This document shows positions 1-64,000 of a stretch of 64,000 nucleotides of DNA, piece by piece (positions within the stretch are counted from its first letter, which is position 1; each line of letters starts with the position of its first letter). The position numbers and the translations under genes were made by a program. The stretch comes from Candidatus Nitrospira nitrosa (GTDB taxonomy: Bacteria > Nitrospirota > Nitrospiria > Nitrospirales > Nitrospiraceae), in assembly GCF_001458735.1 (NCBI RefSeq), contig NZ_CZQA01000009.1:1-64000 (forward strand), in the 5' to 3' direction. A model generated the notes under the pieces. The model ran no database searches. It saw only the letters and a list, made by a program, of their open reading frames with translations, and was not told where the DNA came from.

Positions 1-67
1 CCAGGACTAGCCGCACGGCCTGCTCTCGGAACTCCTTCGTATACTGCTGTCGCGGGACCTGTTCCAT
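1..67 (-). CDS. IS3-family transposase OrfA, N-terminus (partial)
   Basis: The reading frame starts at ATG 67 on the minus strand and gives MEQVPRQQYTKEFREQAVRL before leaving the window. The YTKEFREQAVRL segment is typical of the N-terminus of IS3 OrfA proteins, just before the helix-turn-helix. A good ribosome binding site (GGAGGT) sits about 6 bases upstream. OrfA binds the element's terminal repeats and is made with OrfB as the transposase. Only 22 residues are visible, so the subgroup cannot be assigned. Confidence 0.65.
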   Translation of the reverse strand, partial: MEQVPRQQYTKEFREQAVRLVL

Positions 68-127
68 CTCACACCTCCAGCCCTCTCATTCTAGGTTGAA
101 GGCGTCCACTTTTTCGAGCTTACCTCA
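1..127 (-). mobile_element. IS3-family insertion sequence, one end only
   Basis: Read on the minus strand from 127, the sequence starts TGAGGTAAGC and runs into AAAAAGTGGACGCC, the usual layout of an IS3-family terminal inverted repeat (TG first, then an A-run and GTGGAC). It is followed about 60 bp later by a Shine-Dalgarno sequence and the start of an orfA-like gene. The element continues beyond the left edge of the window. The end at 127 lies directly against an IS30-type transposase gene, so this element appears to have inserted into it. Confidence 0.7.
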
Positions 128-455
128 TGGTACGGTCATTGGGGAAATCCAGTGGCAATCGATGGGCGATCTGTTCCGGTGACCACCGGTCGAGGAATCG
201 TGCTTGCACATAGGCGGCCAGTGGGGGATGCGCGAGACGGCCTGCACGCGAAGTTTGCTGGCGCCGCCGCCGGGCATCACGATGGGCCCAATAGCCGGCA
301 TACCCACCCCAGGGATCAGTGTTGCGGCGTACTTCCCGACTGACGGTGCTTGGCGCTCGGCTGAGGGCATGGGCAATCTGACGAATCGACCAGCCTAGCA
401 TCCGCATCGGGGCAATCGCAGCGCGTTCTTCCAAGCTCAAGTGATGATAACGCAT
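120..455 (-). pseudogene. IS30-family transposase, truncated N-terminal part
   Basis: The 111-residue frame begins MRYHHLSLEERAAI and continues with an IS30-type helix-turn-helix (SIRQIAHALSRAPSTVSREV) and a second basic segment (DRWSPEQIAHRLPLDFP). Full IS30 transposases are over 300 residues and carry a C-terminal DDE domain, which is absent. The frame ends at DRTM, exactly where the IS3 terminal repeat begins at 127, and the last codons plus stop are supplied by the IS3 end. The gene is therefore interrupted. The missing part may lie on the far side of the IS3 element, outside the window. Confidence 0.8.
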
Positions 456-558
456 CGTATAACCTCGCTCGGTGAGAATGACGGGTTCGTCTCACTCTAC
501 CGAACGGCCGATGCGCTCGCATGCCCCCTGCTGCGGTGTTGCACTTCCAGTTAGAATT
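128..558 (-). mobile_element. IS30-family element remnant with one terminal repeat
   Basis: Upstream of the truncated transposase, positions 537-558 read TGTTGCACTTCCAG followed by TTAGAATT. This resembles the terminal inverted repeats of IS30-family elements, which carry a TGTTGCAC-type core. Immediately outside it, at 559, a TPR coding frame starts without its 5' end. The remnant therefore spans from the terminal repeat to the point where the IS3 element entered. The opposite end is not visible. Confidence 0.55.
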
Positions 559-1293
559 CGCGGAGATGCTTACAGAGAACTTGGGCGGTATGAATAGGCG
601 ATTCAAGACTACTCAGAGGCTCTCAAAATCCAGTCGAGTCATGCTCCAAGCCTCAGAAATCGTGGGTGGGTCTATGACTGTACCGGGGACCTTGAGAAGA
701 GTCTGGCCGATTTTAATCAGCTGTTAGCACGGTTTCCCGAGGATCTCCTGACGCGTCGAATGCGTGGATGGGTGCGTATTGAAATAGGAGATAAAGATGG
801 TGCGCTGGCTGATCTGAGCTACGCTTTGGAGAGGGGAAGTAAGGACTCTTGGACATTCCTAAATGCCGCCGCCGCATATTCCCTTCATGAGAATACGGCC
901 AAAGCTCTGGAAGTGAATGGACAAGGCTTGGCACTAAAAGATCCAGACAGTGAGTATGCGCTTCAGTTTCAACGAGGGCTCCTGCTCCTCATAAGCGGTC
1001 AGGAGGCGGAGGCTAGAGCGTTCTACAAGAAGGCGGGAGCTTCGGCATTAAAGAAGCAAGACCCATTGGATCTGCAAGTGGCGATAGCTGAGCTTAAAGA
1101 GGAAATGAACTTTCACCCTCACATTGCTGGCGTAGCAGAATCTATCCTGAAGGAACTTGAGCATGTATTGACCAAGACAAAGGCACCGCATAAGCCACGA
1201 CGAAACCAATGTCAACAGTTCAAAAAAGAGAGTGAGGCGGGTCATCGTGTCACCGCCGTGCGGCCAGTGAGGGATGCGGTGACTCTTCGCTGA
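559..1293 (+). pseudogene. TPR protein, 5'-truncated, with an in-frame stop
   Basis: From 559 the frame reads RGDAYRELGRYE, then a TAG stop at 595-597, then AIQDYSEALKIQSSHAPSLRNRGW and further TPR-like helices up to 1293. YE-stop-AIQDYSEAL is a standard TPR helix in which one residue, plausibly Gln (CAG to TAG), has become a stop. The 5' end is missing because the IS30 terminal repeat abuts the frame. The stretch after the stop, from ATG 760 (MRGWVRIEIGDKDGALADL), could still be translated as about 177 residues, but it would be a fragment. TPR units mediate protein contacts; the original role is unknown. Confidence 0.65.
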
Positions 1294-1635
1294 CGGATCT
1301 TCTCTTGAATCCGGAGGCGCTCGTTGATTCGGTGGGTTTGTCCCGTCCGCGCGGACAGTGCGGGGTTCAGTGGTGACGAGTTACCTCATTTCATGACGAA
1401 TCGCGCCTCAGCACTACAATACCTCCGTCATGCTTGCCTCCTATCCACAGCGATAGGCAGGGGGCAGTGCTTGAAGCGTAAGTGCGGGCGATGGCGCCTC
1501 GTCTTCGCGGAAAAAGAGGCGTCGTATACCTACGATAATTGTTTCGAGGTGGTTGTGGATGATCGGGCGAAAGAAACCGAGTTCCACGTCTCCCCGTAGC
1601 CGTCTAACCGTTATGAGGCCGCCGGATGCTGATTG
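1294..1635. other. Intergenic stretch, no supported gene
   Basis: No frame here has convincing protein character; the small plus-strand frame from 1324 has no ribosome binding site or recognisable motif. At about 1492-1523 there is an imperfect inverted repeat (GGCGCCTC and GAGGCGTC around a 15-base loop). It lies downstream of the minus-strand fmdB-type gene and could act in termination, but it lacks a clear T-run. Confidence 0.4.
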
Positions 1636-1977
1636 TTATGAAGAGGACGTGGTTGTCGTAGACCCGGTTGCGCCTGATGCCGGCGTTGATGAGGAGGCAG
1701 GGGGAGATGTCGTCGTTGTTGCCGGCGCAGTCGATTCTTTCTTTTCCGGTGATTTGGTCGCGGTCGTTTCACCTCCGCTACTAGACGGGGGTTTGAGCTT
1801 GTCCGAATAGTCTGTCACATACCACCCGCTTCCCTTAAACATGATGCCTGGCGACGAGATGAGGCGGCGGACCGCTTTCCCGCATCGTTCGCATGCGGAG
1901 AGTGGGTCATCCTTTATACTCTGTTTCACCTCAAAGCGATGTGAACAACTGTCACATTGATATTCATACGTTGGCAT
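1636..1977 (-). CDS. FmdB-family zinc-ribbon protein
   Basis: This 113-residue protein starts MPTYEYQCDSCSHRFEV, the signature of the FmdB/CxxC_CxxC_SSSS putative regulatory family. The CxxC pair near residues 8-11 is followed by a second pair at 28-31 (CERC), forming one zinc ribbon. The next part (RRLISSPGIMFKGSGWYVTDY) is also typical. The C-terminal half is a low-complexity Ser/Thr/Pro/Ala tail, common in this family and probably disordered. The family's molecular role is not established; links to amide/urea transport regulation come from the founding FmdB. It lies 61 bp downstream of the aminotransferase gene on the same strand, so it may be the last gene of that operon. Confidence 0.85.
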   Translation of the reverse strand: MPTYEYQCDSCSHRFEVKQSIKDDPLSACERCGKAVRRLISSPGIMFKGSGWYVTDYSDKLKPPSSSGGETTATKSPEKKESTAPATTTTSPPASSSTPASGATGSTTTTSSS

Positions 1978-2038
1978 TGGTGCGTCCTTCCTCCATCAGT
2001 CTTCTATTCACGGTACCTTGGGATGAGCCGGTGGTCGT

Positions 2039-3232
2039 TTACACCAGCTTGGCAAAGGCTTGTCCCAGTCGTTCAAGTCCTCTGGTAATGTTGGTCATGC
2101 TGGTGGCATATGACAATCGGAGATGGTCATGACTGCCGAACGGCTCGCCTGGGACTACTGCGATGTGCGCATCGTTCAACAGATAGTTGGCCAACTCGTT
2201 GGGTGTCTTGAGCATACCTGAAGGCCCTCGTTTCCCCAAGACTCCTTTAATATTGGGGAATGCGTAGAAGGCGCCACGAGGCATCGAGCAGGTCACACCT
2301 GGAATGTTGTTCAGTCCCTCGACGATCGTCTTTCGCCGGCGCGAAAACTCTTCGACCATTTTAACTGTGAATGGTTCTCCAAGGCGTAACGCGGCGACGG
2401 CTGCCTTCTGTGCGATCGAACAGGGGTTGGAGGTGCTCTGGCTTTGGATATTGGCCATGGCCGTAATGAGCTCTTTGGGGCCTGCCGCATAGCCGATACG
2501 CCACCCGGTCATGGCATAGGCTTTTGACACTCCGTTGATGACGACGGTTCGCGCAGCAATCTCGGGCCCCAACGAGGCGATACTCACGTGGCTGGCTCCA
2601 TCGTAGAGGACTTTCTCATAGATCTCGTCGGAAATCACGATGAGATCATGGCGAATGGCCACGGCCGCGATCTGCTCCAAGGTGCTGCGGTCATAGGTGG
2701 CCCCGGTTGGGTTGCCTGGGCTGTTGACAAGAATGGCTTTGGTTTTCGGGGTAATGAGCTGTTCGAGTTGTGCCGGCCGAATGGCATACCCTTCGTCTTC
2801 TTTGGTCGGCATGAGGATCGGAGTCGCATCGTTCAAGAGGGCTTGATCAGAGTAGGAGACCCAGTAGGGAGTGGGAATGATAATCTCATCCCCTGCTTCA
2901 AGCAACGCTTCCGCCAGATTATACAGCGAATGTTTGGCGCCGCAGGACACTAGAATTTGAGACTTGTCATACCGAACTCCAAGTTCAGCCCATAATTTCT
3001 CGGCGACGGCGCCGCGCAACTCGTCAATGCCCGAGGAGGGCGTATATTTGGTAAACCCCGCGCGAATAGCAGCCTCCGCTGCGGCCTTGACCGGCTCCGG
3101 TGTATCGAAATCCGGTTCTCCGGTTGAAAAGTCAACGATGTCTAATCCCTGTGCCGCCATGGCCTTGGCTGTCGCCGCCATGGCGAGTGTGGGGGACGGA
3201 GCGATGCGGCTGACACGGGCAGCAAGTTTCAT
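2039..3232 (-). CDS. aspC: Class I pyridoxal-phosphate aminotransferase, aspartate aminotransferase type
   Basis: This 397-residue enzyme of the aspartate aminotransferase family (fold type I, subgroup Ib) moves the amino group between aspartate and 2-oxoglutarate, or between related amino and keto acids. It has the N-terminal substrate segment FSTGEPDFDTP, NSPGNPTG with the conserved Asn, SDEIYE with the Asp that pairs with the PLP nitrogen, and the Schiff-base lysine in GVSKAYAMTGWRIGY. Length is normal. The start codon overlaps the stop of coaD by ATGA, so the two are translationally coupled. Such enzymes sometimes also act on prephenate or aromatic substrates; sequence alone does not settle the specificity. 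Confidence 0.9.
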   Translation of the reverse strand: MKLAARVSRIAPSPTLAMAATAKAMAAQGLDIVDFSTGEPDFDTPEPVKAAAEAAIRAGFTKYTPSSGIDELRGAVAEKLWAELGVRYDKSQILVSCGAKHSLYNLAEALLEAGDEIIIPTPYWVSYSDQALLNDATPILMPTKEDEGYAIRPAQLEQLITPKTKAILVNSPGNPTGATYDRSTLEQIAAVAIRHDLIVISDEIYEKVLYDGASHVSIASLGPEIAARTVVINGVSKAYAMTGWRIGYAAGPKELITAMANIQSQSTSNPCSIAQKAAVAALRLGEPFTVKMVEEFSRRRKTIVEGLNNIPGVTCSMPRGAFYAFPNIKGVLGKRGPSGMLKTPNELANYLLNDAHIAVVPGEPFGSHDHLRLSYATSMTNITRGLERLGQAFAKLV

Positions 3233-3717
3233 GATTTGAGACTCCTGATACGATCATTCAGACGGCGTGCGACTTCAGGGTGAAGAAATTCAGTCAGTGT
3301 ACCTCCATGCCGTGCCACTTCTTTGATAATGGTCGACGAAAGGTAGGAGTACTCTTCGCTGGGCATCAAGAACACGGTCTCCACGGTTTTCGCTAATTTT
3401 CGATTGATCAGCGCCATCTGGAATTCATGTTCAAAGTCTGAGATCGCCCGTAAGCCTCGAATAATGGCGTTGGCACCAGACCGCTCAACGTAATCAACCA
3501 ACAAGCCGTCAAATTGCGTGACTTCGATCTGAGGAAGGTCCTTCATGACGAGTTTGACCATCTCGACGCGCTCCGTCACATTGAATAACGGATGCTTGGA
3601 GGGGTTTGGCGCGACGGCCACCACCACTCGATCAAACATCCGGAGGCTGCGGGTGATGATATCTGTATGCCCGTGGGTGATAGGGTCAAATGTGCCGGGG
3701 TAAATGCCTGTTTTCAT
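3229..3717 (-). CDS. coaD: Phosphopantetheine adenylyltransferase
   Basis: CoaD transfers AMP from ATP to 4'-phosphopantetheine, the penultimate step of coenzyme A synthesis. The 162-residue length matches the family. The nucleotidyltransferase motif appears as YPGTFDPITHGHTDII (T/HxGH), and the C-terminal ISSTxxR-like motif appears as SSTIIKEVARHGG. The start MKTGIYPGTFDP is standard. It follows rsmD with a 12 bp gap, a pairing found in many bacteria, and overlaps the downstream aminotransferase by ATGA. The three genes therefore probably form one transcript. Confidence 0.95.
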   Translation of the reverse strand: MKTGIYPGTFDPITHGHTDIITRSLRMFDRVVVAVAPNPSKHPLFNVTERVEMVKLVMKDLPQIEVTQFDGLLVDYVERSGANAIIRGLRAISDFEHEFQMALINRKLAKTVETVFLMPSEEYSYLSSTIIKEVARHGGTLTEFLHPEVARRLNDRIRSLKS

Positions 3718-3729
3718 GTTTCGTACATA

Positions 3730-4281
3730 TCAAGAGGAGTAGAGCGACAGCATGGTGTCGCCGTAGCGATATTGTCGGCGCAAGCTGGTAGGGCCGAGCG
3801 CAGCGGGAACCGTGGTCTTTCCTCCATGTTCGACGACGAGCCAGGCATCCTCAGCAAAGAGTGCCCCGGTTAATGATTGGCTCAATAACGAGGACAGTCC
3901 TGTCGTTTCTGCGTAGGGAGGATCGGCAAAGACCACATCGTAGGGACCATTCCACTGGTCTGGGCGTCGAAGGAACTGTTCAACAGCGTGAGGCTGTATC
4001 GTCAGTTCCGAGCCAATCTGACAGAGCTGTTTATTCCGCTGGAGAAGCTTCACGGCGTCCTTGTCCGACTCTACGGCGGTGACATGGTCCGCGCCACGGC
4101 TGAGAGCCTCGATTCCGACCGCACCGGTTCCTGCATAGAGGTCTAAAAACCGACTGTGTGGCAACCGATTCCCAAGAATAGAAAATAACGCTTCTCGAAC
4201 TCGATCAGAGGTTGGACGAAGGGTCTGTGTTTGTGGCCCATAAAGACGCCTCCCACGGTAGGTTCCTGCAATCACACGCAT
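3730..4281 (-). CDS. rsmD: 16S rRNA (guanine(966)-N2)-methyltransferase
   Basis: RsmD methylates guanine 966 of 16S rRNA using S-adenosylmethionine. The chosen start at 4281 gives MRVIAGTYRGRRL, the normal N-terminus of the family; an in-frame ATG at 4323 would add 14 residues that do not look conserved. The Rossmann motif I is FLDLYAGTGAVGIEALSRGA and the catalytic N6/N2-methyltransferase motif is VFADPPY. The protein is 183 residues from this start, within the usual range. It leads the rsmD-coaD-aminotransferase run. Confidence 0.92.
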   Translation of the reverse strand: MRVIAGTYRGRRLYGPQTQTLRPTSDRVREALFSILGNRLPHSRFLDLYAGTGAVGIEALSRGADHVTAVESDKDAVKLLQRNKQLCQIGSELTIQPHAVEQFLRRPDQWNGPYDVVFADPPYAETTGLSSLLSQSLTGALFAEDAWLVVEHGGKTTVPAALGPTSLRRQYRYGDTMLSLYSS

Positions 4282-4439
4282 TCCACACAGCACCACGCCA
4301 TACGATGTACTGAACTCTAACATAGCGTTTTTACAGGGGTCAAGAAACGAGGGCTGGGAAGTCGCCGTACTGACGACGAACCTGACGAATCTGGGCGATT
4401 GGTTGGGAGATCTGAGGAGGGGGAGATGTCCTTGTCGCT

Positions 4440-4468
4440 TTGACCGTCTTTTGTGGGAAGACTATAAT
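4440..4468 (+). promoter_or_regulatory. Strong sigma-70-type promoter
   Basis: TTGACC at 4440-4445 is separated by exactly 17 bases from a perfect TATAAT at 4463-4468. The spacer itself contains an inverted repeat, GTCTT-N7-AAGAC (4446-4462), which could be an operator or simply chance. Transcription would start near 4475 and run rightwards, antisense to the small zinc-ribbon gene, and no plus-strand gene begins until radC at 4931. The downstream sequence is strongly self-complementary. Matching by eye only; no transcript data. Confidence 0.6.
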
Positions 4469-4474
4469 GACGCT

Positions 4475-4584
4475 GTCAGTACGCGATGTACAAGCACTCC
4501 CGTGATCAGCTCAGACGGTCACGGAGGGCCTGCGGGCTCGTGGAATTCGAGCCCGACTGGTCGATGGTGTCAGCGCGTACCGAC
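4475..4584 (+). ncRNA. Candidate structured small RNA
   Basis: Directly downstream of the promoter, GTCAGTACGCG (4475-4485) can pair with CGCGTACCGAC (4574-4584), 10 of 11 positions. Inside are two more hairpins: CCGTGA with TCACGG (around 4500-4525), and GGGCTCG (4534-4540) with CGAGCCC (4548-4554). This gives a three-way-junction shape of about 110 nucleotides. The last 15 bases overlap the end of the zinc-ribbon gene in antisense. It does not match the tRNA, tmRNA, 6S, SRP or RNase P consensus as far as I can tell. No T-run terminator was seen just after it. The fold could equally belong to the opposite strand, between the zinc-ribbon gene and rsmD. Confidence 0.35.
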
Positions 4585-4743
4585 GGTCTGGGATTCGCGG
4601 GCAGCCAAACTCTTCCGGCGATTATTGGAAATGGTACGGTCGATAATGGCGCCGCAGTTGATGCATTTCCATGCATAAAACACGAGAAAGAAGTCCGAGA
4701 ACCGTTCCAGCATCATCATTCCCTTGCATTTCGGACATTCCAT
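4570..4743 (-). CDS. Small zinc-ribbon protein, 57 residues
   Basis: The frame from ATG 4743 gives MECPKCKGMMMLERFSDFF, then FYAWKCINCGAII and a basic tail ending SQTVGTR. Two CxxC pairs (CPKC at 3-6 and CINC around 27-30) form a classic small zinc ribbon. A good ribosome binding site (GGGAGGG) precedes the start. The protein has no other domain, so it probably binds zinc and possibly nucleic acid or a partner protein; function unknown. Its last codons overlap the candidate small RNA on the opposite strand. Confidence 0.75.
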   Translation of the reverse strand: MECPKCKGMMMLERFSDFFLVFYAWKCINCGAIIDRTISNNRRKSLAARESQTVGTR

Positions 4744-4930
4744 TGAACCCTCCCAGGGTGGTTACGTTCACAGCTGACGGCGAATTTAAGCAAGAGCTGC
4801 ACCAAATTGTCAGTCTTTTGTTTTTCAATGATTTACACGTTATGTAGTTAAGTGGGATCAGGGTTTTTCAGGAAATTGACAGTACAAAAGAGTCCGGCTC
4901 GTCAATTTTTTGTCCATCACAAGGGATGTC

Positions 4931-5635
4931 ATGGCAGGAAAAGATCGCGGAAAGGGCATCGCGAACTGGCCCCAAGCCGAGCGACCTCGTGAGCGTCTCC
5001 TTGCCAAGGGGCCAGAAGCCTTGTCTGATGCCAATCTGCTAGCTATTCTGTTGCGAACCGGCCGTCGTGATGCCTCCGCTGTCCAGATAGCACTTGAACT
5101 GCTTGAACGGATGGGCGGGTTGGGAGGCCTCGCGGCCTGCGGGACGGACGAACTCTGTACCATTCCTGGAATCGGCCCGGCCAAGGCTGCTCAGCTCAAG
5201 GCCGCCCTGGCACTCGGAAGACGATCACTTGCGGCGCCACTTTCAACCGGGACGCGTATTTCGTCGAGCGCCGACCTCTATAAGCACTTTCACCCCTTAC
5301 TGCGTGGGATAAAGCACGAACTGTTTAAGGTCGTTTTGCTCGATGCCAAGAACGTCGTGATCAGAGAGGTGACGGTGTCTGAAGGTAGTCTGACCCTCAG
5401 CATCGTCCATCCTCGTGAGGTCTTCGCCCTGGCCGTCCGTGAATCGGCGGCTGCTGTGATTCTTCTTCATAATCACCCCAGTGGAGATCCCACACCGAGT
5501 GGTGAGGATCGGCAACTGACGAGCCGACTTGTCGAGGCCGGACGGTTGTTGGGGATCCGTGTGGTGGACCATATCATCCTCGGAGATGGTCGCTACGTGA
5601 GTTTTGCGGATGAGGGGTGGCTGACCGAGCAGTAG
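4931..5635 (+). CDS. radC: RadC family JAB domain protein
   Basis: This RadC/YeeS-type protein has an N-terminal UPF0758 helix-hairpin-helix part (ERPRERLLAKGPEALSDANL near the start, then IPGIGPAKAAQLKAAL) and a C-terminal MPN/JAB metallopeptidase-like domain. The metal motif is HNHPSGDPTPSGED, with the expected His-His and Asp. The start at ATG 4931 has AAGGG about 5 bases upstream; a TTG at 4910 could extend it by seven residues. The protein is 234 residues, close to the family norm. RadC was once tied to DNA repair, but that role is disputed and its true function is unclear. It stands alone on the plus strand. Confidence 0.92.
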   Translation: MAGKDRGKGIANWPQAERPRERLLAKGPEALSDANLLAILLRTGRRDASAVQIALELLERMGGLGGLAACGTDELCTIPGIGPAKAAQLKAALALGRRSLAAPLSTGTRISSSADLYKHFHPLLRGIKHELFKVVLLDAKNVVIREVTVSEGSLTLSIVHPREVFALAVRESAAAVILLHNHPSGDPTPSGEDRQLTSRLVEAGRLLGIRVVDHIILGDGRYVSFADEGWLTEQ

Positions 5636-5737
5636 GGATGGATGACATCCTGGGAATGTTCGTCAACCTGAGCATGGGAGTAGAAAGGTGAGGATACAAA
5701 TGGCGTAGAACACCATCGTGGATAAGGAGGGCCGATC

Positions 5738-7849
5738 ATGCAAACAGCCTGTGGAGAGTCCATCAGGAATGTGGCGATCGTATCCAGTGCCAATGCAGGG
5801 AAGACCTCTCTCAGCGAAGCCTTGTTGTACATGGGGGGAGCGCTTCCCGTACTTGGCTCGGTCATGCAGGGAACAACTGTTTCGGATTTTGAGCCTGAAG
5901 AACTCCGTCATCGTACGTCGACCAGTGCCAGCCTGCTGCAGTTTTCGTGGAATCAGACCCAGCTCACCCTGATCGATACTCCCGGTACTTTAGCGTTACT
6001 CGGTGAGTCGATGGCCGCGCTCCGTGCCATCGATGCGGTGGTTCTCGTCATGACCGAGCAGATCGGCGTGCGTACCGAACTCTCTCGACTGTGGGCAAAG
6101 ATCACAGAGTTGGAACTTCCCTGCCTGTTGTTCGTGAGCGGGCTTGATAAGGATGGCGTCGCCTATGAGGACGTGCTTGAACGGTGTCGTACACAACTCG
6201 ACTGTACGCCGATTCCCATGACGGTGCCGGTCCGTTCTGGTGGGATACTCGATGGTGTCATCGATGTCCGGCTCAAACAGTTCGTCCGATCCGGACCGAG
6301 CTCCGTGAAAGTCGACCTCCTCCCCATTCCAGCGCATCTGGAGGAGAGTTTCAGCCGAGCACGAACCAAGCTCTTGGAGACTGTGGCAGAGAGTGGAGAA
6401 ACACTCCTGGAGACCTATCTTGCGGAGGGCGATCTGAACGATGACGCACTGCTTCAAGGACTGCGTCGAGGTATTCTGACCAGGCAATTGCTTCCGGTGT
6501 ATGCAGGATCGGCCACGCAGAACGTGGGAGTCTCGCCTCTGCTTGATGCTATGGTGAAGCTTCTTCCGTCGCCAACTGAGCGTGGCATGACGCATCCCTG
6601 GTACGGTATCCAGCCAGAGACCTCTGAGAGGTGTGAGCGGAAGGGGACTGTTGAGGAACCTTTTTCCGCCTATGTTTTTAAGACGATCATCGACCCATTT
6701 GTCGGTCGATTGTCATACTGTCGTGTGGTGTCAGGCAGCGTCCATGCTGATTCGATCGTGATCAATGCCTCTAAACAGGTACGGGAGAAACTTGGCCATT
6801 TCTACCGAGTCTTGGGGAAGCGGCATGTGGCGGTCGATTCCGCCAAAGGTGGAGACATTGTGGCGATTGCCAAACTCAAGGACACTCACACCGGTGATAC
6901 GTTGTCGCAGGAAGGGAATCCGATTTGCTATCCAGGGCTTGGTCTGCCGAGACCAATTTTGTCGTATGCGATCGAGGCCAGATCGAAGGCGGAGATCGAT
7001 AAGGTCGGTCTCGGCCTGCACAAACTCATCGAAGAAGATCCGACGCTGGAATTCTCCCGGAACGATGAGACCAAAGAAATGGTGCTTAGTGGGATGGGGC
7101 AATTCCATATCGATCTTGCGCTGGAAAAGCTCCATCGAAAATTCGGAGTTGATGTCATTCTCCATACTCCGAAAATTCCTTATCGAGAAACCATCAAGAC
7201 GCAATCCCAGGCGCAGGGAAAGTACAAGAAACAGACGGGGGGGCACGGGCAGTACGGCGACTGTTGGCTCGAGGTGGCGCCGCTGCCGCGAGGACAGGGT
7301 TTTACCTTTGAGAATCGAGTCGTCGGAGGGGCCATTCCACGGAATTTTATTCCGGCGGTGGAAAAGGGTGTGCATGAGGCGATGCACGAGGGGCCGCTGA
7401 GCGGCTGTCCGGTGGTCGATGTACAGGTTGCTGTTTATGATGGGTCTTACCATGTGGTTGATTCTTCAGAAATGTCATTCAAGATGGCAGGCTCGATGGC
7501 ATTCAAAAAGGCGATGGAGAGCGCCCATCCTGTCCTGTTGGAGCCGGTGATGACGATCGAGATCGACACACCGACCGATACGGTGGGGGCCGTGATGGGG
7601 GATTTGAACGTCCGTCGAGGACGCATCCTCTCCGTGAATGCGCACGATCAGGTGGAACAGATTACGGCGCTGGTCCCCTTGGCGGAATTACTTCGGTATG
7701 CCACCGCGTTGAATGCCATGACTGCCGGTCGAGGGAGTTATGCCATGGAGTTTGCGCAGTACGACGAAGTGCCACGGGATCTCGTGGGAAAGATTCTGGA
7801 GAAGCGGAAGGCTGACAGACCGGCCGTTGCATCGCACGCGGAACACTAG
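5738..7849 (+). CDS. EF-G-like translational GTPase (EF-G paralogue)
   Basis: This 703-residue protein has the full EF-G layout: G domain (about 1-270), domain II (about 310-390), domains III-V with TGGHGQYGDC opening domain IV, and GAVMGDLNVRRGRI in domain V. It is not canonical EF-G. The P-loop is SANAGKTSL (17-24), switch I lacks the RGITI motif, DTPG is kept at 80-83, and the NKxD base-specificity motif is replaced by SGLDKD (134-139). This places it with the EF-G-like/FusA2 paralogues, whose role in translation or ribosome rescue is not well defined. A strong ribosome binding site (AAGGAGG) supports the start. Confidence 0.88.
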   Translation: MQTACGESIRNVAIVSSANAGKTSLSEALLYMGGALPVLGSVMQGTTVSDFEPEELRHRTSTSASLLQFSWNQTQLTLIDTPGTLALLGESMAALRAIDAVVLVMTEQIGVRTELSRLWAKITELELPCLLFVSGLDKDGVAYEDVLERCRTQLDCTPIPMTVPVRSGGILDGVIDVRLKQFVRSGPSSVKVDLLPIPAHLEESFSRARTKLLETVAESGETLLETYLAEGDLNDDALLQGLRRGILTRQLLPVYAGSATQNVGVSPLLDAMVKLLPSPTERGMTHPWYGIQPETSERCERKGTVEEPFSAYVFKTIIDPFVGRLSYCRVVSGSVHADSIVINASKQVREKLGHFYRVLGKRHVAVDSAKGGDIVAIAKLKDTHTGDTLSQEGNPICYPGLGLPRPILSYAIEARSKAEIDKVGLGLHKLIEEDPTLEFSRNDETKEMVLSGMGQFHIDLALEKLHRKFGVDVILHTPKIPYRETIKTQSQAQGKYKKQTGGHGQYGDCWLEVAPLPRGQGFTFENRVVGGAIPRNFIPAVEKGVHEAMHEGPLSGCPVVDVQVAVYDGSYHVVDSSEMSFKMAGSMAFKKAMESAHPVLLEPVMTIEIDTPTDTVGAVMGDLNVRRGRILSVNAHDQVEQITALVPLAELLRYATALNAMTAGRGSYAMEFAQYDEVPRDLVGKILEKRKADRPAVASHAEH

Positions 7850-7929
7850 CATGGTCTTAACAAAGTGCTTATGTGCATCACAACGCAGGAGTGCGCGGAT
7901 CTCACGGACGCATTCAGAATTCCCTGCAG

Positions 7930-8046
7930 GCCGTTCGGAAAGGCCGCAGCACGCGAAGAAGGGAAGCGTACGCTTGGGTACGTTGAGCCTTTGAGCACCG
8001 TGAGAACGCCGCTGGAGGACTTTATCAATGGCTCTGCTAGAGCCTG
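7930..8046 (+). repeat. Dispersed intergenic repeat, copy 1
   Basis: The segment around 7966-8009 (GCGTACGCT, then TACGTTGAGCC, TTTGAGCACC, GTGAGAACGCC) followed by CTGGAGGACTTT aligns with the reverse strand of the intergenic segment at 13658-13716. I recall similar non-coding repeats in other Nitrospira genomes, but cannot check that here. It fills the gap between the convergent EF-G-like and htrA genes. A frame from 7865 runs through it but has no protein character. Confidence 0.5.
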
Positions 8047-9441
8047 CTAGTCGGAGGTTTTCAAAACGACATAGAATGCGCGAGTTTCACGCAGAACGCG
8101 TAACAAGATTGTGTCGCCACGCCGTGATCGGGCGATGGCTGCGGTATAGTCGGCGAGAGAAGCGGTCTCCACGCGGTTGACTTCTTTGATCAAGTCGCCC
8201 TCGCGGAGTCCTTCGGCGTGGGCCAAGCTGTTTGACTCGACCCGCATAATCACCACGCCTTTCGTTTCACGAAGCTTGAATTTTTCAGCGAGGCTTGCCG
8301 TTAATTCCTGAACCTCAATTCCTAGTTTCACTTCGGTTCGCGCGTGAGGAGCCGTGGGTACGGCTGCCACGTCGCGGCGTTCCGTGAGGAGAATGGTGAG
8401 CGTCACGTGCGTAAGATCTCGGATCACGTCGATCTTGGCCCGTGCACCCGGAGTCAGTGTCCCGATCAGTCGCGAGAGCTTATTCGGTGAGTCGACGATC
8501 GCGCCGTCGATCCGGAGGATGACATCCCCCGGTCGTATTCCGGCGATGGCGGCGGGATCATTCTCAAATACTTCGTTCACCAAGACCCCTTCGCCCTCGG
8601 TGACGCCGAATTTCTTGGCGAGCTCGGCCGTCAGGGGTTGAATGCCGACCCCAAGCCATCCGCGAATGACCTTTCCTTTTGCCAGCAGTTGTTCAATGAC
8701 CTGTTTGGCCATGTTTGAGGGAATGGCAAACCCAATGCCCTGGGCGAAATTGATGATCGCCGTATTAATTCCGATCACTTCACCTCGAAGGTTAAACAGC
8801 GGGCCCCCGGAGTTTCCTGGGTTGATCGACGCATCGGTCTGAATGAAGTTTTCGTATCGTGAAAGGTTGATATTTTCACGGCCGATGCCGCTGACGACAC
8901 CGAGCGTTACCGTACGGTCCAAGCCAAAGGGGTTTCCAACCGCCAGTACCCATTGACCGACTTTGACCGCGGAAGAGTCGCCGAACCGCGCGCTGGGAAG
9001 CGGCCGATCGGCGGTCACTTTGAGCAGCGCCAAATCCGTATCCGGGTCCTTGCCGATGACCTGAGCAATAAGCTTGGTCTTGTCTGAGAAACGAACTTCA
9101 ATCTCCGTGGCATCGCCGATGACATGATTGTTGGTTACGATGTGTCCGTCACTATCCACGATGAGGCCAGAACCGGAGCCTGAGGCATTCGGCGTCCGGT
9201 CTCCTGACGTGTCACGGGACCTTCCTGCGGTGGAGATGGGAAAGAGATTCACGACGGAGGGTTTGGTCTGTTCAGCGAGTTCGGTAATGACGGTTTGAAT
9301 TTCTTCGAGCATGCGAAGGCCGGTCGAGTCGGGCGAGACGGCTTCGACTGCAGGCACGAAAGAGATCCATACAAGAAAGAAAAGGAGGAGTAGGGACATG
9401 GGTGAAAGATCTCGAACTGTACGGGACGACATCACGACCAT
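8047..9441 (-). CDS. degP: HtrA/DegP-family periplasmic serine protease
   Basis: This 464-residue protease has an N-terminal signal segment (LLLLFFLVWISFVPAVEA), a trypsin-like domain and two PDZ domains. The catalytic triad can be placed as His in VTNNHVIGDA, Asp in DTDLALLKV and Ser in NPGNSGGPL. PDZ1 starts around GVGIQPLTAELAKKFGV and PDZ2 around LGIEVQELTASLAEKF. HtrA proteins degrade or refold damaged envelope proteins under stress. The gene follows the RCK_C-domain gene with a 21 bp gap and is probably co-transcribed with it. DegP and DegQ cannot be told apart from sequence alone. Confidence 0.92.
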   Translation of the reverse strand: MVVMSSRTVRDLSPMSLLLLFFLVWISFVPAVEAVSPDSTGLRMLEEIQTVITELAEQTKPSVVNLFPISTAGRSRDTSGDRTPNASGSGSGLIVDSDGHIVTNNHVIGDATEIEVRFSDKTKLIAQVIGKDPDTDLALLKVTADRPLPSARFGDSSAVKVGQWVLAVGNPFGLDRTVTLGVVSGIGRENINLSRYENFIQTDASINPGNSGGPLFNLRGEVIGINTAIINFAQGIGFAIPSNMAKQVIEQLLAKGKVIRGWLGVGIQPLTAELAKKFGVTEGEGVLVNEVFENDPAAIAGIRPGDVILRIDGAIVDSPNKLSRLIGTLTPGARAKIDVIRDLTHVTLTILLTERRDVAAVPTAPHARTEVKLGIEVQELTASLAEKFKLRETKGVVIMRVESNSLAHAEGLREGDLIKEVNRVETASLADYTAAIARSRRGDTILLRVLRETRAFYVVLKTSD

Positions 9442-9462
9442 GAAGGAAGATTGTAGCTGATC

Positions 9463-10131
9463 TTATGTTCGTGTGCCTACTCCCTGGGAGGACAGTGTCA
9501 GCGTCGGGGTGAGGGGGCGTTGTCCGGTAAACCAGTGCGTGAGTTGATCGAGCTCAGTTTGAGGGCCGATCACGATCACGATGTCGCCGGGTCGTAGGAC
9601 GAGGTCACTGTTGGGAGCCAAGAGACAAGGCCCTCGCAGAATCGTGGCGACGTAGGACGCGAGCGGTGCGGGAACGGCACTCAGCGGTTGTCCGGAGGCA
9701 GCGGCGTCACGCACCACTGTGAGACGCTCGATCCCTGCCGATCGGACGGTCAGGTCGTGATGCAATAAAAGCAAATCTTGATGGATTGCTTCAAGTTTGA
9801 GTTCTCGGATTTGTGCATCGACTTGTAGTAAGGATCGTTTCAATTCATGCACGCGAGCGCGAGCATCGGTTAAGGCTTCATCAACCGCGTACACAATCGA
9901 ATCCGGCTGAAGTCTGGAGTGGAGTCGATCGGAGACTTGCACGGCGATGAGTTGCCCAACTCGAGCGGTCACGTCGTCGATGCGTTGGAGCAAGGAGGAT
10001 GCCTGCCAATGCAGTCGGATAATCTCAATCTTGCGGTTGACGACTTCAGAAATCGACAAAATACCTTCATAGAAGGCGTGTCCGGTGATCGAAAGTTCTT
10101 TATGGACTCGGTCGAGCAGCTCAAAACTCAT
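9463..10131 (-). CDS. RCK_C (TrkA-C) domain protein with helical N-terminus
   Basis: The 222-residue protein has a helical N-terminal part (about 1-140, rich in charged residues, possibly coiled coil) and a C-terminal TrkA-C/RCK_C domain (about 145-212). The RCK_C domain is recognisable from IERLTVVRDAAASGQ, then LAPNSDLVLRPGDIVIVIG and QTELDQLTHWF. RCK_C domains bind small ligands, such as nucleotides, and control potassium channels, antiporters and other transporters. No membrane segment or RCK_N domain is present here, so it may act as a separate regulatory subunit. The short gap to htrA suggests a joint role in envelope or ion stress; this is inference. Confidence 0.75.
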   Translation of the reverse strand: MSFELLDRVHKELSITGHAFYEGILSISEVVNRKIEIIRLHWQASSLLQRIDDVTARVGQLIAVQVSDRLHSRLQPDSIVYAVDEALTDARARVHELKRSLLQVDAQIRELKLEAIHQDLLLLHHDLTVRSAGIERLTVVRDAAASGQPLSAVPAPLASYVATILRGPCLLAPNSDLVLRPGDIVIVIGPQTELDQLTHWFTGQRPLTPTLTLSSQGVGTRT

Positions 10132-10613
10132 GTTCTGATAACGTATATTATGTCAACTTACAGATTATTTCGACCATCTGTAGCGACTGCTGGCCTCCTG
10201 CTCTGTACGCAAGAAAGCGATGCCTCAGATGCTGGTCGGACTATAGCACATTCGTTCCCCAGGCGCAGCGTGTGAGTCGGATCACCGCTGTTATCTGCTG
10301 GGAATAACGGCGGATACATTGCAACAAAGACTCACCATTGGAAGTCAGTGGTGGGTCGGAAGCTCCACGCCCCTGTCGTTTCACCCTAGCTACCACGAAA
10401 AAAGTTTATGTGTTAGTTGAAGATTTTGAATAGGAGCAAGCCACCTCGAGCGAAGATGAACTCACCTCCCTCCGCACGCATGTGAATCGTCAGCAACCAT
10501 TCGGGCCAGCTCAATGGCAAACGCGCATGCCACCAGGTCTCCGACTGGAATCCACGTTGCGCAGCTGCCCCCGAAAATCCCGGCCTGAAAAGTAGCCTAT
10601 ATCCCCTTTTCTT
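10132..10613. other. Intergenic stretch with nested inverted repeat
   Basis: No supported gene. The notable feature is a nested inverted repeat at 10272-10335: an outer arm GTGAGTC (10272-10278) with GACTCAC (10329-10335), and an inner 10-base stem CCGCTGTTAT (10285-10294) with ATAACGGCGG (10304-10313), one G-T pair. No T-run follows on either strand, so it is not a typical terminator. It could be a structured RNA element, a protein-binding site or the end of a lost mobile element. Confidence 0.45.
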
Positions 10614-10724
10614 GTTTTCGCGATTCCCGACTCCGTTATAGGTGTAGGCGGCTTGGTTGATCGTCGGGCCGCTGGTGCCGAGCTGGTGGAGAATCTGCTG
10701 GACTTGCGAGGCGGGATCATAGAT
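10614..10724 (-). pseudogene. RHS/YD-repeat gene fragment
   Basis: The minus-strand frame from 10724 reads IYDPASQVQQILHQLG, then INQAAYTYNGVGNR, which is a typical YD-repeat unit of RHS-family proteins. There is a stop just upstream in the same frame, and after GNR the sequence no longer looks like RHS. Only about 37 residues remain of a protein family that usually exceeds 1000, so this is a relic. RHS proteins form large shells, often around toxins delivered to competitors. Confidence 0.6.
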
Positions 10725-11094
10725 TTAACTCTTGGCTGGTCTTTAAAGAGAGCATGCTTTTTAGGCATACTTTCCGTCGTTTGTATTTGCGGAGTAGGTC
10801 TTTTCTTGCAGCGCTTGCCATCACTTGATCAGAATCTAGAAATGTAAGAACAACATATTTTGCCAACTGACTGTCAGAAAGAGATTTTTCAAGCCACCAT
10901 CGAAAGGCACCGTAACGGTAATGTTCAGAGGCAGCCTCTGAACCAGGCTCATAATCCTTTCTTTGTGTCTGATAAAGCTTCTGCGAATACATTCCCCATG
11001 CGAGCCATTGAATGGGAAAATTCAGCAATTTGGCAAATTGGTGTCTTGATGCCCGTTTTGGTATTGATCGTGAGGAAGCCTTTCGCTCTTTCAT
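10717..11094 (-). CDS. Hypothetical protein, 125 residues
   Basis: The frame gives a basic protein with aromatic segments (QWLAWGMYSQKLYQ, EHYRYGAFRWWLEKSL) and a Lys/Arg-rich stretch (DLLRKYKRRKV). I do not recognise a domain. The start at 11094 has no clear ribosome binding site, and the stop falls inside the beginning of the RHS relic. The composition looks like real protein in the middle part. The gene sits among relics and may be decaying. No membrane segment or signal peptide is evident. Confidence 0.4.
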   Translation of the reverse strand: MKERKASSRSIPKRASRHQFAKLLNFPIQWLAWGMYSQKLYQTQRKDYEPGSEAASEHYRYGAFRWWLEKSLSDSQLAKYVVLTFLDSDQVMASAARKDLLRKYKRRKVCLKSMLSLKTSQELNL

Positions 11095-11556
11095 CGATGA
11101 TCAACTAATGGACATGGTGATTCGACTCGCTGCTCAAAGAGCTCTGGCATGATTTCAGAAGGAAAGAAATTTGTGTCAGAGCTTGAATTGTGCATTACTG
11201 CTCAGCAGCAGCATATCCCGTGACATGGTGTATGGCATCTCACTGAGCTAACTGTACGTGAAGTCGCTGAGTCCGCCAACATGTCTGCAAGAATTTACTG
11301 AGCTTCATCGACCAGGATAGACTCCGTGAAGTGAGTGGAGGCGGGAAGTAGTTTCCGAACTGACGCCAGCCTTTCAGGCAGCGGCAAGCGCGGTCGCGTT
11401 CAAGCATGCACGTCACAAGAAGTTCTATGTGTTTTGACCGACCTGACCAGGGAAATCGAAAGACTCAAGATAGACGGAGGGTGTTCCCTCAGGCTGTCAG
11501 AACCGCACCAGTCCCAATTTGCAATCAGCCTGGTTCGTCCGTATGATCAGCGCGCG
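11095..11556. other. Intergenic stretch before the sulfurtransferase gene
   Basis: No convincing gene. The frame of the following gene stays open back to 11335, but the extra 74 codons have no family character and no ribosome binding site. A short frame at about 11356-11425 (ELTPAFQAAASAVAFKHAR) has protein-like composition and ends at a stop; it may be a tail of a lost gene, unassignable. Confidence 0.35.
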
Positions 11557-12495
11557 ATGAACTGTACAAAGTGTAAGACCAAAGCCGTGCTGAAATTGCC
11601 GCGTCACAACGCGGCATTCTGCAAGAATTGCTTTAACTCTTTCACCCATGATCAAGTCGTGCGAGCGATCAAGTCACAAGAGATGTTTGGGAAGGATGAC
11701 CGCATTCTCGTGGCCGTGTCGGGAGGAAAGGACAGTCTGGCGCTGTGGGATATTCTCTTGAAGTTGGGATACAAGGCCGACGCGCTCTATGTGAATCTCG
11801 GCATCCCGGGCTACTCGGATCGCTCAAAAGACAAAGTCCAGCGTTATGCCGAAACAGTGGCCGCACCCTATCGTGCCACGCTGCACCTCCACACCGTTGA
11901 ACAAACCGAAGGCGCCGGGATCAAAGAGCTTGCGCAGCTCGTGCATCGCCCGACCTGTAGTACGTGCGGTACCATTAAACGTTATCAATTCAATCGTGTT
12001 GCGATCGAGCAGGACTATGATGTGATGGCGACCGGCCACAATCTCGATGATGAGGCTGCCCGGTTGCTCGGGAACGTACTCCATTGGCAGGAAGACTATC
12101 TCGAGAAACAGAGCCCAAATCTTCCTGCCTCGATCGATGGCTTTGCGAAAAAGGTGAAGCCACTTTATAGATTAACGGAGCGTGAACTGGCTGCCTATTG
12201 CGTGCTGAATGGGATCGATTACATCGTGGATGAATGTCCTATGGCTCAGGGCGCGCGCACGCTGCTGTATAAGGAGGTTCTCAACCGACTGGAGACTGAA
12301 TCGCCAGGGACGAAACAATATTTCTATTGGGGATTCTTGGAAAAGCAACGCAAGAAAGCGCCTCCCGTAGCGACCATGACGGAGAAAGACCAAGCCTCGC
12401 TGCACCCCTGCCCCACTTGTGGGCAACCCACCACCGCCGAAACCTGCTCCTACTGTAAGCTCATGGCGCGAGCCAAAGCATCACCCGCTCGTTGA
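11557..12495 (+). CDS. TtcA/TtuA/Ncs6-type tRNA 2-thiolation enzyme
   Basis: This 312-residue member of the adenine nucleotide alpha-hydrolase superfamily thiolates tRNA (2-thiouridine or 2-thiocytidine) by adenylating the base and inserting sulfur. The start at ATG 11557 gives an N-terminal zinc finger (MNCTKCKTK, then AAFCKNCFNSF). The PP-loop ATP site is AVSGGKDSL, the catalytic or iron-sulfur cysteines lie in PTCSTCGTIKRY, and GHNLDDEAARLL is the nucleotide-binding helix. A second zinc finger closes the protein (CPTCGQPTTAETCSYC). Two terminal zinc fingers are the mark of the TtuA/Ncs6 branch rather than E. coli TtcA. A TtuB-like sulfur carrier is not in the window. Confidence 0.85.
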   Translation: MNCTKCKTKAVLKLPRHNAAFCKNCFNSFTHDQVVRAIKSQEMFGKDDRILVAVSGGKDSLALWDILLKLGYKADALYVNLGIPGYSDRSKDKVQRYAETVAAPYRATLHLHTVEQTEGAGIKELAQLVHRPTCSTCGTIKRYQFNRVAIEQDYDVMATGHNLDDEAARLLGNVLHWQEDYLEKQSPNLPASIDGFAKKVKPLYRLTERELAAYCVLNGIDYIVDECPMAQGARTLLYKEVLNRLETESPGTKQYFYWGFLEKQRKKAPPVATMTEKDQASLHPCPTCGQPTTAETCSYCKLMARAKASPAR

Positions 12496-12580
12496 GCCAT
12501 TCGGCTCTTGCAAACCTCGTGCGCACTCCGTAAGCTGAGCCGTAACGGCATTGACTCTACTCTCCTCGAACGGATGTGGT

Positions 12581-13630
12581 ATGGGGACGGCTCCGCAAGA
12601 TTACTATCAGACGCTCGGTGTTTCCCGAACAGCCTCTGCCGAGGAGATCAAGAAAGCCTTTCGGCGACTTGCTCGTCAATACCATCCTGACCTTCATTCC
12701 GGTGCGAAGAAGGCTGAGATGGAAAAGAAATTTAAAGAGCTGAATGAAGCGCAGGAAGTTCTCACCGATCCTGAGAAGCGAAAGAAGTATGATCAGTACG
12801 GGAACGAGTGGGACCAAGCCCAAGCATTTGAAAAGGCTCGCCAGCAGGCTTGGAACAGGGGCGCGAACAGTCCGTGGGACTTTGAGCAAGACCCTAATAG
12901 TCGCGGCGGTTCCGGGGAGCACTTCTCCGATTTCTTTGAGAGTCTGTTTGGGAATCGTAAGCAAGGGACCGGAGGACGAAGTGCGAGCGGACGAGCTGGA
13001 CAGGATTTAGAGACGGAAGTGCAGTTGACCCTGCGAGAAGTCTTGACCGGTGTCGTTAAACGGGTCAATTTGAGGGAACCTCAAGCTTGTTCGACCTGTC
13101 ATGGGCACGGCATGGTGCGAGGACGGCCTTGTGGGACCTGCCAGGGAACTGGGAGAGTCACCGAACACAAGACCATTGAAGTGAGAATTCCCGCCGGTGT
13201 GCAGGACGGAACTCGTGTCCGAGTTGCGGGGAAAGGTCAGCTTGGGAGCGATGGTGGAAAGCGTGGTGATCTCTATCTTCAGGTGAGTATCGCCACCGAC
13301 CCGATTTTTCGTCGGCAGGGTTCAGATCTCCATGTCGCCCTCCCCATCTATCCCTGGGAAGCGATTCTTGGCGCCGATGTGACCGCGCCCACCTTAACAG
13401 AACCGGTCAAAGTCAAAGTGCCGCCTGGCAGCAAGGCGGATGCGAAGCTTCGACTCAAGGGGAAAGGGCTTCCCTCGGCCACCGGTGGGGCGGGAGATCT
13501 CTTTTTGACGTTACAGATTGTGATGCCGACGATGGCCACGGAGGAAGAACGAATCCTCTATGAACGGTTGAGCAAACAACGGCATCCGGATCCTCGCGCG
13601 GAACTACTCCATCAGGCTCAACGACACTAG
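12581..13630 (+). CDS. DnaJ-family co-chaperone with reduced zinc region
   Basis: This 349-residue Hsp40 protein begins MGTAPQDYYQTLGVSRTASA and has the J-domain HPD motif in RQYHPDLHSG, which stimulates DnaK ATPase. A Gly-rich linker follows, then the substrate-binding beta domains (VRIPAGVQDGTRVRVAGKGQ and IYPWEAILGADV). Instead of the four CxxCxGxG repeats of true DnaJ there are only two cysteine motifs (CSTCHGHG and CGTCQGTG), enough for one zinc site. It is intermediate between DnaJ and CbpA. A TTG at 12551 would add ten residues, but ATG 12581 fits the family. Confidence 0.88.
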   Translation: MGTAPQDYYQTLGVSRTASAEEIKKAFRRLARQYHPDLHSGAKKAEMEKKFKELNEAQEVLTDPEKRKKYDQYGNEWDQAQAFEKARQQAWNRGANSPWDFEQDPNSRGGSGEHFSDFFESLFGNRKQGTGGRSASGRAGQDLETEVQLTLREVLTGVVKRVNLREPQACSTCHGHGMVRGRPCGTCQGTGRVTEHKTIEVRIPAGVQDGTRVRVAGKGQLGSDGGKRGDLYLQVSIATDPIFRRQGSDLHVALPIYPWEAILGADVTAPTLTEPVKVKVPPGSKADAKLRLKGKGLPSATGGAGDLFLTLQIVMPTMATEEERILYERLSKQRHPDPRAELLHQAQRH

Positions 13631-13946
13631 CGGAATACGGGATGAAGGATTGCCGGTGGCGTCTCGCTTCGCTCAGAGGCGCACGGTACCGCTCAGCGTA
13701 CGACTCACCTTTTTCCACACTACGGCCTAGCTCTCGGTTTTTGTAAATTTTGCATAGTCGCCGAACGTCGTTTCTCTCCTCGATATCCCTGACGGCATCA
13801 GAGATCACGATGAGTTTTCCCGTCGCCTCGTAGAGTCGACAGGGTTGCTGCTTGGACATTCGTGATGAAGTCGAACGGCTCGCTTGCGTTGCAGCGCGTG
13901 CTGTGGCAAGCTTCGGGCGAGGGGCTTCCAAACCAAGGAGGAATTC
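13631..13946. other. Intergenic stretch with repeat copy
   Basis: The first third holds copy 2 of the dispersed repeat. On the minus strand, a frame from about 13860 (MSKQQPCRLYEATGKLIVIS, then DAVRDIEERNDVRRL) has protein-like composition for about 45 residues but no ribosome binding site, and then runs through the repeat into the antisense of dnaJ. It may be a relic of a small gene. The 3' end, from about 13938, contains the ribosome binding site of the next gene. Confidence 0.4.
13658..13716 (-). repeat. Dispersed intergenic repeat, copy 2
   Basis: Read on the minus strand, AAAAAGGTGAGTCGTACGCT, then GAGCGGTACCGTGCGCC, TCTGAGCGAAGC and GAGACGCC align with copy 1 at 7966-8009. The two copies share GTACGCT, GGTAC or GGGTAC, GCCT, TGAG and GAGA(A)CGCC in the same order and spacing. 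It lies just after dnaJ, so it may be transcribed at the end of that message. Confidence 0.5.
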
Positions 13947-14579
13947 ATGAGGTCAGTCACGAAGACGACAACCGTTGCGGTTCTATCCGCCTGTCTGTTG
14001 GTGTTGGGTGTACCCAGTCTGTGGGCGAATGATCCAAGCTATGGACATGCGGGAGGCGGACATGGCGCCGGTGGCAGTCATGGGTACGGGAAAGGGATGA
14101 TGCATAGCGGAACCGGCCACTTGATTCGGCACCTGCTCAAGCATGAGAAGGATATCGGACTCAGTGGGGATCAGATCACCAAGCTTAAAGAGTTGCAGTT
14201 GAACCTTGACCGTGTCCGGATTAAGACGGAGGCGGACATTCAGATTGCCGAACGTGAGGCGAAGGCGCTGACCGATGAAGACAAGTCCGATCTCGGAGCG
14301 ATCGAAGCAAAACTGAGACAGAGTGAAGACCTCCAAATTGGATTGCGCATGGCGGCCATCAAGGCTCGACGCGATGTGATGGCGGTATTGACTCCGGAAC
14401 AGCGCGCGAAGGAAAAGTCCGAGCATGACAAAGTGATGGAGCAACACAAGGGGTCAGGGGGGCCTCATGGAGGGACGATGCCCTATGGCACGAATCCTCA
14501 TGGAGCCAACCCACATGGTAGTAATCCACACGGAAAGAACCCCCATGAGGTTGCACCTCCGACAACACCAGGCAACTAG
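13947..14579 (+). CDS. Spy/CpxP-like periplasmic protein with NPHG repeats
   Basis: This 210-residue protein has a clear signal peptide (AVLSACLLVLGVPSLWA) and then a His/Gly-rich stretch (GHAGGGHGAGGSHGYGKG) and a helical core. The core shows DIGLSGDQITKLKELQLNL and VLTPEQRAKEK, the two LTxxQ-like motifs of the Spy/CpxP/heavy-metal resistance family. Such proteins act as ATP-independent chaperones or metal-stress sensors in the periplasm. The C-terminus carries a tetrapeptide repeat (NPHGANPHGSNPHGKNPHE), which with the N-terminal His residues could bind metal ions. An AAGGAGG ribosome binding site fixes the start at ATG 13947. Confidence 0.75.
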   Translation: MRSVTKTTTVAVLSACLLVLGVPSLWANDPSYGHAGGGHGAGGSHGYGKGMMHSGTGHLIRHLLKHEKDIGLSGDQITKLKELQLNLDRVRIKTEADIQIAEREAKALTDEDKSDLGAIEAKLRQSEDLQIGLRMAAIKARRDVMAVLTPEQRAKEKSEHDKVMEQHKGSGGPHGGTMPYGTNPHGANPHGSNPHGKNPHEVAPPTTPGN

Positions 14580-14787
14580 CTCGATGATCACACGGTCCGC
14601 TAGCTGGTTCTCAGATCGCGGTCACGTGCGTGACGCGTCGTTCAGTCAGTTGTCGAATACGAGATGCGATGATCCCGCTGGCTCTTCTGCTTCGAGTCGT
14701 GATACCTACGTCATCGAGGCGACAAGGGCTGCGACATAGTTTTTAACAACCTGCTCGGCTGTGCAGTAAAGAGGACCTCAACGACCG

Positions 14788-16461
14788 ATGAAAAAACAAG
14801 TCAAGCTTCAAAGTCATGATCTCTTGGTGGGAGCCGGACGTGCCCCGGCTCGGGCGATGTTGAAAGCCGTGGGCTTTACGGACGACGACTTGACGAAGCC
14901 GATCGTCGGTGTTGCCAACACATGGACAGAGGTCATGCCCTGTAATTTCCATCTGCGCCGGCTTTCCGAGCGCGTGAAGGCCGGCATCCGAGCTGCCGGT
15001 GGGACTCCGATCGAATACAACACCATCGCCGTGTCCGATGGAATTTCCATGGGGACCGAAGGCATGAAGGCCTCGCTCATCAGCCGTGAGGTCATCGCTG
15101 ATTCGATTGAACTTGTGGCGCGTGGACATTTGTTTGATGCGGTCGTGGCCCTGTCCGGTTGCGATAAGACGATCCCTGGAACCGTCATGGCCCTCGCCCG
15201 GTTGAATTTGCCGTCGATCATGCTGTACGGCGGGTCGATCATGCCTGGACAGTTTCAGGGACATGATGTGACCATTCAAGATGTCTTTGAAGCCGTGGGA
15301 AAACATGCCTCCGGAAGGATGACCGATGCCGAACTGAAAGACCTGGAGGACCATGCCTGTCCGGGGCCTGGAGCCTGTGGCGGGCAGTTTACGGCCAATA
15401 CCATGGCGATTGCTTTTGAGTTTCTTGGTATTTCTCCCATGGGGCGCAACGGAGTGCCCGCCATGGATGGGCGGAAGGATGACGTGGCATTCGAGTGCGG
15501 CAAGATGGTGATGGAGCTGGTGAAGCAGGATCTTCGCCCGCGTCAGCTCATTACGCGCAAGTCATTGGAGAATGCGATTGCTGCCGTCGCTACCACCGGA
15601 GGCTCGACGAATGCCGTGCTGCATCTGCTCGCGATCGCCCGCGAATCGGGGATCAAGCTGAGCATCGACGACTTCGACCGGATCAACCGCAAGGTCCCCT
15701 TGCTGGCCGATTTGAAGCCGGGTGGTCGCTTTGCCGCAGCGGATCTCTATGCGGCGGGGGGGACCACCTTGGTCGCCAAGCGATTGCTCGATGCCGGGTT
15801 GCTCCATGGGAATCAACCGACTGTCACCGGTCGGACGATCGGTGAAGAGGCATCGCAGGCTCGTGAAGCCTCGGGCCAGCAAGTGTTGCGTCCCCTCGCC
15901 CATCCGATCAAGCCAACCGGCGGCCTTGTCATTCTGAAAGGAAACTTGGCACCGGAGGGGTGTGTCGTGAAGGTCGCGGGCCATTCGATGACGAAGTTTC
16001 AAGGACCAGCAAAGGTGTATGATCAGGAAGAAGACGCGTTCGTGGCGGTCAAGGCTGGGCAAATCAAACCCGGTGACGTCGTCGTGATTCGGTATGAAGG
16101 CCCGTCGGGTGGTCCAGGGATGCGCGAGATGCTCGGCGTGACGGCAGCGATCGTTGGCGCAGGGCTCGGTGATTCCGTTGCCTTGCTCACCGACGGCCGT
16201 TTCTCCGGAGCCACGCATGGGCTCATGGCCGGCCATGTGTCGCCTGAAGCGGTAAAGGGCGGGCCCATTGCGGCGGTCAAGAACGGCGACATCATTACCT
16301 TCGATATTCCCAAACGTCGCCTTGATGTAAAACTCTCGAAAAAAGAGATCGTGACTCGACTGAAGAAGGTCAAACGACCGACTCCGCGATACACTTCAGG
16401 AGTCATGGGAAAGTATGCGCGGCATGTGTCATCGGCTTCTGAGGGAGCGGTCACGAGCTAG
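14788..16461 (+). CDS. ilvD: Dihydroxy-acid dehydratase
   Basis: IlvD converts 2,3-dihydroxy-isovalerate and dihydroxy-methylvalerate to the keto acids that give valine, leucine and isoleucine. The 557-residue length is typical. Motifs include [10 protein letters not shown] (an iron-sulfur ligand Cys), [20 protein letters not shown] (a second ligand Cys) and [18 protein letters not shown] with [13 protein letters not shown] near the C-terminus. It has the cysteines of a [2Fe-2S] or [4Fe-4S] enzyme. The start ATG has a GAGGA site about 13 bases upstream. Its end overlaps the convergent methyltransferase gene by 11 bp. No leader-peptide attenuator is obvious in 14580-14787. Confidence 0.97.
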
Positions 16462-17218
16462 CACCTTGCGGCTTCTCCAGACAGACGGTCACGACACTCG
16501 TAACCGCGTCTTCGCGAGTCAATCGATGGAGGTATGGCAAGGACGGTAACGCGTTGTCAACCGATTCGTTTCGCTGTGACTCTTCATGCCGAACGACAAA
16601 CCCTGCCTCCTTGAATAGCGTCAACCACTCAGATTTTCTGAGGCGGTTTGTATATGAACTGCGGTTCCACTTCATGAGGTTCCAGAGCCATTCCGGATAC
16701 CGAAGCCCCTGAAACAACTGCTGCGGAAGGAGGTCGGAATTTCCATAGACTGAGTGGTCGCCCAGGTCTATCACTGCAACCAACTTCCCACCCAGGCGCA
16801 ATACCCTGAAACATTCCGCCACAGTAACCGAGGGATAACGAAGATGCTCAAAGGCCGTATGGGACCAAATGAGGTCAAACTGCTGTCCATCGAACGGTAA
16901 GCGTTTTCCATCGTAGGTCCGGTACTGAACAACGTTCCTCCCCGCGTCGGCCATGAGATAGTCGTTGATATCGATCGCCACACAGCTTCTTGCCCCAGAT
17001 GCACGCGCATACTCTAACACTTCAAGCGTGTGGCCAGGTCCGATCTCCAAGACATCTACCCCTATGACCGGCACAAACCGGGAGAACATTTCAAAAACTC
17101 GCTTGGCCAGCACTGGATCGGCATTGAGACCGGTTGAATGGTGCCGTTGGGCAAATTTTGCCACCGGTCGCAAGCCCATGAGCAAGTTTTGAAAGACTTC
17201 TTTTAGAATAAACATCAT
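16451..17218 (-). CDS. Class I SAM-dependent methyltransferase
   Basis: The 255-residue protein has a Rossmann-type methyltransferase fold. Motif I is [19 protein letters not shown], motif II has the acidic residue in [10 protein letters not shown], and [18 protein letters not shown] and [14 protein letters not shown] are motifs IV and V. It is of the Methyltransf_11 type, with an unknown acceptor. Its position at the distal end of the glycan locus suggests methylation of a sugar or lipid-linked glycan, but the IS3 insertion just upstream now separates it from the cluster and may have removed its transcription. The 3' end overlaps ilvD. Confidence 0.8.
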
Positions 17219-17450
17219 TTGCTGGACGCAAGGGCAGTACAGAAACAGGCGGGCTGATCTACCGTCTCTTCATCTAGCCACGTATGCCGAGCATCATGCT
17301 GTTGGGCTCGACCTCGCTGAATAGGCATAGCGGTGCGCTACTGAGATGGCACTGGAGCCAGAGGGGGCTCCGGAAATTCGGACAGTATGGTAAGTGGTAG
17401 CCTGGCTTCACCGACGCCACCGAGAGGTGGCGACACAAAGGAGCGAGGCA

Positions 17451-17750
17451 ATGAAACGCACGAGACGGAATCACGGAGCCACCTTCAAAGCGCAGGTGGC
17501 GTTGGCCGCAGTTAAAGGGGACAAGACGCTGGCCGAATTGGCTGAACAATTCAGCGTCCACCCCACTCAAATCACCGAATGGAAGCAACAATTGTTGGCG
17601 CGAGCCGCAGACGTGTTCGGCGGAACGAAGGCTTCCTCAGAGACACCGGATCTCAAGACCTTGCATGCGAAGATCGGGCAACTGGCGTTGGAGAATGATT
17701 TTTTAGAAGGGGCGCTCACCAAGGCGGGCTTGCGGAGCGCAAAGCGATGA
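17451..17750 (+). CDS. IS3-family transposase OrfA
   Basis: The 99-residue OrfA has an N-terminal helix-turn-helix (ATFKAQVALAAVKGDKTLAE, then FSVHPTQITEWKQQLL) that recognises the terminal repeats, and a leucine-rich C-terminal helix (KIGQLALENDFLEGALTKAG) for dimerisation. The ribosome binding site is AAGGAG. Its TGA stop overlaps the orfB start codon as ATGA, so OrfB can be made by coupling or through frameshifting to an OrfAB fusion. Confidence 0.9.
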   Translation: MKRTRRNHGATFKAQVALAAVKGDKTLAELAEQFSVHPTQITEWKQQLLARAADVFGGTKASSETPDLKTLHAKIGQLALENDFLEGALTKAGLRSAKR

Positions 17751-18577
17751 TCGACCGGACTCACACGTTACCGGTGGTGCGGCAATGCCAACTGCTGAAG
17801 CTGGCTCGCTCGACCGCTTATTACCAGCCGACGCCGGTCTCCGAGACGACGCTGGTGTTGATGCGGCGGCTCGATGAGCTGCATCTGCAGTATCCCTTTG
17901 CTGGGGCGCGGATGCTGCGCAATCTCCTCAGGCAAGAGGGCCGGGCCGTTGGTCGGCGCCAGGTGGCCACCCTGATGCGTCGCATGGGGATTGAGGCCCT
18001 GTATCAAAAACCACATCTCAGTCGGCGACATCCGGCCCAGCAGGTTTATCCCTATCTCCTGCGCGACCTGGGGATCTTACGCCCCAATCAGGTCTGGGCC
18101 GCCGATATCACCTATATTCCAATGCGCCGGGGCTTTGTGTATCTTTTCGCAGTGCTCGACTGGGCGAGTCGCCGGGTGCTGGCCTGGCGGCTCTCCAATA
18201 CGTTGACGACGGACTTCTGTCTCGACGCCGTGCGGGAAGCGATCACGCAGTATGGCTGCCCCGAGATTTTCAACACCGACCAAGGGTGCCAGTTCACCAG
18301 CCAGGAATTCACGGGACTCTTGAAAGACCAGGGGATTCAGATCAGCATGGACGGCAAAGGCTGCTGGCGGGATAACGTGTTCGTGGAGCGACTCTGGAAA
18401 AGCATCAAGTATGAGGAGGTCTATTTACATGCGTATGACACCATCAGCACGGCCCATCAAGGGCTGGAGCACTATCTGATGTTTTACAACCAGACCCGAC
18501 CGCATCAGGCGCTTGATGGCCAGACGCCTGACCAGGTTTATTATGACAATCTGACGACACGGCAGACCGCCGCGTAG
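17747..18577 (+). CDS. IS3-family transposase OrfB (DDE integrase)
   Basis: The 276-residue catalytic subunit has an HTH_21-like N-terminal segment and an rve integrase core. The catalytic DDE triad can be placed as Asp in WAADITYIP, Asp in IFNTDQGCQF and Glu in VFVERLWKSIKYEEVY. The C-terminal segment (FYNQTRPHQALDGQTPDQVY) is typical of IS3 transposases. It is intact, so the element may still be active. Confidence 0.92.
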   Translation: MIDRTHTLPVVRQCQLLKLARSTAYYQPTPVSETTLVLMRRLDELHLQYPFAGARMLRNLLRQEGRAVGRRQVATLMRRMGIEALYQKPHLSRRHPAQQVYPYLLRDLGILRPNQVWAADITYIPMRRGFVYLFAVLDWASRRVLAWRLSNTLTTDFCLDAVREAITQYGCPEIFNTDQGCQFTSQEFTGLLKDQGIQISMDGKGCWRDNVFVERLWKSIKYEEVYLHAYDTISTAHQGLEHYLMFYNQTRPHQALDGQTPDQVYYDNLTTRQTAA

Positions 18578-18643
18578 TCAGCATTCCGCCAGGCGCCACT
18601 TAAGAACTGGCAGAAACTGTCCAACCAACCGGAGCCACCTCTG

Positions 18644-18860
18644 CCACAGGGAATTCTCGGAGCAGAATATCACCGATATCGCTCGCCAACACCGTAAGCC
18701 CCTTGCTGTTGAGATAGGCCGCATCGCAACCATATCGACCGTCGATCCACGATTTCACCAAATCCTCTTCCGGTCCCCCCTCGGCACATCGTTGGAAGAT
18801 GTTCGCTTGGCACTCGTGCTGTTGTTGCCGTGTATCGCTTATCGTGTTGTCTAACGGCAA
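18644..18860 (-). pseudogene. Methyltransferase N-terminal fragment cut by IS3
   Basis: The frame from TTG 18860 gives about 70 residues ending in GRYGCDAAYLNSKGLTVLAS and DIGDILLREF. That is motif I and the acidic motif II region of a class I SAM methyltransferase. Just after this the frame enters the terminal repeat of the IS3 element (18643), so the remaining two thirds of the enzyme are absent. No clear continuation was found on the left side of the element, so sequence was probably lost as well. It lies 27 bp downstream of a glycosyltransferase gene and was most likely part of the glycan locus. Confidence 0.6.
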
Positions 18861-18887
18861 ATCGTAGGCTAAAGCTCCGCAGCATCT

Positions 18888-20081
18888 CTACGCATGAGGA
18901 GTTGCACCATCCGGCCGATGCTGAATCTTGCGATTGAGTCGCTCACATAACGAGCCATAGAGGGACTCGTACTGTGTCACCATTTCTTGAATATGAAACT
19001 CTCGGGGAAAGTCCTCCGTAGCCGTCCGTACACGTTTTGGCGCCGCACGGAACATTTCCAATATGCGAAGGACACCTTGTGCAAGCCCCGTGCAATCCCC
19101 CGCTTCGTATAAGAATGCGTGTCCTCTCTCTGTAATTGTTTCTTCGACTCCGCCCACATTCGTGGCCACGATCGGCAAGCCCGACGCGCGTGCTTCCAGA
19201 AGGACTCTCGGCAGTCCCTCCCAATGGGAGGTCAGGAGAAACGTATCGAGCGCCTGCATGATTGCCGGAACATCACGTCTCCATCCTGCCAAATACACAC
19301 GGTCTTGAAGCCCATACCGATCTATCAGCGATTCCACTTTCTCCCGTAGCTCGCCATCGCCAATGAGGACGAATCGGACATCTGACCGCGCCTCAAGGAC
19401 CAGCTTCGCCACCTCAACGAAATCTTCAGGGGCCTTCTGTGGCTTAAGACAGGCCACGGTTCCCACCAGGTATGTACCGGGCTGTGCACCCAGGTCCATT
19501 CTAACTCGCTCTCGATCGGAGGGAGTCATCATTTGCTGAAATGGTTCAGGGGCAATGCCAGGCCTCACCAACATGACGTTATCGAGAAATAGGCCCCAGG
19601 AACGGCCCCTGGTGATATCGGTCTGTGCCACAGCGATCCAATGAGTGGTGATCCAACCGGTGCATCGTTCGACTATGGTGAGCAGACGTTGGAGCCAGGG
19701 CGGCTGGGCCGGAGTGATTCCGTAGCCATGGACCGTATGTACTATGACAGGAACTCCGGCCAGCCATGCAGCCCACCGGCCGAGAATCCCCGCTTTTGAA
19801 CTGTGTGTATGGACGATTGATGGGCGAATTCGGCGAAGGAGTTTGGTCAGCCGAACCAGAGCGATCAGATCATCCACCGGATGGATCCGACGACCGAGTT
19901 CCGGAAGAAGATGCATCTCGATGTGCGGTAAGCGTTGGGCCTCTTCTGTCAGAAGTCCGCCAGGGCCGCTGATGAGGACGGCCTGATATTTTGTGGGATC
20001 CAGATGTGACACGACATGAAGCGCCACTTCCTGCGCTCCTCCAAGTTCAAGCTTGGTGATGATATGGCAAATAGTATCCAC
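18888..20081 (-). CDS. GT4-family glycosyltransferase
   Basis: This 397-residue retaining glycosyltransferase has the GT-B fold. The N-terminal acceptor domain begins CHIITKLELGGAQEVALHVV and includes IVHTHSSKAGILGRWAAWLAG. The C-terminal donor domain has the E-x7-E motif in HWEGLPRVLLEARASGLPIV, which binds the nucleotide sugar. It resembles EPS/capsule GT4 enzymes; donor and acceptor are unknown. It follows the FAD-dependent oxidoreductase gene with an 11 bp gap. Confidence 0.9.
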   Translation of the reverse strand: MDTICHIITKLELGGAQEVALHVVSHLDPTKYQAVLISGPGGLLTEEAQRLPHIEMHLLPELGRRIHPVDDLIALVRLTKLLRRIRPSIVHTHSSKAGILGRWAAWLAGVPVIVHTVHGYGITPAQPPWLQRLLTIVERCTGWITTHWIAVAQTDITRGRSWGLFLDNVMLVRPGIAPEPFQQMMTPSDRERVRMDLGAQPGTYLVGTVACLKPQKAPEDFVEVAKLVLEARSDVRFVLIGDGELREKVESLIDRYGLQDRVYLAGWRRDVPAIMQALDTFLLTSHWEGLPRVLLEARASGLPIVATNVGGVEETITERGHAFLYEAGDCTGLAQGVLRILEMFRAAPKRVRTATEDFPREFHIQEMVTQYESLYGSLCERLNRKIQHRPDGATPHA

Positions 20082-20092
20082 GACATGTTCCG

Positions 20093-21421
20093 CTAGGCCG
20101 AGAGGGTTTGATCGTGTCCCATTCTGAGCCGTTCAGCGAGGTGCTTCCCCTGCCCAATGGCATCCTCCATAGAGGTATGTTCCCAACGGCCATATCGGCC
20201 AATGGAGTAGATGCCTCTCCGCTCGAGCTCGGAGAGGATGGCGGGAATCGTACGTGCGCGATGATGATCAAAGTAGACATACGCATAGTGCAAATCCTTC
20301 ACATCCGAGACGACCAGTTCGTCGCTGGGTTGTAGGATACCTGCCCGCTCCAATCCGGCCCTGGCTTCGGTGGCGAGCTGGTCAGCTGATTGATGTTCCG
20401 TCGGCCGGTGCGAGATCTCAACGTACATCGAGCTACATCCAGGTTGCCCCAACGATGGGGAGAAATTCATGGGAAATCCGACTCGGTAAAACGGAAATTC
20501 TTGTTCAGGGAAGTAGAGCCAATGCTTGTCCGACACCTGCTCACGTGCCACGGCCATGTTGAGGTTATAGACCGACACCCAGCGTAGCCCGTCAGCGGCT
20601 TCTTTGAGGTGGGCGGGCATATCGAGGCAACGGCGCACAAGTTCCGGAACAGGAATCGTCGAGACCAACGACTCATAGTGTTCGGTGATGGTTGTACCGC
20701 TGAGCCGATCGTGAAAACGTGCGAGCCGACGTTTTGTATCGACCTCCAGGAGTTCGATATTGGTGGTGGCACCAGTGATGTGAGGCAGGAAAGACTCTGG
20801 AAGGATGCTGATCCCGCCGGATGCAGGATAGAGGAATGACGGATTGTACCCGAATGCCTTGTCCTTGATGCCCAGCGCCCCATTAATCACGTCTTTCAAC
20901 TCCGGCTTCGGCACCAGCCACGACACCCAATCGGATGTGAGCTCATCCAGCGACACCTTCCACAGCTTTTCGTTGAATGGAACCATAAAATGCTTGGCCA
21001 TCCCCTCTCCAAGGTTCTCCACAATCCACTGCTTGAAGGAACCGTCTTTCGGGTCGATGCGAGAGGCCGGTTGCAAAAGTGTCGTCAAGAACCCCATCAA
21101 ACACTCCCGCACGACTTCAGGCGGAAGACCGTGGATGTTTACCTGAAAGGGATATTCCGTGTAGGTTTGGTGTGAGTAAATAAACGACTTGCGATCGTGT
21201 TTCTGGAGTTTGTCTGCGAGCAATTGCTCCACGAGGGCCTTGATCGGTGGCTGGCGGAAATGCAACAGATGTCCCGTGTAGTCGAAGGTAAACCCGTCCT
21301 TGCGATAGGAGCGGCACAGCCCCCCGACCTCCGACTCGCGCTCATAGAGTCGGTATGGAGTCCCCGCAAGATGATAGGCGGTGCTTAACCCGGCAAGCCC
21401 GGCGCCGACGATCAGGATCAT
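20093..21421 (-). CDS. FAD-dependent oxidoreductase, amine-oxidase/mutase-like
   Basis: The 442-residue protein starts with an FAD-binding Rossmann motif (MILIVGAGLAGLSTAYHLAG) followed by RESEVGGLCRSY. It belongs to the NAD(P)-binding/amine oxidase superfamily, which includes protoporphyrinogen oxidase and UDP-galactopyranose mutase. Relatives occur in polysaccharide loci, where a sugar-mutase or sugar-oxidising role is suspected. Length and fold order fit; the active site cannot be assigned by eye. Its start overlaps the end of the WecA-like gene by ATGA. Confidence 0.78.
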   Translation of the reverse strand: MILIVGAGLAGLSTAYHLAGTPYRLYERESEVGGLCRSYRKDGFTFDYTGHLLHFRQPPIKALVEQLLADKLQKHDRKSFIYSHQTYTEYPFQVNIHGLPPEVVRECLMGFLTTLLQPASRIDPKDGSFKQWIVENLGEGMAKHFMVPFNEKLWKVSLDELTSDWVSWLVPKPELKDVINGALGIKDKAFGYNPSFLYPASGGISILPESFLPHITGATTNIELLEVDTKRRLARFHDRLSGTTITEHYESLVSTIPVPELVRRCLDMPAHLKEAADGLRWVSVYNLNMAVAREQVSDKHWLYFPEQEFPFYRVGFPMNFSPSLGQPGCSSMYVEISHRPTEHQSADQLATEARAGLERAGILQPSDELVVSDVKDLHYAYVYFDHHRARTIPAILSELERRGIYSIGRYGRWEHTSMEDAIGQGKHLAERLRMGHDQTLSA

Positions 21422-22464
21422 GCTGCTCGCCTTCTTTCTTCCGGGGATGTCTCGACCTCCAGTGTCCTGGCTTTCTTGACCTCGATTCGTTTCAACGTCA
21501 GGGTCAGGGCGAGTAATATCGCCACGGTCCCGAGACAGAGTCCCCAGGCCATCTCATACGTCACCATCATGAGCATGAGACCGACGGCTCCAACCGCAGC
21601 GGTGGCAAGATAGCTGACGATGACGATGTGTTTGGTCGACATCCCCCAATGCCGGAGTCGAAGGGCGATATGGTCAGGGCTCCCTAAGAATATCGGGAGG
21701 CCCCGTTGATAGCGGATATACATCACGAAGAGGGTATCGAAGATTGGAATGCCCAAGATGAACACGGGTGTGAGCAATGAAAGAGGATGCGCGCTTGGAA
21801 ATTGTCCGATCATCGCCATGGCACCCAGCAATAAGCCGATGAACATGGCTCCGGTATCACCCATATAGATTCGAGCCGGTTGCCAATTATATTTGAGAAA
21901 GCCGACGAGGCTTCCAATCAAAGCGGCCAGCATGAAGGCGATGACCTGATCGCCCTGGAGCAAGGCCGCTAAGAGTAAACAGGCGGCGCTGATGGCTCCG
22001 ATTCCAGCGGAAAGGCCGTCCATGATATCTAAGAGATTGAAGGCATTAATGAGCCCGACCATCCACAGTACGGTCAACGCGAGGTCCAGCCATTCCGGGA
22101 GTGCGGCGATTTGAATACGGATGCCGCTTTTGATCAGTACAAACACAGCAAGGAGCTGTCCGATCAGTTTCGTCGTAGGCGAGAGCACCCCAAAATCATC
22201 GATGAGTCCCAGCATGACCACGATAGTGGCGCCGAGAATAATACCCAGGACGTCCTGCCGGAATTCAAAGGTGAATGCGAGACTCATTAAGAAGGCAAGA
22301 TAGATCGCGAGCCCTCCGAAGTACGGGACCGGTTCCTTCTGGTGTTTGAGACGCCCGTCAGGGGCATCGACAATGCCGTATTTCAACGCAGCCTGTCTGG
22401 CAATGGGAACGCCATAGAGCGACAGGAGGAGTGCAACGAGGAATGTTAAGCTCAACAAGTACAT
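21418..22464 (-). CDS. WecA/TagO-type polyprenyl-phosphate sugar-1-phosphate transferase
   Basis: The 348-residue membrane protein has about ten hydrophobic segments and the MraY/WecA family motifs. These are LGLIDDFGVLSPTTK with the DD pair, NAFNLLDIMDGLSAG, and YMGDTGAMFIG. A cytoplasmic loop carries GSPDHIALRLRHWG in place of the HxHH-type motif. The enzyme transfers a sugar-1-phosphate (often GlcNAc-1-P) to undecaprenyl phosphate, the first step in making a lipid-linked glycan. It is the only clear initiating transferase in the locus. Sugar specificity is not certain. Confidence 0.88.
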   Translation of the reverse strand: MYLLSLTFLVALLLSLYGVPIARQAALKYGIVDAPDGRLKHQKEPVPYFGGLAIYLAFLMSLAFTFEFRQDVLGIILGATIVVMLGLIDDFGVLSPTTKLIGQLLAVFVLIKSGIRIQIAALPEWLDLALTVLWMVGLINAFNLLDIMDGLSAGIGAISAACLLLAALLQGDQVIAFMLAALIGSLVGFLKYNWQPARIYMGDTGAMFIGLLLGAMAMIGQFPSAHPLSLLTPVFILGIPIFDTLFVMYIRYQRGLPIFLGSPDHIALRLRHWGMSTKHIVIVSYLATAAVGAVGLMLMMVTYEMAWGLCLGTVAILLALTLTLKRIEVKKARTLEVETSPEERRRAA

Positions 22465-22515
22465 GAGGTTACTTTCATGGCGTTCTGCTAGACATGAGCC
22501 AATAAGTCTGAGAGA

Positions 22516-23646
22516 TCACACGCTGCCACACGAAGTTTGAGCAAGGCACGCTGCATAGACCTCCTCATGTTGTCGTACGACCTTCGAGATGTGATAGCTC
22601 TCTCGTGCTCTCATCTTCCCCTTGGTCCCCATGGTGTGAGCCAGCTGTGGGTCACGCAAGAGCCGATCGATCGCGTCAGCCAACGCGTCAACATTTCCAG
22701 GCTCGACTAACAGCCCAGTTTCGTCTGGCAGGACAAATTCGGGGATTCCTCCTACGGCGGTTGCAATCACCGGCTTTCCCGCTGCCATCGCTTCGAGAAT
22801 CGCAATGCCGAACCCTTCGTACAACGATGGAAGCACGAAGGCGTCCAACGCGTGCAGCACGCGAGGGATATCCCGTCTGGACCCTGTAAACACGACCCAG
22901 GAGCACAGCCCCAATTGTTCACGCAGCACTTCTAATTCGTGACGTGATGGCCCGTCTCCGACTATCAATAATTGACAGGGAGGTTGCCCATACCGTCTGG
23001 CCAACTCGGCCATTGCTTGTAGGAGGCTTCTGAGCCCCTTTTTGGGTTCGACGAGACGGCAGACTGTTCCGATCACTGCTCCGTCATCTCGAAGCCCGAG
23101 TTCGCGCCTTGTCGCCGCTGCGGTAGGCTCAAACTGATCGGTGTTCACGCCGAAGGGGATAATGTCACAGTGTTCGATTTGTCCACCAATCCGAGAGACG
23201 ACCGATCGACTGACTGCGCCAGAGCAGCAGACGATGCGGTCAGTCCAATTGAGCGTGAGTCGATCCACCAAGCGTACCCACCATCCTTCACTGACGATTT
23301 CATCATGATATGACGAAATAACTGGAAATGCCCGCAAAATTCGCCCGCACGCACGGGCAGCGGCATTCGCCCAGAAGAGAAATGCCTGTACGACATCCGG
23401 TTGTTCGACTCGAAGAAGCTTGAACAATCTTAAGATGACGCGGGCATCGAGTTTCCCGGCACCGTCCAAGGATAGAACCCGGACTCCTCTCTTTTGGAGT
23501 TCCTGCGCCATGATCCCGCCAGGTTTGAAGGTGCAGACCGTGACCGTAAATCGTGAGCGATCCAGTCGGGAGGCCAACTCCAGAATATGGGTCTCCGTCC
23601 CTCCAACTCCAAGGCCAATTGCCAATAACATGACCTTAGCAGGCAT
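22516..23646 (-). CDS. GT4-family glycosyltransferase
   Basis: This 376-residue enzyme starts MLLAIGLGVGGTETHILELA, the usual GT4 N-terminus. It has the donor-side motifs VGDGPSRHELEVLREQLG and LYEGFGIAILEAMAAGKPVI with the E-x7-E pair. GT-B fold, retaining. It overlaps the upstream glycosyltransferase by 11 bp, so the two are coupled. The donor sugar is unknown. Confidence 0.92.
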   Translation of the reverse strand: MPAKVMLLAIGLGVGGTETHILELASRLDRSRFTVTVCTFKPGGIMAQELQKRGVRVLSLDGAGKLDARVILRLFKLLRVEQPDVVQAFLFWANAAARACGRILRAFPVISSYHDEIVSEGWWVRLVDRLTLNWTDRIVCCSGAVSRSVVSRIGGQIEHCDIIPFGVNTDQFEPTAAATRRELGLRDDGAVIGTVCRLVEPKKGLRSLLQAMAELARRYGQPPCQLLIVGDGPSRHELEVLREQLGLCSWVVFTGSRRDIPRVLHALDAFVLPSLYEGFGIAILEAMAAGKPVIATAVGGIPEFVLPDETGLLVEPGNVDALADAIDRLLRDPQLAHTMGTKGKMRARESYHISKVVRQHEEVYAACLAQTSCGSV

Positions 23647-25018
23647 GAGCGGTTTTGCCGGCTAGTTGTGAGGAGGAGAGAATCTGGCCATACCAATCCA
23701 AATACGCTTGCACCTGCCTTTGAATACCGAACGAGCGTGATGCGATTTCTGCAGCGGCTGTCCCCATGGAGGTTCGTATCTGTTCGCTCGTAAGCAGATG
23801 AATCACGCGATTGGCCATGGCGTCAGACTCTCCGGCCTGAACTAAGAATCCGGAACGATTCTCATCTATCTGTTCAGGAATGCCATCGACTGCGGTGGCG
23901 ACAACCGGAAGGCCGCAGGCCAGTGCTTCAAGTACGGTGTTGGGAAACGTATCGGACTTGGCCGCATGTACATAGACATCTGCTGCTTGGTAATACTGAG
24001 CCAGCGTGTTCACATCTTTCTCAAACTCAATAAATCGGATCTCGCCGTTTTCGAAGATAACCGGCTCCCCTTCCTCCCCTAGGACCAGCAAGATCACCCT
24101 GCGCTGGTGATAGGCGGCCGCGGTTGCGACGGCACAGCGTTCTACCGTTCGATAATCTTTGAAGATATTGCTTCTGGCCTTATTGGCGACAAAGAGCAGG
24201 ATCGCTGCCTCTTGTGAGAGGCCACGTGACGCCCGTGCTGCCTGTTTGGAACCGGGACGAAAATGAGTAAGGTCAACTCCGTTCGGAATGACGCGGCCCT
24301 GAACGATTGCGGGTGCCACGATGGATTGTTCCACTTGACGCAACAGCCATCGTGAGGGGGTCGCAACGTAGAACCGGCTGGCCGCATAGATATCTCGCTT
24401 GCGCCGCCAGTTATCGGCCGTGTTATCTCGTGAGATTGCCGGGTAGATTGAAAGATCAGGGCACTGCCCGCACCCTGTTTTCCAGCGGTCACATCCAAGG
24501 GTATATGCACAATGTCCGCTCAGCATCCAGGTATCATGTAAGGTCATGATGGTTGGAATGTTCCGGCTGAGTTCGGGCAACGCTCTCAAATCAAAGTAAC
24601 CGCCACGTGAGAGCCACCCGCCGTGCAGGTTATGGCAATGAAGGATGTCCGGGCGGTCGGGCAAACGACTGAGGAGTTTCCAAGTTTCAGGAAAGGTGAA
24701 GTGGTCTCTCCCTGCACAGGTCTCCCACCAGTTACCTGGGTGTGCCACATACGCTTCAAGCCACCGACGCATTCTCCAGACGCCACGAAGACGTCCTTCA
24801 TACGCTGCAAGCCATCGACTGAAATGGGCAAGAGAGGCACCGTCTGCAAGATGGGCTTCGGCCCCGGAGAGAGAAATGACCTGAGGATCATTGCCCACCT
24901 TTTCACCGACGATCAAGGTGGAGTCATGTCCTCGGCGCCGATAGTGCTCAAAGAGCCGTCGGGCAATGGATTCGGCACCACCTCCCTGATCGTACGTGCT
25001 GACCTGGAGTATCCGCAT
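23636..25018 (-). CDS. GT4-family glycosyltransferase, long N-terminal domain
   Basis: The 460-residue enzyme starts MRILQVSTYDQGGGAESIAR and has the GT-B fold. The N-terminal half includes DILHCHNLHGGWLSRGGYFD and a cysteine-containing segment (YTLGCDRWKTGCGQCPDLS) that is common in this WcaC-like subgroup. The donor site is DTFPNTVLEALACGLPVVAT, with Glu in place of the usual E-x7-E start. The cysteine cluster could bind metal or be structural. It lies 17 bp after the GT2 gene. Confidence 0.88.
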   Translation of the reverse strand: MRILQVSTYDQGGGAESIARRLFEHYRRRGHDSTLIVGEKVGNDPQVISLSGAEAHLADGASLAHFSRWLAAYEGRLRGVWRMRRWLEAYVAHPGNWWETCAGRDHFTFPETWKLLSRLPDRPDILHCHNLHGGWLSRGGYFDLRALPELSRNIPTIMTLHDTWMLSGHCAYTLGCDRWKTGCGQCPDLSIYPAISRDNTADNWRRKRDIYAASRFYVATPSRWLLRQVEQSIVAPAIVQGRVIPNGVDLTHFRPGSKQAARASRGLSQEAAILLFVANKARSNIFKDYRTVERCAVATAAAYHQRRVILLVLGEEGEPVIFENGEIRFIEFEKDVNTLAQYYQAADVYVHAAKSDTFPNTVLEALACGLPVVATAVDGIPEQIDENRSGFLVQAGESDAMANRVIHLLTSEQIRTSMGTAAAEIASRSFGIQRQVQAYLDWYGQILSSSQLAGKTAHAC

Positions 25019-25035
25019 TCGCCTAGATTACATGG

Positions 25036-25944
25036 CTAGACCACGAATCCAGAAATCATTCTCCATTCTGTGCCGCCCCAGACGATCACTTTGCTAGGGA
25101 AGGTCAGTCCTGACCATTGCGCCACCATCCGAACCCATTCCGGTATTGGCTTCAGCGACAGGTACCGGCAGGTTTTCCACAGTACTCCTCGCAGAACCGC
25201 CTCAGGACAGGGACAGGGGCTACCCCCATTCTGCTTTAAAATCATTTCAGCTTCGGCGAGGTATTCTTGTGCATGCAAGACCGATCGCTGATTCCCATGA
25301 GACCGAAAGCCACCCAATGGGACCATGACTCCATAGAGTTCACTATGCTGGTAAAATCTGGCCCATAGTTCAAAGTCGGCAGCCAGGTGAAAGGTGGTGT
25401 CCAATCGCCCACCGGCCTGTTCCCATAGTGATCGTCGCCAGAATGTTGATTCCTGTTGAATAAAACGCCGTTGAAATGATCCTTTTGTCGGGAGATTGCC
25501 TCCTTTCAAGAAGGAGGTCCGATTGAATCCTCCGCCGAAATTGATGGATGTGGCCTGCCCTTTTGCATTCCATCCGAGTGCCTGTACCGTACTGAGCCAC
25601 TGGATTTCAGGAAACTGTGTGAAGATGTCCCGTACGACGGAAAAGGCCCATGGGGTATATTTATCGTCGCTATTGATCCAGGCCATAATGTCTCCCGTCG
25701 TATGGGAAAAGCCTTTATTGATTGCATCATAGGGCCCTTGATCAGGCTCACTGATCCAATACCTCAATCGTCCGGCATGCTGTTTGATCAGATCAACACT
25801 GCCGTCGGTCGACCCCCCGTCGATAATGACATACTCACAGTTGGGGTCTCGCTGTGACAACACAGAGTCGATCGTTTCGTGAAGAAACGAGACTTGATTA
25901 AAGGATGGCGTGACGATCGATATTTTCAAGGGCGATGTGTGCAC
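25036..25944 (-). CDS. GT2-family glycosyltransferase
   Basis: The 302-residue enzyme has the GT-A fold. ISIVTPSFNQVSFLHETIDS starts the nucleotide-binding half, YVIIDGGSTDGSVDL follows, and INSDDKYTPWAF contains the metal-binding DxD-like motif. WRRSLWEQAGG is the usual acceptor-loop signature. This group (WcaA-like) adds sugars to polysaccharide chains. Its start overlaps the FkbM gene by 19 bp. Confidence 0.9.
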   Translation of the reverse strand: MHTSPLKISIVTPSFNQVSFLHETIDSVLSQRDPNCEYVIIDGGSTDGSVDLIKQHAGRLRYWISEPDQGPYDAINKGFSHTTGDIMAWINSDDKYTPWAFSVVRDIFTQFPEIQWLSTVQALGWNAKGQATSINFGGGFNRTSFLKGGNLPTKGSFQRRFIQQESTFWRRSLWEQAGGRLDTTFHLAADFELWARFYQHSELYGVMVPLGGFRSHGNQRSVLHAQEYLAEAEMILKQNGGSPCPCPEAVLRGVLWKTCRYLSLKPIPEWVRMVAQWSGLTFPSKVIVWGGTEWRMISGFVV

Positions 25945-26774
25945 GCGAGCTCATTCGACACTCCGCTTAAGACGGAAGAACGGAATCGCTGATTCTGTCG
26001 CTTCCGTTGATCAGGAGTGGCATAGGAGTGGATTGTCCGGAGTGGCCCATCCTCTTTCACGAACACCACATCAACCTGTGACAGCGCATCATCAATGGGG
26101 CGGTATTGAAGGCCAAGGAAGTCATAAGGAGCAAATCCTTTGGCCTTCATATACTCCAGAACTTCCTGGAAGACAGGCCCACGTTGAAAAAACCTGAACA
26201 GAGAAACTTCCAGAATCGCGACATCCGTATCGGCTAGGATCGCTTGTCCACCTTCGAGTACATCGAGCTCAGCTCCCTGCACATCGATTTTCATGAGATA
26301 GGGTGGCATCCCACCCTGCTCTTCTACCCATTGATCAAGCTTGATCGTCTGCACCTGTCGTGGTGCGCCGTTGACATCTGACCCCTCCTCGGTTTCGCGA
26401 TACAGGGAAGATCCGAGAAGGTCAGCGTGCACGTTGAGCGTTGTTGAATCTCCACTGGCTGTGGCAGCCGCGAGTTTAAATCGTGTTCCAGGAATGTCTC
26501 TTGAGACCTTCCTCAGCGACGGCACGAATTCCTCAAGCGGTTCAATGAGGAGATAGTTGGCCTGTGGGAATATCGCATGGCAGGTACGGCTAAACATCCC
26601 CATGGCAGCTCCGACGTCAATGACCGTGGCTGGAGCGAATCCTGCTTCGCGAATTTGTCGCAGCACACCTTCGAGGGAATCTCGATCCGGCCCAAGATGG
26701 GTCCGAGCCCTACCCTCACGGCGGTGAATTTCCAATCCAAATCGTCGAAAGAGCCGCTGAAGGAATCGCTTCAT
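25926..26774 (-). CDS. FkbM-family methyltransferase
   Basis: The 282-residue protein has the FkbM methyltransferase core: TVIDVGAAMGMFSRTCHAIF (motif I), YLLIEPLEEFVPSLRKV (motif II), and PYLMKIDVQGAELDVLEGG, the hallmark DxxGxE segment. FkbM enzymes O-methylate sugars or polyketides. In this locus the likely acceptor is a sugar hydroxyl of the glycan. Length is typical. The 3' end overlaps the GT2 gene, so the two are probably coupled. Confidence 0.88.
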   Translation of the reverse strand: MKRFLQRLFRRFGLEIHRREGRARTHLGPDRDSLEGVLRQIREAGFAPATVIDVGAAMGMFSRTCHAIFPQANYLLIEPLEEFVPSLRKVSRDIPGTRFKLAAATASGDSTTLNVHADLLGSSLYRETEEGSDVNGAPRQVQTIKLDQWVEEQGGMPPYLMKIDVQGAELDVLEGGQAILADTDVAILEVSLFRFFQRGPVFQEVLEYMKAKGFAPYDFLGLQYRPIDDALSQVDVVFVKEDGPLRTIHSYATPDQRKRQNQRFRSSVLSGVSNELACTHRP

Positions 26775-26829
26775 GATTCATCCGCTCCAAGCTGAGAGGA
26801 ACATGCTCGCCATCAATCGCTCCGGCTGA

Positions 26830-27708
26830 TTATGGTCGGACCGCTTCCATAAACAGTGAATCAGGTTTTCGCACATCCCCGCTCACCACATCCAAGTTGT
26901 AGGAATCAAATGTGACCATGCGACTGTCAAAAGCCGTGCAGCGTCGGATGTCGCAAAACCCACACTGTTCGAGTAATTGCTTCAGTGAGAACTGGTCGTA
27001 CATCCATCGATGACATTCACCGGATGCCCGAAACAACCCTTCCTGGACTGCCGAGCGCCCACGTCGCCCGACCAGGAGGCTGCAGACTCCTGTCACGAGC
27101 CGTTCTTGGAGCGCCGTGAATGTATGCTGAAACCGTTGGCCGGTTGAGTTATTCGATGAATTGCGATGTGCCTGACTTGAAGAACCGAGGTTCTTGCCAT
27201 CCTGCTTGAAATAGGGAGCAGCTTCGCATCCGATTCGCGATGCGACATAATCGACGTTCTGTGAGGCCAGGCTCCGGAGGTATCGTCCCATCTCACCGCC
27301 GGACTCCACACGTACCAGTTGGTCCAGTAACTCAAGCGTGATCCATTCATACTGTTTCACTGCAGCCGGATCTCCCGTCCGTGCGTGGGCCAGCACACGG
27401 AGGTATTCTCTTGCGATGGCCTCAAGGTCTGGGACGGCCAATCGAACGATCCCACCTGAGCGAAGCACGCGAAGACACTCCCGCAACAATCTTCGAGCAC
27501 CCTCTATAGGAAGATGTTCCAGAAGATGCGAGGCATAGCATCCGTCAACGGACCCGTCCTCGAACGGAAGCCCGTTCTCCACATCCCACGATTGGACCTC
27601 CGGACCCACAGGACGCACGTCCAGGTTGACCCACGCTGGATGCCAGACCGAACCGCAGCCGAGATTGACCAACATGGGAAGTCTTGAGCCTGATCCATTC
27701 TCATTCAC
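26830..27708 (-). CDS. SAM-dependent methyltransferase of glycan loci
   Basis: The 292-residue protein has LVNLGCGSVWHPAWVNLDV, the motif I form seen in a group of methyltransferase-like proteins common in polysaccharide clusters. It also has DGCYASHLLEHLPIEGARRL and VLRSGGIVRLAVPDLEAI. The C-terminal part (HRWMYDQFSLKQLLEQCGF) is also typical of this group. The acceptor is unknown. The start overlaps the TylF-type gene by ATGA. A role in glycan methylation is inferred from context. Confidence 0.82.
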   Translation of the reverse strand: MNENGSGSRLPMLVNLGCGSVWHPAWVNLDVRPVGPEVQSWDVENGLPFEDGSVDGCYASHLLEHLPIEGARRLLRECLRVLRSGGIVRLAVPDLEAIAREYLRVLAHARTGDPAAVKQYEWITLELLDQLVRVESGGEMGRYLRSLASQNVDYVASRIGCEAAPYFKQDGKNLGSSSQAHRNSSNNSTGQRFQHTFTALQERLVTGVCSLLVGRRGRSAVQEGLFRASGECHRWMYDQFSLKQLLEQCGFCDIRRCTAFDSRMVTFDSYNLDVVSGDVRKPDSLFMEAVRP

Positions 27709-28478
27709 AATGGCTTCACTCCGATTCGACCCGTATAGTCGATTGCGTGGAGGGGCATCTTGATCTGGTGTTCATGTAGATATTCGTCAACGGCTCGGCG
27801 GGCACCCTTCCAGTGACCATAATCGTCGATAATCAACACTCCGCCTGGACAGAGTTTTGGAAAGAGGACGTCCAATTCATGTTTGGTCGATGCATACCAG
27901 TCTGTGTCTAGCCGCAAGAGCGCGATGTGTTGAGGGGGAGAGACAGTCAAGGTCTGTTCAACCGGTCCAGGAACACAATGGATATGTGATTCAGGGTATT
28001 TCGTCAGGGCGAGGGACTCAACAACTCGCCCCATTGGTGCATAGCACCACACCATGTCCTCTTCGGTTCGAGCCGATTGCTTCAGCAGTGTTTCTGCGAT
28101 ATCTCCCTTCAAGGAGATGTCGAGAGGTCCTGGTTCGGTCATTCCCTCGAAGGTGTCGAAGAGGTACAGCTCCCGTGCGAGTCCTCCGGAGTTCATGAGC
28201 GTTCGTGCAACCGCCATCATACTTCCCCCGCGCCAGACGCCGCATTCAACTACGGCCCCTTCGAGCCCTGTCTGTTCAATGTATCTGACGGCTGAACAGA
28301 GCGCACGAATCCGCTCCGGAGACGTCATGGTATAGGGCTGGACGAATTGAACCGTTTCGTCGTCGCCCTGCTGCCTGTATTGAAGTGCAGGACAGGTTTC
28401 GTGGCCCGCGCTGTGTCGGCGGTTCGCATTCCACTGCTCTACTAGAGCATGCAGAGGGGCAACCAGTTTACCCAACAC
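27705..28478 (-). CDS. TylF/MycF-family O-methyltransferase
   Basis: The 257-residue protein matches the macrocin O-methyltransferase (TylF) family: MTSPERIRALCSAVRYIEQT, GAVVECGVWRGGSMMAVAR (motif I), LYLFDTFEGMTEPG, LLRLDTDWYASTKHELDVLF and GGVLIIDDYGHWKGAR. The Asp residues in RLDTDWY and IDDYGHW bind the metal that activates the sugar hydroxyl. TylF and MycF methylate deoxysugars, so this enzyme very likely methylates a sugar of the glycan or its precursor. Confidence 0.88.
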   Translation of the reverse strand: MLGKLVAPLHALVEQWNANRRHSAGHETCPALQYRQQGDDETVQFVQPYTMTSPERIRALCSAVRYIEQTGLEGAVVECGVWRGGSMMAVARTLMNSGGLARELYLFDTFEGMTEPGPLDISLKGDIAETLLKQSARTEEDMVWCYAPMGRVVESLALTKYPESHIHCVPGPVEQTLTVSPPQHIALLRLDTDWYASTKHELDVLFPKLCPGGVLIIDDYGHWKGARRAVDEYLHEHQIKMPLHAIDYTGRIGVKPL

Positions 28479-28508
28479 GGTGACCTCGTCGGTGAGCGAA
28501 GACAGTGA

Positions 28509-29198
28509 CTATGGGTTACGCAGAACGATGAGGGAATCTCGCTGAAGGAGGCCTAGGTCGGCGCAAAGCACGTCCCAACCGGCTTCCGTCGCGAGCTTCG
28601 TCATGGCCTGTTGATCATTGCGTGGCCACCAAATATCCCGGTCGCTCTGTGACTTGAACGCCAGTGGAACGCCCCCACGACTCCAGCCGAAGCGCTCCAA
28701 TTTGATCCAATCACCATATTGATGGATTGAGACCGCACCCCGCTTCATGGTGCGTCGAGCGGAACGAAGAATGTCTAGAATTGAAGCGGATTCATTATGA
28801 CAGAGCACTCCGAATGACCAGAAGATGTCAAAGTACTCGTCGGGTAGTTCTCTAAAACTGTTGTCTTGGACGTGGTGACAGGTGAGTTGCCCGGTATAGT
28901 CTTCAGGGCTCAACCACGGGGTGACATCCTGGAAGTCGACGGTGTGCAGTTCACCATGAGGAATAAACCTGAGAATCGCGCGTGACCATGACCCCCTGCC
29001 CGGTCCCAATTCGAATACCCGTGAGCCCGGATTGAGATAAGGTCGTAATGCCTTGTTGAAGACTTGTCTATACGATCCCCCGCTTCTCCGTTCTTCTGAA
29101 AATCTGACTCTTCCTGGTATCCACGACAGCACGTTGCCACTGTTGTAGCCGTAGGTGAATTCCTGTTGTAACCAACGATGCGTTGGCATGGGCGACAA
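28509..29198 (-). CDS. Class I SAM-dependent methyltransferase
   Basis: The 229-residue protein has motif I in SRVFELGPGRGSWSRAILRF, the acidic motif in ELHTVDFQDV, and FDIFWSFGVLCHNESASIL as the post-I/IV region. The fold is a plain class I methyltransferase with no further recognisable domain. It lies 9 bp after a glycosyltransferase gene in the same direction. A sugar or lipid-linked acceptor is inferred from context only. Confidence 0.78.
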   Translation of the reverse strand: MSPMPTHRWLQQEFTYGYNSGNVLSWIPGRVRFSEERRSGGSYRQVFNKALRPYLNPGSRVFELGPGRGSWSRAILRFIPHGELHTVDFQDVTPWLSPEDYTGQLTCHHVQDNSFRELPDEYFDIFWSFGVLCHNESASILDILRSARRTMKRGAVSIHQYGDWIKLERFGWSRGGVPLAFKSQSDRDIWWPRNDQQAMTKLATEAGWDVLCADLGLLQRDSLIVLRNP

Positions 29199-29207
29199 TT
29201 GCTCCCA

Positions 29208-30164
29208 CTATTTCTCCTGCCTGATGGCAGAAGAGACTGTCTGCTTCATTCTACCCGCCATCATGCGGAGTCGCGAAGCCAATTCAGCTATCCTGCTCTT
29301 TTGCCTCTGAGCACCTAACCTGATAAAAAACGAGCGAATTTCATCCCGCGCCATAGGCGATTCCTCGATGCGCTCCGAAAAGTGCCAGGCCGAAGATTTG
29401 CTCAGCCGTACATCAAACTGTGATGATGTGTTGCAATGCATACCGCTTCCATCCATCCCAATATTCTGCACCAGTGATTGCCCTGGGTAGAGGCAGAGTC
29501 CCTGTGCCGCAAACATGCTGGCATACCAGCGAACTCCCCACACGTCCAGTTTTCCAGCAGCCTGGAGCTTCAGCTGTGTGAAATAGGGATAGGCGCCATC
29601 CACATCGAAGCGGTCCTGCTCTGCTTTCGTGCTCAACCCAGCCAGTAGTTGAACCGCGTGAGGCTCGAACTGTTTCCATGCTCGATGCCAGGTGCCCCAT
29701 CCCCAACTGGCCGGAACAGGAAAAAAGAATGTTGAGGTAAGGTGCTCAGGATGTTCAACGGGGAAGAGATACCCTGATACCGTCATGACTCGTGAAGCAT
29801 GTTCATAGTGCTTAAGCGCCTGATTCATAAAGGTCAGAAATCCCGGTGCCACAACGAGATCATCTTCCAGAACGATGACGGATCCGTACCGCGCGGATAA
29901 CTCGCTGACACCGGCAATGATCGAACGTGCCAACCCGATATTGTCTGTCTGTTCATGAATGGTGACCGCTGCAAACCCGTCGACTTTCTTGATCACTTGT
30001 CGGACCTGGGTGACAACGGTTTCGTCACGCGGAGTCTTCGGACCGTCGCTATAGACATAGAGCCGGCTCTTGTGAGCCAACGGATTATCTCGTAATGCGT
30101 CGAGCGTACGAGCTAGATGTGTTGGTCGATTGTAGGCAAACAGCGCAATCGGCGCAGGGGTCAT
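29208..30164 (-). CDS. GT-A glycosyltransferase, GNT-I/GT2-like
   Basis: The 318-residue protein begins PIALFAYNRPTHLARTLDAL, with LYVYSDGPKTPRDE and SVIVLEDDLVVAPGFLTFMN. The EDD motif is the divalent-metal and nucleotide-sugar site. SWGWGTWHRAWKQF is typical of this subgroup, which resembles eukaryotic GNT-I (GT13) as well as GT2. Donor and acceptor unknown. It is 59 bp downstream of asnB. Confidence 0.82.
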   Translation of the reverse strand: MTPAPIALFAYNRPTHLARTLDALRDNPLAHKSRLYVYSDGPKTPRDETVVTQVRQVIKKVDGFAAVTIHEQTDNIGLARSIIAGVSELSARYGSVIVLEDDLVVAPGFLTFMNQALKHYEHASRVMTVSGYLFPVEHPEHLTSTFFFPVPASWGWGTWHRAWKQFEPHAVQLLAGLSTKAEQDRFDVDGAYPYFTQLKLQAAGKLDVWGVRWYASMFAAQGLCLYPGQSLVQNIGMDGSGMHCNTSSQFDVRLSKSSAWHFSERIEESPMARDEIRSFFIRLGAQRQKSRIAELASRLRMMAGRMKQTVSSAIRQEK

Positions 30165-30223
30165 AGCGCGATGTCCTCTTGACTCAAGACCGTACGCTTT
30201 TCACAAGGTGAAATCCTGGAAAC

Positions 30224-32200
30224 CTAGGCAGCCTTCCCTTGTTCAAGCTGCGTGCGTGGGCCAGACCGCTGTGATTGTGTTGTCACCGCGGCAAGCTTCC
30301 TGCTCCAGAGTTCAAGCGTGAGGGCTTTGAACGAAAGCGGCGCTCCGGCTCCAGCCGGATAGAATCCGTTGGAGAGTTCTCGTGCGCTCGACGGTTTCAG
30401 CACACCGGCATCGACGAGGAACCCGTCGTCAAGTGTCGCCCCGTGAGCAGTGAAGATTGCCTTGTGCCATTCGTTTAGGGGAGGCGTAAACCCTCTCTTT
30501 GGACGGTTCAATACCCATTCGGGCACCATGGTGCTCAAGGCCTGACGCAGCCACGACTTTGGGGGCAGCGTGTGATCGGATGAGGCCTTGCGCAATCCGA
30601 TGACGGTTTCCACTAGTCGGTAATCGACGAATGGAAGTCGTAGCTCCACAGAGGAGGCCATGCTGAGCCGGTCTCCCTGGGCGATGCCATTCTCTTGCAA
30701 ATAGGTTTTGCAGATGAGCTGGGTTAGGACAATGTCAATCGAGGGCCGAGGAAACGGGATTCTAAAGACATCGTACACCGCTGTCTCTTGCAACTGGTGA
30801 AGAAACGTCTGGGTATACAGGTTGCCGACTCCCTTGCGGGCCAGTTGAAAATCTGGTGTGAGATCATAGAACACGACCTGTTCGTTCGGAGTGGACCGGT
30901 CGCGCAAATAGGCTTCCCATGCAGGGCGCAGTCCCGCACCAGATTGTAGCCATTCCTTCAACTCCCATAGCGACCAATAGTCAGGAGACTTCAGTGTCAG
31001 GTAGTCATGGAAGTTAAAGGAGCCTGACGCCTGTCCTCTCAACTTTCGCGTCGTCTGTGTCACCGCCTCCTGCACCCAGGGGTATCCCCAAAACAGTTCA
31101 TCGCCTCCGTGTCCTTGAAGCATCACCGACACTCCGTGAGCTTTGGCCGCCTTCATGACTGCGTAGTAGCCGAATGCGGAAATATCTGCGATCGGATCAT
31201 CGAGCCAATACGTCAATTCAGGAAAGGATAGTGCGACATCATCGGCACACAGCTCGACTTCGTGAACGGGCATGTTGAGATGTTTTGCAAGAGCCTTTGC
31301 GGCGTTTCGTTCGTCGAAGGGGCTCTCTTCTCGATAGCCGACGGTGAATGCCTGCATCACGCCGGGATATCGGTGAGAGGTCATCGCGGCAATGGCACTC
31401 GAGTCGAGTCCGCCACTCAAGGCAATTCCGATTGGAACGTCTGAACGGACGATGAGTGAACTAATCGTCTCCAATTCATGTCGGATGGCGTCGACAGGAT
31501 TATCAGTCCGTGCAGGAACATCCTCCATATGCCAGTAGCACCACTGCTTCTGTTCCCAACTGTGCGCATCGATTGTCAGGATATGAGCTGCCGGCAACTT
31601 GTGCACCGCTTGTATCGGCGTCATCGGTTCAGGAACATACCCATAGTGAAAGTAAAGGTTCACCGCTGTCGGATCCAGCGCAAAGGGGACACAGCCGGCG
31701 GCCAGGAGTCCCTTGAGCTCGGACGCAAAATAGATCTCGCGTGGTCCGATGTGGAGATAGAGCGGCTTCTCCCCCATTCGATCACGCGCCAACATTAACC
31801 GTTGGAGACGGGCGTCCCACAAGGCGAATGCGAACATGCCTCTGAGGTGCTTCACGCAATCCAGGCCATATTGCTCGTAGAGATGTACGATCACTTCGCA
31901 GTCACTGCCAGATCGGAAGCGATGCCCTTTGGATCTGAGCTGATCGCGGAGTTCAACATGATTGTAGATCTCTCCGTTGACGATCAGCGCCAGGGAGTCG
32001 TCCTCATTAAAAAGCGGTTGTTGTCCTCCATGAAGATCGATGATACTCAATCGGTGCATGGTCAACGCGACCGGTCCATCATGGAAACTGCCTTGTCCGT
32101 CAGGCCCTCGATGGACCATGACGGCACTCATGTCCACGACACGGGAGAGGTGGTCTGGTGTCAGCGGTTCTGCGGCGATTATTCCAGCTATTCCACACAT
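30224..32200 (-). CDS. asnB: Asparagine synthase (glutamine-hydrolysing), AsnB type
   Basis: The 658-residue protein has an N-terminal glutamine amidotransferase domain starting MCGIAGI, where Cys2 is the nucleophile, with HRGPDGQG, SIIDLHGGQQPL and IVNGEIYNH. The C-terminal synthetase domain has the ATP PP-loop ALSGGLDSSAIAAM and LQGHGGDELFWGYP. It makes asparagine from aspartate, or, in glycan loci, amidates a sugar carboxylate (WbpS- or WbmI-like roles). Its place among glycosyltransferases points to amidation of a uronic acid in the glycan; this is inference. Length and motifs are complete. Confidence 0.92.
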   Translation of the reverse strand: MCGIAGIIAAEPLTPDHLSRVVDMSAVMVHRGPDGQGSFHDGPVALTMHRLSIIDLHGGQQPLFNEDDSLALIVNGEIYNHVELRDQLRSKGHRFRSGSDCEVIVHLYEQYGLDCVKHLRGMFAFALWDARLQRLMLARDRMGEKPLYLHIGPREIYFASELKGLLAAGCVPFALDPTAVNLYFHYGYVPEPMTPIQAVHKLPAAHILTIDAHSWEQKQWCYWHMEDVPARTDNPVDAIRHELETISSLIVRSDVPIGIALSGGLDSSAIAAMTSHRYPGVMQAFTVGYREESPFDERNAAKALAKHLNMPVHEVELCADDVALSFPELTYWLDDPIADISAFGYYAVMKAAKAHGVSVMLQGHGGDELFWGYPWVQEAVTQTTRKLRGQASGSFNFHDYLTLKSPDYWSLWELKEWLQSGAGLRPAWEAYLRDRSTPNEQVVFYDLTPDFQLARKGVGNLYTQTFLHQLQETAVYDVFRIPFPRPSIDIVLTQLICKTYLQENGIAQGDRLSMASSVELRLPFVDYRLVETVIGLRKASSDHTLPPKSWLRQALSTMVPEWVLNRPKRGFTPPLNEWHKAIFTAHGATLDDGFLVDAGVLKPSSARELSNGFYPAGAGAPLSFKALTLELWSRKLAAVTTQSQRSGPRTQLEQGKAA

Positions 32201-32220
32201 GTCAGGTTAGGCGCATGTGG

Positions 32221-33171
32221 TTAGTGAGTGCGATGAGTGACCTGTTCGTATGTGCTGCCAAGTGTTTGGAGGTGAACAAAGACCACTTCATAAAGATAGT
32301 TTTCTATGAATGGATATCTGGTGCGGTCTCTGGCCAAGATTCCGATTGCCATGTCTTTGACCAATGCGAGCAACGCGCGAAGGCCGTAAAGACAGGAACG
32401 AATGGCATGGGCTCGCTCGGTCGCCGTCTCATACAAGACCCGTTGCCAATCTCGTCCGGATATAAACATTTGTTTGGCACACCAACTCAGCTGCATTTTG
32501 TCCGATCGTACAAGATGCAAGACGGTAAGGCGAGGCTCGTAGTAGATCATCTCATCCTGACGTTCGTGGCGAACTTGCCGCTGAAACGCAGTTTCTTCAC
32601 CATATCCTAGTCGGGTTCCTGCCATCCCCACCCCAGTATGAAATCCGCCGAGTTGTTCTAAGAGGGAGCGTCGAATGAAAAGATTTGTGCCGGACAGATA
32701 TTCGTCTTGGTCGAGGATGCGAGCGACGGGTCCGTCATCATATGTCCCATACCGATCCAAATACCACTTCGGTTTCAGTGAAACGTAAAATGGTTGGTAC
32801 GGTCCTCCGAAGAGCGCGGGTGCAACGTGCGCGATGACATCCTGAGCGACCTTCAACCATTCTCGTGGTACGGTACAGTCGTCGTCGACATAAGCGACGT
32901 ACTGGCCCCGAGCCGATTGGAAGCCGGTATTGCGTCCATGCGAGAGTCCTTGTTGTGGCTCAAAGCAATACCGAACATGCGGATACTGTCGGCCTATCTC
33001 GACGACGTGTTGCCTTGTTCCGTCAGTCGAATTATTGTCGACCACTATGATTTCATAGAGCGATGGTGCGAGGGTCTGCTCACAGAGACTGTTTAGTGCA
33101 GCCGACATGAGATCGCAACGATTGTAGGTGCAGAGCACCACACTCATCAGTAACGATTCAGTTTGCGCCAC
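32221..33171 (-). CDS. GT2-family glycosyltransferase
   Basis: The 316-residue enzyme has SVVLCTYNRCDLMSAALNSL, EIIVVDNNSTDGTRQHV and VAYVDDDCTVPREWL, the GT-A nucleotide-binding elements with the DDD metal site. Then come GTNLFIRRSLLEQLGGF and GYGEETAFQRQV, the acceptor-side ED-type motif. It overlaps the upstream GT2 gene by 14 bp, so the two are coupled. Donor unknown. Confidence 0.92.
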   Translation of the reverse strand: MAQTESLLMSVVLCTYNRCDLMSAALNSLCEQTLAPSLYEIIVVDNNSTDGTRQHVVEIGRQYPHVRYCFEPQQGLSHGRNTGFQSARGQYVAYVDDDCTVPREWLKVAQDVIAHVAPALFGGPYQPFYVSLKPKWYLDRYGTYDDGPVARILDQDEYLSGTNLFIRRSLLEQLGGFHTGVGMAGTRLGYGEETAFQRQVRHERQDEMIYYEPRLTVLHLVRSDKMQLSWCAKQMFISGRDWQRVLYETATERAHAIRSCLYGLRALLALVKDMAIGILARDRTRYPFIENYLYEVVFVHLQTLGSTYEQVTHRTH

Positions 33172-34216
33172 GACCCATCCTCATGAATTTCGTATGGGGA
33201 TCCTTTCGGAGGAGGCATTTCACGACAAACTTCACGTGTTGGCTCGGGCTCCAGCCGGAGGCCGCCAAGCGCGGAGCGCGCCAAAAGGCGATCGCTGTTT
33301 GCAATCCTTCCTGAGTCGCCAACGAACATATCTCGCTCCATCGTCGACCCAAGACCGTCACAAACTCATTGCCTGGGTAGACCTTATGCAGTCTATTCGC
33401 GTCTCTCAGCTTATCAAACCATGCACGAGTCGCCGAGAGAAATGTCGTTGACGACTCAAGCTGCCAGCGACTGATCTGGTGATGTAGTTGTGCTTCCTCA
33501 GGTGTAGGGTTGATGCCTAGACGAAGAAGTTGACTCAATCGGATCGCTTGTGAGGACTCTTGGGTTGTCAATTCATGACGTCGGCCAACTTGCTGCGGAT
33601 GTATCCGATACCGAAGCAAGCTTATCGGTATATTGGCAAAACGGGTGTGTTGAGACGCTCTCGCCCATAGATCGTAGTCTTCGGCATGAACTGCACGCTC
33701 ATCGTAGAAGAGCCGATGATGAATGATCAGGTTTCGCCGAAACATGGTAGCGGGGTGAGCCAACGATGAGGAGAACAATAACTGGCAGCGAATGGTGCCG
33801 TCATCGACGGGATACTCCACCACTTCCGAGGAGTCCACGCCAAATGTTTCGATCCATGATCCGCAGACCCCAATGTTGTGATCACGATCCAAATAGTTTA
33901 GTTGAGTCGCAAAGCGATCCGGCATACTGATATCGTCGGCATCCATCCGTGCGATATACTCACCTCTGGCCGCCAGGATGCCTTGATTCAATGACGCAAC
34001 GAGGCCTTGTTTCGACTGGTGATAGACCCGTATGCGTGTATCTTTTCGTTGAAATTGATCGAGAATCTGATCCGTGCGATCGGTAGACCCATCGTCTACG
34101 ACGATCAGCTCCCAGTCGTGGAACGACTGTGCCTGGATACTTCGAATAGACTCGGGAAGATAGGCCTCCCCATTCCATACCGCTAAGACACAACTGACTC
34201 TCGGTGAATTGGACAC
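33158..34216 (-). CDS. GT2-family glycosyltransferase
   Basis: The 352-residue enzyme has VSCVLAVWNGEAYLPESIRS, WELIVVDDGSTDRTDQIL and IARMDADDISMPDRFATQ with the DxDD metal site, all typical of the GT2 subgroup that includes hyaluronan- and EpsE-like synthases. No membrane segments are present, so it acts at the cytoplasmic face on a lipid-linked or membrane acceptor. A gap of 83 bp separates it from the FkbM gene. Confidence 0.92.
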   Translation of the reverse strand: MSNSPRVSCVLAVWNGEAYLPESIRSIQAQSFHDWELIVVDDGSTDRTDQILDQFQRKDTRIRVYHQSKQGLVASLNQGILAARGEYIARMDADDISMPDRFATQLNYLDRDHNIGVCGSWIETFGVDSSEVVEYPVDDGTIRCQLLFSSSLAHPATMFRRNLIIHHRLFYDERAVHAEDYDLWARASQHTRFANIPISLLRYRIHPQQVGRRHELTTQESSQAIRLSQLLRLGINPTPEEAQLHHQISRWQLESSTTFLSATRAWFDKLRDANRLHKVYPGNEFVTVLGRRWSEICSLATQEGLQTAIAFWRAPRLAASGWSPSQHVKFVVKCLLRKDPHTKFMRMGRGAN

Positions 34217-34299
34217 CTGGTGGCCTATTAAGTCCTGTCTTTTGATTTCTATGGCAGCACCCTGTCAGGTGCGAGTAGTTTCCAATGGTCGTGTCCGAC

Positions 34300-35145
34300 T
34301 TATTTCTCAGGGATATTGGTAACCTTAGTCCGGCATGGGTCTAATACATACCAGTCATCCTGTTTCGAAACGCGTTCAAGGGTTCTTTTGTACCCATTCT
34401 GAGAAAGTAAGGTGTAAATCTTGTCTCGAGCCGGGGTAAAGTTGTGTTCGCATGTGATGATACGAAACTGGTGCCGTTCAAAATCAAAGTGCTCCAATAT
34501 GGCAAACTCACTTCCCTCCGTATCAATCGACAGATAGTCAATGAGCGGTGGGGCCTGATGTTTGATGAGTAAATCTTGCAGTGAAATGGTCGGTACGTCG
34601 TACCGTATGCCATGGGCACGTTTGCTCGTATGAAGATCCTCTCCTCGGTAGACAGCGATTGTTGAGAGATCTGAGGCATCGGTTTCACAAAATGGCACGG
34701 TCTGGTTGGACTCTTTCCAGACGCACTGTGTGTCAATGGCAACTTGGCGGTTTCTTTGTAAGGCTCCGTGCCAACAGAGGGCTGGTTCAGCCAAAATGCC
34801 GGTCCAACCAAAATTCTTCTCTAATATGTAGGTATTGGAATGATCGATGCCGTTGGTAGCGCCAAACTCAATAAAAAAGCCATCTCGTTTAAAGTTGAGA
34901 TGTGATAGGACGAACATATCCTGTCTGTTCTGAGCTCTGGAGAGGGGGAGATATTTGATGAGATCAGCGATGTGCTGGGGAGGAGTATTGATCAGGAGCT
35001 CGATATCGCTGTCGCCGGCTGCGTTCAGCCGTTGCTTCAACGCTTCAAGGCGACTGTGCCGTGTAATGACCAGGTCAAATCGCTTGAGCATCCTATTCAG
35101 TCTTGTCGCGACAGACATCAGTCCAGAATTCACGTTACGCTTCAT
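34300..35145 (-). CDS. FkbM-family methyltransferase
   Basis: The 281-residue protein has a helical N-terminus and an FkbM core: GFFIEFGATNGIDHSNTYIL (motif I), GWTGILAEP (motif II) and LIDYLSIDTEGSEFAILEHF (the DxxGxE hallmark). It differs from the FkbM at 25926-26774 in length and in motif I (EFGATNG), so it is a separate branch rather than a recent copy. The likely acceptor is a sugar hydroxyl. Confidence 0.85.
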   Translation of the reverse strand: MKRNVNSGLMSVATRLNRMLKRFDLVITRHSRLEALKQRLNAAGDSDIELLINTPPQHIADLIKYLPLSRAQNRQDMFVLSHLNFKRDGFFIEFGATNGIDHSNTYILEKNFGWTGILAEPALCWHGALQRNRQVAIDTQCVWKESNQTVPFCETDASDLSTIAVYRGEDLHTSKRAHGIRYDVPTISLQDLLIKHQAPPLIDYLSIDTEGSEFAILEHFDFERHQFRIITCEHNFTPARDKIYTLLSQNGYKRTLERVSKQDDWYVLDPCRTKVTNIPEK

Positions 35146-35151
35146 GGGCCG

Positions 35152-36009
35152 TCATGAATGTGTGATCCGTTCGAAGAATCTAACTAGGGCCTGTCGATCG
35201 AGGTGGTGTGACTTTGGGGTCGTGAAGTGTGGTGCTTTCAAAAGGGCGAAGTACAAGTCATCGTTTCGATCGACTTCCATAATGTACTCGATGAGCCGCT
35301 TGACGTTCGAGAACTCATAGGCATTGATGAACGCGCTTGTATTCCAGTCTCGATGAACATCGGGGTTGCCCCAATAGATGGGAATGCTGTTGACCAGCTT
35401 CGGATGGACTAGTTTCTCGGTGGTATAGCCTGGATATTCACTATTCTCAAAGGCGATAGTGAATTTATACTGGCTTAAGAACTGCATCTTGTCGTCGACG
35501 TAGTAGCCCAGATTATTGTGGGCTCTTCCTCCTGAATCTACCCGTTTATACTTTGATAGTTTGTGAAATAATGTATTTCTTTCGCGAGCGTTCGGATTGG
35601 AAAAGAGAAAATTGCAGAATCTGGTTTTCTCACGCTTGACCTGCTCGCAATCGACGGGTTTGTCGAAGCCATCCAGGATACCCCATTCGTACAAGGTAAC
35701 TGCCGATAACGGAAAGCGTAGATGACGATCATCGTCAAGATAGTCGAAAGTGATCGCGTACTGACATTCACCAAAGTTTGGTCTGACATTTTCGCCCGTA
35801 TAGAACACCTTGGCGCAGGTAAAGCGTTTATGATTAGATCCAAATACGCTGTAGATCAGGAACTCGGGATTGTCGGAGATTTCAATGTCGAAGCGTTCTG
35901 CCAGTATTCGATACAACACGTTATCAAAATGCGATTTACCCGTAGGATTACAATCAAATCCCTCCCAAAAATCCGTGAAGGCCAGGCGCAACCGTTGTTT
36001 CATCGGCAT
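35152..36009 (-). CDS. GT10-family fucosyltransferase
   Basis: The 285-residue protein matches the GT10 alpha-1,3/1,4-fucosyltransferase family. FTIAFENSEYPGYTTEKLVH is the conserved donor-binding motif, and KLVNSIPIYWGNPDV completes it. CNFLFSNPNARERNTLFHKL is the first conserved block. GT10 enzymes use GDP-fucose and are known from bacterial surface glycans that mimic host structures. The genes for GDP-fucose synthesis are not in the window. It is inverting and cytoplasmic, with no membrane segment seen. A low-complexity region is absent. Confidence 0.88.
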   Translation of the reverse strand: MPMKQRLRLAFTDFWEGFDCNPTGKSHFDNVLYRILAERFDIEISDNPEFLIYSVFGSNHKRFTCAKVFYTGENVRPNFGECQYAITFDYLDDDRHLRFPLSAVTLYEWGILDGFDKPVDCEQVKREKTRFCNFLFSNPNARERNTLFHKLSKYKRVDSGGRAHNNLGYYVDDKMQFLSQYKFTIAFENSEYPGYTTEKLVHPKLVNSIPIYWGNPDVHRDWNTSAFINAYEFSNVKRLIEYIMEVDRNDDLYFALLKAPHFTTPKSHHLDRQALVRFFERITHS

Positions 36010-36059
36010 GTTATGTTCCCATTATCGAATATCGACAGCGGCCTCCGGTGCCCCTCTGT

Positions 36060-37223
36060 TCATCTCACCTCGTGAGTCTGTCCAGCGACCACTGGTTGGT
36101 CGCCGTCAGCTGGATCGGTATGCTCAGCCAGGCCAATTTGTGCGAAGATGTCGTTGAATCGCCGTTGGTAGGTATGGTTGCTCAGCGTCCGCTGGTATCC
36201 AGCCTCAGCAATGGCGGTGCGCTCAGCGTCATGTGTGAGGTAGTAGCGAACCTTTTGGATCATCTCCTCGGTGGAGTGAAAGCTGACGACTTCCCTGCCG
36301 GGTTCATAGTAGTCTTCGAGATGTGCCGCATGCTGCGTCAGGAGAAACCCTCCGGTGCCTGGGACCTCAAAGTTACGCCCCTTGATCTGTTCGGTGCTGT
36401 GTCCTGTTAGTCCAGATACTGTAGGTTCGGATGTCGTCGAACTTTGCCCGCACCCGGTCGCACACCCCTTTCTAGCACTCGTGAGCGGGATGCGCTCGAA
36501 TAGCCGCCCAAAAGGGTGTCTCTTGCGTGAAGAGGCTTCTGGCTCGTCATCAGAGTTCGCACCGTAGGAAGCAGTCAAATTAAGGTTGATGCGGCTGGTG
36601 TTGAAAATCTTGATCATCTCATCCTGAGAGGCTCTTCCTTCGTCCCATCCCTGTCCCCAAGTTCTGACATGAATACCCGCATGTCTCAACTGCTCAATCA
36701 CCTGGCGGCGTTGTCCATAGGGTTGTCCGATAAACGTCACATCGTACTCCAGGGGAAGGTTCAATCTTTGATACAAGAAGGTGTTGCAAGCCCACTGGCT
36801 CTTGATGACATTGTGATAACCCATTTGTGCATACTTAGGGAGCGCGCTCTCTGCCGTTGTCACAACCCAACGGAAACACGGCGCCCACAGGCGGGAGTAC
36901 CGTTCGAATCTCCAATGATCGTCGCAGAACCAGTTGACGGACGTAATTCCGACGTCCTCGGTTACGTTGCGTAGAACCGACGCATCGAACTCATCCGTAA
37001 AAAGTACAGTGAACATCATGTCCGGCTTCTCGAGCTTGGCCACTTCCATCAAGCGGTTATTCATCCAAGACCGTCCATGTTCTTGCATCAAGGTCATGAA
37101 ATCGAAATATACGATGTCATGCCCCATCTGGAGCAGACAGTCATAAAAATTGTAGTGCTCAAAACTCGGTCCCTGGTTACGACGGCCATAGTCGTATTTC
37201 ATTGCGACGTATAAAATACGCAT
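36060..37223 (-). CDS. CgeB-like glycosyltransferase with an insertion
   Basis: The 387-residue enzyme (start ATG 37223, MRILYVAMKYDYGRRNQGPS) has the GT-B fold of CgeB/DUF3880-type transferases. FTVLFTDEFDASVLRNV lies in the N-terminal half, YDVTFIGQPYGQRRQVIEQL opens the C-terminal half, and GRNFEVPGTGGFLLTQHA with TEEMIQKVRYYLTHDAERT ends it. Between NLTASYGA and EQIKGRNFEVPG there is an extra stretch of about 55 residues, rich in Ser, Arg, Gly and Thr, not expected in the family. The related gene at 48208-49368 lacks it. An in-frame start at 37283 adds 20 residues but would overlap the upstream gene. Confidence 0.82.
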   Translation of the reverse strand: MRILYVAMKYDYGRRNQGPSFEHYNFYDCLLQMGHDIVYFDFMTLMQEHGRSWMNNRLMEVAKLEKPDMMFTVLFTDEFDASVLRNVTEDVGITSVNWFCDDHWRFERYSRLWAPCFRWVVTTAESALPKYAQMGYHNVIKSQWACNTFLYQRLNLPLEYDVTFIGQPYGQRRQVIEQLRHAGIHVRTWGQGWDEGRASQDEMIKIFNTSRINLNLTASYGANSDDEPEASSRKRHPFGRLFERIPLTSARKGCATGCGQSSTTSEPTVSGLTGHSTEQIKGRNFEVPGTGGFLLTQHAAHLEDYYEPGREVVSFHSTEEMIQKVRYYLTHDAERTAIAEAGYQRTLSNHTYQRRFNDIFAQIGLAEHTDPADGDQPVVAGQTHEVR

Positions 37224-37237
37224 ACAGGTGAACCCGC

Positions 37238-38617
37238 CTAACACCTTCTGAATGCTTCGGCTGTGACGGCTGGAGCAGTACAAACCTGTTGAAACACCGT
37301 TTCATACTGTCGGGTGATGCGTTCCCATGTGAATCGGGCAGCCCAATTCCGTTTCCCATGTCGTCCACGCTCACGCCTGCCCTCTTCGTCATGCATGAGT
37401 TGAACCCATCGCGCAGTGAATTGTTTGGAATCGATTCGGGTATACCCCTTCTTATCGATGACGGAGGGGCCAATCACGCCGGCTCCTGTCCACTCTGCGA
37501 TTTCCTCAGCATTGCCTACGTGAGCAGAGAGAAACGCGGTGCCGGCTGCTGCTGCTTCAAAAAGCACCAGAGGGGAGTACTCAATATGGGAGGCGAAGAC
37601 AAAGAGATCGGCATTCATGTACGCTTGCACGAGCTCCGTCCGAGGCATATCCATAATCATGACCCGCTTGGTAGTTTCTGGCCGGTTCAGTCGTTCCACG
37701 AGCGACTGTATCTCTTCTTGAAACGGTAGCGGATCGTGATCAGGTTTATTGCCCGTAATGAAGCGGGAAAGAGTTCCGTATGTCTTGGACAAGAGCTGTC
37801 TTCCTGTTGTCCTGTTCCAACGCATATCACAGGTTGCCCTGTTCTGCGGGTGCTTACCCATTTCTGATGAAACCGGTGGTACATTGGAATGTCCATCGCT
37901 CGCTTCGGCAATGTAGGTATTGGCGTTCAACAGCAATACGGAGGCTTGCCCATTGAAATTACAGTCCAAGTAGGATTTCAGTAAGTCAATATGTCCTTTG
38001 TCCACGGTAAAGGCACCCACGGTGAGGAATAGCCATTCCTGATCCGAGATACCCAACCGCATTCGAAACGCAGGGTCTTTCTCAACAGCAAACTCCGTTT
38101 CACTCGCCCCGTTTGGAATGATGGAGAACTGTTTCATCCCATGCTTCTGTGCGAAGCGGATGTCTCGATAATCGGATGCGTGAAAGATGAGATGGTCAAA
38201 TTGCCGCAAGATGTTCGGCATCTGATAGAAATAGGCCGCATAGGATGGCTCGTAGAAGCATGAAAACCCACAGGGTATGAGTACTTTTCGAGAAGGGATC
38301 TCGGACAGGACAGGAATCAATGCATCAAGAGTCCACTGTTGGGCCATGTTGATCAGCACGACATCAAAGTCACCCGTCGAGACAAACTGCCGGTACTGTG
38401 CCACCTCGCCCTCTACTCCCTTTACGAAGTTACCGGACACATCAAACTCCACGATCCGTACCCTATTGAGTTCCTTGAATGTGCGGGTTGGAAGGTATGA
38501 GGTTGCGACTGTGACGTCGTGTCCGCGGCATACGAGTCGCTCGGCGACCTGCCGCATGACTTCTTGAATGCCCCCGACGCTGGGCGCATAAAATTCGCAG
38601 CAGAATAGGATCTTCAT
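37238..38617 (-). CDS. GT4-family glycosyltransferase with an insertion
   Basis: The 459-residue enzyme has MKILFCCEFYAPSVGGIQEV at the start, FLTVGAFTVDKGHIDLLKSY in the donor domain, and HIEYSPLVLFEAAAAGTAFL as the E-x7-E-like site. About 55 polar residues (from ASDGHSNVPPVS to FITGNKPDH) are inserted between the helix ending NANTYIAE and DPLPFQEEIQSLVERL, so the protein is longer than a normal GT4. The next gene on the same strand (36060-37223) carries a comparable insertion. Confidence 0.85.
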   Translation of the reverse strand: MKILFCCEFYAPSVGGIQEVMRQVAERLVCRGHDVTVATSYLPTRTFKELNRVRIVEFDVSGNFVKGVEGEVAQYRQFVSTGDFDVVLINMAQQWTLDALIPVLSEIPSRKVLIPCGFSCFYEPSYAAYFYQMPNILRQFDHLIFHASDYRDIRFAQKHGMKQFSIIPNGASETEFAVEKDPAFRMRLGISDQEWLFLTVGAFTVDKGHIDLLKSYLDCNFNGQASVLLLNANTYIAEASDGHSNVPPVSSEMGKHPQNRATCDMRWNRTTGRQLLSKTYGTLSRFITGNKPDHDPLPFQEEIQSLVERLNRPETTKRVMIMDMPRTELVQAYMNADLFVFASHIEYSPLVLFEAAAAGTAFLSAHVGNAEEIAEWTGAGVIGPSVIDKKGYTRIDSKQFTARWVQLMHDEEGRRERGRHGKRNWAARFTWERITRQYETVFQQVCTAPAVTAEAFRRC

Positions 38618-38698
38618 AATGTTAGCCGCCTAGGTATCGTGTTATTCCTGCGAGTGCCGGTATCGGTTTCACAATGGAATCGGTGAGTGGTCCTGCCG

Positions 38699-40315
38699 CT
38701 AGGCGGCACGTGTTCGAGCGTCAGTTGCTTCGAATTGCTCCATCCATGTCTGAAGCATTTGCATTTCAGTTGGAGACTCATCCACCAGACTCAATTTCAA
38801 AAGTTCTCTCACCCGGTCCGTCTGTTCTGCTTTCGATACAGCCGGGCCCGCCTTTGTGCCGATGACCGTGATGTTATACGTTCCTTGCCATTCTCCGGTT
38901 GTGAATTCTAGTTTGTGGTATCCCAACGCAGTGAGGACATGAGTGAACCGCTCACGATACCAGCCATCGTAGTGGGCCGCCCAGTCAGCTTCATGTGATC
39001 CAAATAAATGTCTCACAATCTTCATCTGACTCTTTAGGTTGGAACTACTCAGATATGCCTGTGCACAGCGATGAAAGTCTGGCGTCTCGATAATGAGTTG
39101 CCCCCCTTCCTTGAGCCAGCCATACCAGTCGATTAACAGTCGCAAGGCGATAGGCCTCTCAAAGTGTTCAAAGACATGATGCAGCCGGATTTCGTCAACG
39201 GTTTCTGATGGATAGTGGAGCTGAGACAAGTCAGCAAAGATGTCAGCTTTCGTGTGCCGTTGAACCGAGTGTTGACTTGGAGGGAAATCCACGTTGATGT
39301 AACCAGGTAAATAGACTTCGCCACATCCAAGGTGAAGCTTGATGCGTTTGTCAGGACCGAGTGGTGTCTGTGCGGTGTTCGATTGTTCACGTATGCCTGT
39401 ATCTGGCTGTCGATTGTTCTTGCGAAACCTTCTGAATGCGGCCCTCACCATGTCCCTCGGATCGTGGAGAAAGAGCGCTATGACGTGAGGCACAGTAGAA
39501 AGATATCGCTGGTCCGACAAGAGTGCTTTCGTGCATGCCTTTCGAAACACCGTCTCTTGTCGCCTCAATATGGGTTCTTGCATCATCTGAATGTCTTTTG
39601 CGCTCTGGAGGAATCGACGCAGTCGGTGTAGAACGGTCAGCCTTGATTCCCAATGCTGTGCCACGGGAACCGTCCCTCGAATACTAACGGAGGGGATATT
39701 GCGATACACGGCAAGAAGAGCGGGCAGATACGCAACCTCACACTGAGTGGCAACCCTCAGCCAAAGGTCGTAATCCTCAACTGCCCGTAGAGCGCGGTCT
39801 TCGCAAAATAGTCCTATGTGCTCAAGTGTTGAACGTCGGACCATTGCTGTTGATGTGATGATAAAATTGTCCTCAAGCAATGCGGGTAAGGCCGGCCCTC
39901 TATGTGCCTGATCGTTCTGCAGGTAGGGTTGACATGGTTTTTCTTCATCCTGATGAAGCACATAGGCATTGGAACAGACCAACCCTACTCTGGGATGTCT
40001 CTCAAACGCTGTGACCTGTTGAGAGAGCTTACCTGGAAGCCACTGATCATCGGAGTCCAGGAACGCAATAAATTCTCCTTTGGCGAGTCTGATGCCAGCG
40101 TTTCGTGCCACGGCAGGCAGTCCTGAATGTTCAACTTTCACATAATGAACAGATGGGAACTGCTGAGAAAACAAGGCTGGCGTTTCATCCGTAGAGCCGT
40201 CGTCGACCACGATAATTTCAACATCGCCATGGGTCTGCTTCAACACGGAATCCACTGCCCGGCATAGAAAGGGAAACCGATTGAAGGTTGGGATGATGAC
40301 GCTTACGCACGCCAT
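38699..40315 (-). CDS. GT2 glycosyltransferase fused to a methyltransferase
   Basis: The 538-residue protein joins two enzymes. Residues 1 to about 260 form a GT2 domain (VSVIIPTFNRFPFLCRAVDS, VEIIVVDDGSTDETPALF, FIAFLDSDDQWLPGKL). Residues about 330 to 500 form a class I methyltransferase (IKLHLGCGEVYLPGYINVDF, EIRLHHVFEHFERPIALRLL, EGGQLIIETPDFHRCAQAYL). The linker contains a basic stretch. A single chain could add a sugar and then methylate it or a neighbour, as in chain-capping. That coupling is inference. An 81 bp gap separates it from the GT4 gene downstream. Confidence 0.88.
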   Translation of the reverse strand: MACVSVIIPTFNRFPFLCRAVDSVLKQTHGDVEIIVVDDGSTDETPALFSQQFPSVHYVKVEHSGLPAVARNAGIRLAKGEFIAFLDSDDQWLPGKLSQQVTAFERHPRVGLVCSNAYVLHQDEEKPCQPYLQNDQAHRGPALPALLEDNFIITSTAMVRRSTLEHIGLFCEDRALRAVEDYDLWLRVATQCEVAYLPALLAVYRNIPSVSIRGTVPVAQHWESRLTVLHRLRRFLQSAKDIQMMQEPILRRQETVFRKACTKALLSDQRYLSTVPHVIALFLHDPRDMVRAAFRRFRKNNRQPDTGIREQSNTAQTPLGPDKRIKLHLGCGEVYLPGYINVDFPPSQHSVQRHTKADIFADLSQLHYPSETVDEIRLHHVFEHFERPIALRLLIDWYGWLKEGGQLIIETPDFHRCAQAYLSSSNLKSQMKIVRHLFGSHEADWAAHYDGWYRERFTHVLTALGYHKLEFTTGEWQGTYNITVIGTKAGPAVSKAEQTDRVRELLKLSLVDESPTEMQMLQTWMEQFEATDARTRAA

Positions 40316-41274
40316 AGGTTTCTCAATGTGAGCCAGGGACTTCTATCATGTTGCCGCTCTGTCGGGAGCGATTTGCCGCCGTTCGCCCGTGTGAATGCCT
40401 CGGCTGTCTTCGTCAGGTCTTGATAGGTCAAGTAGACCCAATCCCGACGATTCGGCTTGTCTGGGTCGAAGAAGATCCCGCGCCATCTTTCCTGATAGAC
40501 GGTGCGGTCCATCTGTTCGCTCTCAAGGTTGGAGGCCCTGATCGCTAAATTGGCATGCGAAAAATGCTCAACGAACGACGTGGGACAGTCTACGACTTCA
40601 TACCCCTGTTGCCAGAGTTTGAGGCAGACATCGCCGTCAGCGCAGTAGAATTGATACCGATCTTCCTCAATCCACGCTACCTGCTGGAGTGCAGCACGCA
40701 CATAGAGGCCGTGATTCACGAACATTTTCTCGCCGTGGGTCAACCCCACCCAATACTCTTGCTGCTCTGGCCAATTCCTCCAGTAAAATGCGACCGCGCC
40801 AATATTGCGCCCATTTTGCCGCAGCGTTTCACAATGTGTAACACCGTTCATCACAGCGCCTGGGACTAGCAGGGAATCATCGCTGATCATGACTATGTAT
40901 TGCCCCGCTGCACACTTAAAGCTCAGGTTCATGAAGTAACCCCAACTGCGCCGTTTACGCAGTTGATTGCCGGAAGCCGTACGGTTGTGCTGAACAATCG
41001 TAATAATGTCAGGTTGCTCGATGAGCCATTCTTTGGAGCCGTCGGTTGACCCGCCATCGACAACAATAATCTCGTAGGGCACGGTGATGCCATTACAGCG
41101 AACGCTTTCAATTGCTTCTTGCAAAAAGGCTTTCCGATTGTATGACCCCAAGACGATGCTCACTATTGCCCGATCATTCTGTTGGATGGATTGAGCGCGT
41201 GCTTCTAGCGCCTTGGTTTCCTGACTAGAGGTCCAAGCATTGTTCTCTTTTATTGTAGTGTCGCGTATTGTCAT
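40303..41274 (-). CDS. GT2-family glycosyltransferase
   Basis: The start at ATG 41274 (MTIRDTTIKENNAW) gives 323 residues and overlaps the GT9 gene's stop as ATGA; a longer frame to 41619 has no family character. The GT-A motifs are VSIVLGSYNRKAFLQEAIES, YEIIVVDGGSTDGSKEWL and VMISDDSLLVPGAVM, with a DD metal site. It probably adds one sugar to the glycan. It overlaps the following fused gene by 13 bp. Confidence 0.88.
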   Translation of the reverse strand: MTIRDTTIKENNAWTSSQETKALEARAQSIQQNDRAIVSIVLGSYNRKAFLQEAIESVRCNGITVPYEIIVVDGGSTDGSKEWLIEQPDIITIVQHNRTASGNQLRKRRSWGYFMNLSFKCAAGQYIVMISDDSLLVPGAVMNGVTHCETLRQNGRNIGAVAFYWRNWPEQQEYWVGLTHGEKMFVNHGLYVRAALQQVAWIEEDRYQFYCADGDVCLKLWQQGYEVVDCPTSFVEHFSHANLAIRASNLESEQMDRTVYQERWRGIFFDPDKPNRRDWVYLTYQDLTKTAEAFTRANGGKSLPTERQHDRSPWLTLRNLWRA

Positions 41275-42590
41275 GAGCAGGCTTGTCTGTTCGTTTGTAT
41301 CGATGCTATTGCTCCAGCGGATGAGGACACACGAGGCTGGCATTTCTGCAATAGGCGTCCCACAGCTTCCCTCACGCGACGGACTTCTACTTGGCAGATA
41401 CAATGTGCTGTCGTTGATATACAGGCTTCTCGGCATCCCGCTGCGGCCTGCTCTGGCTGAACCACCTCTGACTCTACATCCCAGGGGCCAAATCGTCGGG
41501 GAGAGTTCGCAAGACCGGAGTTGCCATTCATTGGATGGCAGGATATCTCCACGACCGGCACTCCTGCTGCCGCTGCCATATGCATGGGCCCTGTGTCGTT
41601 GCCGACGTAGAGAGTACATCGCCGGAGAAGCACACCGAGCTCACGCAAGGATGTTTCTCCCATGGCATTGATGACCCCCTGCCCGAGCGTGTATTGAATG
41701 TTCTTTCCCAACGGCTTTTCCTCATGTGTTCCTATAAGAACAATGCGTGCCCGATATTCGTGGAGAAGCCATTTCCCTAACTTGGAAAAATTGTCAGTGG
41801 GCCACCGCCGTGTGTCAGAGGACGCTCCAGGTGCAAACGCAATAAGCAAATCTTCTTCATGCAGGCCATGTGCTTGTAGTAGGCGCTGTGTCTTGATCTG
41901 ATCGGCTTCTGTTTGCCACAGCTCTAAAGAATCGTCCTCCACCACTCCTCCCATCAGGCGAAGAAGATTCAGCCCTCGTTCCACCTCGTGCTTGATCGCA
42001 ACATCGGTCATGACTTCGCTGAAGAGTTGATCGAATCCGCGGTTCATCGCACGCTTATGTTCGATCACCTGCTCCGAATATCCGACTCGCCACCATGCTC
42101 CACTCCAATAGGCGACAAACGAAGCATGATAAAGATCCGCGTCCCATCGGGGAACGATTGCGAGATCAATTCTGCGACGCCATAAGTAGTGCGCGGAAAA
42201 TCGTATCGTTCGCCACATTCGTTCAGTCGTCGCGGTTTCACCCAGCGGCCCGGGATCATAGGTCAGAACTTCATTGACGTAAGGACATCGCTCGACCAAG
42301 TTATGCACGGACGGTTTCACCACGAGCGTGATGTGGGCTGTCGGCAAAGTCTTCCGTAACTCTCGAACGAATGGCGACGAAATGACCATGTCCCCTACGT
42401 CGTCGAGGCGAACGACAAGGGCATTCCGGACATCGGAGAGACTTCTATGAGGATGCGTCTTTCGCCTTCCGACGGCCATAAAGAATGGCTCACCAAATGT
42501 GAGAGTCCCCTGGCAGGTGTTCATCCACGACAGTGACTGATTCCAGGCGGAACGGACTTGCCACCTCGAGGGAACGATGGCCATGGTCAT
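41271..42590 (-). CDS. GT9-family glycosyltransferase, heptosyltransferase-like
   Basis: The 439-residue enzyme has the GT9 fold. ALVVRLDDVGDMVISSPFVR opens the acceptor domain, and LLIAFAPGASSDTRRWPTDN and LYVGNDTGPMHMAAAAGVPV form the ADP-heptose-type donor site. GT9 enzymes normally add heptose to the lipopolysaccharide inner core (WaaC/WaaF). Here the enzyme may act on a surface glycan instead. ATG 42590 overlaps the upstream methyltransferase stop by ATGA; a TTG at 42608 is possible but less likely. Confidence 0.88.
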   Translation of the reverse strand: MTMAIVPSRWQVRSAWNQSLSWMNTCQGTLTFGEPFFMAVGRRKTHPHRSLSDVRNALVVRLDDVGDMVISSPFVRELRKTLPTAHITLVVKPSVHNLVERCPYVNEVLTYDPGPLGETATTERMWRTIRFSAHYLWRRRIDLAIVPRWDADLYHASFVAYWSGAWWRVGYSEQVIEHKRAMNRGFDQLFSEVMTDVAIKHEVERGLNLLRLMGGVVEDDSLELWQTEADQIKTQRLLQAHGLHEEDLLIAFAPGASSDTRRWPTDNFSKLGKWLLHEYRARIVLIGTHEEKPLGKNIQYTLGQGVINAMGETSLRELGVLLRRCTLYVGNDTGPMHMAAAAGVPVVEISCHPMNGNSGLANSPRRFGPWDVESEVVQPEQAAAGCREACISTTAHCICQVEVRRVREAVGRLLQKCQPRVSSSAGAIASIQTNRQACS

Positions 42591-43459
42591 CCTTTTCTCA
42601 AGACGCAAATCTCATGATGCAACCATAGGCGTTCCTTCAGGCTCACCACTTCCAATCCCGAAGCCTGCGCGAGCTTGCAGATGGACCTATCCGTAAACAG
42701 GTACAGATGTTCGAGGTCGTCAAATGCGGCTTCAAAACGTTCCCCGAAAGGGGGACAAAAGTCATAGCGATCAACAGGAGTTTGGAGAATGGCAATACCG
42801 TTGGGAAGGAGGAGCTGGGCTATGCGGCGAAAGAATTCAAGGGGGGCATGGCTATGCTCAAGAACATCGAATGCCAGAAATAGATTGCAGCTGGGAAGTT
42901 CGATGGATGGAAAGAGCCCCGAGCGAATGTCTAGATTCAGACTTTCTCTTGCCCAACGAGCCGTCTGTTCGTCCGGCTCAACTCCAATTCCATCAAACCC
43001 ATGGTTGTGCAACTCTGTCAACAAGACTCCGTGGGCACACCCGACTTCGATGACTCGTCCGGAGCTGGGACCGTATTGCTCAATGAGTTTCAACCAGTAA
43101 TCGACTCTCCCGTCAGATCGGTCATGTGCCGAGCGGTGCTCAATCGTCGGATAGCCCTTTGACTGTTGACGCTGATGCCAGTACAGGTCAAATGAATACA
43201 GCCTATTCAATTGGTCTGGACGGAGGGGCCTCCGATTCACGTACGTGCCGCACTCTTGACACACACCATAACTGCGATGCCATTCGAATGGACCCAATCT
43301 CCCACCACACCAACAATGATCACGGTGCTCACGTTCTAGGTCGCGAAACTGTTTAGCCTCGGAAAAGCGTCGAATGTATCGACGTAGTGCGAAACGCGCT
43401 CTTTCAGGCCATGATCTTACTAACCGAGAAGGGATTGTCAGATGCCCAAACATCAACAT
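42587..43459 (-). CDS. Class I methyltransferase with N-terminal cysteine motif
   Basis: The start at ATG 43459 gives 290 residues. A Cys-rich segment (HCWCGGRLGPFEWHRSYGVC, then CGTYVNRRPL) precedes the methyltransferase core, which shows GRVIEVGCAHGVLLTELHNH, DGIGVEPDEQTARWARE and FLAFDVLEHSHAPLEFFRRI. The cysteines look like a zinc-binding motif common in Methyltransf_23 proteins of surface-glycan loci. The longer frame to 43678 has no family character and would overlap the upstream gene. Confidence 0.8.
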   Translation of the reverse strand: MLMFGHLTIPSRLVRSWPERARFALRRYIRRFSEAKQFRDLEREHRDHCWCGGRLGPFEWHRSYGVCQECGTYVNRRPLRPDQLNRLYSFDLYWHQRQQSKGYPTIEHRSAHDRSDGRVDYWLKLIEQYGPSSGRVIEVGCAHGVLLTELHNHGFDGIGVEPDEQTARWARESLNLDIRSGLFPSIELPSCNLFLAFDVLEHSHAPLEFFRRIAQLLLPNGIAILQTPVDRYDFCPPFGERFEAAFDDLEHLYLFTDRSICKLAQASGLEVVSLKERLWLHHEICVLRKG

Positions 43460-43508
43460 ACGTAACCGTCTTTCACTCGGTCGCCGAGAAGGGCAAGTCA
43501 GTATGCCG

Positions 43509-44276
43509 TTAGATCGAAGAGGCTCGCTTACGACCAATGAATATATAGGTTCCATAGTGAGCCTCTGGGTTCCGCCCAGCATTTCGTTCGAGTACCTTGT
43601 ACCGAATGGGCTCACAGCGGGACAGCAGCTCCTGATCAAGAATGTGATGATCGATACGAATGGGATGGCCAATATCATCCCCGGTGCGCTTCACGTCCTC
43701 GACATCACTCAAATCTTGTCCGACGACGACATAACCCCCTGGTTTGGTGATACGCACCACTTGCTTGAGGCAGGCAAGGCTGTCTCGGCAGTGATCGAGG
43801 ACGTTGATCAACACCGTCAGATCGAAGTAGTCATCGGCAAAGGGGCAATCTTCTAATGGATGGTCGTCGATAAAAATGTTCCCAGCCTTCCACATTTCGG
43901 CTAACCATTGTCCGTCAAACTTAATATATTTCCTGATGAGGGGATCGCTTCCATACACATGCGTTGCAGGTCGTCTCTGTAGAATCACTCGCATGTTTGT
44001 ATAAGGCCCGCAACCTAACTCAACGACATTCTCAAAAGCTTTCGGTAACTCCTCATATTGGCCGAATTGCTCGGACCACCAATGGTTCCAATCATCGCCC
44101 AGCCCAACTGGGGGACCCTGTTGCGGAACCAACCCAAACACTTTCATTACAAAGTGTTTGAGTCTCCCGACCGGCACAACGTTTTGTGCGGGATGTTGGG
44201 CACACCAGTGGGCGCTTTCCCATTCTTGGGCCTGGCGCCATCGATCAATGCTCACCTGTAATGGAAGCCGGGTCAT
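43509..44276 (-). CDS. Class I SAM-dependent methyltransferase
   Basis: The 255-residue protein has ENVVELGCGPYTNMRVILQR (motif I), THVYGSDPLIRKYIKF, YFDLTVLINVLDHCRDSLAC and ITKPGGYVVVGQDLSD. The His-containing LDHC post-I motif is common in methyltransferases of surface-glycan loci. It lies 6 bp after a GT4 gene. The acceptor is not known. Confidence 0.82.
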   Translation of the reverse strand: MTRLPLQVSIDRWRQAQEWESAHWCAQHPAQNVVPVGRLKHFVMKVFGLVPQQGPPVGLGDDWNHWWSEQFGQYEELPKAFENVVELGCGPYTNMRVILQRRPATHVYGSDPLIRKYIKFDGQWLAEMWKAGNIFIDDHPLEDCPFADDYFDLTVLINVLDHCRDSLACLKQVVRITKPGGYVVVGQDLSDVEDVKRTGDDIGHPIRIDHHILDQELLSRCEPIRYKVLERNAGRNPEAHYGTYIFIGRKRASSI

Positions 44277-44282
44277 CTTGTG

Positions 44283-45338
44283 TTACCCCAGTGCATAGGG
44301 TTCGAGTTCGCGCCACACAGAAGAACAGAAATGCTCCCATGTGTAGTGCGTTTCAACTAATCGGCGCCCTTCCCGATTCATCTGCTGCAATCGCTCCTCC
44401 GGTGCATACTGGAGCTCGAGTAACTTCTTCACGTTGTCTTCGATGTCGGTGGTGTTGAGCGTGGTCACCGTTGACATGTTGTAATAGCCGGATTGCGGGG
44501 TACAGGCGACAGGAAACCCCCAAGCCATAGCTTCCAGGATGGTTGTCGGATTCGCATCCGACACCGATGTGTTCACAAAAAAATCGTATTCGTTAGCCAA
44601 CGACGACACAAATTGCGGCGTCAGGCTGGCGTAGGGAGCCAAGCGCGGTACGTTGAGAATCTCCTCCCCTCCGCCAATCCAGCCGCGGCGGAAGCCGTTG
44701 AGTTGCTTCATGGTTGCGCTGAGCACATCACATCCTTTTTCCGGACGATTACCCCCGATGTACAAGTAGCCACGACGACCAGGAGGGTTGAATTGCTTCT
44801 TGACGAACGGATACTCCCTGACATCTATGGCCATATCCAAACTCGTTATCTTGTGTTTCCATGGGGCGAAGTGAGATTGATCTAACCGGTCGCGCCAGTA
44901 TGGACCCATGATTCCAAGTACCTTATCTGCCTTCTTGATCAAGGGAAGGGTGAACTGACTGATGGTTGGCATCGCATGATGCATGGGGAAAATCAGCGCC
45001 TGTAGTCGGCAGCGGGGAGAAGCCAGCACCGTTTGCTGGATAATTGTCTGAGGGTCAGAATGTGGGTGTCCTAAGATGATATCGCGTGGTCCACATTGAA
45101 TCTGACCATACTCATCCCAATCGTACAGTTTCACCCGTGTATACCTACGCAGATAAGTAAAAAGATTTTTTGTGATGGTCCATGGAGCTTGTAAGGGGTT
45201 GGGAAGTCCTGGCATCCATCCATGCCGATACCAATGCGGAAGCTGGATTCCAGCTTTTGATAACCATGAATAGGTTTTCAGCATGGTTACACTCGCTCCC
45301 ACCTGGGGAGGGGGAACGGCATACACAAAATGGATCAT
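44283..45338 (-). CDS. GT4-family glycosyltransferase
   Basis: The 351-residue enzyme has MIHFVYAVPPPQVGASVTML at the start and a GT-B donor domain with YLYIGGNRPEKGCDVLSATM and VNTSVSDANPTTILEAMAWG. The usual first Glu of E-x7-E is replaced (DANPTTILE), so it is a divergent member. Start and end fit with no overlap to neighbours. Its donor is unknown. Confidence 0.8.
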   Translation of the reverse strand: MIHFVYAVPPPQVGASVTMLKTYSWLSKAGIQLPHWYRHGWMPGLPNPLQAPWTITKNLFTYLRRYTRVKLYDWDEYGQIQCGPRDIILGHPHSDPQTIIQQTVLASPRCRLQALIFPMHHAMPTISQFTLPLIKKADKVLGIMGPYWRDRLDQSHFAPWKHKITSLDMAIDVREYPFVKKQFNPPGRRGYLYIGGNRPEKGCDVLSATMKQLNGFRRGWIGGGEEILNVPRLAPYASLTPQFVSSLANEYDFFVNTSVSDANPTTILEAMAWGFPVACTPQSGYYNMSTVTTLNTTDIEDNVKKLLELQYAPEERLQQMNREGRRLVETHYTWEHFCSSVWRELEPYALG

Positions 45339-45362
45339 CCCTGAGCCTGATTGTTTATCCTC

Positions 45363-46073
45363 TTAAACCTTGAAAATATACTTCTCTTCCCCTCTGGCGT
45401 GAGATGCCTGAGGCGTTGCCTCACTCGTCACCCGTAGCCGCTCGACAACAGCAAACCCTACAGACTGTGGTGCGGTGATCGTCTGCCACACGTGCCATTC
45501 AGATGACTGCTCAATTGTAGGGCGGAGCAAGGTCATCTTCTCGTTGTCCCAATCATGCATCAGCACAACAGCGCCTTTTCTGAGAAAAGGTTTAAACATC
45601 TCAAATTCACCCAGAGCTTCCTCAGGATTTGCAGACCCGTCAAGAAACACGGCATCAATCTGTCCTATATCGTGCAGCAGCGCAGGATAGACATCCGTTG
45701 CCTTACCAAAGTGAAACCGTACACGGTTCAAGAGATGTGGAAGATGGCGGCGGTAATTGTCTTGGGCAATCGCATAGGCCTGAGGATCTACCTCGATCGT
45801 GTGCAGCATGCCAAAATTGTTGTCATGAAGCGCTTGGCTAATAAAGTACGTGCTGCCTCCCCCATGCCATGTCCCAACTTCGACAACGGTTTTTGGCTTC
45901 ACCCGTCGGATAGTTTCATAGAGTAGTTTTCGATCGGCACGCCACAACTGACCAGGAATGGATCGGCATCCTTCGAAATACCATCGCACCGTATGCGGCA
46001 AAAATAATCTGATCCATTTCCACCAGTATTGTTCTTGTGGTGACAAGTTTTCATACGAGGCATGCAAGTTCAT
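45363..46073 (-). CDS. CmcI/TylF-like methyltransferase
   Basis: The start at ATG 46073 (MNLHASYENLSPQEQYWWKW) overlaps the ABC ATPase stop as ATGA and gives 236 residues. KTVVEVGTWHGGGSTYFISQ is motif I, LHTIEVDPQAYAIAQDNYRR motif II, and DAVFLDGSANPEEALGEFEM with VVLMHDWDNEKMTLL form the metal site. The group is often called Methyltransf_24. The tight coupling to wzt suggests the product acts on the exported glycan, perhaps as a capping group; this is inference. Confidence 0.85.
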   Translation of the reverse strand: MNLHASYENLSPQEQYWWKWIRLFLPHTVRWYFEGCRSIPGQLWRADRKLLYETIRRVKPKTVVEVGTWHGGGSTYFISQALHDNNFGMLHTIEVDPQAYAIAQDNYRRHLPHLLNRVRFHFGKATDVYPALLHDIGQIDAVFLDGSANPEEALGEFEMFKPFLRKGAVVLMHDWDNEKMTLLRPTIEQSSEWHVWQTITAPQSVGFAVVERLRVTSEATPQASHARGEEKYIFKV

Positions 46074-47317
46074 TGGATCTCTCTCGTGAGCGTCGTCGAA
46101 TCCCATTTGAGAATCGGTGCGATGGCACCCCTTCTTCCTTGCGTGAGTTTGAACTCCACGCTGCCGGTATCCACAACTTCAAAACTAATGGCGAGTGGCA
46201 CCTCATCAAGGGCGCGTGTTCCAGGCACGCTTGCACCGAGTCCAATCCAGTATCGACCCGGGCGAAACATGAACGGTTCCAGTCGACATGAAGCACGATA
46301 GATGCCTTGTTCCCGAAGAGGTGCGTGCTTTATCGGCCCCCAATCCAGATCGGTTGTGCACAATACACAGATGCCAGATCCAGCCCAAAGCTCGAAACCT
46401 ACCTGCAGCCCCGTAATCGGACGATGTACAGCGTATTCAATCTCGATTCGGCATCCTTTGGTTAAATCAACATGGGCTGTCGGCTGATCCCGCTCGTCCA
46501 ATACGCGGACAGCGAGAAACTTAAACTCACTAGTCGACGTGTGCGCGTATGGATCAGAGAAATATGCTTCTCCATCGATCGGCCTGCTGCCGTTGAGATA
46601 TTCATCCACAACTGCCCGAGGAGTACCAGAAGCCCCCATTCTTCCTTCATCAAGCAGGATAGCTTCGGTGCATAAATTGAGAACCGCGGCGATGTTATGG
46701 CTCACAAATAGCACCGTTCTTCCGGCCTTCGATACCTCATCCATTTTCGACAAGCATTTCTGTTGAAAAGCAAAATCCCCCACGGCAAGCACTTCGTCCA
46801 CGAGCAAGATCTCGCACTGTAAATGGGCTGCGACGGCAAAGGCCAGCCGCATGTACATGCCGCTCGAATATCGCTTAACCGGTGTATCGATAAACTTTTC
46901 TACTTCGGCAAATGCCACGATGGCATCAAAGTGACGGGTAATTTCCGCCTGCTTCATGCCCAACACCGCACCGTTCAAACGGATATTCTCTCGCCCGGTT
47001 AATTCTGGATGAAAGCCCGTGCCTACTTCGAGCAGCGATCCGACCCGCCCATGGATCTTGGCATCGCCCGTTGTCGGCTTGGTGATCCGGGAGAGAATCT
47101 TGAGCAACGTACTTTTCCCCGATCCATTTCTACCGATGATGCCCAATACCGCGCCTTGATTGAGTTTAAATGACACGTCTCGCAACGCCCAAATGCTCTG
47201 CTCATGGGTCCCAGGACCTGAATTGGTTGTCCTCTTGAACCCATTCCATTTAGGCAATCGACTTCCGATTGCATATTGTTTGCTCAATCCATGAGCACTG
47301 ATTGCTACCTCATCCAT
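46070..47317 (-). CDS. wzt: ABC transporter ATPase of O-antigen/teichoic-type export (Wzt)
   Basis: The 415-residue protein has a Wzt-type ATPase domain: GIIGRNGSGKSTLLKILSRI (Walker A), VKRYSSGMYMRLAFAVA (signature), EILLVDEVLAVGDFAFQQKC (Walker B). This form is specific to polysaccharide exporters (Wzt, TagH, KpsT). Residues about 250-400 form an extra C-terminal domain (HTSTSEFKFLAVRVLDERDQ, VGFELWAGSGICVLCTTDLD, FMFRPGRYWIGLGASVPG), the Wzt carbohydrate-binding domain. In E. coli O8/O9 this domain recognises the capped end of the chain. The gene sits beside the permease gene, as in known clusters. Confidence 0.95.
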   Translation of the reverse strand: MDEVAISAHGLSKQYAIGSRLPKWNGFKRTTNSGPGTHEQSIWALRDVSFKLNQGAVLGIIGRNGSGKSTLLKILSRITKPTTGDAKIHGRVGSLLEVGTGFHPELTGRENIRLNGAVLGMKQAEITRHFDAIVAFAEVEKFIDTPVKRYSSGMYMRLAFAVAAHLQCEILLVDEVLAVGDFAFQQKCLSKMDEVSKAGRTVLFVSHNIAAVLNLCTEAILLDEGRMGASGTPRAVVDEYLNGSRPIDGEAYFSDPYAHTSTSEFKFLAVRVLDERDQPTAHVDLTKGCRIEIEYAVHRPITGLQVGFELWAGSGICVLCTTDLDWGPIKHAPLREQGIYRASCRLEPFMFRPGRYWIGLGASVPGTRALDEVPLAISFEVVDTGSVEFKLTQGRRGAIAPILKWDSTTLTREIQ

Positions 47318-47320
47318 TGG

Positions 47321-48208
47321 TCACACGACATCCGCAAAGATTTCTTCAACACGGCGAAAATAGTACAGGCCAGATACGAACACTGCGACTGTCACTGCCA
47401 CCGACGTTAACCACATATCCGTCGATAGCCCGCCTGTCCCGAGTAATGACCACCGGAAACCCTCTACCACAGTTGCCATTGGATTCAGGCCGTACCATGT
47501 CCTCCATGACTCAGGAACGAGGCTGCTTGGATAGGCAATAGGTGTTGCAAAGAACCAGAGCTGCGTCAGAAACGGCAGCGCATGCCCGACATCCCGATAT
47601 TGGATATTCAACGCTGAAAACCAGAACCCCACTCCAAGCGACATCATGACCGCCAGGAGAACGAAGGAGGGCAAGAGCAACGCTAACAAGGTCGGTACCA
47701 TCTGAAAGTAGGCCATCACGCATGCAAGAATTGCCGCTGCAATCATGAAATCCATAAGGCCGACTCCAAGGGCGGCCAGTGGGATGACCAACCGTGGGAA
47801 ATACACTTTGGTGAGCAGATTCTGATTCGAGACCAAGCTTTGGCTTGTACTGCTGAGCGTCTGCGCAAATAATTGCCACGGCAGAATTGCACAGAGGCTG
47901 AATACGGGATAGGGAAGACCATCGGAGGGAACCTGTGCAAGCCAGCCAAATACGACAGTAAAAATCAACATGAGGCTGAGCGGCTTCAGCACGGCCCATG
48001 TCAAACCAAGAGCGGTTTGCTTATAGCGAACTTTGATGTCGCGCCACGTCAAGAAATAGAGGAGTTCCCTGTACGCCAAAAGTTCGTTGAGCTCCAGCGA
48101 TGTCCATGTGCTGGATGGTCGGATATGCACTGTGTTTTGAAGGGGCCCTTCCCACGTCACGCTATGATCTCTCGGTAGCGTTGCCGACATCGGACGTCCT
48201 TGAGACAT
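47321..48208 (-). CDS. wzm: ABC transporter permease of polysaccharide export (Wzm)
   Basis: The start at ATG 48208 (MSQGRPMSATLPRDHSVTW) touches the stop of the upstream gene and gives 295 residues. The membrane part has about six helices: PLSLMLIFTVVFGWLAQV, LVIPLAALGVGLMDFMIAAA, PTLLALLLPSFVLLAVMM and others. FWFSALNIQYRDVGHALPFL is the conserved ABC-2 polysaccharide-export motif. It forms the channel powered by Wzt and moves lipid-linked glycan across the inner membrane. A longer frame to 48268 would overlap the upstream gene. Confidence 0.93.
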   Translation of the reverse strand: MSQGRPMSATLPRDHSVTWEGPLQNTVHIRPSSTWTSLELNELLAYRELLYFLTWRDIKVRYKQTALGLTWAVLKPLSLMLIFTVVFGWLAQVPSDGLPYPVFSLCAILPWQLFAQTLSSTSQSLVSNQNLLTKVYFPRLVIPLAALGVGLMDFMIAAAILACVMAYFQMVPTLLALLLPSFVLLAVMMSLGVGFWFSALNIQYRDVGHALPFLTQLWFFATPIAYPSSLVPESWRTWYGLNPMATVVEGFRWSLLGTGGLSTDMWLTSVAVTVAVFVSGLYYFRRVEEIFADVV

Positions 48209-49368
48209 TAGGCCAGCTTCCCCCGTAACTGGAGTTGCTCGAATAATCGATCGAACCGATGTTGCCACGTGTGTTCGGCTAGTGCGCGCCTCTGTCCCGC
48301 CTCGCTAACTTTCTCCCCCGCTCTTGGATTACGAACGTAGAACCCTACCTTCTCCACAAGATCGCCCGGTCCTGTCCAGGTCACGATTTCTTCACCAAGC
48401 TTGTAGTAGTGGCAATGGTCTGGGGCTTCCTGGACCAAATAGAATCCCCCAGCCATTGGTACCTCAAAATCTCGTAGTCGGCACTGTAAATTCTTGGATG
48501 CTTGGATACCTGTTCCACTATGCCAGCCCGTGTCTGAAAAGCCTAGATTTACCTGACTTTCTGCGAAGATACCGGGGAGTGCATTCTCCTCACAGGGGCC
48601 TCGTACGTCAGCTCCCTCCAAGGGCTCAAAGGAATATTGCCGTGCATACTTGCGCCGAAGCGGCCCGAGAAGACTCTTGATCCCCTCTGCTTTCCAGCGT
48701 GGAAGAGCGTAGTAGCGAAGATCGTGGTACACCTTGTAGGTATCCCATGAAAATGTGTAGGGACTTGGTGCGGCTGATGTCCAGCCACGTCCATAGATAG
48801 CCGGGGTGATTCCGTGACTGACACAGTTGGCCAATAATGCTCGGCGGTACGGGTTGAAACTCCCAACAAATGACACGGTATGTTGGTAGGCTGTGGTCTG
48901 CTTACGATCACGGAAGTAATAACGTGGATTGGCCGCCATTGGCATCCAGTGAATCTGTTGGGCGTAGGGTTTCAGGTGGTCTGCATTCGTCATTTGCGCC
49001 ACGGCTAAGACATCGAAGTAAGGGGCGGTGCGGATGACACGATACCACTGAAAGGCCATATCGACGTGGTAGTTCACCATGGGGACTGTGAGCTGCTGTA
49101 ATTGCTGTGCCGTGTCGACGAGGAGAAAATCGTCATAGACCACACAAAATATAAGATCGAGACGTCCTGTCGCGCGAAGAGTGCGGGCGATCGAGAGCAG
49201 CTCCTGGTTTAACCCCTCCCGCTTATGGCGCCAAGAGGCAGAGCCTAGCTGTCCCATACCACCCGGGTAATGGAAAATCTGAAGGGTGTCACAATAGTGC
49301 CGGCGCAATGGATCGATGAGATTGATCTCCATCCAGCGATCTGGGGGAAGGACGGCCAAGACGTGCAT
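48208..49368 (-). CDS. CgeB-like glycosyltransferase
   Basis: The 386-residue enzyme has the same layout as the gene at 36060-37223: HTVSFVGSFNPYRRALLANC and LQCRLRDFEVPMAGGFYLVQ, with a C-terminal tail GQRRALAEHTWQHRFDRL. In CgeB/DUF3880-type transferases the C-terminal GT-B half binds the nucleotide sugar. It is the first gene of the glycan part after the pilus-linked transporter. Its stop overlaps the start of wzm. No insertion is present here. Confidence 0.82.
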   Translation of the reverse strand: MHVLAVLPPDRWMEINLIDPLRRHYCDTLQIFHYPGGMGQLGSASWRHKREGLNQELLSIARTLRATGRLDLIFCVVYDDFLLVDTAQQLQQLTVPMVNYHVDMAFQWYRVIRTAPYFDVLAVAQMTNADHLKPYAQQIHWMPMAANPRYYFRDRKQTTAYQHTVSFVGSFNPYRRALLANCVSHGITPAIYGRGWTSAAPSPYTFSWDTYKVYHDLRYYALPRWKAEGIKSLLGPLRRKYARQYSFEPLEGADVRGPCEENALPGIFAESQVNLGFSDTGWHSGTGIQASKNLQCRLRDFEVPMAGGFYLVQEAPDHCHYYKLGEEIVTWTGPGDLVEKVGFYVRNPRAGEKVSEAGQRRALAEHTWQHRFDRLFEQLQLRGKLA

Positions 49369-49398
49369 AGAGAATGGATGTGCGGGGAGCCGCTATCG

Positions 49399-50163
49399 CT
49401 AAAAGTCTCGCCGTTGAAAGATCAGGCACGCTCCGACGAGGAGCAGGCCTGTGTAGAGCAGTCCGTAGGTTGTTGCGATCATTTGGAAACCAAGATCAAC
49501 CGAGATCCCCGCAGCAGACTGCCCCTTGATATTCAGTGTCTCAAGGTTTGGGAAGGCATAATATAAAGTAGCTGTGAGCGACTTGATCACGCCGGAAGCA
49601 TGTTTTTCTGCGATCATCTTCAGGTCGCTTGTGAGATGGCCGATCACATAAATGCCGAGGGTGAGTGTCGCGCTCAGGATCGATGAACTAAATGTGGAAA
49701 ACAACAATGCGAAGGCCATCACCAACAAGGCTTCGACCAATATCAACTCGACAGCCTGAAACAGCGACGCATGGATAGGATGGCCGCTCAACCTCACGGT
49801 TGCCAAGAACATGGCAAACATGATGCCGATATTCACAAGGATGACCAATGCCAATCCGAGGTACTTTCCAAGCACGAACTGCGCTCTCGTGATGGGTCGT
49901 GCAAGAAGGGTATAGATGGTTCGTCGCTCAATTTCCTTGGAGACTAGGCCGATCCCGACGAAAATGGCGATGATAACGGCCACGACATTAATGGCCGCCA
50001 ATCCAAGGTCGTTGACGAGACGGGCCTGTTCTCCAATGGTCAATGTACCCAATAGAACAGAGGACCCGATGAGAAGCACGGCAAACAGCACAAGATTGTA
50101 GAGAATCTTATCGCGTAGTGTTTCTCGAAATGTATTCACAGCCACTGCAAACAGACACTGCAT
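49399..50163 (-). CDS. ABC-2 transporter permease, PilI-like position
   Basis: The start at ATG 50163 (MQCLFAVAVNTFRETLRDKI) gives 254 residues and about six membrane helices (ILYNLVLFAVLLIGSSVLLG, AAINVVAVIIAIFVGIGLVS, YLGLALVILVNIGIMFAMFL, and others). The ERRTIYTLLARPITRAQFVL loop is typical of ABC-2 permeases of the NosY/PilI group. It lies 1 bp after the ATPase gene. The pair sits near the pilin gene, as PilH and PilI do in Myxococcus, where they are required for pilus formation. The substrate is unknown. Confidence 0.85.
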   Translation of the reverse strand: MQCLFAVAVNTFRETLRDKILYNLVLFAVLLIGSSVLLGTLTIGEQARLVNDLGLAAINVVAVIIAIFVGIGLVSKEIERRTIYTLLARPITRAQFVLGKYLGLALVILVNIGIMFAMFLATVRLSGHPIHASLFQAVELILVEALLVMAFALLFSTFSSSILSATLTLGIYVIGHLTSDLKMIAEKHASGVIKSLTATLYYAFPNLETLNIKGQSAAGISVDLGFQMIATTYGLLYTGLLLVGACLIFQRRDF

Positions 50164-50164
50164 G

Positions 50165-51097
50165 TCACCCCTCGCCGTGACTCTTCTGGACAAAGAGTTC
50201 CTCAAGAGAACCCTTGTGAGGAATGATCGAGACCAGTTTCGCACCGGCCCGACGAAGTGCCTCAAGGATTTCATCAAGGCATTCGTGCCCTGGGAGTACC
50301 ATCAGACAACGTGTTCCACTTTGTAAGATCCGAAGGGCGAGTCTCTGGACCGGCTCGATCTGTTTCCCGATCACTCCGTCGCAGACGACTTCGATGGACT
50401 GAGCTAGATGCGCGTCAATCAAGTCCTCTACTTTTCCGAGTGCCAGCATCTTGCCCTTCGCCAGTATTCCCACACGGTCACAGACCATCTCGACGTCGGA
50501 CAAGATATGGGTGCTGAAGAAGACCGTCTTCCCTTGTTCGCGAAGGGTCAGGATAAGGTCTCGTACTTCTTTCCTCCCCATGGGATCGAGCCCAGACATT
50601 GGCTCGTCAAGCACGACCAACTCAGGATCTTGGATCAAGGCCTGCGCCAAGCCGATGCGTTGAAGCATCCCTTTAGAGAACTTCCGTAATTGGCGATGTT
50701 GAGCCTCTTGAAGTCCAACCTGCTCCAGCAAGATAGGGATGCGACTTTGAATCGCATCATGAGACATTCCCGCAAGTTTTCCATAAAACTCAAGAAACTC
50801 TTCTGCTGTGAGATAGTCATAAAAATAGGGCGCCTCCGGCAGGTATCCGAGCTTGCTATGGGTTGCCACATCGCCCGCTGGTGCTCCTAACACGTCAACC
50901 CTTCCGCTGGTCGGCCTTAAGAGTCCGAGCAGAATCTTCATGGTGGTCGTCTTACCGGCTCCATTGTGACCCAGGAATCCAAAGATCTCTCCTTTCGTGA
51001 CGGATAACGACACATCAGACAGGACAGTTGAGGAGCGATGCCAGGGCCACAGTGGTGCGTAGACTTTTGTTACATGTTCAATAGTGATGGCATCCAT
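50165..51097 (-). CDS. ABC transporter ATPase, PilH-like position
   Basis: The 310-residue ATPase has GFLGHNGAGKTTTMKILLGL (Walker A), LRKFSKGMLQRIGLAQALIQ (signature), LVVLDEPMSGLDPMGRKEVR (Walker B and D-loop) and VFFSTHILSDVEMVCDRVGI (His switch). It is of the CcmA/NosF/ABC-2 drug-export type, distinct from the Wzt ATPase at 46070-47317. It pairs with the permease at 49399-50163. The placement next to pilA, a TPR protein and a Wzy_C protein resembles a conserved pilus locus. Transported substrate not known. Confidence 0.92.
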   Translation of the reverse strand: MDAITIEHVTKVYAPLWPWHRSSTVLSDVSLSVTKGEIFGFLGHNGAGKTTTMKILLGLLRPTSGRVDVLGAPAGDVATHSKLGYLPEAPYFYDYLTAEEFLEFYGKLAGMSHDAIQSRIPILLEQVGLQEAQHRQLRKFSKGMLQRIGLAQALIQDPELVVLDEPMSGLDPMGRKEVRDLILTLREQGKTVFFSTHILSDVEMVCDRVGILAKGKMLALGKVEDLIDAHLAQSIEVVCDGVIGKQIEPVQRLALRILQSGTRCLMVLPGHECLDEILEALRRAGAKLVSIIPHKGSLEELFVQKSHGEG

Positions 51098-51139
51098 GTT
51101 GCCCCGTACCTTCTGTCTACTCTGAGAGAGTGCTTCGTA

Positions 51140-52030
51140 CTACTGTCCCCTTTTCCGAAACGTCATTCGCATTCGTTCCTTGACCTCACTGCTTTTTACC
51201 TCGCCGGAAAGAGCACTGTATTGATACTGGCCGCCGAACGGCTCTTGTGGCAATTCCCGCAACAGCCCTTCTTGGACTAACTGTTCCAGCCGAGCCGGTC
51301 GTTGTGAATGCTGTGCTTGGAACCGTCCGATCGCTTCTTCAAGCAGTGCAAGATCACGCTCGACGATGGCTTCCCGTAAGCGTTGCTCTAGTAGCCTTTT
51401 GACATTCTCATCAGGGGTTTCCTCGTAGACTTTCGCGAGTAATTCAACGGCCTGTTGAGGTGACTTCGCAGAGACCAGCAGCTTGGCCGCTAACCGTGCG
51501 ATAATCTCAGGCGCACCAGGAATCCGTGCGGCCATGGTCATGGCTTCAGCCGCTCTCTGGTTGTCGCCGAATTCGAAGAAGTGGTTGATCCCCAATAGGA
51601 ACGGCAATCGCCATTCCTGGGGGTTATGGCGAATGCCCTTCTCGAGCAATTGGTTACTTTCCTGCGGCATCACCACAATCGAACAGAGCGCGTGTGCACC
51701 TGCCTCGTAGGCTCGTACAAATGTGGGGTCCAATGTGGTCACGACATCCAGTGCTCGATAGATCCATTGACCAGTCTCTGTGGAGACGCGTCTGTCACCC
51801 ATCGCTTGAATGACTTGCAGCCAGAGGACATCCGCGACGACCTCTCGATAGCCTAGTGCTGCTACTTTGAGTATATTGCCGTCGGGGAGATACGACAGGC
51901 GTTGAAGTTTCGGGACTTCTGCGCGTGTGGTGTCCAGAGAGAGTTGGGTTGCCACAATCCCAGCGCACAAACCCATCCCGACTAATGTGAATGGGATCCA
52001 TTGTTTCGTTGGATGTGTGATAGGAGCCAT
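51140..52030 (-). CDS. Membrane-anchored TPR protein, PilG-like position
   Basis: The start at ATG 52030 (MAPITHPTKQWIPFTLVGMG) gives 296 residues and one N-terminal membrane helix (WIPFTLVGMGLCAGIVATQL). The rest lies outside and has helical repeats of TPR type (LDPTFVRAYEAGAHALCSIV, LLEKGIRHNPQEWRLPFLLG, AARIPGAPEIIARLAAKLLV). The C-terminus (RPARLEQLVQEGLLRELPQE, PFGGQYQYSALSGEV) resembles the C-terminal beta part of pseudopilin-like proteins. I do not recognise a specific family. Its place between the Wzy_C gene and the ABC transporter suggests a scaffold for pilus or glycan assembly. Confidence 0.65.
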   Translation of the reverse strand: MAPITHPTKQWIPFTLVGMGLCAGIVATQLSLDTTRAEVPKLQRLSYLPDGNILKVAALGYREVVADVLWLQVIQAMGDRRVSTETGQWIYRALDVVTTLDPTFVRAYEAGAHALCSIVVMPQESNQLLEKGIRHNPQEWRLPFLLGINHFFEFGDNQRAAEAMTMAARIPGAPEIIARLAAKLLVSAKSPQQAVELLAKVYEETPDENVKRLLEQRLREAIVERDLALLEEAIGRFQAQHSQRPARLEQLVQEGLLRELPQEPFGGQYQYSALSGEVKSSEVKERMRMTFRKRGQ

Positions 52031-52041
52031 TTGCAATGCGG

Positions 52042-53985
52042 CTAGGGTTTCGACTGTCGTACCCCTAAGAATTGTTGTTCCAGGGATGTCAATGTCCATC
52101 CCTGATACTTCCATTGGATTGCTTTAATCGACGCCAGATACATGTTCGCGACGTCGGTTTGTCCGTTCTCTTGTGTCAGATCCGCCAGCACCATTCTCGC
52201 AGGTAGAAAATTCGGTTCGTAGATGATCGCTTGTTCAAGCAGTCGTTGAGCTGATGTGCGATCTCCCCTTCCACGATGCAGCTTGCTCAACTCAAAATAT
52301 CCGAAGGGTGAAAAAGGGTCCACATTTATCGATTTTTCGAAAGCTTCCGCCGCCTGTGCGTTGAATGAATTCTGATATGCAGCGAAGGCTGGTTGTTCAG
52401 CCAGCAGGCGGTAAATCGTGCCTAGTCGATAGGGTGCTCGGCCATCGAGTGGGTTGAGAGCCATGGCCACTGCCATTTCACTAGCAGCCTGATCAAGCCA
52501 TTCAGGAGTGCCGGTCTCATTGAACTGCTGGATGTACAACCGTGCGAGCTCGTCACGGACTGATGTAGAACCAGGATCAGCGATTGATGCATATCGATAC
52601 CATTTGATCGCCGACAGATTGTCATGGTCGGCTCTGGCGCTGCTGCCGCGATTGGAGAGGAGCCACGTTGCAGCTGGTCGAACAGCCAGAAATACCATGG
52701 CTCCCAAGGCCACAAGGATCAAGATGATTCTAGCCACATGATATGGGGGTGAAAAAGTCCACGATGTAGTCTGTGTGCCACGCATATATCTTTCAAAGGC
52801 AACCGCGAGACCTCCTTCAAGAATCAGAAGAAGCACTAGGGCCGGCTCATGGAACACGGAATCCACGCCGGCATGGACGATCGTAGCCAAGACCCCGGCG
52901 CAGAGGCCAATCAGTATTCCTCGTGATTGTTGGGGAAGGTCCGTCTTCCACGCCCGTTTGATTGCGACTGCCCATATCACGGTACTTAGTAGAAAGAGCG
53001 TCAACCCCGGTACTCCCAATTCCACGGCCAGCTGTAGATATTCGTTGTGTGCCGTCTCGGCACGTTTGCCATAACGGATAATATTGTCCTCTATGGGAAA
53101 ACGATATTGAAAGGAAGCGTATTTGTACATTCCCAACCCAATTCCACTCGGATGGTCATACAAGCGTTTTGTCGCATCTTCCCAAATCTCTACTCTGGTG
53201 TAGGCGTACGGATCTTGCTTTCCTACGTCCATCATTCGCTGTTTTAGGGGATTGGGGAACAAGATCGTACCAAGGGCAAGTAGGAAAAGAAGAATCAGCG
53301 TAGACTTTCCATATCGGAAGTATCCGACGGCTGTGATGGCAATAAGAAATGCTGCTGCTCCACCCCTCGATTGAGCCAGTATCACCGCGGTGCCGGATAC
53401 CGTTGCGGTCAGAATTAGGAACAGCTTGCCTATCGTTCCGTATTCTATGCGGAACAACAGGAGACTAATCGCCAGCACGGCACACACCGACTCATATGTC
53501 GAAAAAAAGTTAGGGTTAAAAAACGTTCCCTTGGCCCTCGGTTCTCCAGCATACAGGTATTGGGTAATCCCAAGTCCGCCTTCAAATAGCCCCATGAGTA
53601 GGATGAGGATGAGAAATCCTTGTAATCGTTTCTCGTTGTCTACTCCAAGCAGGATGATCAACAAGAAGCCGGCGTACAGCAGGAGGCTCAGGAACCATTG
53701 AAGGCTGACACTTGTATAGGGAGACCATAGGAGGGAAAGGCCAGACCACGCTAAAAAAGCAGCAATGGGCCACCACAGAACTGTTTGGGGGATGCTCAAT
53801 GTGGATCGACAAAGTCCAGCCACGAGCCAGCTCCCCAAGGCGACCAAGAGAATGAGCCGTATGACGAGAACAGGGATCTGTGTGGTTCCGCCATCGATCA
53901 GTGGGGAGAACACTGTCAAGCTTCCTATGACCAGATAGGGGCCGGTCAAGAAAGCAGGGATTCTCTCAGTGACGAACTTATTCAT
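52042..53985 (-). CDS. Wzy_C-family O-antigen ligase/oligosaccharyltransferase with TPRs
   Basis: The 647-residue membrane protein has about 11 helices. The periplasmic loop carries YDHPSGIGLGMYKYASFQYR and ETAHNEYLQLAVELGVPG, the conserved Wzy_C/WaaL/PglL signature with the His-Asn-Glu region. Residues about 490-640 form TPR helices (LAEQPAFAAYQNSFNAQAAE, FGYFELSKLHRGRGDRTSAQ, LPARMVLADLTQENGQTDVA). Enzymes of this superfamily ligate lipid-linked glycan to lipid A or to proteins, or polymerise it. The neighbour is a pilin gene with a Ser/Thr-rich segment, so an O-oligosaccharyltransferase role is plausible. Ligase versus polymerase cannot be settled by eye. Confidence 0.82.
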   Translation of the reverse strand: MNKFVTERIPAFLTGPYLVIGSLTVFSPLIDGGTTQIPVLVIRLILLVALGSWLVAGLCRSTLSIPQTVLWWPIAAFLAWSGLSLLWSPYTSVSLQWFLSLLLYAGFLLIILLGVDNEKRLQGFLILILLMGLFEGGLGITQYLYAGEPRAKGTFFNPNFFSTYESVCAVLAISLLLFRIEYGTIGKLFLILTATVSGTAVILAQSRGGAAAFLIAITAVGYFRYGKSTLILLFLLALGTILFPNPLKQRMMDVGKQDPYAYTRVEIWEDATKRLYDHPSGIGLGMYKYASFQYRFPIEDNIIRYGKRAETAHNEYLQLAVELGVPGLTLFLLSTVIWAVAIKRAWKTDLPQQSRGILIGLCAGVLATIVHAGVDSVFHEPALVLLLILEGGLAVAFERYMRGTQTTSWTFSPPYHVARIILILVALGAMVFLAVRPAATWLLSNRGSSARADHDNLSAIKWYRYASIADPGSTSVRDELARLYIQQFNETGTPEWLDQAASEMAVAMALNPLDGRAPYRLGTIYRLLAEQPAFAAYQNSFNAQAAEAFEKSINVDPFSPFGYFELSKLHRGRGDRTSAQRLLEQAIIYEPNFLPARMVLADLTQENGQTDVANMYLASIKAIQWKYQGWTLTSLEQQFLGVRQSKP

Positions 53986-54143
53986 GCCACGAGTCCGGGA
54001 TCATGAAGAAACCCATTGCACGGAATCTCATCAACGTGTGTGAAGGGCCGATGGCAACCTGTTTCGCACAACGAGCAGGAAGTTCGGGTTTCTGAAGTGC
54101 GGATGGTAGCAGCCGTTTAGGTCCCATGACCCTTACAAATAGG

Positions 54144-54172
54144 AAAGGGGATCGGTTTTACCGATCCCCTTT
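54144..54172 (-). terminator. Strong hairpin terminator after the pilin gene
   Basis: A perfect 13-base inverted repeat (AAAGGGGATCGGT and ACCGATCCCCTTT) with a 3-base loop lies 26 bp after the pilin stop codon. On the minus strand it is followed by CCTATTTG. It probably ends most pilin transcripts, while some read-through could feed the downstream Wzy_C gene. Confidence 0.85.
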
Positions 54173-54197
54173 CTCGGGAACACCTGCCTAACTTTGA

Positions 54198-54734
54198 TTA
54201 GGCGCCGACATCGTTACGGGTATTGGTCAAGCTGCGTTGATCGTTAATAAACCAGTCATCGCAGGTGGCATCAGAGTCGACGTTCCCCTGCGCACCAGCC
54301 GTGAATCCTGCTGGTGTCGTTCCTACCGTCGCACTTGCGGCCACTGCATTACCTCCAGTCGTCGGCGCTGTCGTACAACTGGTTGGTGCTGTCACGCTCG
54401 AAGGAAGGGTAAACGCTGTAGCCGAGGATGCTGAAGCAGCACCGACCGCACCGGTGGCATAGAAGTAGGTATAGCGGGGCTGTCCACTCGGCGACCAACC
54501 GATTGGATCGAGCGTGGGGCCAGGCACATACGTCGGAGTTGCCTGTTCAGCCGCAAAGGCGGTGGCGGAGGTGAAGATCGCGCCGAGATTGATCTTGGCC
54601 TCCGACTGCCTCGATTTCGCCTGGTAGGCGACGAAGTTGGGAATGGCGATAGCCGCCAGAATTCCGATGATCGCCACGACGATCATCAACTCAATGAGGG
54701 TAAAACCCTCTTGTTTACGAAGCGACGTCAACAT
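54198..54734 (-). CDS. pilA: Type IV pilin (PilA-like)
   Basis: The start at ATG 54734 follows an AAGGAGG site and gives 178 residues. The leader [10 protein letters not shown] is cleaved before [20 protein letters not shown], the class III signal with Glu5. Next comes [20 protein letters not shown] and a region like [16 protein letters not shown], as in Myxococcus- and Geobacter-type pilins. The C-terminal part from about 95 to 150 is rich in Ala, Ser, Thr and Pro. It has two Cys pairs near the end (CTTAPTTGG and CDDWFIND). Such Ser/Thr-rich tracts are common O-glycosylation sites; here this is inference. It is the only pilin in the window. Confidence 0.95.
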
Positions 54735-55074
54735 TGTACTGCCTCCTTGTTGATGGTTCACTGAGGGCTCGGTTCATAACCTGCGGCGCCTGTGTTGCCG
54801 CCTACCGGTTCTCATAGCAGGTTCAATGCCCGCCCAGTGACAAGGCTGAGGGTACCACTGATCCCTGATGTTGCAATAAGTTATGAAAAAGCCGTCAGGA
54901 GAGCGAATCTCGCGGGACGGTTTTATGACCGCAATGTGTTCTGAATCGCCAAGAATTGGCACTTATAGGGTTCAAAAATAGGCTGAAACGGGCTACAGGG
55001 AATAAGCCGATCAGCTATCTGGGAAGGCACAACAGATCAGGGATTGCTAGAGAGGGAAGAATGTAAGGGATAGC
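54735..55074 (-). promoter_or_regulatory. Pilin upstream region: possible sigma-54 site and hairpins
   Basis: At 54814-54831 (minus strand) GGGCATTGAACCTGCTAT has the GG-N10-GC spacing of a sigma-54 promoter, about 85 bases before the start codon. It matches GGCA and TGC of the consensus but not all bases. The 5' leader after it contains an inverted repeat of AACCTGC and GCAGGTT, overlapping the -12 part, and an inner GGCG with CGCC. Further upstream CAGTG and CACTG can pair. No riboswitch class was recognised. Confidence 0.35.
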
Positions 55075-56886
55075 TTATTGATTCTGTGTCTTCTCCGCAA
55101 CACGGCGCTTGGCCTGCTGGATTCGCTCTTCATAGGCAGGGTTGGTCATGCCGTGTTCTCGGAACCGTTGGAGCAGTTTGTCGTTGGAAGGGTCGAGTTC
55201 AAGTGAGTGAAGCCAGGCCTCACGCGCATCAGTCGACTTCTCCTGCTTCATGTAAATATCCCCTAAATGCTCATAGATCACGGGATCATCACCTACGAGG
55301 GTGACGGCTTTCTTGATCTCGATGAGGGCCTCTGCGAGCATGCCGGACTTGTAGAAAGCCCATCCGAGGCTATCCACATAGTATCCATTCTCCGGTTTCA
55401 GTGCAACCGCCCGTTTCGTCAAGGACAAAGCCTGTTCGATCTTGATCCCGCGGTCCGCATAGCTGTACCCGAGATAATTCAGTGCATCGGCATGATGGGG
55501 ATCAAGGGAGAGTGTCGTCTCCATGGCATGTTCCACGTCTTCGAATCGATTCAGCTTGTCGTATGCCGTGCCAAGATTAAAATGAAGGTCGGCGTTTTTA
55601 GGGTTATGCCGAATCCCTTCTTCAAATGCTTGCGTGGCCTTTTCAAACTGATCACTCTGCACATGCGCTAATCCCAGGACAATGTACGGCTCTGGTTGCT
55701 TAGGCACCAGACGCACGGCTTCATCGAGATGCGTCACGGCTTCCGGGAACTGTTTAAGCCGATAGAGAAGCACGCCCAGGTGTATGTGGCTATCCGAGAA
55801 CCTTGGGTCTAAATAAATATTGTACCGATAGACTTCTATTGCTTTGTTGAAATCCTTCGATTCTTCATACAAATATCCCAGATAGTCTCTTACCTTCAGC
55901 TCTGCCGGTTTCGCGTTCAATATGTCCGTCAATCGACTAATCGCCTTGGAGAACTCTTTTTTCTCCCCATAGATCAACGCCATCCGTAATTGGGCATCGA
56001 GATCTCCGGGATTGTCCTGCAATATCGTTTCAAGTTCCGCGAGGCCTCCAGCATAGTCTTTGGTCGCGATGTATAACTGGACCAAATGTTGGCGAATGTC
56101 TCGATTGCGTGGATTGACCTGCTCGAGATACCGCTTCAGAACGGCGATGGCTTTATCCTTCTCGTGGCGTGATTCAAAGACTGACGCTTGCGCAAGATAG
56201 GCGGGTTCAAAAGCGGGATTTACCGTGATAGCGCGGTCAAAGTTCGCCACTGCTTGCTCGGTGTTTCCTGCCTCTATTGAGATCCGCCCAAGATAATAGT
56301 GACCGATCGGCGAATCGGAGCTGTACTGTAGGCCTTTTTTCACGGCTTGCTCCGCCTCGGCGATTCGCTTTTGGTTTAACAGGATCAAGCCTTTGGGGAA
56401 ATAGGACTCTCCCCTCTCCGGTGCACTATCGATCGCCTTGTCCAATAGTTCAAGCGCACGCTCCGGTTTTCCAGCACTGGCGAGGATACCGGCCATCTGC
56501 GTGAGTACCTGTGGTTCTTGTCCTGTTCCCTTTCCAACCTCTTCGGCATACTGAACGGCCTGTGGGAAATCTCCCAACGCAAAATAGAGGGCTGCCAAGC
56601 GCGATTGGACTTCTCGTGACTTCGGGTCGATCTTTAAGGCGGTGTGATACTCCTTGAGAGCAGTGTCTATGTCCTGGGAGAGCTCTGCCTGATGTCCCAT
56701 CATGAAATGATAGGTTGCATCAGACTCAGGCGCAGTCGGTGAGGGCGGCTGCGTTGCAATGGCTGGCTGAGCGGTCTTTGGGGGTTGAGGGGCTGCTGCA
56801 CAGGCAACAAGGACGCATGGGATGAGCCAACTCATTCCGAATGGAATAAACCCGGTTCTTCTAGGCGATCTGCTGCCAAACGTCAT
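55075..56886 (-). CDS. TPR-repeat lipoprotein
   Basis: The start at ATG 56886 (MTFGSRSPRRTGFIPFGMSW) gives 603 residues; a longer frame to 56970 adds 28 that do not look conserved. The signal peptide ends with a lipobox (LVACAAAP), so the mature protein is likely lipidated at that Cys. The rest is an array of some 13 to 15 TPR units, for example ALKEYHTALKIDPKSREVQS, VANFDRAITVNPAFEPAYLA, YRYNIYLDPRFSDSHIHLGV and AFEEGIRHNPKNADLHFNLG. Such proteins act as assembly platforms in the envelope. It lies between the pilin and dnaB genes. Its partners are unknown. Confidence 0.88.
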   Translation of the reverse strand: MTFGSRSPRRTGFIPFGMSWLIPCVLVACAAAPQPPKTAQPAIATQPPSPTAPESDATYHFMMGHQAELSQDIDTALKEYHTALKIDPKSREVQSRLAALYFALGDFPQAVQYAEEVGKGTGQEPQVLTQMAGILASAGKPERALELLDKAIDSAPERGESYFPKGLILLNQKRIAEAEQAVKKGLQYSSDSPIGHYYLGRISIEAGNTEQAVANFDRAITVNPAFEPAYLAQASVFESRHEKDKAIAVLKRYLEQVNPRNRDIRQHLVQLYIATKDYAGGLAELETILQDNPGDLDAQLRMALIYGEKKEFSKAISRLTDILNAKPAELKVRDYLGYLYEESKDFNKAIEVYRYNIYLDPRFSDSHIHLGVLLYRLKQFPEAVTHLDEAVRLVPKQPEPYIVLGLAHVQSDQFEKATQAFEEGIRHNPKNADLHFNLGTAYDKLNRFEDVEHAMETTLSLDPHHADALNYLGYSYADRGIKIEQALSLTKRAVALKPENGYYVDSLGWAFYKSGMLAEALIEIKKAVTLVGDDPVIYEHLGDIYMKQEKSTDAREAWLHSLELDPSNDKLLQRFREHGMTNPAYEERIQQAKRRVAEKTQNQ

Positions 56887-57178
56887 GTTTAGGTCCTGCC
56901 TATTGTGTTCAGTGGGTTGGATTGGCATGGGGTACAGGGAGATTATACCGAGTGCCGGAAGGATGCGCAAACCGCTCGATGTCTCATGAGGAGGTTGAAC
57001 ATCGTGATTCTGGCCTTGCGTTCAAGCGAGTGGAGCCCATCTTGTAAGGTGCCCTTCGAGTCCAACATATGAGCGAACGAGGGAAGGACAAGAATGCCAC
57101 CACAGCAGGCAGTCTCAATCTCCTGACTGTTCAGTGGCAAGTTTGACTGAGGTTGCAACAGGGTTTTTCAACGGCCTG
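56887..57178. other. Intergenic stretch with inverted repeat after dnaB
   Basis: No convincing gene. At about 57156-57179, AACAGG and CCTGTT are separated by 12 bases with a T-rich centre (GTTTTTCAACGG). On the minus strand this lies directly after the dnaB stop and may terminate the operon. A minus-strand frame over 56943-57158 has some protein-like composition (CGGILVLPSFAHMLDSKG) but no recognisable motif, so I do not call it a gene. Confidence 0.4.
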
Positions 57179-58531
57179 TTAGGCTTCACGAAGGTCGAGG
57201 CTTTCAAATTTGGCGTAGCGGTCCTGAAAAAACAGCTCTTTTTTCCCAATGGGTCCGTTTCGATGTTTGCTGATAATGATGTCAGCAATCCCCTTTCGTT
57301 CCGAGTTCTGATCGTAGACGTCTTCACGGTAAATGAACATGACCACATCGGCATCCTGCTCGATCGCTCCACTTTCCCGAAGATCGGCCAACATGGGAAT
57401 TGGTGGCTTGCGCGCCTCCACGGCCCGACTTAACTGAGACAGTGCGATTACCGGAACATTGAGTTCTTTGGCTAAGGCTTTCAAGGAACGAGAGATATCT
57501 GAGATCTCCTGTTGGCGAGATTCTGAATCGCTTCGGCCTTGCATCAATTGCAGGTAGTCGACGATGAGCAAATCCAGCCCCTTTTCAGCTTTGAGACGAC
57601 GGGCTTTCCCGCGCATCTGCTGGACGGTGATTCCTCCGGTGTCGTCGATATAGATCGAGGCCTGTTCCAACCGACCAGCTGCCTCTGCCAATCTCCACCA
57701 GTCCTCTTTCTGCAGTTTGCCCGTGCGGAGCGCATGTGAATCGACCCGTGCTTCAGAGCTGAGCATGCGCAGGACGATTTGAGGTTTGGACATTTCGAGA
57801 CTAAAGATACCAACGACCGTGTTGGCATGAATGGCAGCATGTGTCGCAAACCCCAACGCCAGACTTGTTTTTCCCATGCTCGGCCGCCCTGCCACAACGA
57901 TTAAGTCCGACGCTTGAAGCCCAGCAGTAATGTCATCGAGGTCATAATAACCAGTCGGCACACCTGTCACATGTTCCTTTCGTTTCGACAGCTTATCGAT
58001 GACATCCAGACTTTCTTTAATAACCTGACTGATTGGGCTAAATGATCGCTCCAGTTTCCCCTGGGCAATGCTGAACACCGACCGCTCCGCAAAATCGAGC
58101 AAGTCATCGATAGAGGCAGTCCCCTCATATCCTCTCGTCAGTACCTCTGTCGAGGTACTAATCAGCTGACGGGCGACGGCCTTGTCCCGAACGATTTTGC
58201 AGTGATAGCGAATGTTGGCCGAGCTGGGGACAATCTGAACCAATTCCGCGAGGTATGCCGCCCCTCCAACTGCCTCGAGTTCCTTCCGGGCCTTGAGCCG
58301 CTCAGTCAACGTGATGTGATCGATGACTTCGCCCGTATCAGCGAGTTCAAGCATCGCTTGAAAGACTTTCTTGTGGGCAGTGCGGTAGAAGTCGTCCTCG
58401 ACCAGCAGCTCCATCGCCTTCGGCATCGAGGCGTTATCGAGCAAGATCGCACCGAGCACCGATTGCTCTGCTTCCAAGTTTTGTGGCGGGAGCTTGGGTT
58501 GGGAGAGATCAACTGAACTGCCAGCCATCAT
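57179..58531 (-). CDS. dnaB: Replicative DNA helicase
   Basis: The 450-residue DnaB unwinds DNA at the replication fork. The N-terminal domain (about 1-130, LPPQNLEAEQSVLGAILLDN) binds primase and helicase neighbours. The RecA-like motor has Walker A VAGRPSMGKTSLALGFAT, Walker B LLIVDYLQLMQGRSDSES and the arginine-finger region (ISRSLKALAKELNVPVIALS, then FIYREDVYDQNS). No intein is present. Its start overlaps the hisZ stop by ATGA, an unusual operon partner. Confidence 0.97.
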   Translation of the reverse strand: MMAGSSVDLSQPKLPPQNLEAEQSVLGAILLDNASMPKAMELLVEDDFYRTAHKKVFQAMLELADTGEVIDHITLTERLKARKELEAVGGAAYLAELVQIVPSSANIRYHCKIVRDKAVARQLISTSTEVLTRGYEGTASIDDLLDFAERSVFSIAQGKLERSFSPISQVIKESLDVIDKLSKRKEHVTGVPTGYYDLDDITAGLQASDLIVVAGRPSMGKTSLALGFATHAAIHANTVVGIFSLEMSKPQIVLRMLSSEARVDSHALRTGKLQKEDWWRLAEAAGRLEQASIYIDDTGGITVQQMRGKARRLKAEKGLDLLIVDYLQLMQGRSDSESRQQEISDISRSLKALAKELNVPVIALSQLSRAVEARKPPIPMLADLRESGAIEQDADVVMFIYREDVYDQNSERKGIADIIISKHRNGPIGKKELFFQDRYAKFESLDLREA

Positions 58532-59922
58532 GGTGCCCCTGCAGGGCTGGCATACAGCGTGCGGACAAGGTTCTGCTTCAGCACCGTTCGCCTCTGAACC
58601 TTGGTCGTACTGGTCGTGTTTCCGACTCGTTGTGATATCCCCTGTTGCAACAGCAAGACATGATCCTTGTGAGATCTATCCGTGCCAATTACGACTGTCG
58701 TGGAGGCGTCTGCCTCACGACCAACTTCCGCAGCCATCCGGATCAAGTCTTGGCCAGAGGCCGCAACGAATCGTTGCAATACTCGTAAGCCCGCCCGGCG
58801 AAGTTCCTGGGTGAGGGAAACCAGATCGGAGGACAGGTTCGTAGGGCCTATCACAAGGATCTTGGAGTCAAGAGGCTGTATGGATCCAGAAAGCTTGAGA
58901 CTTCGGAAGAGGCGATCGACATTGAGTCCGAATCCTGTGGATGGGAGATCACGGCCAAACCGCCCGATGAGATGGTTGTATCGCCCTCCCCCACCTAATT
59001 CCACCTCGATCCCGTCCGAGAATACGTCAAAGACCACTCCATCATAGTAATCAAACCCTCGAAACTCACCCAAATCAAGCAGCAGGAAATCTTTGAACCC
59101 TGAGGCGCAGAGTATTCCATAGACGCTGGCCAATCGATCTAAGGCCTGTAGCAGAGGTTTCTCACCTTTGGCGAGGGTACGTCCTTTGACTAAGACGTCG
59201 GCTGTTCCACAGAGCTCAAGCGCATCCAGGATCCGACGCGCAGAACGCTTGCTCACGCGCTCTTGGAAGATGATTTCTTCAAGCAGAGGCAAATCCTTCC
59301 TGGCGGCGGCCTCTTCTGCCCGTTTTCTTCCCTCGACGGAAAGTCCAGTGCACACCAGGAGGCCTTTGAAAAACCCGACATGCCCCAGTGATACCTTGAA
59401 CGACTCTAGCCCCACCTGACGAAGTGATTCAATCATCAGGGTGATCATTTCGCAGTCGGCGGACGGATCATCCGCCCCAATCAGTTCAGCGCCAACTTGA
59501 AAGAGCTCCCGGTCTCGGCCGACATGCTCCGGTTCATAGCGAAACACTGTGGCGCGATATGACAATCGTAAAGGGAGACGAGCGCCGACCATACCCATGG
59601 CGACAGTTCGCGCAATTTGCGCAGTGACGTCAGGCCGTAAGAGCAGGATGCGACCGGTTGTCCTGTCGATGATTTTATAGGAATTTTCCGCTAACCTTGG
59701 ATCCAGTCCTGGCGCCAGTACGTCGAGATATTCAAAGGTCGGGAGGATGATTTCGTCGTAGCCAGCTCCGTAGAATCCCTGGAGCAGCTCGGATTCGAGA
59801 TGACGAACGTGACGGGCCGCCTCCGGGAGAATGGTCGCCATTCCGATAGGAACGAGCGAGCGTTCGCGTACGAGGGGTACCTTCTCCGAAGAGACAGCGC
59901 GCACCGGAGGGGCAGTAGCCAT
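58528..59922 (-). CDS. hisZ: ATP phosphoribosyltransferase regulatory subunit, HisZ-like
   Basis: The 464-residue protein has the class II aminoacyl-tRNA synthetase-like fold of HisZ. LRPDVTAQIARTVAMG is the HisZ form of the motif that in HisRS reads LRPEGT. FRYEPEHVGRDRELFQVGAE and ELGGGGRYNHLIGRFG follow. HisZ binds the short form of HisG and regulates histidine synthesis. The C-terminal segment (SKILVIGPTNLSSDLVSLTQ, TVVIGTDRSHKDHVLLLQQG) resembles the anticodon-binding HGTP domain, which typical HisZ lacks. It could also be a HisRS paralogue. The gene precedes dnaB in the operon. Confidence 0.78.
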   Translation of the reverse strand: MATAPPVRAVSSEKVPLVRERSLVPIGMATILPEAARHVRHLESELLQGFYGAGYDEIILPTFEYLDVLAPGLDPRLAENSYKIIDRTTGRILLLRPDVTAQIARTVAMGMVGARLPLRLSYRATVFRYEPEHVGRDRELFQVGAELIGADDPSADCEMITLMIESLRQVGLESFKVSLGHVGFFKGLLVCTGLSVEGRKRAEEAAARKDLPLLEEIIFQERVSKRSARRILDALELCGTADVLVKGRTLAKGEKPLLQALDRLASVYGILCASGFKDFLLLDLGEFRGFDYYDGVVFDVFSDGIEVELGGGGRYNHLIGRFGRDLPSTGFGLNVDRLFRSLKLSGSIQPLDSKILVIGPTNLSSDLVSLTQELRRAGLRVLQRFVAASGQDLIRMAAEVGREADASTTVVIGTDRSHKDHVLLLQQGISQRVGNTTSTTKVQRRTVLKQNLVRTLYASPAGAP

Positions 59923-59944
59923 AATAGCCTAGTGACTACAATAC

Positions 59945-61543
59945 CTATGACAGGTTCGCGACTTTAACGGAGAGAATATTTGAGCTCGCACGAATCTCGT
60001 TTAGTGCCTCAGCCGGAAACTCCGCATCGGACCCGATGATCAGAAGGGCATCGCCTCCACGTTTTTCCAACGCGCATTGCATTCGAAGAATATTAATCGC
60101 CCGATCACCGAGGACTTTCCCCACCATTCCAATAACACCAGGACGGTCCACATTATGAATGAGCAGCATGTGCCCTTCAGGGACGACTTCAACTTTGAAT
60201 TGGTCGATCTCGGTAATTCTGGCTTCTTTTTTATGATACAGGGTGCCTGCAACTTGGTGTGATGTTTTCCCTGCATCGACACGAACTCGAATCAGGCTCG
60301 TGAAATCTCCGGCATCGGTACTCTTAATTTCTTTGACCTCAATGCCCCGCTCCTTCGCCACAATGGGCGCGTTCACATAATTAACGGGATGTTCCATGAT
60401 GGAGTTAAGGAGGCCTTTCAGAACAGCAATGGTCAACGGCGCTATTGAAAGACTGGCAACCTCACCACTGTACTCCACCGTCACTCGTTCGAGGCCAGCC
60501 TGTACCAACTGAGTCTGAAGGGAGCCAAGCTTTTCGGCCAGGGTGAGGAAGGGTTGGAGTCGAGGCAGCAGTTCAGGGGCGACGGAAGGGATATTGACGG
60601 CCCCCTTTGCCACGCCCTTGGTGAAGTAGTCAACGATCTGTTCGGCGATTCCGATGGCGACGTTTTCTTGCGCCTCCGTGGTCTGGGCACCGATATGCGG
60701 AGTGCAAATAAAATTATCCAATGTCAGGAGTGCATTGTCTGGCTTCACGGGTTCTTCTTCGAACACATCGAAGGCGGCAGCCGCCACTCGTTTTGTTTTC
60801 AAGGCCTCGCACAAATCCTGTTCGTTGATAATTCCACCACGAGCGCAGTTGACGATGAGTACTCCAGGCTTCATCTTCTCGATGGCTTGGGCATTGATGA
60901 TACCTTTGGTTTCCGGAGTCAGCGGTGTGTGAACGGAAATGATGTCGGCTCGGCGGAACAGTTCATCAAGATCCAACATGGTCACACCCATCCGCTCGGC
61001 TCGCTCAGAAGTCAGGTAGGGGTCAAATGCGACGACGCTCATCCCGATTCCCTGAGCCATCTTGGTCAGGTGACTACCGATTTGTCCGGCACCGATGATG
61101 CCGAGCACTTTGTTGTAGAGCTCGACACCCATGAATTTATCTTTTTCCCACTTTCCGGACTTGACTGAGGCGGTGGCTTGGGGAATGCGGCGGCTCATGG
61201 CGCAGATCATGGACATCGTATGCTCGGCAGTCGTCACGGTATTGCCGCCAGGGGTATTCATCACGACGATGCCACGACGGGTCGCTGCAGGTGTGTCGAC
61301 ATTGTCGAGGCCGGATCCAGCTCGTCCCACCACCTTGAGCTTTTCAGCTGCAGCAAGCAGTTCTTCGGTCACCTTTGTGCCGGATCGTACGATTAATCCA
61401 TCGGCATCCTTGATTTCTTTGAACAGTTCATCCTTCGGCATTTTGGACTTCACCACCACGGTGAACCCCGCTTTTTCCAAAGCTTCGACCCCTTGCTTAG
61501 ATAAACTATCGCTGATCAGAATTTTCATTCCTGCTGCGGCCAT
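59945..61543 (-). CDS. serA: D-3-phosphoglycerate dehydrogenase
   Basis: SerA oxidises 3-phosphoglycerate to 3-phosphohydroxypyruvate, the first step of serine synthesis, using NAD+. The start at ATG 61543 has a GAGGAGAG site; MKILISDSLSKQGVEAL begins five residues later. The NAD domain shows LGIIGAGQIGSHLTKMAQGI, and the substrate/catalytic residues are in NCARGGIINEQDLCEAL and TPHIGAQTTEAQENV. The long form has an intervening domain and a C-terminal ACT domain (VDRPGVIGMVGKVLGDRAIN), which binds serine for feedback control. It is 532 residues, as expected. It follows the aminotransferase gene by 17 bp. Confidence 0.96.
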   Translation of the reverse strand: MAAAGMKILISDSLSKQGVEALEKAGFTVVVKSKMPKDELFKEIKDADGLIVRSGTKVTEELLAAAEKLKVVGRAGSGLDNVDTPAATRRGIVVMNTPGGNTVTTAEHTMSMICAMSRRIPQATASVKSGKWEKDKFMGVELYNKVLGIIGAGQIGSHLTKMAQGIGMSVVAFDPYLTSERAERMGVTMLDLDELFRRADIISVHTPLTPETKGIINAQAIEKMKPGVLIVNCARGGIINEQDLCEALKTKRVAAAAFDVFEEEPVKPDNALLTLDNFICTPHIGAQTTEAQENVAIGIAEQIVDYFTKGVAKGAVNIPSVAPELLPRLQPFLTLAEKLGSLQTQLVQAGLERVTVEYSGEVASLSIAPLTIAVLKGLLNSIMEHPVNYVNAPIVAKERGIEVKEIKSTDAGDFTSLIRVRVDAGKTSHQVAGTLYHKKEARITEIDQFKVEVVPEGHMLLIHNVDRPGVIGMVGKVLGDRAINILRMQCALEKRGGDALLIIGSDAEFPAEALNEIRASSNILSVKVANLS

Positions 61544-61560
61544 GTCTCTCCTCACTCTGG

Positions 61561-62703
61561 TTACTTTGCCATCAAGATCTCTTGCGCTTTTCCGACACCA
61601 CTGCCTAGTTTCACGGAATGGCCAAGTCCCTTCAACACCATCTCAGTTGCAGCGAGGGCGGCGATCACATCGAATGTATCGGCATAGCCCATATGCGAGA
61701 GGCGGAAGATTTTCCCCTTAAGGTGATCTTGCCCACCTGCTGCGGTCATGCCGTACTTCACACGAAGATTCTTGTAGATGGCCTGGCCATCAATGCCATC
61801 TGGCGCACACACGGCTGTGAGGGCATCGCTCGGAGACTCCTTGGGAAACAGGGCCATGCCGGCGGCTTTCACACCTTCCCGCATCGCCTGAGCTAATCGT
61901 CCCTGTCGTGCAAACATCTGTTCCAACCCTTCTGCCCGCATGATCTTGAGGGCTTCCTGAAGCCCAATGATGAGTGAGACGGTTGGGGTAAACAACGTTT
62001 GATTCTTGGCCTGATTTTCCCGTTCCTTCTTGAAGTTAAAGTAAAAGGCGGCATTCGTTGCTTTATCGGCCAAGGCCCAGGCCTTGGAGCTCACGCTCAC
62101 GAAAGCCATGCCTGGAGGTAGCATCAAGGCTTTCTGAGAACCGGTGATGACGACGTCCAGTCCCCAGGCGTCGGTCTTTATATCAAACACGCCAAGCGCC
62201 GTTATCGCGTCGACCACCAAAATGGTGCTCTCGTATCCTTTGACGATTTCACCCAGCGCCTTGACGTCATGCGATACGCCGGTAGACGTCTCACTTGCTT
62301 GCACATAGACAGCCTTGATTGAAGGATCTTTTTTCAGGGCGTCGGCGACTTGTTGAGGATCAATTGCACGGCCCCACTCGACCTTGAGTTCAGTCGACTG
62401 GATGCCGAATGTTTTACACAGCTTGCCCCAGCGCTCACCGAATTTTCCGGCGTTCACATACAAGGCTTTATCACCGGGCGATAAAAAGTTGGACACAGAG
62501 CCTTCCATCCCACCGGTGCCGGATGCAGCAAGCATCAGGACGTCATTTTGTGTCTGAAACAGCCATTTTAGCCCCTCGCGCACCTCGGCAAAGATCGGGT
62601 CGAATTCTGGGGCGCGGTGATGGATCATGGGACGAGCCATTGCCAACAACACCTCCGGTGGAACGGGTGTCGGGCCAGGAGCCAATAGATAGCGCTTCAG
62701 CAT
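61561..62703 (-). CDS. Class V aminotransferase, alanine/serine-glyoxylate type
   Basis: The 380-residue PLP enzyme has MLKRYLLAPGPTPVPPEVLL at the start. DALLILAASG-like segments, TILVVDAITALGVFDIKTDA and the Schiff-base lysine in VVITGSQKALMLPPGMAFVS follow, typical of the SerC/AGXT class V group. Enzymes of this family convert glyoxylate, hydroxypyruvate or phosphohydroxypyruvate. Direct placement before serA, with no serC elsewhere in the window, suggests it acts as phosphoserine aminotransferase. That is inference from context. A GGAGGT ribosome binding site supports the start. Confidence 0.9.
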   Translation of the reverse strand: MLKRYLLAPGPTPVPPEVLLAMARPMIHHRAPEFDPIFAEVREGLKWLFQTQNDVLMLAASGTGGMEGSVSNFLSPGDKALYVNAGKFGERWGKLCKTFGIQSTELKVEWGRAIDPQQVADALKKDPSIKAVYVQASETSTGVSHDVKALGEIVKGYESTILVVDAITALGVFDIKTDAWGLDVVITGSQKALMLPPGMAFVSVSSKAWALADKATNAAFYFNFKKERENQAKNQTLFTPTVSLIIGLQEALKIMRAEGLEQMFARQGRLAQAMREGVKAAGMALFPKESPSDALTAVCAPDGIDGQAIYKNLRVKYGMTAAGGQDHLKGKIFRLSHMGYADTFDVIAALAATEMVLKGLGHSVKLGSGVGKAQEILMAK

Positions 62704-63004
62704 TGATCAATACCTCCTCAACAAAATAACAATGTAAATTCGGTAAGATAGCTCTCTGGAGAGGCCGTACGCTACCATTTGCCTTGGGAGCCTGTCAAGG
62801 AATCGAGCGACAGAATTGCGTGCGTGATTCAGTCTTTTTCGAGGTCTTGCTAATGTCCGTCTCTGAGGCCATCTGTGACCGGGAGAGGAATCGGACAGGA
62901 GTCAATGTGGCTTGCAGGGTGACCCTGATCAACGCGGATACTACGGATTAGGATGTCCGGTCGATTTCTTGACAAGTTTGCAGGGGATCGATAGGCTCTC
63001 TCGT
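62704..63004. promoter_or_regulatory. Divergent promoter region between the aminotransferase and mltD genes
   Basis: For the minus strand, TTGACA (62793-62798, reverse) is followed 18 bases on by TAGCGT (62769-62774), feeding the aminotransferase operon. For the plus strand, TTGACA at 62969-62974 is followed after 17 bases by TAGGCT (62992-62997), only a few bases before ATG 63005. Both -35 boxes are perfect, and both -10 boxes are weak. The mltD message would have a very short leader if this start is right. Confidence 0.45.
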
Positions 63005-64000
63005 ATGTTGTTTCTTGTGATGATGTGTGTGAAGCGATGGCGTTGGACTGCCGGAATTGCGGCCACCTGTGTGGTGGGCTCCGTTCTGCTCGCGCTTCCC
63101 TGTCAGGGTTTGGCGCAAGATGCAGCTGCGACAAACCAGTCGTCCCCCTCCCCTGCCGGACAGGACACGGCACTGGAAGGGATCGATGCAGCGCAAGAAA
63201 ACGGTGAAGATCTGGATCCCAATCTGGTTCCCCTAGAACCCGAGCTGACCGCATCGCCTCCAGATCTTTCCACCAGTGACAATTCTGTTGAGACGCCTTT
63301 GGTTGAGACGGCAGCAAGCGCGGGGTCGTCCGGACCGCAGGAGACGCTCTATAATATTCCAGTGGTGATCGACCAATCGGTGCAGAGTCACATCCGGTTT
63401 TTCAACACCTCAATTCGGGACCGATTCGAACAGTGGATGGTGCGGCTCAATCGCTACCGTCCGCTGGTCGAGAACATCTTTGCAGAATTCAATCTTCCGA
63501 GTGATCTCGTGCATTTGTCCTTGGTTGAAAGTGGGTTCAATCCGTACGCCTATTCAAGGGCCAAAGCGACGGGTCCATGGCAGTTTATGAAAGGGACCGG
63601 AAAACTGTATGGATTACGCATCGATCATTATGTGGATGAACGCCGAGATCCTATTAAGTCGACCGTAGCGGCAGCGCGGTATCTCAGGGACTTATATGAT
63701 ATTTTCGGAACCTGGCCGCTAGCAATGGCAGCCTATAATGCCGGAGAAGGAAAGGTGTTACGTGCACTTCACAAGGCCCAAGCTGAATCGTTTTCTGAGA
63801 TCTCCCGGACCAAGTTGATTCGGTTGGAAACGAAGCAATATGTCCCTCGCATTATGGCGGCCACGATCATTGCTCGGAATCCTGACCAATATGGGTTTGC
63901 TCAAAACCCGGTTCCTCCTCATGAGTTTGAGGAAGTCGTCGTGACTCGCCCACTGCACTTTCGGGCCATTTCCAATATCACGGGCATTTCATACAACGAT
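63005..64000 (+). CDS. mltD: Membrane-bound lytic transglycosylase, MltD-like (3' end cut)
   Basis: The frame is open from ATG 63005 to the window edge (332 codons) and starts with a signal segment (AATCVVGSVLLALPCQGLAQ). After a disordered acidic linker comes a SLT/MltD domain. HLSLVESGFNPYAYSRAKAT contains the catalytic Glu, and TGPWQFMKGTGKLYGLRID, VDERRDPIKSTVAAARYL and TWPLAMAAYNAGEGKV are the conserved blocks. It cleaves peptidoglycan with formation of anhydro-muramic ends. MltD proteins usually end in LysM repeats, which would lie beyond the window. Starts at 63020 or 63023 are also possible; no clear ribosome binding site. Confidence 0.9.
   Translation, partial: MLFLVMMCVKRWRWTAGIAATCVVGSVLLALPCQGLAQDAAATNQSSPSPAGQDTALEGIDAAQENGEDLDPNLVPLEPELTASPPDLSTSDNSVETPLVETAASAGSSGPQETLYNIPVVIDQSVQSHIRFFNTSIRDRFEQWMVRLNRYRPLVENIFAEFNLPSDLVHLSLVESGFNPYAYSRAKATGPWQFMKGTGKLYGLRIDHYVDERRDPIKSTVAAARYLRDLYDIFGTWPLAMAAYNAGEGKVLRALHKAQAESFSEISRTKLIRLETKQYVPRIMAATIIARNPDQYGFAQNPVPPHEFEEVVVTRPLHFRAISNITGISYND

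Follow-up and report, generated by a model that had tools for sequence, protein, structure and literature searches.

A sigma-70-type promoter at positions 4440-4468, on the plus strand of the window (the whole 64,000-nucleotide stretch of Candidatus Nitrospira nitrosa DNA analysed here), is probably the promoter of the downstream gene radC. The radC mRNA would then carry a 5′ leader of about 456 nt (4475-4930, plus strand, as predicted from the promoter position) that is fully antisense to a small zinc-ribbon gene, here called ZR. This assignment is based on the conservation of the promoter and on its position before radC where ZR is absent. It is further based on finding neither a terminator-like site nor a nearer sigma-70-like promoter, and on a fold downstream of the promoter that is not conserved.

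The local gene order is coaD (minus strand), rsmD, an intergenic region (4324-4569, between rsmD and ZR), ZR, radC and an EF-G-like gene. The rsmD gene, for the 16S rRNA G966 methyltransferase, occupies 3730-4281 on the minus strand (TIGR00095, 150.6 bits), and its divergent promoter, TTGACC-N18-TAGAGT, lies at 4314-4343 on the same strand. This promoter block is kept in 12 of 12 aligned loci; together with its surroundings it is nearly unchanged among 12 divergent Nitrospira loci. ZR (4570-4743, minus strand) lies between the plus-strand promoter and radC and encodes a zinc-ribbon protein of 57 amino acids. In comparisons with Pfam and NCBIfam its zinc-ribbon matches were all sub-threshold, and no family reached the cut-off. 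The radC gene (4931-5635, plus strand, ATG at 4931) matched NF000642 (RadC family, 251 bits) and PF04002; the EF-G-like gene starts at 5738 on the plus strand. A tRNA and tmRNA search of the window found none.

The plus-strand promoter consists of a −35 box TTGACC (4440-4445), a spacer of 17 nt and a −10 box TATAAT (4463-4468). Its hexamers resemble TTGACA and TATAAT, their spacing falls within 16-18 nt, and the site is under selection. It was the sole 11/12 match to the sigma-70 type on both strands of the 64 kb, where shuffled sequences gave about 0.6. The preliminary description of this DNA had called the site a near-consensus promoter of a quality rare in the window, and both statements hold. 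Transcription is expected to start at about 4475, on the plus strand, and the predicted start is followed by radC about 456 nt further on. The promoter faces the minus-strand ZR, so that its predicted transcript would be antisense to ZR, as the same description had proposed.

The spacer (4446-4462) contains an inverted repeat, GTCTT..AAGAC, which is extended to GTCTTC..GAAGAC in many relatives. The two arms vary jointly between clades, with a modest excess of Watson-Crick pairs (3.39 of 7, versus 2.97 in shuffled sequences). We considered this dyad as an operator for a regulator; many loci have the dyad, but its sequence differs between clades. A repeat or mobile element was rejected as the source of the promoter: the promoter pattern is single-copy in the genome, and apart from ZR paralogues the region has no other copies.

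Conservation of the promoter was examined in 80 loci retrieved by rsmD similarity, 77 of which had ZR and sufficient sequence. The exact promoter was present in 70 of these 77 Nitrospira rsmD-ZR loci, at the same position between rsmD and ZR. In those 70 loci the spacing was either 17 nt (54 loci) or 18 nt (16 loci), with no other value. The promoter was also seen in all 12 aligned syntenic loci. Most of the non-exact loci among the 77 hold near-variants of the promoter. TATACT or a close form replaces TATAAT in L079, L083, L104, L130, L132 and L136. The locus of N. moscoviensis (L123) retains the −10 box, and that of a Nitrospira metagenome-assembled genome (L103) has a decayed promoter; both were counted as loci without the exact promoter. 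Of 79 Nitrospira genomes, 39 matched a stricter pattern, TTTTGACSG...CTATAAT, most of them once. A second match was found in two genomes, and the extra match in one of these (G031) is on another contig and has a 15-nt spacing; all the other matches have a spacing of 17 or 18 nt.

Pairwise identity between loci was 0.92 in the −35 box and 1.0 in the −10 box, figures that are biased because the hexamers belonged to the search pattern; the locus count is for that reason the less biased measure. Identity was 0.33 in the 40 nt before the promoter and 0.30 in the 40 nt after it, which is near-random between loci. A conserved small protein encoded 3′ of the promoter was set aside because of this near-random sequence. 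By sequence comparison, we conclude that the promoter is genuine and is kept across the genus Nitrospira.

The relation of this promoter to radC could be seen by comparing three families: f1, which contains Nitrospira; f2, a sister family that has ZR; and f3, a family of the same order as Nitrospira. In f3, rsmD and radC adjoin each other in divergent orientation, with no ZR between them. Of 26 f3 rsmD-radC loci, 11 have a promoter of the form TTGAC[A/C/G]-N18-TATAGT at a distance of a few tens of nucleotides upstream of radC (p ≤ 0.02 for each of the 11, versus shuffles). Weaker versions are present in several of the remaining f3 loci, and others lack a clear promoter of this type. In f2, where ZR lies between the genes, a TTGACA/T-type promoter was found between rsmD and ZR in 8 of 8 loci (p ≤ 0.04 for each). 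A three-protein tree grouped f1 with f2 with a support of 0.84. This grouping would fit a gain of ZR between the promoter and radC in the f1/f2 ancestor. Alternatively, ZR may have been lost in f3.

The preliminary description had stated that there is no nearby plus-strand gene downstream. This is contradicted by radC, about 456 nt beyond the predicted start, with no terminator-like site between the promoter and radC in the window. None of the 70 Nitrospira loci had a plus-strand terminator-like site within 480 nt, where 3.4 were expected. By this measure, no intrinsic terminator would end a short transcript; the search covered the intrinsic type, and Rho-dependent ends are possible. Between ZR and radC, no plus-strand sigma-70-like promoter above chance was found in the 77 loci: the mean best score in this interval was 8.82, versus 8.87 in shuffled sequences, and 0 of 77 loci scored 12 or more. 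No consistent sigma-70 promoter was found for ZR itself.

Two loci with gene losses bear on the assignment to radC. L103 has lost radC, and of its EF-G-like gene only a C-terminal remnant is left; the promoter and ZR have both decayed. The joint loss of radC and decay of promoter and ZR supports the assignment. In L135, radC and ZR have been lost and a promoter-like TTGACG-N17-TATTAT (10/12) is kept. This promoter-like site outlives both genes, so the locus either speaks against the assignment or represents a recent loss. There are other counterpoints. Leaders as long as about 456 nt are unusual, and radC may also be transcribed from a different type of promoter near its start. Some f3 loci are without a clear promoter, as described above, and the support for grouping f1 with f2 is only 0.84.

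The preliminary description had proposed a different product, a new small RNA of about 110 nt with a three-way-junction fold (4475-4585, plus strand). Such an independent structured RNA would act in trans or in cis. The window does contain this fold. The 11-base closing stem pairs 4475-4485 with 4574-4584 at 10 of 11 positions, as had been described, and the 3′ arm of this stem is inside the ZR coding sequence. Both inner hairpins were also found, each with 8 bp in the minimum free energy structure (4500-4507/4518-4525 for hairpin 1 and 4533-4540/4548-4555 for hairpin 2) rather than the 6 and 7 bp given earlier. The minimum free energy of the plus-strand fold is −53.3 kcal/mol (z −2.8), and only 1 of 200 shuffles was equally good, so the fold in the window beats the other 199. 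In addition to this and to the strong, conserved promoter, a small RNA is favoured by RNAalifold, which recovered the junction in the nearest clade (11 sequences), and by hairpin 1, in which three pairs are changed on both sides in that clade. Most of the two-sided changes in the nearest clade were in this hairpin.

Several results argue against the small RNA. Measured against shuffles, the complementary strand scores better than the plus strand (z −3.9, 0 of 200), so that the fold is no pointer to the latter. Over the 70 loci the mean z was −0.85 for the plus strand and −1.2 for the minus strand. The fold is strong in the window's own clade, but z is about 0 in the large L117-L142 clade. Relatives with both ZR and rsmD do not retain the pairing, an outcome that the preliminary description had named as refuting its proposal: from 13 pairs in the window, the closing stem shrinks to 8 in L064, which is 98% identical. 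Outside the nearest clade, the length of this stem equals that of partner-swapped controls (7.88 versus 7.89). Within the nearest 11 sequences, pairing was retained in 86.6% of cells, no better than the 86.0% in shuffles (91 of 500 shuffles), and covariation measures were borderline, being reached by 18 to 44 of 500 shuffles. Outside the nearest clade we found neither conserved structure nor conserved sequence past the promoter, and the post-promoter sequence is near-random between clades. No terminator-like site would end such an RNA, and an Rfam scan of the window gave no match above the gathering score. The same kind of promoter is found directly before radC in the related family without ZR, and hairpin 2 belongs to ZR, as described below. 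On these comparisons the fold is not conserved across the genus, and an independent small RNA folded as a three-way junction appears quite improbable.

The fold may instead work on the minus strand, as the 3′ end of the ZR mRNA, where it would be a terminator or a stability element. ZR is multicopy in Nitrospira, with 1 to 6 places per genome by DNA similarity. Hairpin 2 (CGGGCTCG..CGAGCCCG, 4533-4555, minus strand) recurs 15-29 nt past the coding ends of ZR paralogues elsewhere, as a pattern match in L002, L017, L021, L022 and L026 and in a weaker form in L024 and L025. These paralogues have no antisense promoter, and hairpin 2 is therefore regarded as part of the ZR 3′ flank. A hairpin common to ZR paralogues and the better z values of the minus strand, both in the mean and in the window, favour this explanation. 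However, the hairpins are not followed by a U-run, the shared hairpin is found in just 5 to 7 of 19 paralogues, and G-U-type changes showed no clear preference for the minus strand. A role at the ZR 3′ end is possible, at somewhat less than even odds. It would account for the fold but not for the promoter, and it is compatible with the assignment of the promoter to radC.

ZR paralogues also have in common about 190 nt of conserved sequence upstream of the gene (gene and upstream region together, window 4570-4930, minus strand), in which a long dyad ATTGACGG-N15-CCGTCAAT and a TTAACTACGTA block are found. At the present locus the conserved upstream region is at 4744-4930 on the minus strand, which is the last part of the predicted radC leader on the plus strand. 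This dispersed family of very small zinc-ribbon genes with a conserved leader may merit separate study.

Another explanation is that the promoter is retained to silence ZR by a dedicated antisense RNA, whatever lies downstream. In its favour, the predicted transcript has the antisense orientation with respect to ZR, and both f1 and f2 retain the arrangement. Such a function could hold together with the expression of radC. However, an antisense promoter was found at 0 of 19 ZR paralogues at other loci, and for this reason we consider that the promoter goes with the radC locus and not with ZR. The same kind of promoter is also present in f3, in which rsmD and radC are not separated by ZR. A dedicated antisense RNA is thus highly doubtful. 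A Nitrospira-wide combination, in which one conserved promoter expresses radC through a long leader and silences the ancestral ZR in cis, with the leader beginning in a structured RNA limited to one clade, is rather unlikely.

In our preferred explanation, the radC and rsmD promoters would form a back-to-back pair, an arrangement also seen in relatives whose rsmD and radC genes are adjoining and divergent. In Nitrospira and one sister family, ZR lies on the opposite strand between the plus-strand promoter and radC. Because of this position, polymerase starting at about 4475 on the plus strand should cross ZR in the antisense direction. The transcript would reach radC, and its leader would cover the whole ZR gene and the 5′ leader of ZR, both in antisense. 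By analogy with excludons, this might interfere with ZR through RNase III processing or polymerase collision.

Such overlapping transcription is already known. Excludons of the long 5′ UTR type were described by Sesto et al. 2013, as reviewed in PMC7154746, where interference by RNase III processing or polymerase collision is reviewed for excludons and noncontiguous operons. The Nitrospira locus resembles an excludon in being a divergent neighbour pair in which the predicted leader of one mRNA, that of radC, would be antisense to the whole of the other gene, ZR. The promoter lies beyond the far end of the divergent neighbour with no terminator-like site between, and would serve radC; the difference from excludons is that the Nitrospira case is known from the DNA arrangement alone. 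Noncontiguous operons, such as S. aureus menE-menC-MW1733-ytkD-MW1731 (PMC7154746), similarly have an opposite-strand gene inside a longer transcription unit, but ZR would precede the first gene of the unit, within its leader, instead of separating two operon genes. In an ordinary divergent pair, as in f3, the rsmD and radC promoters are also back to back, whereas in Nitrospira ZR intervenes and radC is about 456 nt from the promoter. In the literature collection that was searched, we found neither mapped transcription starts nor small RNAs for Nitrospira.

The Nitrospira locus would be a new, genus-wide member of this known kind of overlapping transcription, and the small-RNA call is replaced by a testable model of a transcription unit. 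If the model is true, the locus would be a clear example of how a promoter separated from its gene by an intervening one can mimic a new non-coding RNA in sequence-only scans. It would also mean that an overlapping, excludon-like gene pair has been kept genus-wide in nitrifying bacteria that are hard to study.
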